Part shown: positions 1 to 64,000 of the stretch, piece after piece
How positions within the stretch are numbered: position 1 is the stretch's first letter
Layout: each line of letters starts with the position of its first letter
DNA from: Tetrahymena thermophila SB210
Taxonomy: Eukaryota > Ciliophora > Oligohymenophorea > Hymenostomatida > Tetrahymenidae
DNA length: 64,000 bases
Reading direction: 5' to 3'
Assembly (NCBI RefSeq): GCF_000189635.1
Contig: NW_002476434.1
Span: 806,001-870,000 of the forward strand
Program-made: the position numbers and the translations under genes
Notes under the pieces: generated by a model
Databases searched by the model: none
Told to the model about the DNA's origin: nothing
What the model saw: the letters and a program-made list of their open reading frames with translations, nothing else

Positions 1-287
1 TAGATAATTTATCATTTCATTTTATTTATATATGATAAGGGGTTTTCAATAAGTATTCAACGATAAATTCTGAATTTTTATTTTATTATTCATTAGAATT
101 AATACAAATTTACATTTTAAGATTATTTAAATACTAATTAAGTGATATTATTTAATATTGATTAAGTTTTCTAATTGATTGATATATATGAGGGTGTTTT
201 TTTATAGTTTTATATTTAAAATGTTCTTTAAACAAAAAGTACAGCTAATTTATAAATTCTATCATTATAGACTTTCAATTATTATGA

Positions 288-875
288 TCAATAATCTTCT
301 TGATAATATTTAGGAGGATTTTTAAATGCTCCATAATATTTTTTTGCAAATTTTCTATAGTCAGTTAGTGCCTTTTTGAGTTTAAAATTTCTTTCCTACA
401 TTTTAACTTTTTCAAACCTTTATTTGTTTTCATAATACTTTTATACAACCCAATCATCACTTTAATGTATTAGATTGTCTAGAATTAAAATTTTTGTATC
501 CATATTATTTATAAATTTATTTTAGTTTTAAAGGGATTATTAGGCATCTTGATAGAAATTTTACCAATCTATAGCTGGTAGCCTGATCTGAGGAATTTGT
601 GGTAAACTCATTTTGGATGCTCCACCTAATGGTGGATTTGGGTTAGTATATCTCTAATTAAATTTAGCAAAAACTTTATCTCTATTATTTTAGTAGTAGG
701 ATTCTAAATCATTTGTATATTTATTTATAGGAGCTTCAAAAGGTTGTTAATAATATGAATTAAACTAGTTTGGAATCATAGTAAACTAGTTAAAATTTTA
801 ATCCTACTAATACGGTTATTGTTATTAATCATACTGAGGTTGCTAATAAGCATTAGAGTGAATTGATGGAAACAT
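288..875 (-). CDS. Small Gln/Asn-rich hypothetical protein, single exon
   Basis: Read with TAA/TAG as Gln, this is one uninterrupted 195-residue frame ending in TGA. The first ~60 residues are rich in Gln, Asn, Tyr and Pro and are probably disordered. The middle holds a short Pro/Leu-containing stretch (MSLPQIPQIRLPAIDW). The C-terminal ~70 residues are charged and helical-looking, with many Lys and Tyr, ending FKNPPKYYQEDY. No signal peptide, membrane segment or known domain was seen. It is divergent from the large gene starting at 1537, with 661 bp between the two starts, so they may share an upstream region. I do not recognise the family. The codon usage (nearly all Gln as TAA/TAG) and intact frame support a real gene. 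Confidence 0.75.
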
Positions 876-1536
876 TTTTTACACTTTTTATTCTATTTAA
901 TTATTTATCAAAATGCAATAGACTAAATTGATAAATTTTGTATCAAAAATAGAAAAATTAAATCTTTTTCAAGATTAAAATATATTTTCTTGTTATTTAT
1001 TTAATAAAAATTAAAATATTATTTTATTTATTTTTGAAAAATAGAATGTTTTTAAAACTTATTAGAATTAATTATTAATAAAAATTATTTATTTTTAAGT
1101 AAAGTGAAATAAACAATTTATCAGTTTTACATTTTTAGGGTTATTAACAGTTAACACTGAGATAGGTTGTTTTAAAAATTTTAATTATAGTCTTTGAACT
1201 TAGAAATTATTTTTTTTGAAAATCATTTTTTTAAAAATAAAAAATAATTATTTATTAATTAATTATTGAATATAAAAAAGAAGCGCAAATTCAACATTTA
1301 AAATATTCAGCAACTTAAAAAATTATATATTTTTTTAATTTTTAAATATATATGTTTGGATTTGAAGATATCCATTACTAACCTAATCTCAGAAGATATT
1401 AGTCATAGAAAAAACTTATCGAAGTTTTAAAAATAAAGTTATACGTAAATCAATAATTATAAATATTTAAAAATAATCAAATTCATATAATTAAATTCAC
1501 ATATTTTTTAACAATACGATACATTCAATAGCTAAA
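876..1536. other. AT-rich intergenic region between divergent genes
   Basis: No frame with coding character was found on either strand. The stretch is homopolymer-rich A/T and presumably contains the promoters of both flanking genes, but no specific element can be named. Confidence 0.6.
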
Positions 1537-4500
1537 ATGTTTTAGTCGTATTTATAGGATATAGAAAAGGAAAATAATAGCAGCATATACAATGCTTAAG
1601 CTTAATAAAATTCTTCAACATAGCAGAGTATATGGGATGATTACATAGACCGCTAATTGGAGCATTTGGTTGTAGAGTATCAGTTTGATTTTGATAAAAT
1701 AGCCCAAAGACTAGCAGGTGTTATAGGCGATAAATAGCAACAGAAGGTTAATTTCGATACATGCAGATAGAGATGGAAATAATTGCATTTGAGGCGTTAT
1801 GAAGATAAAGATAAAGACCGTCTTGATAGAGTATCCAAGAGCGTTATGAAAATGGAGGATCCAAATAATGCACTTAAAGTTTAAGAATTGGTTGAAAAAT
1901 TACCTAAAGCAAGACAAAACAAAGACTTTTTAAAAATATCAGATGAAGAAAAGCTTTAAGCATTTTACCTAAATGATAAAGGAGAAAAAATTCAACCTAC
2001 AAGTAAATAAATAATACAATATGTCAAGCTTTTTCATTAGCCTTTATATACATTTAGTTTAATAGTAGAGATTTAATGCAATTTTTTTTTTAATTTTTAG
2101 CTTTCAATGTTTTGAAGGATAGCGTTATGGGTATAAAGGATAAGACAGAAAGAGAAAGGGTTTTTAAAAAGTAGCAAGAAGAGTTTTTTAAGAGCCTTGA
2201 AAAATTAGCAGGAGAATAAGACGAAGACATGTTCACTAAGCCTCTAATGTGAGATTTTATTTTATAATTTTAAGAGGGATTTAATTATATGCAAATTTTT
2301 ATGAAATTGATTAACAAACATTTGTAAAAAAATAGATTTAGAGCTAAGTTTACTGAGCCTACTAATTTTAATTTTATTGTAGAAAGAGAAGAACTTACTA
2401 GAGAGTAGGCATAAAGAATTATGTCATAAAAAGTTTAGATCAAAGGTGCTGGATTAGTCCCACCTGAACCAGAAATGGGTATTAAGATGGACAACTATGT
2501 AAGTATGTTTGCAAGACCTGATGAAGAAGAGGAGGAATTGAAAAAGAAAGATTAAGAGAAAGAAGTCTAAGTTAATTAGTAAATTATGCAAGATTAGTAA
2601 GAGACAAAGGAAGAATAGGAAAGAGACTAAGAAGAGTTGAAGAAATAGATGGAGTTAACAGAAGAAGAAAAGAAGAAACAGCAAGAATAAGAGGAAGAGA
2701 AAAAGAAAATTAATGTAGATTTGTACTTAGCTGAAAGGGGTTTAAAAAGTATTGATGAAGCTCTCAACTCCTTAGAAAAAATGCGCTCTAAAGTTAAGGT
2801 CAACAACTATTTCGAAGAGGCTTAAACAGAAGATAAAAAGCTAAAAGAGTAAAAAGAAAAGAATCAGCAAAAAGTTGATAATGAAGATTAAATCAGATAA
2901 GAAATAATCAAACAAGGTTTGGAATAACTAAAATAAAAAGAACAAGGAGATTAGCTTGTTTAGTTCCATGAAAATTAAATCAAAAAAGATATTAAAGAAC
3001 TTAACGAAATCATAGGTGACAATAAATCCAAAAATGTAAAAAATTAAACTTAGCAACCAAATAAGGCAGTAGAAGAAGAAGAAGAAATTATTCTTGAAAA
3101 GAAAAATGATTAAAGTAAAAAAGTTCCAACTAAAAAAGGAATTTTCTCACAATTTGTAAATTAATTTAGTTTGAAATTGTTTTATTTAATGAATTGTAAA
3201 TATACTTTATTAGGCTGAAGAAGAGGATTCGGGAAGTGAAGATGAAGTTGGGAATGATGAAGAAGAGTTAGATGATGAGCTATACTTATAAGCCTAAAGA
3301 ATCGGATTAAAATCTGATGCTGAAATAGATTTATTTATCACAAAGAAAAAGGAAGAAAGAAAAGCGAATATGCTTAATAAGAAGAAAGTTTAGTTTTCAG
3401 AGTTTTCAGAATAAAAGTAAATTTCAGAAGATACAGACGAGTTACTGGCAAAATAAGAGAAATAAATAAAGCAAAAGTAATAATTTTTAGAAAAGTTGAA
3501 AAAGAAATCTGAAAATGAAGCAGGGGAAAACGACGAATCCAATTAGGAAGGAAGTTAGAACTGGAGGGATTTAGAATTTAGTGCTGGTATGGCTTTTAAA
3601 AGATAATTAGAGGAGGAAAAAATGCAAAGAATGATTAAGGAATAATTCGAAGAAGAGTAAAGAAGAAAGGCCGACTAAGAAAGAATTAGATAAATATAAG
3701 AAGAATATCACCTCAAGAAGCTAGATATTGAAACTAAAATCAAATTAAGAGAACCCTTAAATTTAGAAAAGGTTAACTAAGAAAAATGGAAAGAATACAT
3801 GTATTAATTAATTCATTTATAAGAATCATTTTTTTTGAAATAATTTTAATTAATAAATAAATAGTGAAGCACAACAGAAACGCAGGGAGGAAATAGAAAA
3901 GGAATTTGAAGAAAAATAAAGGATTCAAACAGAGTAGGAAGAAAAGGAGTAAAAGGAAAATTTAATCAAAGAAAAAATTCACTTCTTTGAATAAAAAATA
4001 AAAAATTTCCCGTAAATAAAATGATTTTTTAATTGAAAAGAAATGTTTAACAATATTTTTATTAAAGCTCAAATGACCCATTCAAGTGCTTCTTTGATGA
4101 TTAGGTTAGTTATTTATCACAAATATCCTCTTTGCCCTCTAAAATAACTACTAAGATAGCTGACTTGAAAAAATACGATATTTCAAGAGATGGAATAACA
4201 TCGAGATATTAGATTTTGATCTTCCCTTATCTAGATAAATGCCAAGAATTTGTATTTTAGTTCTTAAGTAAATATTTCTTTCATTAGTTTATAGCTTAAT
4301 TAATAATTTACCATATAAAATATAGGCTTCTTCTTGAGAAATAGTTTCTTTAGATAACCTCCTAGTGAAAAGGAATTGGGGGAAATAGTAAGTGAAAACC
4401 CTTTAGATGAAATACCATGCTAAAGATTAAGCTCTAAAGGATTCCCATTTTGTCTAGTCAGCTTCTACATAGGCAGCCATACAAGTGAAATAAATGATGA

Positions 4501-7500
4501 ATAAGACGAATAGTATTTGAGTAATTACTTAAACGATGCAATTAAGTTCGATAAATTAATAAACGATGATAAACTTTAAAAATCTATTTATCTTTTCTTT
4601 GATACCTATATTGGTAGAGGTTAAGATACACTTTCTAAGCAATTAGATCTTGCTTTGACAGAGTTCCTAAGTGATGGATGCCTTGATCAAGCAATCAGAA
4701 AATATGGTGAAAAAGTCATTAATAGAGACATGAAATTAAGCGATTTTAAGACTGCTTACTATAAAAATATGGAGATTGCTAAGAAATTGTTTAATGAATC
4801 TAATACTTTCCATTCTATTTGTCCTACAAAAACCTCTTATCATCAAACAAACTAATTAGCTATCCACTAAAATAAAAAGAAATAATTATTACCTACTTCC
4901 CCATCTAATTCTCCTTCTATAATAAGTCACTCTCATGGTAATAAATGGGAAACGTCTGTCATCATAATTAGAAATTATTCTGAAATTCAAAATCCTTCTG
5001 CTTTAAGACAATAATAAAATAGAGGAGTTGATTTTTCAAATGCTTCTGATTTAATGCAATAGGACGTAACAACTGAATAATATTCTAATTTGAGTGAATC
5101 CTTAAGTAATTTAGTTCCCTCGCACACTGAAATTTCTTAAAGATAAAAGCAATAAATGACTGATGTAATCCACTACACTCTAAACAAATTATAAGAAAAG
5201 GGAATATAAATTTTAGGTATGAAGTCATTCTTTTTCGATTAAAAAACAGTGTAAGAATTCAAGAGCTATGTTGAAAATATTAATTTTAATACCAACACAA
5301 ATTAACCAATCGTAGTTATTTCTGTTGCTGGATTCGATCTTCACTCAAGTAAATAATTAAAAATATTGATCATTTCTTATAAAAATTACTTTTAATATAA
5401 AACATAAATTCAAATTTATTTATTTTAATTTTTCGAAAATTTTAGAATTAAAAAAAATGGTTGGATCTGAAGATGCCTAATTGGCTAAGAGAGTAGAGCC
5501 AAATAGCTTAAATGCTCTATTCAGCACAGGAAGAGATGATTCAATTATTATTCCTTACAATAAAGCATTAAGCAGACGTTTAATTAGCTATTTCTTTTGT
5601 GGTAGATTGGAAAAGATTTAAACAGTTTAAGATATTCAAGTAATTGAAGGACTTACAAATAAAAAATAACTTTACTTAACAAAACCTAAACCCTTTAACC
5701 CAGTATTTTTGCTTAATAGCTAACCAATCAGAGAACATATATGTTTGCTCAGTTCAAAATTTTTACCTCAGCAATTTTGTGAAGTAATTCGTAAAATCTA
5801 GGCAAGAGGATTTGAATTACTTAATATCCGTGTTATTGATAGTTCAAATCTTTCTGCCATATTAAAAAAAGATGAAGATTTTTCTGCTTTTATTGAGAAT
5901 GAAAACCTCTAAGAATTGAATTCAGGTGAAAATGACTACGAAAGAATTAATCTAGTTCTTCATATTTAAGGAGCAAATATTTCATCTCTTAGAAATACAT
6001 TATTAAATAAAATTATTGATTATAATCCTTTCTTACATCCTTCAAAAAGAGAAATATTCTATTATACTAAAGACGATTTATCACTAACCTTGTTGAAGGA
6101 TATATTCTTTAATCGTCATATTAAGTCTAACTTTACTCCATCTGAAAGATTCCCTCTTTTTATAGCTCTCTGGCCCTTCCTAAATGACTATGAAGAAAAG
6201 GAAGGCTTAACAGCCTCACAGGCAGTGCCACTTGGAAATGATCTTAAGATTATGTCCTCTTATGGATTAGAACTACTTTCAGTATCAAAAATTTTTAAAT
6301 CCTAAATTTAGCAGAAACTAAATACTTCTATTGAAGAAGAAACTGAACACGTTGATCTAAAATCTATATTGCACTAACTTATATAAAATAATATCTAAAT
6401 TAATAGCATTACTAAGAAAAAGCCAGAATTCAGTACATTCTGTAGTCGCTTAGGCGAAGAAATTTTGTCTTAAGACTTTTATTTAGCCGTGTTTAGGTAC
6501 TAAGGAGATAGATAATCTAAACATTTAGACAAGTTATTTACAGAAGTTCCATTTGTTCACTCAAACAAAACAATCAATGAATCTACTGTAGTAACTCATG
6601 GAGCTAAATAAACTCCTCACACTTAAGCTAAACCACTTCCAACAGAATTTTTAACCCTCTTTTTCCTTGATTCATCTGCTTAACAGGTAAAATAAAAAAT
6701 ACAAAATATTTAAATTGACATCATATTAACTAAATAAAGGTTTCTAATTTTACAAAACTTCTTGGTATAGGAGCCTTTGATGATTGGAGCTTCAAAGGTA
6801 GTTTTATTTTTGATCTTCCTTCTAGTGGATATACAGGTGAAATAGAAACTTTAATTATTTTAAGTGAAGATGTTGTTAAAACTTTACTTCTCGTAGGATT
6901 AGTAAAGATAATTGAAAATAATTAATTCAAAATCAAAAGCTTTTTCAAACACAGATGCTCAAGGGAGTTTTCTGAAGTTATATAAGAAAACTTACTTTAA
7001 GCATTTTCAGGCTATGAATCTTAAATGCACGATTAAGGAACTAAGCTGTAAAAAATAAAAGCTTCTCTTGATAACTTAATGACTAGATTACAAGGAGAAA
7101 GCATGTACTTCTTAGTTCTTTCTAAAGAAAATGGTATTTTCAATGGGTAAATAAATTCATTTTTTAAAAATATTTAAGTTATATTGTAAAAGGAAGAAAC
7201 TAACTTTATATAAATTCTTAAAAAATAGCAAAAAAATATTATTCGAATTAGCTGAAAAATACTCAGTTTTTAAGAAGGAGACTATTAATGTAGAGAGTTC
7301 CACTGAATATATGCTCGATAAGGGTATGTATTGTAGTTTGAATTACAAATGCTAACAAAGAGAATTTAAAGAGCTTTAATTTATGTCTCAATAGATTCTT
7401 TCAATGGCTCACGAAAACAACTAAGAGCAATAAGATGTCGACAAAATGTATGACAATCAGTTAGTAATGGTCATTAGAATTGATTAATAGATCTAATTAT

Positions 7501-8014
7501 ATGAAGTATTTAGAAAACTGTAATCAGACCTCAAATTCAAAATAATTCACTTCTTAGTTATGAGATAATTTGAATGGACAGATATTTAATATATATCAAG
7601 CCACTTTACACCTAAATTTGAAGCTTAGCACATAGTAATAAAATTTATATTTACAATTAAATAATTAAAAATGCATTAATTAATTTAGTCTTAATTTAAA
7701 TTAATTCATTAATTTTTTTTCTAAAAAGTAAAAATACTTTGAAATTAATAATGATGGAATTTACTGCATTGTTCATCTTGATAGTAAAAATTCTGTCAGC
7801 CTTTCAGATGCATTTGGTACTTTACGCCTTAACGAAAAGGGAGAATTTAAATAAGTTATTAGAAGTTCTTTATTTGGAAAACAGGAAGTCTTCTTCATAT
7901 ATACTAATAATCCCTAACATGTAATAATAATAAAAATTATATATTTTATATTAAAATATTTTATTCTTATAGGTTAAGAAGTTATCTGCTTACGCATTTA
8001 AATCGAGTGAGTGA
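1537..8014 (+). CDS. Large coiled-coil protein with SANT-like N-terminus and two possible NDK-like domains
   Basis: Twelve exons close in phase to give 1,892 residues: 1537-2002, 2101-2248, 2336-3155, 3214-3800, 3865-4011, 4068-4267, 4326-5348, 5446-6686, 6740-7146, 7229-7634, 7729-7920, 7973-8014. Residues ~30-90 resemble a Myb/SANT helix set (WDDYIDRQLEHL, then CRQRWKQLHLRR). Residues ~230-720 are highly charged coiled coil (Glu/Lys/Gln), broken by acidic patches. Two later blocks look like degenerate nucleoside-diphosphate-kinase folds: ~1212-1310 (FLLNSQPIREH, then EVIRKIQARGFELLNIRV) and ~1580-1690 (IILSEDVVKT, then LVKIIENNQFKIKSF). Neither shows a convincing NxxHGSD active-site loop, so catalysis is doubtful. 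There is no signal peptide or membrane span. Large proteins mixing coiled coil with NDK-like folds are often axonemal or ciliary-assembly factors, but that role is inference and I cannot name an orthologue. The TGA at 2249-2251 is avoided by an intron that keeps the downstream frame. Confidence 0.75.
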
Positions 8015-9171
8015 AATCTCTTATAGGAGTCAAATATCTGAAAATTTTGAATTTATAAATCAATTATAATTATAACTAAAAATTATTTATCCTGATATTA
8101 TAACATTTTATCCAAAAAAAAATATGAATTTACTTTTTTTATGTAAATTGTATATTTACTATAAATACAAATTTATATTATAAAAATATATTTTAATAAT
8201 TTATGAAGATTAACATTGTAATCAATAGTCTTTAGAAAAGATGGGTTTCTACATTTTTTGATTTAATTCAAAATCAAAATGAAAAACTATATAAAATTTA
8301 TTTGTAATTTTATATCTAAAATTAAAAAAATAATATGTATTTTTGATAAAATTTTAATGACTTAATTTATTTTAAATTTTAAGAAATTAGAATTTTGTAA
8401 AAATTAAGTGTTTTTGTTCAAATATTGCTCAGAATTGATTTATAAAATTTAAAATATGATCATTATTAATATGTAAGGATTTTCAAAATATTTATTTGTA
8501 CTTAATTTCTTATTTTATTAATTAAATATGCTGATGTCTAAACAAACTATTTTTTTTGTTTTTGGAAAACTTATATTTGAGTAATTTAGAGAAAGACAAA
8601 TGCTTTTTTTTTTTGGGTTTTTTTTTTTAAATGAAATTTGTTTTACAAACGAATAGAAAGTATAGATGAAGGTGAAATACATATTTGAATTTTTTTTATA
8701 TAAAAGATTAAAGTTGTTGGTTGTTATGAAAGGTTGAAGTGAAGTTGGTTTGAAGGTTGAAGTTGGATGAATGAATGAAAGGTTGAAGTTTGGTGAATGA
8801 ATGAAAGGTTGAAGTTGGATGAATGAAAGTTGAAGTTTTGGTTTGAATGAAGGGTTTTGTGAAAGTGATTTGTTCTTTCTTTACTTGATTATTTTTGGTT
8901 ATTGTTTATGAGAGTGGATTCGCTCTTGCATATGATAAAAGGCAAAGAAAGAAAGATATTTTTAATTAAGGAAATCAAAAACTTTTGGTGGCCTTTTATC
9001 TAATTAATTGTAGCTCGGTTACCAATTTAAACAATAAGTTATTTAATATTTAGCTTAGCGTTGTAATATTTTTAATCAGGTAAAAGAAAGCCGGTAAGAT
9101 TAGATGAGCAGTATAAAACGAATTCATAAACAGCAAAGACTCAATCTAAATACCAGAGATTTTTTCTTTTA
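8015..9171. other. Spacer between convergent genes, with purine/GT repeats and an inverted repeat
   Basis: No coding frame was seen. It holds the GAAGGTTGAAG-type repeat block (8727-8856). Further on are a small hairpin-like sequence at 8911-8926 (AGAGTG-GATT-CGCTCT) and a perfect 10-bp inverted repeat, gataaaaggc at 8934-8943 and gccttttatc at 8991-9000. It presumably contains both 3' untranslated regions. Confidence 0.55.
8727..8856. repeat. Imperfect tandem repeat, ~26-bp unit of GAATGAATGAAAGGTTGAAG type
   Basis: About five degenerate copies of a unit built from GGTTGAAGTT and GATGAATGAAT. The + strand is almost free of C, giving strong strand asymmetry. Copies differ by small insertions, so the array grew by slippage and then decayed. 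Confidence 0.75.
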
Positions 9172-10437
9172 TCAAGAAAAGTATTGCATGTTTAAGTCAA
9201 AGTTTTTAAATTCGCCTTGATATGAATTTAAGCTACTTTCAACATAAGATGGATAGTACCCGTTTTCATAGTTAGGCATAGCATCTTGATAGGCTTAATT
9301 CTCATAGTCATAGTTAGAATAGAAGAGAAAATTTTGGCATTTTTCAATTAATGATTCTTGTTATTAATTTTGAAAATCAAATATATGATTGGCTTGATTA
9401 AATAAGTGATTCTCAAATTTAGCTGTATCATAACAAAGGTTATTTTATTAACCTAGTTGATTGCAGCTATAAACACTCTCTTCATAGAAAGTGTTTGACT
9501 AGTCTTAACTCTGAAATTTTACACTGGAGTCTTCGCTTTACTCAGTTTCAAGCTCATTAGAAACAGATTACTATTAAAATGAAGGTAACTGATGTAAGGG
9601 AGTTAATGTGTTGGAACCCAGTAAGATTTATGAAGAATTCTATTAAAGCTAGCAGGGAAAATTTGAAAAGTAATGATCTATTTATGATTTTTTTGAAATT
9701 GGAGGTTCAATTATCTAAATAGATGAGCACTTTCTTTTTCCAGATTCGTATTAAGCAGAAGTATTTTTAGAGACTTAGTTTTTTAATTTTTCTTCAATTA
9801 CTATTTTTGGGGAATGAGCTATTCTTTTTTTTTGATATTTTTTAGATTCTTTCTTTTTATTTTTGATGCTCTAAGTTGGAAACGTGTTATCCCACATCTC
9901 AAAGATAGATTAGATAGGATAGCCATTGTAGAAATGTACCAATAACAAAGCAGAGAATACTTTTTTGCGAATCTGAGATCTCCATCTTAATTCTCCTTCA
10001 GAAAAGCGTATATCTTCTAAGATGTACTAACAAAGTAATTAAATATATTCAGATTCTTTCTTTTAGTTGATAATTTCTTCAATATATTTTTGAGGTAAGA
10101 GCATGTATTTCTTTTCTGAGAAGGTTTTTAAAGAGCTACTATTTTTAAAGGGAGCCTTTTAATTTGTATTTTTCATACTCATTTCATCAGAGATAGTCCT
10201 CATAAAGTTATTTTTTATTTGGTTTTTGGTGAGGTTTTCAAATCTATTTTTTATCAAGTCACCAATGAAATCTTCAAAAAAGTAGTTCATGATACAGTCT
10301 TAAAATTATTTGTTTATGTTATTCAGGGGTTTCTACTCGTAGTCAATAGTCAATTTGATCATTGAAGCCATTAGTTATGAGAGTTAGTCATAGACTTGAG
10401 GGTGAGTATTTTTTACAGTTTAAAGTCCTTAGTTCAT
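9172..10437 (-). CDS. Lineage-specific protein, helical N-half plus Q/S/Y-rich tail (family member A)
   Basis: A single exon of 421 residues in the ciliate code. The start is the most upstream in-frame ATG (MNQGLQTVKNTHPQ). Two later in-frame Met exist (MASMIK and MNYFFED), so a shorter N-terminus is possible. Residues ~1-170 look alpha-helical and end in a recognisable block, RWRSQIRKKVFSALLLVHFY, followed by an aliphatic/Trp stretch (SIFEMWDNTFP). After ~175 the chain is low complexity (Ser, Gln, Asn, Tyr) with a basic Lys patch. The helical block and overall layout match the gene at 14916-16535 (NWRNSIKMKLLALMLLVYQF, then DLWYKIYP), so the two are probably divergent paralogues. No known domain, signal peptide or TM segment was found. 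Function is unknown. Confidence 0.8.
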
Positions 10438-13191
10438 TTAGATATTCTTTTTATATTTTTTAGTTTGTATTTTAATTATTATTTTTTTCTTTTTCAAAAT
10501 GACTCAGATATATCTATGATTTAATCTTTAAAAAGAAAAACTCATAAAATTAATAATTAATAGAAAAGGTATTTTTAAGATTGGATGGTTTCCCCAAATC
10601 AAAAACAACATTAGAATGTATGATATTTGTTAAATAAAAATATTAATCAAAGATACTTATTTACTTTTGAAATCAGGATAATTAGTAGTAAAGTCATATA
10701 AAATTAACTGATTAGCGAGCTTACTAAATAAGGGTTGAAGTCAGCCTTTATTTTGTATTATTTTGTTTCATAATCTGATTGAAAAAATGTAAAAAGTTTA
10801 ATTATTTTCGAGAAGATGTCCAAAATCTTTTTTTATCAACCAGTAAAAAAATGAAAATGTATGCATATTTTTCTCTCTGAACTAATAAAAAAACTGTTTT
10901 CCGAAAGAGTTTTTTAAAGGCTGGATTTAAATTTGGCAAATCCAAAATGTCAAAAAGTAAAAAACAAATGGTTGGTTAAAAAAATAAAAAGATAATACAA
11001 TAATTTTCTAAATTAGTAAAAAAAAAGTAATTGGAATGTTTGTTTTATTTTTCATTATTAATTTAGTTTCACGAGGAAAAAAATAGAACTCTAAGTCGAT
11101 AAATCTAATAAATGAATGATTAAAAATAATATCTCCTTCAAAAAATTATTTAAAAAATAAAATAGCAATTTAAATAAATTATAGCTTTATAAATAGCTAT
11201 TGAAGTTATTTAAGTCTTTTGTGCTATTAAATAACTTATTTTCTATTTTTGTAAAAAAATAATTTCAAATTTTAACCATAAATGTTTCAATAGAATCGTT
11301 ACATTAACTAATATCTGTTTACTGATAGTTTTTTACATATGATTTTAATTTACTTTTTATATTTGAAATATCCTGAAATTCCTTCAAGACATGTGCTATA
11401 CATTAATTAATTAAATAATTTAATGTTATTTTAATTAATAGCCTTAACTTTTGAGCCTTTTGTTATAAATAAAAACACAAACTCTACTTAAGCATGTTGA
11501 TTTATTATAAAAATATATTAACAAAAACTTAATTATTTTATTTAATTTGATTATTAGAAAAGTAATAATTTACATAATTTAAGAAGCAAAACTTTAAAAC
11601 TACTCATCTATTTATTAATAATACTTTCATCTAAAAATCTTACTTGTATTATTATTTGATAAATTTGGTTTACATAAAATTACAATTAAAACAAAAAGAA
11701 AAAATCAAACGAATTTTCTTAAGAGCCTAAATCTAAATTGAAGATTTCTTTTAAATCTAATTTAATTTTTACAAAAATGAAACTCTATTTTCGATGATCA
11801 ATAAAATTAAAATCATCCTTTTTTAATATCAATAAAGTAAAATAAAAAAAATGATTAACATAACAGAAAATTCTATTTTCAATCTACATTTTATTGAAAA
11901 AATCCCATAAAATAGAAATAGAAATTAGAGATCACTTTTTTATTTATTTTAAAAAATACAAATATATGATAAAAACTAGATACTTTTAAAAAGATTATCT
12001 TTAATTTTTAATTTTTGTTTTCTTCTTAAAATATTAACGTTATTCAACATCAAATGGAAAATATCAATCAATTACTTAAAAATCTTAAGTCCCTATTTCA
12101 GTTAAATAATTAATAAAAAGTAATTACTCCAATAGTTCAAGCTCTTTTCCTATATATCAAGAAGAATTTATTAGAATATTTAAAAAGTCTGTTTTTTAAA
12201 TAAAATATAATAAATTAATTATATAGAATAAAAAAAGAAAGATTCCATAATCAATAAATTAATGTGATTTTACCTAAAAATAATTTTAAAAAAGATTTTA
12301 AACAATTTTTATAAGTATAGATTCAATTTAAGTTTGAAAATAACAATTTTAAATTTGAGAATTTCAAAATATATATTTTCTATTTTTATTTCATATTATG
12401 AATTAAAATTAATATAATTTAATATTATTGAGCATTATTTTATTAATATTTAAGCATTTAAACTTAATTTTTCTAATGATACTTTGTCAAAATAAATATA
12501 TCTGACTTGGTTTTGTTTGTTGATTTTGCTTTGTTTTTAGTTTTTTCAAAAAAGATAAATTAAATTTGTTTTTATAAAGAAAAAAAGCTCATAATTTTTT
12601 GATAGGTTATAAAGTCAAAAATATTTCCATATTTAAATATTAATATAATTTTATAATAAATAATAGGTCTTAGTGATGCTATATTCTAACTAAAAATAAA
12701 AAATTCTATTTTATTAAGCACTTAATATTTAACTTGATAATTTATTTAACCTATTGAACCAAAATTATAACAATATATTCTCATTTCTTATATAAAAATA
12801 AAATTCTTTTTGTTTATGCTTGAATAATTCTTTTTTTTTGTTTTGTAAGTATTAATTTTAAGTTATTTCATTTAGCTAAAAAATACAAATTTTAATCAAT
12901 TTGGTGAATTAGAAAAGTATGAAAATGAAATTCAGGTATTTATGTTTATTTTTTAAATTAATATTATCTATAGTTTTATTTGAAAAGTGGATATTAACTA
13001 TATTTATCTACATAAATTCTAACAACCAAATAATTGATTAATTCTTGAAATTTAAAAAAGAGATTTTAATCATCTAATATTGAGTTAAATTAAATAGAAA
13101 CGTTAAATCATAATTTAAATCTTTTTTGCAGATATTTATTAGATCAGAAAAAATAAAAATTGATATTTAACCTTGATCACAATTTATATAC

Positions 13192-13227
<36 letters not shown>

Positions 13228-14915
13228 TTGGAGCAAGGAATAAGAAAATAGTTTTAAAATAAAAATTATATAGTTACACTTTTTAAAGTTTTATTGCCAA
13301 AAAAATTTATTTCAATTTTTAAATATCCCTTAAAAATTGATAAAATTTTACAATAATTAAAAGTTATTTTTATCCTTTTTTAATAAACAGATTTTAAATA
13401 TATAAAAAGTAGATTACTCAGTTTGTAATTATGCAATTAAGCATCCGTATACACCTATCTTATAGATTATTGAAAGATTTAATATATTACCTCATTTTTA
13501 TTTATTTCAAATTTGTTTGATATTTTGAGACTTGATAAGAAAAAAAGGAAACAAACAATAAAAGACCTTGATAAAGTTGGATATTAAATACTCAGAAAAT
13601 ACAATATATAACTATAAATCAATTGCTACGATACCCAGAGTAGTTAGTACATGTACAAAGATATATTTATTTCCTAAATTAAATTAAAATAAAATAATTT
13701 TTTATTTTTAAATACAATAAATTATAAAACTTATTTACAAAAGATATTTATTTTTTATTTTCTTAGAATATATTGAGATATTTCTTTTAAAAACTAAATT
13801 TTACTAATTATGATGTTTGCTTTCTTAAATAACACTAAATTATTTCTATTAAGATATAATTATTTAAAAAAAGATATATCTCTTTAAGAGAGAATTGCTT
13901 CTGTAAAATTGTAGAATAAAGAGTTAATATAAATTAACAATTAAAAAAATTTTTTTTTATCAAATAAAATATAAATTAATTAATTACTGGAAAGATAGAT
14001 ATATCTAAAGCAAATATTTTTGATAAATCCCTAAATAAAAGTAAATTACATTCGCTTAATAAATTATTATGACCATTCGCATGAAATATTTATATATTTG
14101 TTTGAGCAAGATCTCTATTTTAATCTAAGAAATTTTTTTAAGAGTTAAAAGAAAAAATAGCATTTAAAATTAATTTTCATTTTATTATTCAAAAGGATTA
14201 TTTGATAAAATTTTATTATTAAAATACTTAACAAATTTTTTCATAAATTTTAATCTTAGAAATTTAATTGCATATTAATATATGTTTTTCTTAAATTATC
14301 AAAAACTCCATAAAAATTTATAAAAAAATAAAATAGAATTAATAAATAAATAATTTAATACAACTTATAAAAACTACTCATACTTCATAAAAAAATTTTG
14401 AATTAAAGAGTAATTAACCTATGTAAAATAGATATTAAAAGCTTAGATTAATTCAAGTAAAACAAAAATGAATTCTAACGAATAAATTAATAATTGGCTA
14501 ACTAAATTTTAAGATTAAATCTTATATGTAAAAATGAATGAACATAATTCCTTTAAAATCACAAAATTATAAAAATTTTTTTTTAGGAGCGAAAAGAGGT
14601 AATTATTATAAGATAGAAGTTGATATAGGAAGGAGGATCAGTCAGCAATTTGATGAACAATCGATTAAATAGATTAACAAAATAAATGGTTTTCTATTAC
14701 ATGAATAATTAAATAAAAAGAAAGGTGAAAAATTTATTGGGTTTTTTAGATGCTTGCTTAGTCTTTATTTTTTTTTTGTCTAAAATATATATAAGAATAT
14801 AATAAAAACAAAACGATTAAATACATATATCAAACATTTGATAATTAGCAGAAAGAAGAATAGGGATTAAAGACAAACAAAAAACACTTTAAATAATAAA
14901 TAGTATTTAAAAACT
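10438..14915. other. 4.5-kb AT desert between two divergent related genes
   Basis: No open frame longer than noise with coding character was found on either strand. The region is long A/T runs with one TATC microsatellite (13191-13227). The last ~330 bp before the gene at 14916 are slightly richer in purines and G (for example around 14585-14645) and may be leader or promoter. No tRNA or other RNA gene was recognised. Confidence 0.55.
13191..13227. repeat. (TATC)n microsatellite
   Basis: About nine perfect TATC/CTAT units in intergenic DNA. A similar tract occurs at 23036-23094. Confidence 0.95.
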
Positions 14916-16535
14916 ATGTCATCCATCTTAGCAAGATTTCCTCCACATTTAATAGCTTAAGTGCAACATGAAGTTCACGATTTAAAAGAAGATTTTTTAA
15001 GTCTGATCTACGAAATCAACAAAAATGAAAAACCTGTTTGGACAATTTTAAAGGAATTGAAAGATTCTATACCAGTATTTATAGATTAATATATATACAA
15101 AGTGCTTTCTTAAAAATATGATTCTAACAAAATCAAAGAGCTGAAGAAAAAAATGCCAAAAAAATCATTAATGAACTGTCGTCAGCATCTAAATTAGTTG
15201 ATTAGTGCTATTGAGCAAGAGAATCTTGTTTAAGAATATTTGAAAAGCCTAGTCTTGATAATTAATAACACTAATTCTAGTGGATAAGAATTTTCCTATT
15301 TGCGTCACTCTAAAAACTGGAGGAATTCAATTAAAATGAAATTGTTAGCCCTAATGCTTCTGGTTTACTAGTTTTCTCTCGAAAAGCAAAAAAATATTTT
15401 CAATATTGTTGATTTATGGTATAAAATATATCCTGAGACACCTATTTGGTAATTGAAGGATGATCGCTACTTGACAAAAGATAATAACAATAAGAATAAA
15501 GAAGACTTAAGTATAATTTCTAACTAATCTGATGCTGGTAACAGTGGAAACTCCCTTCAACATAAAGACTATAATAAGGGAGGTAAAAGTTCACTCAAGA
15601 AAGGCTGTAACAAGGAGGATGATTTGATTTCTTATGAGTTGGAACTTCTAGAATAAGAGTTTAATAGAAATTTGCGCATTTCTAATACAGATTAAGAGTA
15701 GATTAAAAAAGGAAAAAGAGAAAACAAGCAGTGTATTCACAAAGATATGTATGAAAATGACAGTTCAAGTGCAGGAGCAAATCTAATTTATGAAGATGAA
15801 GAATCAACAACATAAGAAGAAGAATACGAAGATGATTCATTAGATAATTAATAAATAAAAAGTGCTTCAATTAAGGACCAGTAGAGTGCAAGAAAGAAAA
15901 ATAGAAGAATTTAAACAAATTTTGCAAAATAGAGTAGAAAATATCGAAATGAAGCCTTTTCACCTACAAGATAATTAAGTGATTTGACTAACTAGTTTGA
16001 TAAAATTCATATTGAAACTGAATAAGTGTAAAGCTAAAACGCTGATCTAATTTACTAACCTAACATAAATAACACAGATGAATAAATAAATAGATAAATT
16101 AATATATACCATTAATTTTCATTAGAAAACAGCACATAATCTAATGTCTAAAATACTTTAGCACATATTTAATCATCACCATTTCTACCCTTAAGTGATA
16201 CCACTAATGTAGTTTCATAAATAAAAAAGCATAATTCATTTAATAGTAACTCCCCATTATCATAATAATAATTGAATCCTAACTTAGGTTCTAATTTATT
16301 TGGTTCTCATGCTCACAATTTACAAAACGAAAACAGCTACTAGCCAATTTAATAATATTTAGAGACTTAATAAATAAATTAGTAAAACCATTTGCAAACT
16401 TAAAAATATCAACAAAATACTTAGCCTAGTAATATCCCTATTGTTCCTATTTTAAGGAATCCATGCCATTAAGTATTTGAAATTCCCTTGTAAGGAAATA
16501 GTAATAGTTTTAATTTCTTCATTTCATCTTAATGA
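14916..16535 (+). CDS. Lineage-specific protein, helical N-half plus Q/N-rich tail (family member B)
   Basis: A single exon of 539 residues closing on TGA. Residues ~1-190 are helical: an N-terminal segment (MSSILARFPPHLIAQVQHE), a Lys-rich helix, then NWRNSIKMKLLALMLLVYQF and a Trp-containing stretch (IVDLWYKIYPETPIWQ). The same order, spacing and W-R-x-x-I-[RK]-x-K signature occur in the protein at 9172-10437, which supports common ancestry. From ~200 onward it is disordered. First comes an acidic/Lys part with runs such as EEEYEDD, then a long Gln/Asn/Ser tail in which almost every Gln is TAA or TAG. There is no signal peptide or TM span. The aliphatic LLALMLLVY segment is too short and too flanked by charge to be called a membrane helix. 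Function is unknown. Confidence 0.85.
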
Positions 16536-17484
16536 ATTAAAAACAATTATCAAATTACCTAAATTTTACAAAGCAAACGAATAGTGAACAAATAAATAAA
16601 TAAATCAATAAATAATATCTCTTGAATGAAAAAATGTGATTTTTTAAATGAAATAATATTTTTTAATGAATAAGTGAGCACTAGTTATAGCAGTCACCTT
16701 TACTTAGTTTTTAACAATTATAAAACTATTAAACTCTTTTCAATATGTTTTTTTTCAATAATAATTTGCTAAAAAACAAAATTTCTTTATCTTTATTTTA
16801 ATTTAGTGTTTATCTGAAAAGTTATCCAATTATTAAAATAAATATTTTACAAACGAAACATGTCTTCATTCAATTTATAAAAATACAATTAATTAATTTA
16901 ATTTTTGTTCTTCTCTCATTAATTACAATCTGTTTATTTTAAATATCCCCTCTAAAAAATTTTTTAAATAGTTAAATATAAATCTAGAATTTTTTTAATT
17001 ACATTAGGGTAAAAAATAAAATTTTTTTAGCAATAAAATTTAGCTTGTCTCTTTATCTTGAAAATAATTTTGTTATAAACTAATGTTATATTTATATTTT
17101 AACATCTAAGTGCTAACAACATAATTTTTATTGGCAAATAAATAACTATAAAAAATAAGTAATGTATCAATAAGTAAAATTACAAAATAAAGAAATTTAT
17201 AAATATATGGAGAAACTCAGATGTTTACAAAAAATAAATTAAAATTATTTTTATAATAGAAAATTTAAGTAATTAATTATTAAAGTATATTTATTATGTT
17301 TTAAAAAATAAATATTGGTAAACAGATATACTCAAATAGTTAATGTTATTTTATAGAATTCAAAATTTGAAAAGATTATTAATTTATTTACTTATTTATT
17401 TATTGAATACTAACGATACAAAAGAGTTAACACTCAGATAATCAAATACAAATAAATTATTTAATTTAAACGGCTAAATATTAA
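16536..17484. other. AT-rich intergenic region
   Basis: No coding frame on either strand. It contains short AAAT-type repeats near 16590-16620 and otherwise shows nothing recognisable. Confidence 0.6.
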
Positions 17485-20400
17485 ATGGAAAATTAAAAAC
17501 ACATTTTAAGTCCATTAGAAATAGGAGAAATTGTACATCCTAGTAATTGTATTGTTAAAGATGTACGCCTTTCCTTAAATTTAAATAAAATATAAGTAAG
17601 TATTGATTGTCATTTAGATTCAGTTTTATTATGAAAAATATTATATGCAAACTACATGTTTTAATTGATTAAAAAAAGAGAGATCATTCGACAGGTAAGG
17701 GATTTAATGGTACTCTAAAACTCATCAACCAACTTGAAAACATAGTTAATAAACCTTAAAAAAATTAAGCTAATATATTAGAGATTAGAAGATCTTCTCT
17801 GCTTAGGGCTTCGAACTAATTGCCTTCATCTAGGTCTCAAAGATCATCATCTCAAATACAATTAAAATAAATACCTTTACCTTCTAATATTTCACATACG
17901 CCTAGCATGTGCCATGCATTTATGAGTAAAAGAAGTAGGTGCTCATCAAATATTCCAAACAATTAAAATCCAAATAACTCTTCTTCAAATAAAGAAAATA
18001 TGGCTTAAAGTAAATAAAATATCACAATTTTTAAATTTATTTTAAATAAAAAGCAAATTATTTATTTATACAGATATCTAATGTAATTTTTTTGTTTAAA
18101 TAGATAGCCACCGTCTTAGTACCTTTGAAAATTCTATGATTGCAGCAGATACTAAAAGTACTAATTAACCTTTAAATTCAGCAAGAACTTCATTAAATTT
18201 ACCTTCATCGTCATCTTAAGCTCATAGTAGCAGCAATGGAAATAATAATAATACTTCTTTAAGCAAATCTATACTGAGGAAATATAGCAAATAAATAAAA
18301 TCTATTCAAGATGAGTCAAATCATGTGAATTCTCTATATAAAAAAGGACATGATTAAAAACAAGTAGATCTATAAAACTAATTTGAAAAGTAGTGTAATG
18401 GAAATAACAATAGTAATAACAATAATCATAATTTACCTTTAACTTCAGTTAACTTCTAAGCAGTAACTAAAGAAATTAACGAATATATGTAAGCAAGATC
18501 TAAGAGCTTAATTATATATGAAGATGATTGCTAAAAGAAATTTTATGATAATGTAATTTTATTGTTAAGTATGTTTGAAAATTACTCTCAGAAATCATAA
18601 AAAATAAATGAACACATAAAAGATGTGTTAAATGAAGTTTTTACTTCTCTAACATCATCATTTAGTAAAGGGCCAGTCTGTCAAATGTAACTTAGCTAAT
18701 CTTATTAAAAAATAAAAAGATGCATTTAGACTATGTCATAAAATGGTTTGGGGTAGCTATTTCCCTTTTATAATGCTTCTGTGTTGGACATTTGTGATTT
18801 TTAAAATAAAGTATAAATGAAAATTTTAAATTAAAACTAGCTATCTAAATTGGATGAAAATACTGAACAAGCTATCATAATGAAGTAAATTGCTTTTTAT
18901 GCAGTTTTATTTGATTTAAATTTGCTTTTTTGATCAAATTTTTTTGTAATGCAAATTTTCAATAAAATAGAAAGGCTCAAGATAATAGAAAGTAAATGGA
19001 TTTATTAGAAAAGTTAGAATAATTAAAAATTGAAAATGAGCTTTATAAAGTAAATAAAATTTAAAATAAATAATTTGATAATATAAAAAAAATTTTTAAT
19101 TTATCAGAAGTAGAAGGTTTAGCTCGAGCAAGCATTTAACAGTACTTTGGAAAAATAAAAAAAAGAAAATAAAGAAATTCAAAAGCAAAATAGAGATTTA
19201 AGCAAAGAAAATATGAAACTTAGACTTCAAATAGATAATCTCTAAAGAGAGATCGAAATGCAAAGCAACTTAAATAACACAAAATCAAATTATTAGAATA
19301 TGTCATATTTTGATTCTATAAATAATACTACCATTGTTGATGAGAAAAAAACTTTAGAATAAAACTATTTTACTGGCTGCTTACCAAATTTAAATCAATA
19401 ATTTTATCATTTCAATTCTGTCGTTTCAGATTAGGATTAATTTTGGTATTTGCCTTTTGAAATAAAATTTTGGAGCTAGCTAAATCAATATAACAATTAA
19501 ATCTTAAAATAAGAAAAATTCTTTACTTAAAGGGAAATTGATTTCATGATATCTACTTTTATTGAAACTCATCTAAATGATGAAGATACTTCATTTAAGT
19601 TCGCTGATTCTTTACTTGTAAATTTAACTAAAAATTTTATTTTTTTTAAAATCAATATTTTTTGGTCTAATAGAAATTTATTTGATTGTAATCAATAAAA
19701 TAAAAATTTATTGAATAACATTTTAAAAAAATAGAAATATTTCAAACAAGAAAAGGGATGTGATTCATTTGAATCTATGAAAAAACTTATTCAATTTTAG
19801 AAAAGTAATTGTTAAGTAAGCTGTCTACACTAAATTTTTTATAGAATCTTCAATATCTAACATGACGATAATGATAATCTTATTTAAGAATTGTTATTAA
19901 TTGAATAAAACTATTCCTTCAATCAGTCCATAAGACAACACTCCTCCACATATTAAAATGCTTATATTAAAATTTATAAAATTTTGCAAGAAGAATCCTC
20001 AAAAAATAAAATGTAATATTACAAGCAATAATAATACCTTTTAGTAAATTTTATTTTATTGTTATTTATAGACAAAAACAAAGCAACATACAACTTAATT
20101 TGCTAATTACAATTATAAAGAAGATTTTCGAAGATTCAGATGACTATGATTGGTAATGGAGAGTAAGTTTACCTTTGTTATTAAGTAAATCTGAAATGAA
20201 ATTTTGTGGAGATATGTAAAAAGACTAACAGTAATTCCTTATGCTTTTGCATGGTTATTTACTTAATAGGTTTAAGTTAGACTAATAAGATTCTTCTATA
20301 TAGATGAGTGATTTAAACATAAAAGAGTTCAGTAGTTTATTTTATGATATTTCAGATATCTGCAGTGAAAGAATTTAAAAAAAATATAAAGAATTAATCT

Positions 20401-21156
20401 TTTTTGATTAATCATAAATTAATAATATATATGAGTCACTAAATGAAAAGCAGAGAAATAAAAAATAACTTATTAAAATCGGAATTGAAGTTTCTTAATA
20501 ACTTTAAAAATGTTCATTGTCTATAATAGAGGCTACTTCTATTGTTGTAAGTCTTCTTTTTTAAAAATTATGTATGACATGGTCATCTCTTAAAAATGTA
20601 AAATTATATATTTAATTTCAAATCATTTTATTTTGATCTCTTTTTCATCTAAATTAGGTTTAAAATTTCTTTGAAGAAAGTAATCGGGTTTATGAGTTAA
20701 ATAAAATTTTACAAAATATTGGATTAAATTTAGAATAATATGAAATTTATGATTCAATAGCAAAGATTTAATGCTCTTGTCTTGACATAAAAAGCTAATA
20801 GGAGTAAATAGATGTTAGAATGCATTTATAAAAAAGAGATTATTCATCAGATGAAAGAGAAATATCAAAATTAATAGAAAACCACTTAACAAATTTGATA
20901 ATAAATAATTTAATTTAAAGAATAGGAAAAGCAGGTAACTAACTATCTTTATTATTTTTAATTATCTATTAAGAAATATTTTTAAATAGATTATCCCTCC
21001 ACTTTCTAATCAGTCAATTCTATAAAAGCGCCTTCAATAAGCATAGCTCATTATAGCAATAGGCTAACTGAAATTGACTAAGACTCAATTTTGGCGCTTA
21101 CTCAACCTAGCAAAATAATCTCACACGCTAATAATCATGACTTAAAAAAAATATGA
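17485..21156 (+). CDS. Large Ser/Asn-rich protein with central coiled coil, hypothetical
   Basis: Eight exons close in phase to 1,041 residues: 17485-17595, 17679-18009, 18104-18884, 18971-19049, 19108-20012, 20072-20546, 20658-20934, 20990-21156. The N-terminal ~250 residues are Ser/Asn/Arg-rich and disordered, with basic Ser patches such as SSRSQRSSSQ. A helical region of ~90 residues follows. A coiled coil of ~100 residues (~405-500) then carries heptad-like Leu/Lys/Gln/Glu content (KQMDLLEKLEQLKIENELYK and the following exon). The C-terminal half (~560-1000) is a mixed, aromatic-rich and probably folded region with FWYLPFEIKFW-like patches. No catalytic motif, signal peptide or TM segment was seen. 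A cytoskeletal or scaffold role would fit but is inference. The gene is convergent with the tectonic-like gene, 465 bp downstream. Confidence 0.75.
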
Positions 21157-21621
21157 ACTAATTAAATTTACTAAAAATATCACGTTTATTTATATAAAAT
21201 ACTTAAAATTTTACTTAAAAATAAAAATAAATTTAGTTAATTAAATTAAATATTATTAAGTTAATCATTGATTAATAAGAAATGGCTTAAATAAATGATA
21301 ATTTGGTTATTTTTATTTGCTAAAAATAAAATTAAAAATAATTTTTTAAAATAAATTTTTAATCTTCATCAATCAAAAACATATAAAAATTGATTTTTTT
21401 ATTTATTTATTATTTTAAAAGAAGCAATTTAAATAATGAAATAATAAAATAATTGATTTATATTTATTATGTTGTAACTAACTTAATAAGCATATCTAAA
21501 GTATTTACTAAAATAAATTACTATCATAATGTGAACATAAAGCAATAATGATATTTTAATTAATTAATTAATTTTAAAATCTATTATTTATATTTTCAAA
21601 ATTTATATTTTAAATACAAAT
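21157..21621. other. Spacer between two convergent genes
   Basis: Only A/T-rich sequence, presumably both 3' untranslated regions and polyadenylation sites. No feature was recognised. Confidence 0.6.
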
Positions 21622-22932
21622 TCAAAAAAATAAAATTGAAAGTAACCCAAGTAGAGTAGAAAGTGTGAAAACTAACTTTGATGCAGAAAGAAATGAGTAC
21701 AAAGGATAGAATAATCTATAGACATATTTGCTCAATCTATCTGTATAGGATTGCTCTTAAATGATATCTGAAGAACTTAGATATTAAAATGAAACAAGAG
21801 TTTTGCCACTAACTTTACTTTAGGTAATTACTGGAGAAGCTTAGCAATATATAATTTAAAAAGATGTGTTGTCTTTAGTTCCAATATCAGTGAAATATAT
21901 TATGTACTATTAAGTAGTATCACCTTGTTATATTCCAGTGCAACTTATTGCATCTTAACCAGAAACTTATTTTAGGCTATACACATATAAATTGGCTGAT
22001 GATAAATAAAAGATTCCACCAAATTTTATTTTTTATTGATACTAAATTGAACGTTAATCTACATTTAAATAGTTTCCATAAGAGTAACCTTGGTCTTTGG
22101 CAGTTACAGTACTTTAAGTATTATTTGGTTTGATATATATAATAAAATTATTGGAGTTGCCTGCTACATTACTTACTTGTTTAACTGATTCATTTCCATT
22201 TTCATCACTAATAAGTTCTATTTAGTTTCTATTTACTACTTAACCTTAGCATAAAGTGCTATAATTTATTATATCACGTTTAAGAACTGGAAGCAGTCTA
22301 CAAAAACCAAAGAAATCGGGAGCATAAAGTAATTGGGCTGATGATAATCTGTTAGGATTAGAACTCAATTAAGCATAGTTATAGTTTTCATAAAATAATA
22401 GGAAATCATTTATATTATAATTTAAAAATTGAGTTGGTTTACTAGCATCTATTTAGGTCATTGATAATAAATCATAATCTACTTAGGTACTGGTGGAACT
22501 TGTTGAGGAAGTGGTGGAAGTTTCTTAAGAATTGTAAAACATACCGCTGTATGCTTTGTTTTATCTAGCTAAACAAGCTATATTATTAATATAACTTGGA
22601 ATTAATTCATTAATGTCATTACGCAAGGTATCACAAAGAGGATAGTTGATAAGCATATAACTTTGTTCCATAGTTGTCTTTCTTTTAGTTGTAAAATAGT
22701 TTTGTTAATTAGTTTAGGTGTCTGTATCGCAAGAACAATCATAATCTCTTAGATATGTTATATCGCAAACGCAATTTGCTGAATCATAATTAATTAAATC
22801 TAAATCTTAGCTACTTGTATAATTTGCAGGTGTACTACTAGCTGGAGTAACGTAAATAAATGGATTCGTGTTTGTATTTTACGCTAGGGTTAAGCTAACT
22901 ATAATTGTAAGCAAATATATGAATTAAACCAT
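21622..22932 (-). CDS. Tectonic-like transition-zone membrane protein
   Basis: A single exon of 436 residues. It starts with a clear signal peptide (MVQFIYLLTIIVSLTLAQ). A Ser/Thr-rich linker follows, then a cysteine cluster (NCVCDITYLRDYDCSCD) resembling the Cys-rich start of the tectonic (DUF1619) domain. Further matching blocks are a second paired-Cys region (CDTLRNDINELIPSYINNIAC), FFGFCRLLPVL with a following Cys, and a beta-rich stretch with repeated SxxG/Y patterns. It ends in a C-terminal hydrophobic helix (LVFTLSTLLGLLSILFF) directly before the TGA, giving a type-I anchor with almost no cytosolic tail. Tectonics act in the MKS complex at the ciliary transition zone and control which membrane proteins enter cilia. 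That family role is established; its assignment here rests on eye-matched cysteine spacing and topology. An alternative is another secreted-type Cys-rich membrane protein. Confidence 0.7.
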
Positions 22933-23046
22933 TTTCTTTCTTTCTTTTTGTTTGTTTGTACTCCTTTCTTTTATATTTCTAAGAAATTATTTGAAATTAT
23001 TTAAAACGAACTACTGATTGATTATCGATCTATTTATTTATCTATA

Positions 23047-23081
<35 letters not shown>

Positions 23082-23975
23082 TTATTTATTTATTAGCTTT
23101 TATTGTCTTAGAATGTTTTATTTTAATTTTCAAATTTATTAAATTAAAAAAATATTGTTGGCATAAAATAATTGAAATACTTCTAATTTTTTTTAGTTTA
23201 CTGAAAAATAAATATTCTTCTATTTAAATAAAAAATGTCAATAAAAGAAATGAATATTTTAAAATTAAGATTTTTTAAAAATAATTAATTTTATAATAAT
23301 TTAATAAAATATTTATTTATTTATAAATAAAATTAATTGCTTGTTACTCAAATATTAATAAAATATTCTATACTTGCTTTGTTTTTGAAATTTGGTTGGA
23401 ATGGCTTTACTAGTAAAATCTTTTTTTATCATCAAAAATTAATCACAAATAATAATAAGAAAATCCAAATTAAATATTTTTGTAATAATAATATTTTTTA
23501 AATTATTATTGATTAAGTAAGGTTTTTGTTAATGTAAATTTAATGTTTTTTTATATTTGAGTAAAATTCTAGAATATTTTTTAAAAGGAAATAAGAACAA
23601 ATAGAGAAAAGCTAAAGAAAATTTTGTTTTTTTAAACTTATTTAGATATTATTTTTAGGTATACATACACATATAGAATGTACGTATAAAAGTAGGTATT
23701 ATATTAAAATACTAGAAGTAATGGCTATGATTTTTTATTTTAAATAGTTAAGTTAAATAGAATCTTTGTTTTAATAATTTAGGTGCATGTTTTAAATATA
23801 AATTTATTAAATAAGATAGAATTTATCTAGAATATTTTTACATTTTTTAATAGATTATTTTTTGTTTTTATTTTGTGAGATTGAGTTTATCATAAAAATT
23901 AAGATGTTTCAAATATTTTCACATCTAAGAAAAAGAAGAAATGAGAAAGGAAAATGTTTTTTATTTTTATTTTGT
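22933..23975. other. Intergenic region with TATC/TTTA microsatellite
   Basis: Apart from the microsatellite (23036-23094) and a pyrimidine-rich CTTT run just upstream of the tectonic-like start (22933-22975), only AT-rich sequence is present. No coding frame was accepted. Confidence 0.55.
23036..23094. repeat. (TATC)n(TTTA)n compound microsatellite
   Basis: About nine TATC units run directly into four TTTA units. It lies about 100 bp upstream of the tectonic-like start codon. Confidence 0.95.
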
Positions 23976-25139
23976 TCATTTAAACAGAGAAGACAAGAAG
24001 CAAGCTTTAGACTTTATTTGGCATCCTGATTGTTTGTTTTATTAGCAGGTGTTAGCTTATAACTCAAATGAGTATTTTTTTAACTTTATTACAACTTCGT
24101 CAAGCTAGAAATTTAAGCAGCTTTACCTATTAATCAACTTTTCTTGCTTAAATTTATTTATAAATTGAAGAAATTCTAGAGAAAGCAGTTTGTCATAAAA
24201 TATATTTTTGTTATTACATGTTAGCTATTAACATTTATTTAAGCATATCATAAAGATAATTTTCATGGACATGGAAGCCAATTTTTAATCTTTCTAGTAG
24301 TTATTGCAGTTTTCTACAAGGATATCTATAAATTTATGATTGAATAAACGAAGTAAGTCAGTAGTACTACAGTCTCTCAGGCTTGTTTCAAAATATTTAA
24401 GAGCCTCAAGTTTGGCTTAATGATCATTAGAAAGTAAAAATTGTGTGTATTTACAATTATTGTTATTTGAATTGATACAGCATGGTTGGATTTATTTTTT
24501 TTATTTAGTTATGTAAGGCTGTTAAGCACTGATCGATTCTTCATTCATTTGCTAGTTATTTCTTTATAAAAAGCAATTAGATTCATTTTTATTCTAAGAT
24601 AATATTGCTTGTCCTTGCTAAATCTGCATTGATCCTTATACGAATTATAATTAATTATTATATACTTATAGAGCATTTTAACAAGAGTTTGAAAGATAGT
24701 TATTCGTTTCCCTTTCCATTTCTTCTTAAGGTTCTCTTTAATTCATGTATGAAAACTCAATTTATTATTATTATTATTATTTTTGGATTTAGCAATTACA
24801 AGGAGATTGTAAGAACTAATTTTAAAAAGTACTTGGATTTATAAATTATTCGGAGATATCAGTTTGTTAATTGAAACCTGAAGAAGCGCTATTTGAACTA
24901 AATGTAATACGTTTATTTTATTAGAATGATTGGAGATCTTCGTTAAATTTTCTGTTCTCCAACTAAAATAAATTTTAGTGCATAGTGTTAGTGTTAGTGT
25001 TAGTGTTTTGTGATGTACAATTGATTGAATTATTATCATAATTTCTAGAGTTTGATTTGATTAAACCAAGCATAGTTTATGTTGGAACATATGCTGGTGT
25101 ACGAATTTGATTTTAAGATTAAGTGATTTCTTCTTCCAT
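23976..25139 (-). CDS. PolyQ protein with short ARM-like helical core (paralogue 1)
   Basis: A single exon of 387 residues from MEEEITQSQNQ to TGA. The N-terminal ~240 residues are disordered: NTNTNTNT tandem dipeptides, a polyQ tract encoded by consecutive TAA codons (the TTA run near 24764-24782 on the + strand), and several Cys-containing QPCC/NNNC patches. The C-terminal part is helical: KLEALKYFETSLRD, LLRLFNHKFIDILVE, LASMSMKIIFMICL. The spacing suggests an armadillo/importin-alpha-like helical repeat. The same core occurs in the neighbour at 27562-28164 (ESMKYLRSQIKK, VFRLFHFKYLDILNE, EAIYNLCGIL), so they are probably paralogues. Importin-alpha is the closest family I can suggest, but there is no IBB domain and no classical Trp/Asn ARM signature, so the assignment is weak. 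Confidence 0.75.
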
Positions 25140-27561
25140 ATCTGCGTAGTTATTAAATAAAATAGAAATGGTAGTAGTAATGTTAGTAGTAGTTGGTCTG
25201 ATTACTTTTTGATTTTTGTTTGTTTAGTTATTCTCAAAAATAAGCAAGCATTATTTGTATTTAATTTTTTGTTAATAATTATTAACAAAGAGTATTTAGA
25301 AACGATTACTTATAGTTTGCAAGATAGTAATATATATCTAGAGCTTTAAGCTAATGCAATTTAATTTTTTAATCATTCACTTAACTATTTCTATTTTTGA
25401 TGCCTTTTACTTTCTCTTAATTTTCTTATTCAATTATTCTCATCATTACCGTCTTACGAGTTCTTCTTTTCTTTTTATTTTCCTTAGTTTTTCTTTTTTA
25501 CCCAATTTGCACTGCAATTACCAGAATTCACACAACCTTATAATTTGTACTTTCAGACTTTTTACACTTTATATTTTTTGTTTCATTTCAGCAATTTTCT
25601 AGAAACTTTACCGAATAATCCTTAAGCTATTTTTCAATCATTAATATTTAAATGGCATCACTTTTTACTGTTTTATCTTTGTTGAAGGCGCATTACTCCA
25701 CAATTTTCTGTAAAATTATGCAAAATTTCTCATTTTTTAAATATCTACATCCCTAAAATTGGCATTTAAAAATATTTACTTGAAAATTGCTTAATAAAAA
25801 TTTATAATTTGAATTTTGAAAAAGTAAATTCTTAAACATTACAATAAATCTGAATTAAATTTACATTTACTTTAAATTTAGTTTTAATTAATTTTGTTTA
25901 ATTATGCAAAGGTTAATGATGTCAAATATAATATAATAAAGTAGAATTAATTCATAATAATTCAACTAAATTCCTTAATAGTTATTTTTTAATCAAAAAT
26001 ACAATTAGGGTTTTTAACAATCATTAGGAAGCTCGCTCATTAAAAGTTAAAATTAAAATTTAACATATAAATTTAAATATTTTTTAAATTATGCAAGCTT
26101 ATAATTTTTTGAGCAATAAATAATGAAAGATAAATAATAATAAGTGATTTTTACTTACTTTAATGAAATTAATTATTAATAAAATAAATTAGTTTTAATT
26201 TAGTAAAAAGCTTAAATTTAAAATATTTAAATTAAAAATTAAGTAAAGAAAATAAATGGAAAATTATTAGATAATTTAGAATATTTGCAAATAAATAAGA
26301 TAGATAACGAAAATTATAAATTTACTTATATTAAAAGAGCCAGTAGTTTTTATTATAATTTTCAAAAATTCTAAAAAATTAAAATTACATATTTTATTAT
26401 GCCATATATAATTCCTCATAAATAAAGGTAACCTTTTATTAAGGTCACTTTAGAAAATTTTTCAAAATTTCTTTCAAAAAACTTTGGAGTGGAGTGGGTG
26501 GTCTTAATTAATGTGGAATTAAGGTATATTAACTTTTCTAAATAATTTGTCTTTAATTTATAAATATATATATATATTTTTATGTGAAAAATATGATCTA
26601 TTATTTATTTTAGCTTATTATTAATAGCTATTTTTTTCAAGTATTAATAGATTATTAAAAATTTTAAATATGTATTATTAGGTAAATTACTAAGTATATA
26701 CTTATTATATGTGAGTGTATGAATTTATAAAGTTGAAGCTAAAATAATATTTAACAGAAAAAAAAATAATCTAAGTAATTCATTCTGTTACAATAAGCTA
26801 TATTTGCGCTTCTAAGTATAATTAAAAAGATCTTATCTAAAATATTATATTTTATTTAGTATTATTATATTTAATTATTTTGCATTAGGACATTAAAAGC
26901 AAGTTTTATTATTAAAAAAAGATATTTATATTAAGAACCAAATTCAGGTAAAGAGTTAATTTAAACAATTGTTTTAAAAAATCAATGATTTTATAAATTA
27001 ATTACTTATGAAAAATATAATGAATTTAAACATTAAAATATTGATGTCAATCTGAGTAAAAATATTTTGAAAGATTTATATTATAGCTTTTAATTGTATT
27101 TGGTAGAAAAGAAACTAATTATTTTTAATAAATAAAACTTTACTTTATAAAAACAGTTTAATTATTTTACTTATTTGAACTAATTAATAACTTTAATTTT
27201 ACATGTTTGTGACAAATGAAATGTTAATACTTTTCAAAAAGCAATTACATAAATATATTAAAAGAAATATAAGTTTAAAAGAAATAATTATTAATGGAAA
27301 AAGTTATTAAAAAATAAATTTAGCATATTTTTTAAGATGTATATTATTATATTGTATACATTATCAGCATAAAGAGTTAACAGAAAGTATTTATTTATTT
27401 ATATATAATTATATATATTTAAAGCTTGAAGTAATTGATCAGTAACAGCAAAATTTTATATAGAGATTGAATTAATAAATTCTTTCTCTGTTTAAACTCA
27501 AATCAAATCGATAATAATAATCAACAACAACAAAACTTGAAATGAGGAAGAGTTATTTATA
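25140..27561. other. 2.4-kb AT-rich intergenic region
   Basis: Nothing recognisable apart from a short TAT-rich run near 26562-26580 and a locally G-richer patch at ~26480-26520 (ggagtggagtgggtggtc). Open frames here lack codon bias or homology and are rejected. Confidence 0.5.
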
Positions 27562-28164
27562 TCAGTTAGCATCTTCGTTCTAAATTTATTAATTTGATTA
27601 CTAATTTATTTGATTTTGATTCTGATTATTATTGTTTTAAGACGACTATTCGTTTGGACGAGAAACTCTTTACTTGTTTTTTTTATTATTTTACTAAGAA
27701 TAATTTACTATCTCAATGTTAATCCATAGTAATTTATTTACCAATTTTCCAAATTTATCATTTTACATCTCATCCCCCATAATAGTAGCCAACCTATCGC
27801 ATAAATTTAAAGAAATAATTTTATCTATGATTAAGTTTTTTTATTGATATTGATAGTGTTTTCTTTCCAATTTTAAAATTCCACATAGATTGTAAATTGC
27901 TTCCTTTCCTAGCTTATTTAATGGCGTTTTTATGATCTCATTTAAAATATCTAAATATTTAAAATGAAACAATCTGAACACTTTCATAGGTGAAATCTTT
28001 TTAATCTATGATCTTAAATATTTCATAGATTCTATCTATTAATCTAATGTCCCATTTTTTAATCTAACTAAATGCTACTATAGGTCTTGCTCTTCTTCAT
28101 CATAATCATCGCTTTCTTCTAAACTGGTTGTGTGAAAGCTTGTGAAAGACACATCCTCTTCCAT
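27562..28164 (-). CDS. Small ARM-like helical protein with NQ-rich tail (paralogue 2)
   Basis: A single exon of 200 residues from MEEDVSFTSFHTT to TGA. The N-terminus is acidic (EESDDYDEEEQD). Residues ~33-150 are alpha-helical and include MKYLRSQIKKISPMKVFRLF, FKYLDILNEIIK and LGKEAIYNLCGILKL, a pattern like one and a half to two degenerate armadillo repeats. The tail is Asn/Gln-rich (NNNNQNQNQINQQSNQQ). The helical core aligns by eye with the C-terminal part of the 23976-25139 protein, including the RLFxHKYxDIL block. No signal peptide or membrane helix was seen. A nuclear-transport-adaptor-like role would be a guess. It is on the same strand as its paralogue, about 2.4 kb apart. Confidence 0.75.
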
Positions 28165-30588
28165 CTAAAAGTAAAACTACAATCAACGTGGAACTATAAA
28201 ATAAAAAAATACCTTTTTAAAAAAACCTTTCCTTTTTAAAGTCAACCCTATTTTAAAAAGTATGTAAGTATGAATGAATGCTTTTCCCTTTGTAAATATG
28301 TCTATTTATAATAATTATATTTTCGCACTTTTTTAATTTAAAAGGGGTACATACAATCAATGAGTGACTGTCTGATTAATAGAAGTAAACATAAATTCAA
28401 AATTTATAAATAACTACAATATTATTCAAATCTGATAATTATAAACTAATCAGATTAAGCGCAAAATAATATGTTTAATAAGCAATTATCACAGTTATTG
28501 ATCATCAAAAAATATATTTAAACTGGATATAAAGGATAATGGGAACAAGAACTCAGTAGAATATTAACAAAATTTTTCTGAATTTTCATGTATTTTTTTG
28601 TGCTTATACTAACATGAAAGCAGCTAAGCAATTTGAAGTTAGATTAGCAATATATATTTTTTAATGCAAAATGATTACCTTTAACCCAAAAATTTATGCA
28701 AAAATTCAAGCTTTTTTAATAAAGTCCTCTTATAAACTTGTAAAATTTAAAAATTAAAAAGTTGAATAACTGTTTTAAAAAAATAAATTTTTAATTTAAA
28801 TAGTTTAATAAAGCTTTAAAATATTTCTATTTTATTATTAAAGTTTGATAAGATAACATTTTCATTTAATTATTAATAATAAACTGAAAGTTATTCTTGA
28901 AAATTCTAAATTAAAAGTATTATCTATTTTTTCTTTTGAATTTTCTATATTTAAATGTAATTTAAACTATTTAAATACTATTAATCAATTATTTTAACTT
29001 CAATAGATAAATCTATTTATATTTTGTTTTAAATTTAAAAATTAATATCTATTTTAAAAATATAAAATTATTTTTTATATTAGGATGATAACTAAAATAT
29101 TTTAAATATCTTGAAAAATATTGAGCAAATTTACAAAAAGTAAAATTAGAAATAAACTCATTGCATTGAAATATTTATTCATTATTACTTATTTATCAAG
29201 AATTTATAAATTAATTTACATTTGTTTAATTATTATTAATGAATAAATTAAAAGTAGCTTAATGAATTTAATTTACAGCTTATTTAAATATTTTGTAAAT
29301 TATTAGTTTAATAAGGATGATTACATGTGTTTATGTAATAGTTAGTCACTATTAAATCTGTTTAGTAAAAATGTAATTATAACACATTAAAAAAGTTTGA
29401 AACATTAAAAAGGAAATTTGAATTTTATCTAATTAATTTAGATATTTAAATTAGTTTTAATGCAACAAAAAATAAGCATTAATTCACAATTTTTAAAAAT
29501 CTAGATCAAAATTATTTCAGAAAATCATCTTGACACAAAAAATTAAATATTTAGATTTGAATTTCTGGTAGAAATGATGTATTTTTGAAGCGATATGGAC
29601 AAATACTTGAATCAAATTTTAGTAATATTTGTAATTTGAAAGCTGTAATTGTTATATTATTTACAAACAGATATCTTTTAAGTTGTAAAATAAATACTAA
29701 GTTGTATTATATGTAGGAAGATAAAATAAAAATCTGTTTATAATTCATTTATTATAAATACTATATGACATTAAATATATAATATATAAACATAAATAAT
29801 CCATCTTGTTAATATATTGAAATAGAGCTAAATTTAGATTTTAATTAATTTCTGATTGTATTTTCTAAATAATTATCACAAAAACATGTTGTTTATTTTT
29901 TAAAATTATAAAGATAACTTGCTTATTTAACAATTTTCTAGCTAGAGCAGATAAATATAACCAGCTTCTTGCTTTTAGTCACACAATTATTTATTTATTT
30001 AAAGCTTTTGTTGTATTTAATTTAAGTAATTATTTTGATTAAAGTCAATATTTTTATTTAATCACATCAGGATATATTACCAACTTTCATTAATTTTAAA
30101 AAAAATCTTTATTGATCACAAGATTACTTATTTTTTTACTTTTTAAATAGTTTCCAGAAAGTTTTTTTTTTACTACAACAAAAGAATATCAGAACAGCTT
30201 AAATACTTAATTATTGAATAAAGGATTAATAAGGTGCTTAGTATGAATGGGGAATGCTCATAGTAGTTCTAAGAAAAGGAGAGACTTTTAAATTAGATAG
30301 CTACGAAAACAATATGCCATCCCAGCTAGTTGTTATTATTTGAGAATATTAAGATTTATTTAGAGAAGTTTAAGTTTTTTTATAATAAAGTAAATAGAAA
30401 TGATATATAGATAGAGATTTTAGATAAAAACAAGAATGGTTATTAGATAGATGAAAAGAAAATTATTAGAATTTGTTAGTTATATTCAATCTTTTGTTAT
30501 TTATTTGATTTCTTTTAATTAGTGCATTCTATATAAATATAATTGTAATTGAAGAAAGTTAATAGATTAAGAATAGAGAAAAAATCAA
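28165..30588. other. 2.4-kb AT-rich intergenic region
   Basis: No convincing gene in 28165-30200. The last ~350 bp (30243 onward) contain a + strand open stretch, listed separately. No RNA gene was recognised. Confidence 0.5.
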
Positions 30589-30603
30589 TCAATGTGAGTT
30601 GCT
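30243..30603 (+). other. Possible gene remnant or unconfirmed small gene with EF-hand-like loop
   Basis: Two overlapping + strand frames look more gene-like than the surrounding DNA. One begins MGNAHSSSKKRRDF, a pattern typical of N-myristoylated proteins. The other, open from 30243 to a TGA at 30601-30603, contains ILDKNKNGYQIDEKKI. This resembles an EF-hand loop with one residue out of register (Gln where Ile is expected). No clean intron joins the two frames. It overlaps the 3' end of the PARG gene by 15 bp on the opposite strand. It may be a decayed calcium-binding gene or chance. Confidence 0.2.
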
Positions 30604-32481
30604 GAAAAACTTTTAGATATATTAGAAGACAGTGAATTTTTCAGAACTTTCTTTATAGTTCTTAATAGCTTTAATTACTTTTTCAGTACTTTATCCCTTC
30701 AATATGGTAACTATCTTTTATATATCAGCAAGATGCTCATTACCAAAAGTACAGTAAATCATGTCTCTTTCTTGCATGGAGCAGGCTATCCATTGGATGA
30801 TAAATTTCAATTAAACATCTCCATGGAAGGAGCCACAACCCCAGTTACCAGTAACGATTTAATGACCTTTAGGAGTATAATCAGTAATTTAAAAACCAGT
30901 AAGGGCTTTAATGAGCTCGCGGAAAATCATTTTAGGTTAATATTACAAAGCGAGGATATGTTCATGGAAGAATAGGGCATCAATAGCAATAACTGCAGTT
31001 TGTTTGCAATTTCTTTAAGTATCAACTCCTCGGGGATCAATAAAATTGTCTATATTTTATAAAATTAATTTTAATATTTCTGTAAATTTATTGGAGTGAT
31101 TTTTTAAAAAATTTAAATGGAAATTAATGTAATCAGAATTTTATTTTTATTTGTATATATATTATTTTTTGTTGTTTTTATGACGCTAAAAAGTAATTAA
31201 GATTTCATTTATTTCCCTTGTAAAATTCATTCATTAATCTAACAATCAAAAAAAGATTTTTCAAAAGATATTTTATTCTAATAACAAAAATATCAAAATT
31301 TTTGGTTTTAATTCCTTTTGTTTTTTTTGTTTTGGAAAAGTAAAAAAACTACTTTTATCATCTTCTAATGTTCTAAATTTTTGTTTTGTAAGTAATTAAT
31401 CAGTTTTTAGGAAATTAAAATATCTAATAATGGATACATTTTTTCTAAAATTAAATTTTGTTTTTTTAATTTTAAATTTAATCAAGATAGAAAGAAAGGA
31501 TTTTATTCTTTTAAGCTTTGAATAAATAAATTGTTTTTTAAAGTTACCTTCAAATGCAAAAGTCTAAGAATATCCTGTGTAGGAGGAGTAGCGTTCAGCA
31601 CCAGTTATAAGTATTCCTTCCTTATCTTCGATGCATTCACAAATTTGACAGCAGATAAGTAGTTCTGGATTTGTTACAAACATTATTTCTTCTTGAACAC
31701 GACCAGTATCTAAAACACCACCTCCTATGCATTAGTTTGCAAAGTCAATGTGAATGTGTTAAGATTATAAGAAATCTTCGATGCGCTTATCAGTGAAGAT
31801 TTTTATGTTTGAATTAAGAGTAGGTGGGACTTTATAATTATTTTAATTAACGTATTACAAACGTTGAATAATAATGAAGAGATTTAAGTGTTCTTCAGAT
31901 GCAGAGAGGATTCTCTTGAAATAATTATACAAGCATTTGATTTTTTCAATCTTTGTTTCGATTCTATAGGGTCCATCATACCATTAAATGAGAGTACGGT
32001 ATTTGGAATAATCAATAGTACCAAAGAACATGTTGGCCAAAACAGAACTTATTTAGCGCTTAGTAAATATGGAAGGAGTGGAGTCATATTGTTTGAGAAT
32101 TTTGACAGGAGAATTTAAGAATAGTGTTTCCAATTCAAGTGCACGTATAGCAAGAGAAGGTAAAAATTCTTCTATGAAATATTTTTGATCTGCTTCATCT
32201 AATTATTCATAAAAGACTCTCAAGACTTAAAGATTTTGTTTTATTTTTAAAACTTGTAAGAATTTATCAAAGGAGTCAAAAAAATCTTCTATGTTTGTGT
32301 AGGTTTTTTATGCAATAGCAGATAAATGTTCTTTATATAGTTTATTCCATTATTCTTTTTTTTAGAAAGGTAAGGTTTGGGGCGCATTTATAGAGATGTT
32401 AGAATTGCTACCAATACTGGTGCTTGAATGATTATTACTCAATTAATTTAATTGAGGAAGTTCTTCAACAAGAGAAGTCAT
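30589..32481 (-). CDS. PARG: Poly(ADP-ribose) glycohydrolase (PARG)
   Basis: Two exons on the minus strand (32481-31548 and 31049-30589) joined across a 498-nt intron give 464 residues. PARG removes poly(ADP-ribose) chains after PARP signalling, cutting ribose-ribose bonds in nucleus or cytoplasm. The macrodomain-type catalytic signature is clear: GGGVLDTGRVQEE, with the catalytic Glu pair at about residues 264-265, followed by IMFVTNPELL. Downstream are ITGAERYSSYTGYSQTFAFE, then after the intron NFI-DPRGVDTQRN, a VIAIDAL block, and the family signature TGNWGCGSFHGDVQLKFIIQ. A helical regulatory region of ~200 residues precedes it. The splice junction falls inside a conserved block and restores it exactly, which confirms the model. 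Length fits a compact canonical PARG without the long N-terminal extension of the human enzyme. All key catalytic residues appear present, so activity is expected. Confidence 0.95.
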
Positions 32482-35400
32482 GATTGATTGATTGGATGAA
32501 TGAATGAATGATGTGATTGATGATACTAAATAGATTAAATTATGCGATAGCTAAAAAGTTAAGATACTATAGTTTTGAATCAGATAATATGATGATAATT
32601 ATTCAGAAATTCAAGTTTCTTTATTATTAAGCGAGATTTTCCAGTTTTTTTTCAATTTCTGAGTATTAGCGCAGTAAATTGTTTTATTTGCAGCGTATTT
32701 TTGTATTGTTTTCAAAGATGAAATTAATTGAGAAATTTCAATGCGGTAATTGTGAGTATAGTTTTAATTTGATTTGATTTGATTAATTGTATGAAATGTT
32801 AATTTTTGCTTTTGTGTTAATTTATTAATTATTTTTTAATGTATTTATTTATGTATGTATGTTTGTATGTGGTATTATTTTCTTAAAGAAATGTTTATTA
32901 GAAACTGTGTTTTTTTTTATTTAGGATTATATTTAAAAAGTATTGATAAATTATTAATTATAAATTTAATCATCAAAGCACTTTTATATGAACTTGATAA
33001 AAATTTTTTTTTTCTTCTATTTTCCCTTTCCCCAAATTCCTTTTACAGAATTCATTTAATTTTAATTATTAATTTCGTGTATGCAAATGATTTAGTTTAT
33101 TAATTAATACTCTACCCCTTCCTTTATTTCTTTTTTTGTTGCATAATATATATATGTATGTATGTATGATCTTCATTTTCTTCTTTTTAACTTTATTATA
33201 TCTTAATATCTTCCTTTTACTATTTCTATTCATTTCTTTAAATTAACTATTATAACTTTAACTACTTTATTCTGAATACTCTCCTGATTTTTCTCAAACT
33301 ATTTTAGAATTATTGTATCCCATTTTGTTAATTTACCTATATAAATCTAACTTTTGATAAATGGCAAATAGATGTTAATGCCTATTCCATTTTTGTGAAG
33401 CTCTTTTTATATTTACAAGAAGATCTAAAATCATCAATATAAGCTATTAATTTTTCCTTTTTCTGCCAATTTTCTTTATCTGTGTCATTTCAGATTTTGG
33501 AATTTATAAGAATGATACAATTTTTCATCCGATTTATGTCAGAAGCGATCTGTTTTACACTAAATACCCACATAGCTGCTATAATTCGGTGTTCTGAGGC
33601 TTTTTTTATTTTTAATTCCCCTATTTTTTTGCTAAATTAGAAAACCATTTTGGTTGAAATTTTTAAAGCCGATATTGCTGATAAAAGCTATGGTATTTTT
33701 TTCTGCCTCTTTTATAAACAAATAGCTTTAAATATGAGAATGGATATTTAAATAAAATCTTAATATGCACTTAATGATGTGTAAATGTCTGTGTTTTTAT
33801 CTAAGATTTATTTTAGTTTTAAATTTCTACTCTTGAAATGAAGTACTCACATTTACAGAAAGCACTTTACACATTTCTAATAAATATAGGTTATACCTTG
33901 TAATGTATGATTAGTTTTTGATTCAAAATAGTTATTTTTAGTAAGCCCTTCAATTTTGGCTCTATTTGTACTCAATTAGATACAGTTATTTTGCAATCTG
34001 TTAATTTTAATATATATCCCCTTGCAAAAAAAGTTGAGTCACCATGAAAAAATTTTACACCAGTCACTACAATATATTATGCTTTCTAACAATTCAAGTA
34101 AGAAACCTGAAACTCATTAAAAATAAAATTCAATCATAAAATCTGTTTAAATTAAAATATTTTATCAAAATGCATAGTTTACTTTTGAGGTCCCACAATA
34201 TTCAGTTGATCTGTGTGATCAAATCTTATTGATTTTTAAAATAAGTCTTTCAGATTAAAGAACTCTAATTGCATAAAATAGCCTTGCATATTGATTTTTA
34301 CCTTTAAAATTATGATACCAATATTATTTGACCAAAAAGAGTTTGAGAAACTTAATTGTCAAAGCGCCCTTTTTTTTATCAAAATTCTGATATTTGCCAT
34401 TCCTAATTAAATTTAGATTTACACTCTCAATTATCATTCAATTCAAGAAATAATTCATGTGTTTTCCATATTATTTATAACTTTTTTATAGATTTTATAA
34501 AATTCACTCTTCTTTGCAGCAATATTGTAAACAAGTTAGTGATTATCAATAAAATTTGATTTAGATCTCTATGAGAATTTAATAGGCTCTATTCGAAATA
34601 AGCAAAGTATTTTTAAGCATTTTTTTAAAAAAGCTTTCGTTTTTTTGATCCAATTTATATGAATTAATTTAAATGAATATAGTCTTTTATTAAAAAAGTA
34701 GAAAAATTTAACATTATATTGAAGTAGTTTTGAAAAAATTATAAATAATTACATAAAAATATAGTAAATAAACAAATTATGAATATAATCTATAAGAATT
34801 AATTAAATTATGAATAATTCGGTGATTACCCCTCTATCTAAATCAAATTATAAGCACATTCTGGGTTATTTAAAATTATTTATTTAATAATGAATATCAT
34901 AATAATAAGGAAATATTTTGATCTATCTTTACCCATTAATTTATAACAAGCTAAATATAGCTTACTATATTCTACAATTTTAACAATTTTAGATTAAATT
35001 ACAAATCTTATATTTGTTATAAAATGTGATTTTGGCATTTAAAATTTTTAAAATTTCTAAATCACTTTAGAATTATATAATTTTAAAAAGAGCCAATTGA
35101 TCAGATTTAAAGAATCTATTAATCTAATTTTATTAATACACTTGGTTTTCTACAGAATTATTAATTTATATGTCTATTTTATTTTTAATCTTAGATAAAA
35201 ATATTAAATATACTTATTGCTTAAAAATAAGTGCTTTTAAAAACAAATTATAAATTCATAATTTTTGGTTATTTGTTGCCTAGATTGCATTTAAAAGTAT
35301 TATTAATTTATGTAGAAGAATCACTTAAAAAACAAGCTCAATATTTTTATTGATTTATTGATATTTATTACAAAATCTAACACTTATTTATTTCTGATTA

Positions 35401-36338
35401 ATTTTTAAATCTTTTATTATAAAAAAAAGAAAAATATTTGCAGCAAATAATAATTTAATGCCAGAGCATATTTAAAATAAATATAATATCATATATACCT
35501 ACTAATGAACTTTGCTCAAAGATAGTAACTATAAGGTGCTTTTTAACAAAAATATAAGATATTTAGCTAATGTAATAAGGGCCTTTTTATACTCCTTTAT
35601 ATATATTATTGAATCATTATTATCGTTTTAATCTCACCCATATTCACATTACAAATAAAATTTGTTAGATTTTTAAAAGCGTAATAACTCTTCTATATTA
35701 CTATAAATAATATAAGAATAATTAATATAAATTATTTCAAATTTTTTTATAATCTATTTTTAGTTAGTTAGTTAGTTATTTATTTATGTATTATAACTAT
35801 CTAATCTCAAAAAAAGAGATAAAACCAAATAAATGTAAAAAAAATTAAATAAATGTTTACAAAACAAATCATAAAAAACTTGAATAATATGTAAAATCTT
35901 TAAATTTTTAACAGGGTTAAAATATAATAATTTTTCAGCTACAAATTCTTTATTTATGGTTAAAAACATTTATTGATTTAATTAACAAAATAATATTATT
36001 TACATTCCCTCTTAAAAATAGATATTTTTAAAAAAAATTATTTTCAATTAAAATTAATATTATTTATTAAATGTATTTTTACATTCTAAGTGCTTATTAA
36101 TTAGTGAAATTAATTTACAAAACAGCCTAATCCATCCTTTCAAATGAATATGGTGCTATTATTAAAATTCAAATATCGCGGAAATTTTAAATAAAAATTA
36201 GTTATTTACTAAATGAGGATTTGAGCATCTGAAAAATATTCAAATATATTTTAGGTTTTAAAAATTAAATTAATTAAGAAAATTGAAATCAATTAAAATA
36301 ATTATAAGCTATATAAATAAAGTGGAAAGCATACAAAA
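32482..36338. other. 3.9-kb spacer, partly with texture of decayed sequence
   Basis: Upstream of PARG is a GATT/GAATGAAT-rich leader (32482-32530). Positions ~33340-34640 have slightly higher GC and broken coding-like stretches, including a helix-turn-helix-like peptide on the minus strand near 33511-33595 (IIAAMWVFSVKQIASDINRM) and a Tc1/mariner-like end at 34016-34043. The rest (34640-36338) is plain A/T-rich. No intact gene was found. Confidence 0.5.
34016..34043 (+). mobile_element. Candidate Tc1/mariner-type terminal sequence, decayed
   Basis: The sequence CCCCTTGCAAAAAAAG-TTGAGTCACC follows a TATATA stretch. It resembles the outer ends of some Tc1-like transposons (TGCAAAAGTTTTGAGTCACC type, TA target site). 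I could not find a matching inverted copy within the window, and no transposase catalytic core was seen. If genuine it is a solo or heavily eroded end. Confidence 0.22.
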
Positions 36339-39300
36339 ATGGTTTCATGGAAAAATGCTATTTTGATAGGTTCTTACACATTATGCTTATTTGTAGGTGT
36401 AGGGTTGTTTGTCTTTGGTTCAAAGTTAGCATATTTAGTAATTAATTATTAAGTTCATACATACTTTTAATAAATTTGATTATAATTCAAAAATAAATGT
36501 CATCGATCTAATTAATCAATTTATTTAAAATATGTAGGATTTAACTGACATGACTGACAGCGTTGATTCACTTTCTCTTAATTTATTAGATGAAAACTAA
36601 CAGAGATTATATAAATATGATAAATTAGTATTATATTTATATGATTATGAAAAGTTTTAAGGCACTACTAAAGTTTCCAATTTCACTATTAATGACTGTC
36701 CAAAAAGCGAGTACGAATAGCTTAATGTTACAAATAACACAATACATTTTAACCCTACAGAAGATTTAGTGAAAGCATACCCTGATCAAAGTTTCGAAGT
36801 AGGAGTATATAGCGATCATACTCTAAATTTTAAGAGGAGTGTTGTTTCACTTTTTACAGGAATGGATGTCAAACAACTGAATTAGCTTCTCAATTTTACT
36901 CAATTCTCATAAATTAAATTTCGAAATTTAATCAAAGACATTTAGCAAATGAAAAATGTTAAAACATTTGCATTTTTGAATAAGAAATATTAGAAATTAT
37001 TAACAGAGTTCATATCTAGCAATGATACCAGTAATAACAAATCTGACTTGATATAAAATAAAAATTTCTAGGTTTAGGATGAAACAAGTATTTAATACAA
37101 TTTAAATTAATACTTAGAGAAAAATGAATATGACGTTTTAATATGTAATATTTTTATTGATTTTACAAAAATTTTTTATATAATTTCAAATATTATTAAT
37201 TTTATAATCTACTTTGCTTAACATTTTCCTCAAATAGATTTTAATAGTTGAGTCTTGGTGTATAGCAAATATACCTTAGATTAATTCTCATATTACCAAA
37301 ATATCTATTAAGTTTGTTATATTTGACTATATTTTTAAAAATTAATTTAGTTAGCAAATCAACTGAGAACTTATTGATAGATGAAAAAAAAGAAGATCAA
37401 ATAAATGACATTTTAGGGTAAAAAAGAACTAACTTAATCACTGTAGTTAATCAAATTAGCAAAAACCCGAAAAACGTTTTATTCTTAGCAATAGGTTGGA
37501 ATTAGTGTCATGAATAAGCTAAAATATTTGCCTATAACAGGAATGGATTCTCATTGACAGATTAAAATAGCGACGAATAGATAATAATTGATTAATTTTA
37601 TGGAAGTTTATCATATGCTATGAATTGGAAGATAAAATAAGGCTTAATTGCAAGAAATGTTGGTCTTTTTGATATCAAACAATAATACATGAATGCTTAG
37701 ACGGATCTCCTTTATAGAATTTAGGACAGTTTTAATAATTTAGTGCAGTAACATAAATTTTTAAACAAATTAACAAATTTAAATACTTCAAGCTCGTCTA
37801 CTTCAGAGGATTAAGAAGTACTTAGCAGGATATTAGGAAAGATGAAAAAAATATATGAAAATTACTCAGATAGCGATGTAAATAAGGTTCGTGCAAATGC
37901 CTCAATAGAAGACCTGAAATAAATATAAACAATGCAAACTGAAATCGAATTGAAAATAAAGGAGTATAGTTAATTTAATTTAAACTTAACTATTGCTGGC
38001 GCTTAATTGATTTTCTTCAGCATATTTATCTGTTTAGCTATTTTAATGGTAAATATGAAGGTTTAAGACAGTATTTATAGTAAAAGATTAATAAATCTCA
38101 TGTTGGAACTCCCAATTTATTATGAAGCTTTTAAATTTTTATTTAGTAGACTTTTGATTCCTGAATTTTCTTTAGTTTACCCAGAGAGTACTTAATAGAT
38201 AATAAGAACATAGCAATTTGAGTTATAAGAATAAACTTTCTACAGCATCTTGCTCTTTATGGGAATAATTGCTCTTCTAAATAGCACAACCTTATTTATT
38301 TAATAATAATATCAAAAAATTTTGTTAGCTGTTGTATGCTATAATTTATTTATAGGAGAAGCATACTTGCAAAGAAATGTCTTCCTTAATGCAACTTTAG
38401 CAGATGATAAGGAATAGTTGGCTATATTACTGCTTATTATTGTGAGGTTCCTCTACGAACTCTACTCTACTATGGGAGAAAGTCTTTTCTATCTCTACTA
38501 TTGCACTATTATTTTCCTCTTACCTTTCTTAAGATACTTTTTTGAAGCATCTTTTATTATTTTCTAATATGTAAATGCCTTTAATGGGATAGTTCTACTT
38601 TATTTAAACAGAGCTGAAACTAACTTCGAAGAAAAAATTGCTATCTTCATGCTTTCATTTAGTCCTTTTATAAATTTTATAGTTACTTCTGAATAATGCA
38701 GTAATTTCTTCTTTGTTTACTCAAGTCACATTGCACTTTATTGCTTACTGTTCTGCTTTGCAGCCTATTTAAAAATACTCTACCTACCAGCATTTTTCAT
38801 CATAATGAACTTATTAAATTATGAACTTCTTATGAATATCAAAATAGGAGAATCTGAGTATACAGGGTTCACTTTAAGTAACTTCTTAATAGTGGGACTA
38901 TCATTATTTGGAGTATCTAATGTCATTTTTTGGAGTAAGGCACAATAAATGCACAAAAAGAACTTTAATGATTTGACTTTGAGTAAGATGTTTTCATCTG
39001 ATGTAAAGTCTAATCAAGCAGTACTGATTGCTCAGCTTTTCAAATATAATTTGTTTGGCATAATTGCATTACTCCATATAATGTTCTTTATTATTTTACA
39101 AAATGCTCAAACATTTGATTCTATTTCTGTAAATTTCTTATAGGACTATTTAAAAGCTGAATATAACAATAGCTACATAAATTACTTTTAGAAATAAGCT
39201 CTCTATACATGTGCTACTTTAGTTTCGAGTATAATAATGATTCTTTTATACACTCGTACCAAAGAAATTGATGATTTCGACAATGCTTCTAAATCAGAAA

Positions 39301-39407
39301 TTTATGAAACAGAAGAGCTAGCTGATAATTCTGCTACAAGAAAAGGATTCGACATAATTATGGCATCTGAAAAGAAACAGCTAAATAACAATTCAACTTT
39401 ATTTTGA
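36339..39407 (+). CDS. GPI ethanolamine-phosphate-transferase-like membrane protein, degenerate (copy 1)
   Basis: Three exons (36339-36437, 36538-37144, 37351-39407) give 920 residues. The N-terminal TM anchor is WKNAILIGSYTLCLFVGVGLFVFG. A luminal domain of ~380 residues follows, then about ten hydrophobic helices from ~residue 435 (for example LTIAGAQLIFFSIFICLAIL), the layout of PIG-N/PIG-O/PIG-G (GPI1-class EtNP transferases of the ER). Alignment landmarks are YDKLVLYLYDYEKF in place of the xxDALRxDF motif (Asp69 kept, ALR lost), NLIKDIQQMKNVKTFAFLNKK in place of the GDDTW motif, EYDVLI, and LFLAIGWNQ where SDHG is expected. Metal-binding Asp/His residues are therefore mostly missing, and activity is unlikely. 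The intron after EYDVLI is in phase 1, exactly as in the next gene. Alternatively it is a very divergent member whose sites I misaligned. Confidence 0.7.
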
Positions 39408-40793
39408 GTTTATTGAAATTATATTTTATTTTAATTATTTTATTTTACAAAAGCTAATATTTTTAATATGGATTTTTAAGATAAAAAATGGATTTTATTC
39501 TTTCTTATTAAATATACTTTGACATTTTGTTAAATTTAATAACCGTCATATTATAATATTTCATTGCTACTTTAATTATTGTGTAGATTTTTATTTATAT
39601 AAAATCTTGGTACTGCCATTATATTTTTAGTTTAAATTAAAATTAAAATAATTTTTTTTCTTTTTTATTTTAAATTAATCTTAAATTAAAAAATTATTTT
39701 TTGACCTTATTTTTTAATAAGAAGGTATTTTTAAATATTTAAATCTAATTATTGTCTAAAAAAATGATCAGTTATTAAGTTAAATTAATAAGTTTAATAA
39801 TGAAAAATTATTCCTAAATTAAAATTAAAATCTTAACCTTATTGTTATAAATTTTGTCAACAATTAAACTTAAAATTTAACAAAAAAAATAAATTAAAAA
39901 TAATAACAAAATTAAAATAAAATTTTTAATTGCTTTTATAAAAAGCAGAATCATTAGAATAAATTTTTTAGAATTTATTATAATAAAAAATATTTTTTAA
40001 AAAATTAATTTTATTTAATTATTAGGTATTTTTAAAATTTAAAATCGAATTATTGCCGAAAAAAAAATAAAAATTAATTAGTTTATAAATGAAAAATTAT
40101 TCCTAAATTAAAATAAAATTCATAATCTAATTGCCATAAATTTTGTCAATAATTAAACTTAAAATTTAACAAAAAAAATTAAATTAAATTAAAAATGATA
40201 ACTAAATTATATTAAATTAAAATTTTTAATAGCTTTTATAAAAAGCAGAATCATTTGAATATAAAAAATATCATTTAAATTCAAAGAGTGTAGGATTTGT
40301 TATTGTTTCTAATTCAAATAAAATGCTAATTTCACTTTTAGGTTTAGAAGATTCCTCTTTAAATTATTTGGTTACTTTTATTAAATTTAAATGTTATATA
40401 TCTGCACTTTTCTTGATGATTGTTTACTTAAAAAAAGTGAAAGGATGTACAAGTAAGTTAGCAGGTATATTCAGAAATTTTTGTTTACTAAAAGCAGAAA
40501 ATAATGATGTAATTTAAATAAAATAATAGGTGATTTGATTTTCATTGCTATTAGTTTAATTGGTGCACAAAAATAAATGTTTTTGAAGTATTATAAGAAA
40601 CAAATAATATTAATTGACGCTTTTGGATACAATAATACTATTAAATAAAAGATAAATTCAGTGCGAATAATTAGTAGTTATTAAACAAAAATAAATATTC
40701 TTTATTATTCTTTAACTCCTTTATATAAACTAATCTCTTTAAAAAGTAAACAAGTTATTTTTAGTGTAATAATTTGAGGGAAATATTCTTGAT
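39408..40793. other. Spacer between the two transferase-like paralogues
   Basis: It contains the ~300-bp direct duplication (39723-40270). A 70-residue ciliate-code frame from 40323 (MLISLLGLEDSSLN, ending at a TGA) lacks homology and is not called a gene. The final ~250 bp probably hold the promoter of the downstream gene. Confidence 0.55.
39723..40270. repeat. Tandem direct duplication, ~301-bp unit, two diverged copies
   Basis: Copy 1 begins AGGTATTTTTAAATATTTAA at 39723, and copy 2 begins AGGTATTTTTAAAATTTAAA at 40024. Shared blocks in the same order include ATGAAAAATTATTCCTAAAT, AAATTTTGTCAA-AATTAAACTT, AAAATTTAACAAAAAAAAT and GCTTTTATAAAAAGCAGAAT. The last block contains a small palindrome, GCTTTTATAAAAAGC. 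Copies differ by many substitutions and short indels. Confidence 0.85.
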
Positions 40794-43700
40794 ATGAGCC
40801 AAACCAGTGTTAAAGTGTGTCTATCGATTTCTCTCATTATATTTTTGCTTGGTCTCTTTCTTGTCAGGTATGGCATGCTGAAATTTACATATCATGTAGC
40901 AGAAAAGGTAATGATGATCTTAAATTAAATCAATAGATTATTTTTTAGTTTAAAGCTGGATTCAAATAAAAAATATAGGCAAATTTCTAAGCTGATATTC
41001 TATTTAATTATTTTCATTATTAATAATGATCTAATAGTTAAGACTTCTAATTTTATTTATATATAAACATACATTAGAGTTAGACATCAAACCCATTTAT
41101 AAAATACGATAACGATTATAGTGAGTAGAAATAATGGAATAGTAATCTTTATAAAAAAGTTGTCTTTTTCCTACTAGAGAATTACTCTTATGAGTGGCTT
41201 AGTAATCATCCCAAAGCTTAGATGTTTGCCCACACTAACAATGTATAATACAATTACTAGTGGACCCTGTTTGACAAATTAGTAAAAAATGATCCAAAAA
41301 AAGCAATATTTCGCAAGGTTGAAATTAATTCTCCTTAATCAGCATTAGCTAAAATTGCTACTTACATGGTTGGAACAAACACAGCCTAATTTGAGGTAGG
41401 GATATAGAGCTCAAATTCATTCAAACAATAAGAAGATAGTATCTTTTACTAATTGAGTCAAAACTCCTTTACTACAATAGGCTTTTTGAACAATATTTGG
41501 TATAGTTCTTTTCCTAATCTCCTAAAAGAAAATAATAATCTCCATCAAGAAGAAAAATAAGCTGAAGAAGAAACTGATTAAAATTTGCTCGACTATTTAA
41601 AAATTTAAGAGATAATTAAGGAAGGCACTTTTGATTTCCTTTTTAGTAATTCATACTTTAATTCTACTTTTATGCTATCTATTTTTATGAATAAGCACAA
41701 GAATTTTTGAATTTAAATAAATTTTATGTTAAAACACAATTAAATTATTTCATTTTCTTTCAAATTTAAAAAAAACTAAAAAATTCAGCATAGCAAAGTA
41801 GTAAATAAAAAAATTAAATCATTCATATTTTCTTAATTAAATAAGTTCATGACAGTGTTTAGGTTACAGACATAGCAGGAGATCAGAAAAGTAGCTCTGA
41901 CTTTCAAAAAATTTAGAGAATAGAGGAGCAGATGGAACAAATAATTAATAGCATTAGTGATGACACATTATTTATAGCTATCAGTGATAGGGCTTCGAAC
42001 AATTTTGGTGGTGTAAATGAGAACGTCAATACTTGCTTTTCAGATAAACCATGCTCTCCTTTCTTTTTTTCATATACCAAGAGAGGATTTATTGATTAAT
42101 AAGAAATACTACAATAGATTTATTTAAATGTAAATAAAAAAGAACCTACAGTTCATGAAAGTCAGATTGCTTGTACGCTTGCAAATTTAATGGGTCTTCC
42201 AATTCCTTACTCTAGCAGTGGAAGACCGCTTTTAGATTTGTACCCTTCATAGCTAAGCGAGACAAATTATTTAAAGAGAGTTTTAAGGGATTCTTACACT
42301 ACTTTTAGATAACAATTGTAATTTATTACTACCTTATAGAAAAAATATAGTATATTTGAACCTCTGAAAATGAGATATTTTGCATAAAAAGCACAAGATA
42401 TTGAGCTAACTCTACCAAAAACCAGCTTCGATAAAGAAAAAATTATCTAATTAATAAGAAATGTAGTAACTATTTAAGAGGAGTTAAAAGAACATATTTA
42501 TTCAAATCTCATTCCATATAGCATGACTTGGATTTATATTGGCTACTTCATATTGTTTGTAAGCATCCTATTTACTATTTGCTTAATTGTTAGTTCAAGA
42601 AAAGAAGACTCAAATAATTTAAATTAAAGCAGAATGTAGGTAAACAGTCAACAAAGTGAAGTCACAGATAGGAGTAGTGAGGACTATGACTCATAAACAG
42701 CAGTAACCAAAAAAGAAAAATCGGTCGACTTAGAAAGTCAGGGGTTAGTAGCTGAATAAAAAACTGAATCTTCCTCTTCATCTACGATTGATATTTTTCT
42801 GAATGTAACTATTATGGGATAAAATTTTTTATACTTTCACAATAGCTGGAATTATTTACTTGTGAGACAAAATTATACTTCTAATTAAGCTACATGTATT
42901 ATTATCATAAGTGCTGAGCTTTTCTTGTATTTTATTTATCGATTTTTCAATAAGCCTAGTGTTAAATCTCTTTGGATGCCAATAGTTGCAGGTCTAGTGA
43001 TTGCCTTGATAAAATTTTTATTTGTTAACAGATATGTATTTTAATCATCTCTTCCTATAATACCTTTTTCTGAAATTGCTTACCCTATTATTTTTTGCAC
43101 TATTATCTGTATAGCTAATGCCTTTGCTAAAGTTCAATATTCAACAAAGAAATATGCTAATTTATTGGTTTGGATTAATGTATTATCAATAGTCGCAATA
43201 CTTATTTAAGACACCAAATTCTTTTTATTTGATCCTACATATAAAAGAGTATTTTTCTTTGGAGTAGGTTTCACTAATCTGATAATTTGCTATTTAATTA
43301 AGCAAAAGAATAACTAGACCAATTTATTTATTTTAATAAATTAACAACTCGCTCTCGTATAATTTTACGTAGCTATTTTTAATTCATCTGAGAAAACAGA
43401 ATATTTAGGTCTAGTAGACTATCTTATTACTAGTATAATAAGCATAGTCATATTTGGCCTTTAATAAATGCTAAGCAGATTTTCTGTATAAATTTATTTG
43501 GTATTCTTAAATACAATTTATGCATTTAGCTCTGGTATAATGAAAGATTCTACCTAAGACTCATTTAATATTTTCAAAAATATTTACTTTACACTATTTG
43601 GAATATATTTATTAAATGTACAGCTCCTTCTTAACAAAGAAAAAACCCCAATAGATACTCTATCTAGCTATCTAACAAAAATAAACAATAGCGGAAACTA

Positions 43701-44013
43701 TAAGCACGAAAGCCACAAATATGTTTAAGTTTTTGGATATTTCTCAATAGCTGTAATGATCTAAATAGTCTTCTTCTTTACAAGCTTCCTCTTTATTGCT
43801 TAGAAATTTTATTTTAATTTACATTTTTAGACTCACTCTGTATTTTGTGATGAGTTATTAGCTTCATTTGCTTCCCATGCTATAGTTATGATTTATTTTA
43901 TTTTGACTTACAAATCTCTATTAACTGATAAAAAGTCTAAAAGTTAAAAGCATGAAAATAAATATGAAATGGTTTAATAAAGCCCATACAATAATTTAAG
44001 CACAACTGCTTGA
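40794..44013 (+). CDS. GPI ethanolamine-phosphate-transferase-like membrane protein, degenerate (copy 2)
   Basis: Three exons (40794-40907, 41078-41645, 41846-44013) give 949 residues. It has an N-terminal TM helix (LSISLIIFLLGLFLV), then a luminal alkaline-phosphatase-fold region matching PIG-O/PIG-G landmarks in order. VVFFLLENYSYEWL sits in the DALR position (Glu72). INSPQSALAKIATYMVGT sits where the family has SPTVTxPR(L/I)KALTTG, so the nucleophile Thr is Gln. GFLNNIWYSSFPNL sits in place of GDDTWxxLFP (Asp-Asp to Asn-Asn). FDFLF follows, then DDTLFIAISDRASNNFGG in place of SDHGM (Asp275 kept, His to Arg276), and finally CTLANLMGLPIPYSSSGRPL, the strongly conserved end of the domain. Ten or more TM helices follow from ~residue 425, interrupted by a Ser/Glu-rich loop. 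Family membership is good and catalysis very doubtful. It is a tandem paralogue of the gene at 36339. Confidence 0.8.
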
Positions 44014-44903
44014 GTATTAATTTTTGTTGATTATATTTTACAAATTTATTTTTTTCAAATTTTATTTTTTGTTTTAGAATTTCATATATTATGTAAACAT
44101 TTTAATCGAATACTAAAAATAATATAAATATATATTTTTTTTTCTTCATCCATTAAAAATTTGTTTTTGTTATCTACTTCAATCTTGTTTGTTTGTTCTG
44201 TTGCTTTTATAAATTACATCAGATAGAAATTAATTAAGATAAGTCTATAAAGCTAAAAATCAGTATATTATTTATCAAATCTTTAATTATAAAAATTTGA
44301 TGGAATTATCAATAAAAAATAAATTACAATTTAATAAAATTAGTCAATTGATGTTTACAGTGTGAAATTCTTTTAATTTTATAGGAAAATTAATTTTTCA
44401 CCTGAATTACTAAAAGTTAAGTGGTTTAATTGTTTTTATCAATAATCAAAAAGAAATAAAAATAGCTGATAACAGAGTAAAAAGAGAAATTATCCTTTCT
44501 AAATAAATAAAAAATCTATAATTTTGAGAAAAGTAATTATTGTCTTTAGATAGTTTTTATTTTTAGAATGCAAATTTATTTTTTTAAGAGGTTTAAGTAA
44601 TAAAAAATATAAAATAGATTAGTAAGTTTTTTTAAATTAATCTATTTTATTATTAATTATAGCAAAAATTTTCAAATTTTCACAGATGAAAACAACAGAA
44701 ATTAATTAAATTAATATAGATGTGTAAGATTTATCTCAATCTCTTGATTATTTTAATTAAAATATTGTTCATATGTTTATTTTAGTATTGAAAGTATTAA
44801 TTAAGTTCTTTTTTTTTAACCTTTTCTTATAATTAATTTCAAAAATTATTCATCTATAACCAATTGTTGGATAATTAATTTATCATTTGATCAATAAAAA
44901 TAA
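44014..44903. other. AT-rich spacer before the channel array
   Basis: No coding frame was seen. A/T homopolymers dominate, and it presumably includes the promoter of the first channel gene. Confidence 0.6.
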
Positions 44904-47900
44904 ATGAGTAGCCAAAAGGTATAAAAGACAAAAAATAGGTATTCTAAAAGTCAACAATTTGAGCCATTAGCGGGATTGAATAGAGAGCTCAGAACTGAAG
45001 ACTCTGATAGAAAAATTACTGATACAAATTTGTTATTGTAAATTTTTAACCTGGAAATTGCATAGTAATAAATATCAAACGTTAAATAATGTAGAAAGTA
45101 GAATATGACAACGCAGTCTGATTATGAAAACGCTATAAAAACATAAGAAGTGATAATTGACACAGAGGTATCATAGCACGCACTGATGCATTATCCTAAA
45201 AATGGTGTACGAAATTCAATCTCATATTTTCATATTTTACCTCTAAAAATTATGAACATAGAATAACAATAACAAAGTTGAAGATAATGTTGAGGATAAT
45301 GAAGAAGATAATGATGTTTTTGACATATTATATGGTCAAATATGTAAGTATTAATATTTTAGACATTCAATTCAAAATTAATAATAAATAAATAGAAAAT
45401 GATAAATCTAATCGTTAAATTCAAGAAGATAGCTCTAAAGTTAAATCAGATTAATAAAATACAAAGCCTTAACAGTATGAGACAAAAAAATCTGGTTCTT
45501 TCTTAAATTAGGACTACTATGAATTATAAAATATGAAGGAGTAGTAAGCGAGTGAACAAATTGAATAATATTCTAATGGTTAAAACAACCAGGATAATAT
45601 AATTAGAAATGCATAATCGATTAATATAAGAATACCTCTTTAAGAAACTTTAGACAAAGATTTAAAAATAGATTCTGAACAGTAAAAAAATATTTAGGAA
45701 TTAAATAATAAAAAGACTGATTCAATGAAAAATTCAAGATTCTAAAACCAATCTGTTTTCTAAGATAAACTTCGTTACATTTAAAATTTAAAGAACAGGT
45801 AAAACAAAGAAATCAATTAAAATAAAAGAGATAGTTTGGCCTTATTTAAAAATGCGACTCCGAGTAATTAGGAAGATAGCCAATAGGAAATTAACAAAAA
45901 ATTATTTGTGTAAAATAGAAAAACTTTATAAGGAACGGTAATTATAAATGAAGGAGATAATACTAACAATAAGTTAGTTACACAGAAAGCAAATTAGAAC
46001 TGGAATATGGTAAAGAAGTTAAGCATTATGATGAGGTTTAAGCAAAAACTCAACAAAATTATATAGCAAAGACTATAAAATATAAAAGATTTTCATCATC
46101 GTATGATAGGAGATTGCACAGATGCACCTATTTTGAAGATGGAAGAAAAAAAAGAAAATATTAAAAGCTTATACTATAAAATTTTCTTAGAAACTTACAA
46201 CCCAGAGTCATTACTGATCATTTATTATAAAATTTTCATTACATTATACACACTCTTTAATGTAATTTATTTACCTTTAATTTTTGGATTTGATCTTGAT
46301 TTAGGCACTGCTTTTATTGCTATCCACTCATGCACTATTATTATCTTTCTTTTTGAGATATATGCTAGCTTTAGAATTTAATACTATCACTTAGGAGAGC
46401 TTGTTACTGATAGGAATTAGATTTATTCTAAGTAAAACATATTTTTTATTACACAAAAAATAAATAATAAAACATTATCAAAAAATTTAATTCTAAAATT
46501 TTGTAAAATGTTTATTTATAGATAATTATTTTAAAATAAATTAGATATCTTAATAATAAGTTCATTACTGATTTGATCACTATTATAGCTCTGGTTATCG
46601 GTTATGATAAAAAACCTGCTCTCCTTTTTATTTTAGTTAAAATTAGGAATATTCTTTCTTATCTATGGGATATTGATAATCATTACTACTTGGCTGAGAG
46701 ATATAATGCTTTGTGGATATTAATCAAACTATTTGGGTTTATTGCGATACTTTGTCACTACTTTGCTTGTATATTTCATTATACTGGTATGGTTTAGGAA
46801 CATAAATACCCAGATGTTACCACCTGGACTAGAGAATTTAACTTAATAGGATAACCTTGGTCATTGAGATACAATTATTCAATATACTTTTCATTTATAA
46901 CATGCATCACTATTGGCTACGGAGATATAACCCCAAAAAATACTAACGAAAGAAATATTGTAATATTAATTAGTTTGATATCGACTGGTTGTTTTTCATA
47001 TTCAGTAAATACAATGGCTACTGTTTTTTAAGATTTTCTCAATAAATCTAAGAAATCAAAGTAAAATCATAATTTGTTGATTAAATAAACTCTCTTTAAT
47101 TTAACTTTTTGGTAATAGAGAGATGAGGTATGATGCAATCAATTACATGAGAGAAAGGAATATTCATAAGAATCTGCAATTAAGAGTTTTGAAGTATATT
47201 GAGTATATTTACCAAATGGAAGCTCAGTCGCCTGATAAAGGACTCTTTGCCATAAATTAAATATCTGGGCATTTAAAAGCCTAACTTTTTTAAGATTATT
47301 ATGGGAAAATTATCATACAAGATAAGCATTTCTCATTAAATTATAGTAAAGAAACAATAGACAAGCTTTCTTTAAAAATGAAAGAGAGGATCTACGGACC
47401 TGGAGAAATCATTTTTGATCAAGGAGAACAAGATACAAGAATTTTCTTTTTAATGAAAGGAGAAATAGAATATTATTATCCTAATAGAGGTAATAAGTAA
47501 TCTGAATACCTATCAATATTCTAAACGCAAGTAATATTTATATTTTAGATTTACAAAAAAATTTGGTTCATTTATTTAGATTAAATAGAATATATTTTTA
47601 TTTTTAAAAAAATTTTTTTGATTTAATAAAAATATTTATTCATTGCTTGCTTTAATTTAAAAAAAAAAATTATCTATAATAAATAATGAAATAGTTAACA
47701 ATTTCCCTAATAAATTGTTCTAATTTAAATAATTCAAAAAATGAATTTTTTTGGAAAAATCTATTTTTAAAATTATAAATTATTTATTTTTTAGAAATAA
47801 AAGTTTAAGTTTTTGTGTTTGGCCAAATTAACAAAAATAAAATTAATATTTAATTTTAAAGTAAAATTAGTTTTTTGGTTATAAGGGCTTTATTTCTGGA

Positions 47901-50056
47901 ATTCCTCGTGAAATGACTTGTAGGTCTATCAATATAACTTAAGTTTTCTACTGCACTCGTGAAGATTTAGTGTCAATTTTAAAGGAAAATCCACTTGAAT
48001 ATGTAAATTAATAAAAATGGAATTTTTTTACTTAATTTTTTATTACAAAAAGGAAAAATTTTGTAAGCTCAGAGATGAATATTTATTGCAATATTCAAGT
48101 TTAGGAGAGAAATGTTTTTCTTGCAACGAGTATGGGCATACTATTTCGGACTGTTATAAAATAAGGTATGTTAAAAATAAAGAGCTTCTCATTTTAAAGA
48201 AAAACTACTCAGCAAACTAAGTTAGACAATTTGTTTAAAGGAGTAATAAAAAATATGCGACATTCCTAAACATGTCAATAACTTCTTTCGAAGCTATTAA
48301 ATGCAAGTTAAAAAATGTAATGCAACTTCAAAGGTAGCATCTATCAGAAGAGGTTATAGATAAAATCATCATTTAAGAACAATCTAATCACAAAAGATTC
48401 TGTTTAAAATATCCTAGCGTAAACTAAATTTTAAATTATAAAAAAAAATAAAACTAAAAATTTTAATTTAAATGATAAAAGATTAAACTTACTGAAAATT
48501 GTAATGAGATTCTTTTAGGTAAAATGGATGAACCATTTGAATACAGCACCAGTGATTCAGATAGTAACTTATCACAAATATCTGAAGATGAGTCATTATC
48601 AGAATAATCTAGCTCAGGTCTATATGATTTAGATAGTACTTAGCGAGATCAAACTCTAAATAATATTTAAAAATCAGAAAATAAAAGAAGCTTTGCTAAA
48701 TCATTTAAATTGAATTAGGAGTAAAATCTAGAAGATATTTAATATGATGATAATGAAAACAAAGACGAGTTTTAAGAATAAACTAATAAGGTTTAGAAAA
48801 TAGAATTTACTTTAGAAAAATAAAATAGCAACTAAGGTCTCTTGAAAGACTCTTCTAATTATTAAATTACTGAAAATAATTAATCTGAATAAATTGCATA
48901 AAATTTGATTGGTAATGAATATTCGAAAAATACTAACATCTATGACTCAGGTGTTAAAAATAAGATTCTACTGAATACTCCTCAGAGTAATAACCCTTAA
49001 GATCGTGAATATGAAATAACTAAATAGTTAATTGGGTCACCATCACTTGGTAGTTAAGAAATGTTGAACAGATATGCAAACGAAAGCAAAGCAAAAAGTA
49101 TTTAATGGAATAAAAATGCCAATAAAAAATCAATATTAATAAAAAGCAATAGTCAAAACCAAGATTAAGATAAACCAACAAAAATGAATAGCTAATCTAA
49201 AATATAACTAAATAGAAAGAGTATCAACAATTTTTAAAAAGCTAACAAATATATATAGAAATTAAGAGAAAAATTTGATATAGCTCCAAGCTAAACTGAT
49301 GAAAATAAATATTTATCAAGTACAGCATAGAGATTTGCTAATGTTGCTTAAGAGTTAACAATGACCAATACGTATGAAGATAAAAATGTATCAATTCTAG
49401 CTAATAAAAAGAGTGCTTAATATCCACAATATGAACAATATAATTCAAAGGTAAAATTTATTATTTTAATTTAAGATTTAACTAATTTTATTTTTAAAAA
49501 GCAAATGAATAACTCAAATAAATATGAAACAAATGAAAATATAATTAATTTCTACTAAGGATAAATAAACAGGTTAGGTTAGTTTTTAAATTACTTCTAA
49601 AATTAACAAAAAAGCAGCAACAAAATCTAAGTTAACAGCACAAATAATCTAGCCAATGATTTTCAAAATTAGCTTCCACCACCTCCACCAAGATAGCACT
49701 CAATTAATAAAACAGAAAAATAAGAAAGTTCTCTGAGTTATCCATAAAAAAGAATGGCAGTATTAGATTTGAATGAGTTTTTGTTAAAAGCAAACAAGTA
49801 GGATATATTCAAAAATTTCTTACAAGACGAAGAAGTAGAAAATAATTAGGAACTTTTTTATTATGATTTCGATTTTCTTAAAGAATTCACATATTATTTC
49901 CCTCAAAATAATCACACAGCAGTCTGTTTAAATTACAAACGAATTATGAAAAAATTATAATAAAGTTAAAGGAAAAACATAAAACAAATAAATGTTAATC
50001 AACCAATTGCCTCATAAAGATAAAACTTTAGTAAATTCAAAAAAGATTCATATTGA
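44904..50056 (+). CDS. Six-TM potassium-type channel with CNBD-like domain and CCHC zinc knuckle (copy 1)
   Basis: Ten exons close to 1,437 residues: 44904-45037, 45095-45206 (donor could be 45168), 45262-45343, 45396-46431, 46545-47060, 47119-47530, 47871-48002, 48053-48418, 48482-49450, 49502-50056. The first ~330 residues are a disordered Q/N/K-rich N-terminus. S1-S2 lie at ~380-440. The S3/S4 region has very few basic residues (VKIRNIL). S5 follows, then the pore helix with filter TIGYGD (~577) and S6 (IVILISLISTGCFSYSVNT). Next come a C-linker (MRYDAINYMRERNIHKNLQL), a CNBD-like fold (YGPGEIIFDQGEQDTRIFFL, then FFGYKGFISGIPREMTCRS), and a zinc knuckle C829-x2-C832-x4-H837-x4-C842. A ~590-residue acidic/Q-rich tail ends with YDFDFLKEFTYYFPQNN. 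It probably conducts K+ in plasma or ciliary membrane. The CNBD lacks the canonical phosphate-cassette Glu, so cNMP gating is uncertain. Confidence 0.9.
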
Positions 50057-50863
50057 TTTTTAAACTTTATGTTTCTTTTCTAATTATATACTTGTCTAAA
50101 TATTATTAATTCAAATTAAATTCATTTTATATTTGTAACTTAATTAATCCTAAATTAAAACTCGAATGTTTTCACTTCATATCAATCAATCATTTATAAC
50201 ATCAACATAGAATCTTAGATGGCTCAGAAATATCATTTCTTTAGATCAAAGAGTTGATCGTATACCTCATCTTAAAATTCTATAAAATCTTCATTTAAAA
50301 TTGAATTAAAATAAATAAAATTGCATATGAATTAATCAATTAATATAAATAAATATTGATTGACGAATTAGTAAATAAATAAATTAATAACAAATATTTA
50401 TTTTTGCTGTAGCATAAATATAATTTGTATGTTAAAGTTTTATAATTAGAGTTTAATTTTTCTTTGTAAATTAAATAAACTGATTTCAGTCACTTTTTTT
50501 ATCAGTTAGAACATAAAAATTAAAAATAACATTTTTATTGAAATGATAAAAATAATGATTAAATTTGAAGACTCATTTAAATAAAATAGGTTAATACATT
50601 ATTTAATAAATTTTAGTATAGCAGTTTATCTCACTTAGGTTTATTATGTATAAATTTTAGAGTAATTTTTACAAAAGCAATTATTAATTTTAATTTATTT
50701 GGGTTATTTGATTAAAAAAATTTTTTTCTTCAAAAAATAATAATTTAATATATATTATAATTAATAAATAAATAAATAACTAAGCAAACTGATAAATAAA
50801 TAAATAAATAAATAATAATAATATTGACAAATAATTCTACTAGGGCTTCTGTTAATTATAAGA
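50057..50863. other. Spacer between channel copies 1 and 2, with AAAT microsatellite
   Basis: A/T-rich with an interrupted (AAAT)n/(AAT)n microsatellite at about 50761-50822. No coding frame was seen. It probably holds the 3' end of copy 1 and the promoter of copy 2. Confidence 0.6.
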
Positions 50864-53800
50864 ATGGATTAAATTAATAAGCAATAAAATTAAAATGAAT
50901 GTTGTGGTGAAATTTTTTAAAGGTATTTTTAATATCGCTTAATTTGAATGTAAGTCATTTTGTTTTATTTTATAATAAAAGCTAGTAGAATGACAATTAG
51001 TAGAATTTTTAAAATACTTAACTCACTGAATATGATAATGTGAGTTCTTAACAGACTCCAAATAGAATCTCATAGAAATCGCAATAGCTTCTTGTAAATT
51101 AGCTTCTTTAATTATTATTTAATTATTAAATTGTTATTAAAACAGATTGGCTTGAATAGTTTGTCAAATTCTGCTTACAAGAACATTGAACAAGGTATTT
51201 ATGATCTATCAAAATAAAATAATTAATTACTTTTGACTCATATTTATTATTTAAAAAAATCAAAATTAAAATATTTGTAATAGCTTTTAATAGAAAAAAC
51301 TCACCTAAATTTAGCTTGAAGATAAAACACTTAAGACGTGTATTAAGAGATGAAGATAATGTTAAAGATTCTGAGTAATCATTTTTAACTGAGCACTAAA
51401 GTTATTAGATCAACTAAATAGAATAAAAACAGAAAAATGATTAATAAAGTTCAGTGCAATAATAATTGAATCTATAAAATAATAGTGAAAAATATGAAAG
51501 TGTTACAAACACTCCTATGAGCATGTATTCTGGCTAAGTGGATTAAGTTTCTGATAAATTAACATTAAAAAAAATAGGTTTTAGTGATGAATTCAAAACT
51601 TATGAAGATTATTCAAAAATGAGAAATGCAAACTTAAGATAAAACAAGCAAAATAAACATCATACAGTTGAAATTCAAAGGATTCAGCAACTCAAATAGA
51701 ATTTAAAAAATAATAATGAAAATAAGAATTCTTTGTAAAATAAAAATAATGAATAATCTCCAAATTCTCTATTATCTGATAGGAATATTTTAGATTCAAA
51801 AAAAATAAATTATTTTAGAGATAGAATTATTAAATAATCAGGATAAACAATTAAAAAGTATCCTTAAGTGTAGCCTATAAATGAATAAAATAATGAAGAA
51901 GAAAAAAAAGTTTAAGTTTACCAAAATTGGAGAATGATAAGTCACTTAAATATAATTTTAAAAGTAAAATAGAAGCTCCTTTCAATGATAACTTAAAAGA
52001 TAGAATGTGTTACACCACAATAGCATTACTTAATAGGTGATCGTTCTGATATTTTTAATTAGAATGAGACCAAATAAAAAGATAATTTTTTAAACTAAAT
52101 AAATTCATTTATTTTAGATCCTGGTTCTAATTTTGTAATTGGCTCCAAGATATTAATTTCTGTCTTAATATTGTTCAATTTGATTTATTTTCCAATAGTA
52201 TTTGGGTTTGACTTAGATGTGTAACTTCAGATAACTTTGATCACAAGTTTGAGCGTACTATTTTGCATACTTGAAATTATTTTAGGTTTCAAAATAGCTT
52301 ATTATGAAATGGGAGAGCTTGTTACAGATCCTTCCCAAATAAGAAAAAAGTAAATAAATAAATATAATTAATTTATTATTATCAACTTAAATGCATTTAT
52401 AAACTAATAAAAATATTTTATTGTTAGATCAATACAATTTTATTTTTATAAAACAAATTTAAAATACTTTTAATAAAACAAGATACATGAGAGATTAGTT
52501 TTTACTAGATTTGTTGGCATGCTTATCTTTGCTAATAGGATTTTAGTATAAATATGTGATAATCCTTACATTTGTAAAAGTCAAAAATTTAACACAATAT
52601 TTGTGGGATATAGATAATCATTTCTTTTTGTATGAAAGATTCCACACTGCTTGGGTACTTATTAAGCTGTTTGGATTTATTACTATTATGGGGCATTATT
52701 TTGCTTGCATATTTCATTATGCAGCTATGATACAAAATGATGATCCTAATGTGGTGACATGGATATAAGGGCTGTAATTGCAGGATTCTCCTTGGAATTT
52801 AAGATACAATTATTCTGTTTACTTTTCATTTATTACCTGCATTACTATTGGATATGGAGATATTACTCCAAAAAATGTAATTGAAAGAAATGTTGTTATT
52901 ATTATTAGCTTAATCTCAACTGGGTTTTTTTCTTACTCAATAAACACTATAGGAACTATTTTCTAATAATAATTTCAAAATCTTCAAGCAAAAAAGTATA
53001 TAACTTTTTTTTCTTTTTGTTAAATAAATAATTATTTTTGAACAGGGAAATGAGATTCGATGCTATAATTTACATGAGAGAAAGGCATATTCATAAGCAC
53101 TTGTAGCTGAGAGTTTTGAAATATATCGACTATATTAATGATATGAAGTAGATTTCTCCAGATAGAGGGCTAGTTGTTATTAATTAAATATCGAAAGACT
53201 TGCAATCTCTACTATTTAAAGATTTCTATGGTAAAATCCTCAAATAAAATAAACATTTTAGTTTGAATTATAGCAGCTAAACTCTTGAAAAATTATCTCT
53301 GAAGATGAAAGAAAAAATATATGGACCTGGAGAAATTATTTTTGAATAAAAAGAATAAGATTACAAAATTTTTTACTTGATAAAAGGTGAAATTGAATAC
53401 TATATTCATAACAAATGTGGAAATAAACAGTCTGATTATATTTCAGTTACAAAAACTGATGTAAATATTCATTTTTTATTCATTCATTTATTGATTTACT
53501 CATGTTTTATTTACAAATTTAATATTACGATGTTTTTTTATTGATGAAATTTTTTTTTTAGAAAAGTATGTTTTTTGGATACAAGGGATTTATTTCTGGA
53601 ATACCTAGAGAAATGACATGTAGGTCTGTTAATGTTACACATGTTTTTTATTGCTCAAGAGATGATTTAATTAGTGTATTAAAAGAAGATCCTTAAGATT
53701 ATGTAAATTTTTATTGAAACAGAAAATATTTATATTTTAATTTAATTATATTTATAAAGGAATAATTTTGCAAGATTAGGGATTAGTATCTTCTTTATAC

Positions 53801-55244
53801 GAATTCTTTGGGTGAGTAATGCTTTACATGCAAGAAATATGGACACTCATTATCATGTTGCCATAAAACTCATTTAGTGAGAAATAAAGAGCTTTTAATA
53901 TAAAAGAGTAATTATTCATAAAATTAATGTAGAGCGAGCTTTGAAAGAAAGAAATAAAAGTATTAAACTTTCTTAAATTTATAATTGACAGTCTTTTAAG
54001 GAATAAAAATAAGACTAAAAACTATAATGAAACTAAGAAAACGGTATATTTCAGATTAAATTATTGAATAAATAATTATTTAAGATTTGTCAACTGGAAC
54101 AACATATAAAAATAAATATCCTTCCGTAACACATTCTTTATATTTTATTTATATAAATTATTCTTAATTAAAAAATATATTATTATAGATTTAATTCAGA
54201 GACAAAGAACTTATTCTTCTTGAATGTGATGAAATTAATGAAGAATGTAGCAGCTAATTCCTATCAGATGTTTCTGAAGATATTTCCATCAACACAAATA
54301 TAGCATATTAAGATACTAAAAAATATTAAGATAATTAGAAAAATACTTCATAAAGCAATTAATAATTACAAAGTAAAAAAAATAATTTGCTAGAAAGAAA
54401 AAAAAATAAACTAACAAAATAAAATAAGAATTAATAGTAATTTGAGAATTTTTCAAAGTCTTATCTTTCACCAATTTCAAATTCTTGTTCTAAATTTTCA
54501 TTTTAATCAATTCATAGCAACAACTCACTTAAAATGATAGATTAAAATCCTAAACCATAACTTTTAGAAATAGAAAATATTAAATCAAATTAGAAATTAT
54601 AATAAAAATCTCCTGTAATATTAAAATAATAAAAAAGTTAAGCAATTAATTTAAATAGTTGGCTTGATTTAGAGTAAAAATAATATGTTAAATTATAAAA
54701 AAAATAAACAAAAAAATTGAATAAGAGCATAGATTAATTGAATTAAATTCCTAATTAAAGTAATAAAGAAAAACAAGAGGAAGTTATTTCTGTAGCTAGT
54801 GAAAAAAACAAAGTTTATAATAATGAATTAAAATAAACATAATAAAAGGCAAAAAAAACTTCAGAAATAGAAAAGTATTAAAATGATAACAAAGATATGT
54901 TAAATGATATTCATAAAGACATATAAAACTCCTCCAACTAATAAGTGTTTAAATAGATTTTGCATTAATAAGTGGGAGCAAATAATAATGAATAAGAATT
55001 TGGAATTCATGATTTTGATTCTATAAAAGAATTTTCAAGATATTTCCCTCATAATAACATATCAGTAGTTTGTTTCAGATTTAAATAGAATTTAATTTAA
55101 AAAAATTTGCTTAAGAGGTATATTTAAAACCACTCTGAAGAAATCCTTTAAAAATTAAAATTCAAAAGTATAAGTGGGTTACACTCTTTATTGGTGAAAA
55201 ATAAAAAAACTAATTTTCTTAAGAATAAATTAAATGAGAATTGA
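50864..55244 (+). CDS. Six-TM potassium-type channel with CNBD-like domain and CCHC zinc knuckle (copy 2)
   Basis: Nine exons give 1,258 residues: 50864-50922, 50982-51093, 51146-51194, 51284-52349, 52483-52995, 53046-53460, 53562-53702, 53760-54125, 54189-55244. Layout matches copy 1: disordered N-terminus, S1-S2 (FVIGSKILISVLILFNLIYF), S3-S4 with only Lys residues (TFVKVKNL), filter TIGYGD, S6 (VVIIISLISTGFFSYSINT), C-linker (MRFDAIIYMRERHIHKHLQL), CNBD-like fold (IYGPGEIIFEQKEQDYKIFY, then FFGYKGFISGIPREMTCRS). The zinc knuckle is C806-x2-C809-x4-H814-x4-C819, and the terminal motif is HDFDSIKEFSRYFPHNN. The CNBD and knuckle exon pattern is shared with copy 1, including a 366-nt exon carrying the knuckle. 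The tail is much shorter and very rich in Lys/Gln/Asn. There are no breaks in the frame, so it is expected to be functional. Confidence 0.9.
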
Positions 55245-56125
55245 ATAAAACTGCAAAAAATTAAACTCATATAATTAAATAAAAATTTATGTGATTTTAT
55301 TTTTTAAAAATAAATAATTTTTTTACATTTTATTTCACCAAATATTAGAAAATTGCTATTAAGTTTATAATCAACTAAGAAAAAAATTTAACTTTATTTT
55401 TTAAATTTTTATTTTCTTAAATATAAATTTAATTGATCATTATTTTATTTCTAGAGAAAGATATGTTTCTTTCTTTCCTTACATAAATAAAGGTCATTTC
55501 AAATAACTATAAACCTAATTTTTTTGTGATTTACAAATACTTATAATAAAACTGTTGTAAGTAATATCTCTTTAATATAAACTTAATGAATATATTTAAG
55601 ATAGAACAATTTTAGTTAAAAATAATCTCCTTATAAATAATATAAAACTTCAGATTAATATTTGTTAATATCAAGCTCTAAATAAACTTTACTTCTCTCT
55701 ATTTTCTACTTAAAAAAATAAAATTCCACAAATAACAATAATAATTAATGAGGGTATATGGTATATCTAAAAATTTAATGAAGGCTTTTACCAAAAATAA
55801 ATTGATAAATATAAACATTTTTGTATGAATAAATATATCTCAATTTTATAAATATTATGCTATACATAAAATTAATTATATTAAAAATCGAAACGCTTAT
55901 AAATATAAATATTATCTAATTTTTTTAACTATTAATAGCTTCAAACAGCATTAGTTGTTTATTAAATATTTTAATAGAGATAATAGTAAATTATCTAAAT
56001 AATATTATGTGTTCATTCATTCATTTATAATTATTAAGTTGATTAAATATTTTTAGTTTAGAAGTAATTTAATGCTTATTCAAGTGTATTGAATGATCTA
56101 AGTTTAACTTGTAATTTTTTATTGA
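55245..56125. other. AT-rich spacer between channel copies 2 and 3
   Basis: No coding frame on either strand. Nothing beyond A/T-rich sequence was recognised. Confidence 0.6.
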
Positions 56126-59100
56126 ATGCAATTATTTAAAGATAGATTGTAAGATATGTAAAAAAACGAATAATCAGTTTATTAGAAAGAGAACTAAGAT
56201 TCCTAAATAAAATAGTAAGCGGAGTTATTTTAATCTAGCAAAATTGACTATAAAGAAGACTCTGTATTTTTATAATAAGCGGCCCGTGGAGTTCAAAACG
56301 ATAACTTTATGTTTTAACCTGGCCAGCTAGAAAGCAATAATGATTATAAAAGATAAGAAATATAATATAAATATAAAAAAAACATAGCGAAACATAACTA
56401 ATTAGAATAAATTTAAGATATTTATAATGAAGAATAGCACAGCTTCAATGGTCATGTTTAACTTCTTTCACCAACATCAAATGTAAGTTAGTTATTGTCC
56501 ATATTTTAAAATATAACTTGTTGTCATAAGATTTTTAAAAGCGATGAAGATTTATTTTCATAAAAGTCACAGCCATTGAGTATAAAAAAAAATACATAAA
56601 ATGGTAATTATTTAATCAAATTCAACTTACATATGTTAATCTATCATAATAGTCCTAAATCGTCAAAAAAAATCAATAGAGAGTGACCATTTTAATGAGA
56701 ATAATTAAAAAAAGTAAGACTTGATTGTTATTCCTACTAATAATAAAAATGGAAATTAGATTTAAGATTCATAGTAAATGTGTATTTCTTAAGAGGTACA
56801 GTATTTTAATGATAAAACAATTGAAGATGATTATAATCAATTAGGCACTCTTAACAACTAAGAACATTTCATTTAAACAGGATACAAAGAAACAAAAGAG
56901 TCGGAAGATTTATTATATACCAAAGAAGAAAACTAGAATGAAACTCCAACAAGAAAGCAGATGTTACAGAATTTAAGGCTATCACTTGATAAAATGATAC
57001 CTAAAAATTAGGTTTCAATCGATTCTAAAAAATCTGAAAGCCAAGAAGAGAAAATTACCCAAAGCAATCCAGTTTCGAAGTAAGAAAAGGAGCAAAATTC
57101 AAATAATAATAAGAGTAATTTCTCTAGAAAACTAACAAATGCTTAGTCAGTTAATTTAAGTTAAACCAAATCAAAGAAATTCTTTCCAAGAAAAAGCGAG
57201 TTTGGTTTAGTAAGATCGCAATTTAACAATGAAAATCCTCTAGAGGATTCTTTAAAAGTAGAATAAATAAAAAAAGAATCCAAAGAGAAGCAAGTTTAAA
57301 TGCAAATACTAGAAAGATTTCAATCGAAAAGCTGGAAGCTTGGTTTTAAAGCATAAAGATCTGAATCTATGATTAGTTGCACTTAACTAGATCAAAAATA
57401 AAACGAATAAAAAACATGGGATATAGTGAATAAGTTATGTATACTCCTAAAAGCAAAACATAAATTAAAAAATTTAATAAAGTAGAGATTCAGTTCTCTT
57501 TCTTTATACGAAAGAGGCTTGGTAGGTGATCTTTCTGATGGGAAATTGATTTCTTAAAAGACAATTACTGAAAAAAGCAAAATATATTAGAAAATAATCA
57601 AATTTTCCATTCACCCAGGATCATTTCCTATCATAATTTTTAAAATTTACCTTGTTCTAATAACTATGATAAATCTTGTTTATCTTCCTTTGATGTTAGG
57701 ATTTGATTTAGAAGTTTCTCACTTTTCTTATGCATTTTTTTTCCTAACTGGTATTTCCTATTCAGTAGAAGTTGCCATCAAATTTAAAACATCTCTCTCT
57801 GAAAAAGGAGAAATTATATCCAACCCAACTCTAATTGCAAAAAAGTAAACCTAAATTTCAATTTTTATTTTCTTTTATGCTTAGAAAATGTTATTTTTAC
57901 CATTATTAAATTTTAAATTAGAAAAATTTGTTAATAAAATTAAAAATAATTTTAAATTTCTTAAATTATAATGAAACAATTATACAACTTAATAACAAAT
58001 TAGATACATATAAAATGAATTAATCTATGATGTAATCACCTTGATAGGAGTGATATTAGGTTCAGCTTAACACTTCTTTTTCCTGTTGATGATTATTAGG
58101 ATAAAACATGTCTTAAAATATATGGATGATTTAAATAACCATTATTATTTAGCTGAAAAATATCATCAGCTGTGGGTTTTATCAGGACTTTTTTGCTTTA
58201 TTGTAATGATTGTTCATTATTTTGCATGTATATTCCATTATGTTGGATTATCTTAAATAAACGATAAATACGAAATATCCTGGTTAAATTATTACTAATT
58301 GGAAAATACTGCTTGGTAAATTAGGTACAATTATTCGCTTTATTTTTCCTTCATTACTACTGCTACTATTGGATTTGGCGATATCACTCCATAAAATACC
58401 CCTGAAAGATCAGTAGTAATCGTGTATAGTATAGTAGCTTCTATGTGTTTTTCATATACAGTAAATACAGTTGGTAATGTATTTTAAGATTACTTTAATA
58501 AATACCAGAAACAATTGTAATTCATCTTTATTTATCAATTTAATTTTATCACTATCAATATTTTGAATTAAAAAGTATTATGAGATATAACGCCATCAAT
58601 TTCATGAGTAACAGATCAATAGGAAAAGAATTGCAGCTAAGAGTTTTGAAGTATATAGAGTACATTCATGACCTAGAAAATGATTCACCTGATAAAGGCT
58701 TTGCTGTTATTAACTAAATATCTAAAAATCTAAAAAGCTAAATATATAATGAATACTATGGCAAGATATTAATGCAAGATAAATCATTCTCACTCAATTT
58801 TAGTAAGGAGAGCATATAAAAGTTGTCTTTGAGAATTTAAGAAAAACTCTATGGGCCTGGAGAGATCATTTTTGAATAGGAAGAATAAGATTATAGGCTT
58901 TACTATCTGATGAAAGGAGAATGTGAATTTTATTACTATAATAAAGGAGGAAGCAAATAATCAGAATATAAAACTGTTCAGTTTTCTACTGTATTCATTT
59001 TATATAATTTTATTTTTTTAAATTCTATTCATTTAAAAATTAGGATAAAAAGTTTTTTGGATACAAGGGGTTTTTTTCTGGAATTCCAAGAGAATTTAGC

Positions 59101-61209
59101 TGTAGATCTACAAATATAAGTCATGTATTTATTATAACAAGATAAGATTTAATTGAAGTGCTTAAGGAAGATCCTGAAGATTATGAGTAATTTTGTAAAT
59201 TAAGAGACTAGTTTTTACTATACAGAAATTCGCTTGGAGAAAAGTGCTTTGGATGCAAACATTTTGGACATACTTTAAGTGGATGCCCATAAATTCATTT
59301 AATAAGAAATAAGGAGCTGCTTTTATTGCGTCATAATTTCTCTGTAAATTAAAAAAGAATGAAGAGATTAAGAAAGCAGCACAAATATAAAACTCTTTCT
59401 TTAAAGTAGGAAGTGTCTTAGTAAGCTCAGTAATATAGATTAGACACTGTTAATGAAATAAAAAAATTAAATAAAGCAGATAATTAGTAGCTAAATTAAG
59501 ATTTTGTCATAACAGCAGAGCTAAGCGATAAAAGATTCTCTAAAATGTACCCATACGTAAAGTTTAATTTAATATAAATTATTTAGATTTTAATATATTT
59601 TTTTATAAATTAGATAAAATTTAAAAGTGATGAAATGATTTTGTTTGATAATTATGATGATGTTAGCGATTTTTCTGCCAGTTAAAGTGAAGACAGTTTA
59701 AGTAGCTCGGAATCTGAAAATGATTCGATTGAAGCTATTTCTGAGTAAATAGCAGAAGAAAATGAAGATTAAAGTGATTCAGAAGATTCAATTGAAGAAA
59801 AATTAAAAAATATAAGAAAAACCTCAACAAAAAAAGTAAATTCATTTGAATCAATTTCTTCAGATTCTTAAGATTCAGCAAAGAGAAAATCAAAACCATC
59901 TATATAATCCCTCTCTCAGCTCGGTAGTGAAAAGAAAATATCTACTGGATTAATCAAATCTAGTGCAATGATGTTGTAAGAAGATGCATTTTAAAATAAA
60001 TTTGACTAGTAAAATCAAGAAGAAACAGAAACAAATGATACAAAATAAGAATAAAAAATAACTGAAATTAATGATGAATCTATTTAAAAAAATATAGAAA
60101 ATAAACAAAGTATACGTAATAACACAGCAACCACATCAATTCTTCGAAATTCAGTTTTTTAAAAAAATAATTAAGAATCTAATTAGTCTAATGGTACATT
60201 TTAAAGATTGAGCAAAGTGAAAATAAGTTCAAAGACAATAGTAAATTTATTAAATTTATATTATTAAATCAATTAATTTAATTAATTAATTAATTAAAAA
60301 GGTTTAGCCTAGTTTCTCTAGATAAAATTCTCGGAAAGAATCCAAAGGTTATATAGAAAGCCCAAACATATCAAGACAAAGTAGCAAAAGAATGACGGAT
60401 TTTTAAAGGAAATCAACTAACCTAAAAAAGAAGTTTTCGAAAATAGAGAGTAACTTGCAATTATAGATAGAGGAGCCAGATTTTTTGATAAAAGATTTTG
60501 CATTCCATAATGATAGTCCTTCTTCTCTGCCAATTACTTACAATCCTAAAATTTTTAGGTCACATTCATTATCTGTAATATAATTTTTTTCTCTTTGTTT
60601 AGGAGTGAGTTTAAAAGTTAATTAATTTTTTTAATAATAAAGAAATAAAATACAGATGGAGTAAAATTTTCGAAGCAATTAATAGAAAATAACTAAAATA
60701 AAAAAGATTCAATATTGAGAGTGTATGAGAAATAATTGTAGTATCTATAAGGTTTAGTATAAAAGCTAGTTTAGAAGGAACATAATAAAGAAAAAACTGT
60801 TCATCAGCACATTAATACTTAAAATCAAGAAAATGAACCTTAATAAGAAAGTAACAAAGTTCACATGAAGATGAATTACAACAATATGAGTATGGAACTA
60901 CCACAAATCCTTTAGAAATCTTCAATGTATAATGCTTAGAATCTTAACATTTTACAATAAACTACTTTGGATGTTAATTATGAAATAAATAATTAAGTAA
61001 ATGAGCTCTTCAATTATGACTTTGATGATCTTAAAGAATTTACTAAATACTTTCCCCATAATAACGCTTCTCAAGTTTGTTTAGGATTTAAATAATTTTA
61101 AGATAGAAAGAAAAAATTAGAAAAGTTTTTCCTTTAAAAGCTAAGAGTAAATAAGCTAGAACATCTAAATAATATTAGCAAAATTTTAACACCAAATAAT
61201 AAGAGATGA
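56126..61209 (+). CDS. Six-TM potassium-type channel with CNBD-like domain and CCHC zinc knuckle (copy 3)
   Basis: Nine exons give 1,517 residues: 56126-56482, 56531-56603, 56653-57844, 58004-58516, 58576-58990, 59044-59556, 59614-60240, 60302-60558, 60603-61209. It shares the architecture of copies 1 and 2 but is the most diverged. The filter is TIGFGD instead of TIGYGD, the S4 region is IIRIKHVLKYM, and the C-linker starts MRYNAINFMSNRSIGKELQL. The CNBD-like fold has YGPGEIIFEQEEQDYRLYYL and FFGYKGFFSGIPREFSCRS. The knuckle is C918-x2-C921-x4-H926-x4-C931, and the terminal motif is YDFDDLKEFTKYFPHNN. The intron that separates CNBD end from knuckle in copies 1 and 2 is absent, so both lie in one 513-nt exon. 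Exon lengths 513 (pore) and 415 (CNBD) equal those of copy 2. The N-terminal cytosolic part is longer (~480 residues before S1). The 44-nt intron 60559-60602 keeps the frame. Confidence 0.9.
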
Positions 61210-62573
61210 TTAACTCAAGATAAATCTAACAATTTTTCTTAATCTTTATATTATTTTATATTAGTAATCTTATCTTAAAATTTTGTAAGCATTGATAAAT
61301 TAACCCAAAGGAGCATTTTGCAGAAAAGTTTGAAAATATAATCAAAAAAGCATAAAGCGATGTTATCACTTAAAATTTGATTTGTTTGTATAAAATTAAA
61401 AATAAATCTTAAATTCTACTGCATTGAGTTATAAATCATCAAAATTTGATATTAACCATAAAATTTATTTCAAAATAAGTTAAAAGTAGTTTATTATTTT
61501 GTTTTATGAAATTAAAATTTAATTTTTCTCTAAAGTAGTTTAAATAATCTAACAAAAAATCTTAATTTGAATATTATTTTATATTAGTAATCTTATCTTA
61601 AAATTTTGTAAGTATTGATAAATTAACCTTAAGGAGCATTTCACAGATAAGTTTTAAATATTCGAAAAAGCGATGTTATCTTTTAAAATTTGATTTTATT
61701 ATTTAAAATTAAAAATGCTAAATTCGACTTCAATGAATTATAAATCATCAAATTTTGATATTAACCATAAAAACATTTCATATTAAGTTAAATGTTTATT
61801 TTTTTTGTTTTATGAAATTAAAATTTGATTTTTCTCTAAAGCAGTTTAAATAAAACTTTTAATTAAAAATTTATTATTAATTAAAAAAATAAAGCAATAA
61901 TATTATTGTGAAAGAAATAATTTATTTTTTTTAAATTAAGAATAAGTAAGATAGACATTAGAAGTAATTTTAACATAATTTTAATCCCAAAAAAGAAGTG
62001 AGATAAGCTCTAAGAAATTTAAACTTTTCCTTAATTTGTCTTTTATTTTGTAGTAAATTCATTATTAAAAAATAAGCAAAATAATTAACTTTTATGTAAA
62101 AAAAAATAATTTTTTTAAATTCTAAAGCCAAACAAGCATTATTAGCTTTAAAATCAAATATAAATAGTTTAAAAAATATATTTATTAATTCATCATAAAA
62201 TTAATAAAAAAGTTTAATATTGTAAAAAAAATATATTTATCTTGTCAATATTGAAAATAAATAGTTAAAAATGAATATTTGTACTTAACAGCATAAACTA
62301 AATCAATAAAATTTTAAAATAAATATTAAAAATAAATATAAACGTTTTCTTTATAAATATAGAGCTTAAAATGAATAAAATAAATTTGAAAAACTACAAA
62401 TGTAAAATAAATAATTTTTCTAAAATTTAGCTTTGCTGAGAAACTTCAAAATAGAAGTTGAATTAAAAATAAATTTATAATTTAAGTGTAAAAATAAATT
62501 TTTATTATTATATAAAATAGTTTGTTTATATTTAATTTAAGTTACATTTATTTTTAAGATTTTTGAGCTAGTT
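61210..62573. other. Spacer between convergent genes, with tandem duplication
   Basis: The first ~650 bp are a two-copy direct repeat (61239-61860). The remainder is A/T-rich without coding signal. Confidence 0.6.
61239..61860. repeat. Tandem direct duplication, 322-bp unit, two abutting copies
   Basis: Copy 1 starts at 61239 (CTTAATCTTTATATTATTTT) and copy 2 at 61561 (CTTAATTTGAATATTATTTT). Long shared blocks in the same order include TATTAGTAATCTTATCTTAA, GTATTGATAAATTAACC-type, AAAGCGATGTTATC, GAATTATAAATCATCAAA-type, TTTGATATTAACCATAAAA and TTTTATGAAATTAAAATTTG. The copies meet head to tail with no gap and look moderately diverged. Confidence 0.88.
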
Positions 62574-64000
62574 TCATTTATTTAAAAGAGATTAAGAAAG
62601 AAGTTAAGATTTATATGCATTACTAGATTATTGAAGAATATTGTTGATGTCATAATGATGAGAAGTTTTATTTCTTTGTTTTTTCAATATTATATTACAG
62701 ATTATTTTTATTTTACTATTATTAAATTTATTGAAAGTTTTTTAAGATTGTACCTAGTCAGCAAGGGGGCATAGTGAAATTTGTTCGAGTTCTCTGTTGT
62801 TATATATAGGAAAGAGACAGCCATTTACTTGATAAGATTTAAGTAGTTCATATAACTGTGGATTGTTACTCTCTTTAATTTTTTTAAGTACATCTTCGCT
62901 CTCTATTTAAAACACTAATCTCTTACCAATTTAATAATTTTATGGCTAAATTGTTTAAGTCTGCTCATCTGTAGAGTTTTAAAAATCCCCCACAGCTTAT
63001 TTTTGTTAAAGATTGTTAAAATCTTAGATTTTTCTTTTCTCAATCATGTTAAGATAAAACTGAACTTTTTGAATTTTCTTATTCAGCTAACTTAGAAACT
63101 CTTCTTTAGAAGTATGAAGTGTAATAGGCATTTAAATTAATTCTTATCCCTAAATAAAATCCTATTCACAATTATTAACTTCTCTGTAGTCCTGTGTAAG
63201 ACATTTAGTACTGGAATAATTTTTTAATTTATAATTTTTATCCTGTTCATCATACTATTTTTGGCTTTTGCTATTCTTTAAGTTTCTGATAAATTTCTAA
63301 TTATTATTTTAATCATATTCATACTTTTATATGTAGTATGAAGTGCTAGACAAGAAATTTTTATGATTTACTGAAAGATAAGATATAAGTCTCTCTTTTT
63401 TTCTTATTGGTATAATGTTATTATTAACATTTTGTGTATTTTGGATTTAATTATTTTTATTAATTTAATCTAACTCTCTTGCAACTATTTCAGGTATTTG
63501 CTCAGTAAATGTTGTCTGCATGGTTGCATTTTGAGTTGTTTTTTTTTGCTAAATTTTAGCTTATGAAGATGGATACAAAATTTCTTCTTCTTCATCATCG
63601 TCATCATTCTCGTCAATTGATTTATTTATTCTTTAGAGAGAAGACTACTTTTCCTATTATTTTATATCTTCAAAGTCATCCTATAAAAATTATTCCTCGC
63701 CAATCTAAATACTTTTATTATTTTTATTGATCTTAATTGTTTAGAGCGATCTACTTCTTTGATTTTTTAGTTAGTCTACTGATTTATTTCTACTGTTTTA
63801 AATTTGAAAGTCACAATAGCTTAAACCATTCTAATCTTCTTCAGTATTTGAATTACAAAGAGTGTTATTTAATAAATTTTTCTTTTTGAAAATAGGCTTA
63901 TCATGCTCATAGATTACGATTTAATTTTTTATTTTCTAACTTTGACTTGCTTGGTGAAGCCTTTTGCTAATGTTGCTTTCTAAAATTTCTTACTCCTCGT
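62574..64000 (-). CDS. Gln/Asn/Lys-rich hypothetical protein, 5' end outside the window
   Basis: An open ciliate-code frame runs from the right edge to a TGA at 62574, giving 474 residues with no start seen. The visible part is mostly disordered. It has a basic/Ser N-side (KNQRSRSLQTIKINKNN), an acidic patch of Asp/Glu (ENDDDDEEEEIL), a helical segment (FLSQLNKKIQKVQFYLNMIE) and a more ordered C-side (KRLVFQIESEDVLKKIKES, then YELLKSYQVNGCLFPIYNN). An intron with donor near 62754 could replace the last ~60 residues, which are A/T-biased, so the C-terminus is uncertain. No domain was recognised. It is convergent with channel copy 3. Confidence 0.65.

Follow-up and report, generated by a model that had tools for sequence, protein, structure and literature searches.

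Channels of the cyclic nucleotide-binding domain (CNBD) superfamily, among them SthK, the plant channels GORK and SKOR, CNGA1, HCN and KCNH, have six transmembrane segments (6TM), a GYG or GFG selectivity filter, and a C-linker followed by a CNBD. The phosphate-binding cassette of the CNBD carries a glutamate in its FGE motif, and the last CNBD helix forms a lid that moves upon ligand binding in classical CNBDs. To our knowledge, no CNBD channel of these types carries a CCHC zinc knuckle. As a rule, CCHC knuckles hold their zinc tightly and in a structural role, and those of the nucleocapsid type combine an aromatic or hydrophobic platform with glycine turns, the usual positions of nucleic-acid contact or of the knuckle turn. 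A zinc site is found in the cytosolic part of K+ channels of the Kv2-4 type, in the T1 domain, where it serves subunit assembly.

That CNBD and K+ channel genes have expanded in Tetrahymena is already known: 396 predicted genes of the VIC superfamily are given for T. thermophila versus 116 for Ichthyophthirius (PMC3341644), and for ten Tetrahymena species the CNBD is named among the seven domains most frequent in their species-specific genes (PMC6564038). The main text of the latter contains none of the words knuckle, CCHC and channel, and its supplementary domain network might show a link; the parts of PMC7935092 and PMC2636879 covered here hold nothing on a knuckle in these channels. In the literature searched, mostly at the level of titles and abstracts, we found no published description of a knuckle in these channels, and the fusion of channel and knuckle originally predicted for the DNA analysed here proved to be real. 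The domain order pore-CNBD-knuckle may well be visible already in protein databases.

Three tandem channel genes

The window, i.e., the whole 64-kb stretch of T. thermophila DNA analysed here, carries an array of three channel genes (A, B and C) on the forward strand, which were modelled with genetic code 6 (TAA and TAG read as Gln) and GT-AG introns. The model of gene A (44904-50056) is complete, with a single open frame from the ATG at 44904 to the TGA ending at 50056 and eight GT-AG introns (45207-45261, 45344-45395, 46432-46544, 47061-47118, 47531-47870, 48003-48052, 48419-48481, 49451-49501). The models of genes B and C are cores that reach from upstream of S1 to well past the knuckle, both with an open frame: 51277-55244 for gene B, with introns at 52350-52482, 52996-53045, 53461-53561, 53703-53759 and 54126-54188, and 56700-60240 for gene C (56700-61209 as a whole), with introns at 57845-58003, 58517-58575, 58991-59043 and 59557-59613. 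A conserved C-terminal motif lies further downstream in each gene, at 49856-49951 in A (DFDFLKEFTYYFPQNN), 55008-55112 in B and 61009-61128 in C. The array ends with these three members, the only other knuckle place found on the contig being about 370 kb away. The two flanking ORFs and the N- and C-terminal parts of gene A gave no Pfam match at E 0.01.

Judged by sequence, all three genes encode K+-type channels with six transmembrane segments, which belong to the CNBD superfamily and are predicted to be K+-selective. Ion_trans, Ion_trans_2 and cNMP_binding score above the Pfam cut-off in all three proteins. The S5-pore-S6 regions, found by a genome search with the pore of copy C and by Pfam (Ion_trans_2 in gene A), lie at 46756-47046, 52694-52975 and 58215-58502, and display the K+-type filter T-x-G-[YF]-G as TIGYGD in A and B and TIGFGD in C. 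Behind S6 follow a C-linker and a CNBD in every copy (Pfam; copy C also aligns to SthK, GORK and CNGA1 across pore to CNBD), each interrupted by an intron: 47119-48002 in A (intron 47531-47870; cNMP_binding E 4.7e-10), 53046-53702 in B (intron 53461-53561; E 1.5e-7) and 58576-59190, with an approximate end, in C (intron 58991-59043; E 3.4e-10). The S4 region, where voltage-gated channels have regularly spaced basic residues, contains two to four of these in the models, judged by eye only. In gene A, Pfam recognises neither a PAS domain, the mark of KCNH/EAG channels, nor any other domain at E 0.01 within the N-terminal 402 residues. In the models of all three copies the cassette glutamate is replaced, as the motif reads FGY (FGYKGF) and not FGE, and the arginine of PRE is retained. 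Because of this replacement, a classical cyclic-nucleotide response of the window copies is probably not to be expected.

A perfect C-x2-C-x4-H-x4-C knuckle had been predicted behind the CNBD of all three paralogues, and this is indeed what we find. The corresponding DNA pattern has exactly three matches in the window, at 48113-48154 (gene A, CFSCNEYGHTISDC), 53820-53861 (gene B, CFTCKKYGHSLSCC) and 59245-59286 (gene C, CFGCKHFGHTLSGC), all in open frames. A chance motif can be dismissed, as 0.03 matches are expected and none of 100 shuffles reached three. The knuckle forms part of a post-CNBD module, which extends over 59173-59397 in gene C (from the family alignment) and of which the portion within the knuckle exon spans 48053-48268 in gene A and 53760-53975 in gene B (from alignment). 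In the window copies, about two dozen residues lie between the Pfam CNBD and the knuckle; the predicted distance of about 20 residues comes to approximately 23 in gene A. Of the flanking residues proposed to be conserved, RNKELL is present in B and C, but gene A has KNKELL. The Pfam search suggested as a check recovered the channel domains in all copies, but zf-CCHC in gene A alone and below the cut-off (16.7 vs 20.8 bits), with no listing for the single proteins of genes B and C at E 1. NCBIfam gave no match.

In genes A and B, CNBD end and knuckle sit in different exons, and the predicted boundaries of the intron between them (48002/48053 and 53702/53760) were recovered in our gene models. 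This intron would leave room for the view that the fusion is an artefact of mis-joined exons; alternatively, a functionless knuckle might have been captured, for instance from a retroelement, and now be a drifting relic. In copy C, however, a single exon (59044-59556) covers the CNBD end as well as the knuckle, with no intron between them, so splicing is not the source of that fusion, and a splice artefact was discarded on this ground. Beyond the window, the FGx stretch and the knuckle are read in one frame without a stop at 40 of 70 loci, a T. thermophila protein of 1471 residues (PDB 7w5z, chain C) holds pore, CNBD and knuckle together, and the four ligands are unaltered in each of 84 modules read (see below), which speaks against a relic. 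We regard both forms of this explanation as highly improbable.

A genome-wide family

The knuckle had been put forward as the candidate for an undescribed system within the window, and this local scope did not hold. When the knuckle segment of copy C was compared with the T. thermophila genome itself, 150 scored places were obtained from 171 candidates, and the union with three more knuckle queries amounts to 262 places. A fourth additional query brought six new ones, and together with a locus read directly (L110) this gives 269 candidate places, defined as similarity matches with an E value of at most 1 (1e-12 for one query). A feature confined to the window is thereby ruled out. The places are spread over 96 contigs, 118 of them solitary and the others in groups of 2 to 11. 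Among the matches listed (the best 150 of 540 candidates for the CNBD, and 150 of 319 for the pore, searched with the S5-pore-S6 query alone), 173 of the 269 places have a CNBD match within 500 bp or a pore match within 2.5 kb upstream, and 96 have neither. The PF00098 profile has 108 matches in the genome, of which 70 coincide with the 269 places; six of the other 38 lie behind a CNBD or pore match and 32 do not, so the genome also encodes ordinary knuckle proteins. Searches of prokaryote and viral collections returned 21 and 3 pattern matches, respectively, and no relative of copy C. The recurrence of this knuckle in a very large family of channels makes it probable that it contributes to how the channel works and is not a local oddity.

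The association also appears when starting from the pore. A knuckle lies downstream on the same strand at 121 of the 150 pore matches, at a distance of 562-1553 bp (median 833 bp), or at 120 when places found by PF00098 only are left out; the fourth additional query and L110 raise the count to 124. For the remaining 26, the knuckle was not found by our queries and is either absent or missed. None of the 150 pore matches has a knuckle within 2.5 kb upstream.

Starting from the CNBD, 39 of the 150 matches have an upstream pore match; a knuckle match accompanies 38 of these, and reading the sequence of the remaining one (C89) also revealed a knuckle (39/39). Conversely, 56 CNBD matches come without a knuckle match, and none of them has a pore match among the matches listed. 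The module thus tends to accompany the CNBDs of channels. Several of the 56 CNBD matches without a knuckle match are closely paired, which we read as the arrangement of cyclic-nucleotide-dependent kinases.

Knuckle queries are biased, as they favour matches that have the ligands, and we therefore read directly the places with pore and CNBD that lacked a knuckle match. In the first round, 81 CNBD matches had no knuckle match, and the 14 of these with an upstream pore were all such places. In every one of these places, a perfect CCHC knuckle is present within the 226 bases that follow (14/14); at L110 its frame differs, as it would downstream of an intron. Sequence was at hand for 70 of the 150 first-round places, and all 70 carry a perfect knuckle, the seven lowest-scoring ones included.

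Conservation and putative role of the module

The 84 modules read (70 + 14) all keep the four ligands. In their alignment the median pairwise identity is 28%, and the ligands are the sole columns at 100%. A glutamate in the helix before the knuckle reaches 94%, as does an arginine behind it, with a second column at 75% Arg; within a CPxxH motif the histidine is found in 80% and the proline in 74% of the 84 modules, and in 56 and 52, respectively, of the 70 first-round copies. The ligand codons alternate between TGC and TGT and between CAT and CAC in the 70 copies. This combination of invariant ligands (84/84) and free synonymous codon change bears out the predicted selection on the motif, and shows that purifying selection acts on the ligands themselves. 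The stretch read contains FGE at 22 of the 70 family places, and the knuckle occurs both with and without it, so the knuckle is not tied to the classical nucleotide cassette or to cyclic-nucleotide binding.

By pattern and profile the CCHC motif is a zinc knuckle, which would bind zinc. A profile built from 30 modules matches solved zinc knuckles (TUT4, 5.8e-7; HIV nucleocapsid, 2.5e-5; Lin28, 0.0036; AIR2, 0.0051). Taken singly, members score weakly with Pfam, where 13 of 30 reach zf-CCHC at E 0.5.

The matches to nucleocapsid, Lin28, TUT4 and AIR2 knuckles raise the possibility that the channels bind RNA, for instance in local translation or as an anchor for ribonucleoproteins. The original prediction had suggested RNA binding, or else gating or assembly through zinc. 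The tail behind the knuckle is basic, with Arg and Lys frequent (the two Arg columns above), and all three window copies have the C-F and G-H pairs. Across the 70 copies, however, the positions that usually contact nucleic acid or form the knuckle turn vary: an aromatic residue at position 2 is present in 39, a glycine before the histidine in 26 and a glycine after the second cysteine in 9, so that the nucleocapsid-type platform and its glycine turns are absent as a family feature. Moreover, there is one knuckle only. This variation makes general RNA binding less likely as a shared function, and we consider an RNA-binding knuckle quite unlikely.

The module might instead be a sensor, in which the CCHC site gains or loses zinc or becomes oxidised, with gating following cytosolic zinc or the redox state. 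The invariant metal ligands adjoin the gating ring (84/84), and since the window copies are without the classical cassette glutamate, another input would be plausible for them. The usually tight and structural nature of CCHC zinc sites speaks against such a role, which appears unlikely to us.

Our best reading, to which we give about an even chance, is that zinc holds together a module with a structural or docking role, placed behind the lid helix of the CNBD, as suggested by the conserved ligands and the variable surface; a structural metal site would suit a knuckle whose exposed positions vary. Past the last CNBD helix, the channel runs on into a module that has the CCHC knuckle as its core and measures about 80 residues. 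The knuckle would bind one zinc ion, which may turn the stretch behind the lid helix into a rigid structural or docking module. This module could hold the cytosolic gating ring together, or dock the ring to neighbouring subunits or partner proteins, and variable surface residues might allow the paralogues to differ in their partners. When the module was modelled with AlphaFold2 from three sequences, mean pLDDT values were 51.8 and 59.3, too low for use.

A broader reading, less likely than not, is that Tetrahymena possesses a family of more than 200 K+ channels in which a zinc module fused to the CNBD replaces cyclic-nucleotide control or adds to it, assembly or gating being governed via zinc, redox or a docked partner. 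If true, such control would have no known counterpart among the CNBD channels of animals or plants. The unit of interest is the genome-wide family and not the local three-gene array. If many channels share the CNBD zinc module, it would offer one testable handle on the purpose of the channel excess, and the family would amount to a natural experiment, with hundreds of repeats, on a metal site coupled to a CNBD gate.

Comparison with known systems

The best solved relative is chain C of PDB entry 7w5z, annotated as 'Cyclic nucleotide-binding domain protein', which aligns to the core of copy C over residues 511-862 (E 6.6e-52). Its knuckle segment matches the T. thermophila locus C422:131322-131534 with 94% of 71 residues identical. 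As the segment includes four TAA/TAG codons, this would agree with complete identity if they are read as Gln. It differs from the window copies in belonging to another subfamily and in having a canonical-looking FGE cassette. The entry is described as the T. thermophila complex IV dimer, and no channel subunit was seen in the portions covered of the complex IV papers (PMC10227065, PMC10060162, PMC10263302).

The window copies share the 6TM, GYG/GFG and C-linker-CNBD architecture of SthK, GORK/SKOR, CNGA1, HCN and KCNH. Alignments of copy C to SthK, GORK, SKOR and KAT/AKT stop by residue 295 of the query, and the knuckle starts near residue 307; some CNG alignments reach 300-305, and that of one channel (6wej and relatives) reaches 351. 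The zinc site of the Kv2-4 T1 domain, in contrast, is N-terminal and intersubunit, has another ligand pattern and belongs to a domain unrelated to the CCHC module. The CCHC knuckles of TUT4/7, HIV nucleocapsid, Lin28 and AIR2 are identical to the channel knuckle in ligands and spacing; the latter differs from them in being single, in its variable glycine and aromatic positions, in the added CPxxH motif, and in its fusion to a channel.

A second conserved motif and other knuckle loci

All three tandem channels (genes A, B and C) carry a second conserved stretch close to the C-terminus, with the consensus DFDxLKEFxxYFPxNNxxxVC, at 49856-49951, 55008-55112 and 61009-61128, respectively. A genome-wide search of T. 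thermophila retrieved 34 places with this motif, and a CCHC knuckle lies at most 4 kb upstream in 22 of them (versus 6/34 in the control direction). This stretch may be a docking motif. In its gene model, the C-terminal tail of gene A is rich in Gln/Asn, and includes a polyproline run (PPPPPPRQH, 49686-49710).

One member of the knuckle-channel family is listed as chain C of PDB 7w5z, the entry for respiratory complex IV from T. thermophila; the knuckle segment of this chain maps to genomic contig C422:131322-131534. Either this assignment needs checking, or the channel is an unexpected subunit. When knuckle places were grouped locally by a 12-kb rule, the biggest cluster comprised 11 (contig C22:29519-86360). 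Seven consecutive zf-CCHC knuckles are found at contig C356:22272-22775, in a protein that we take to be CNBP/GIS2-like.
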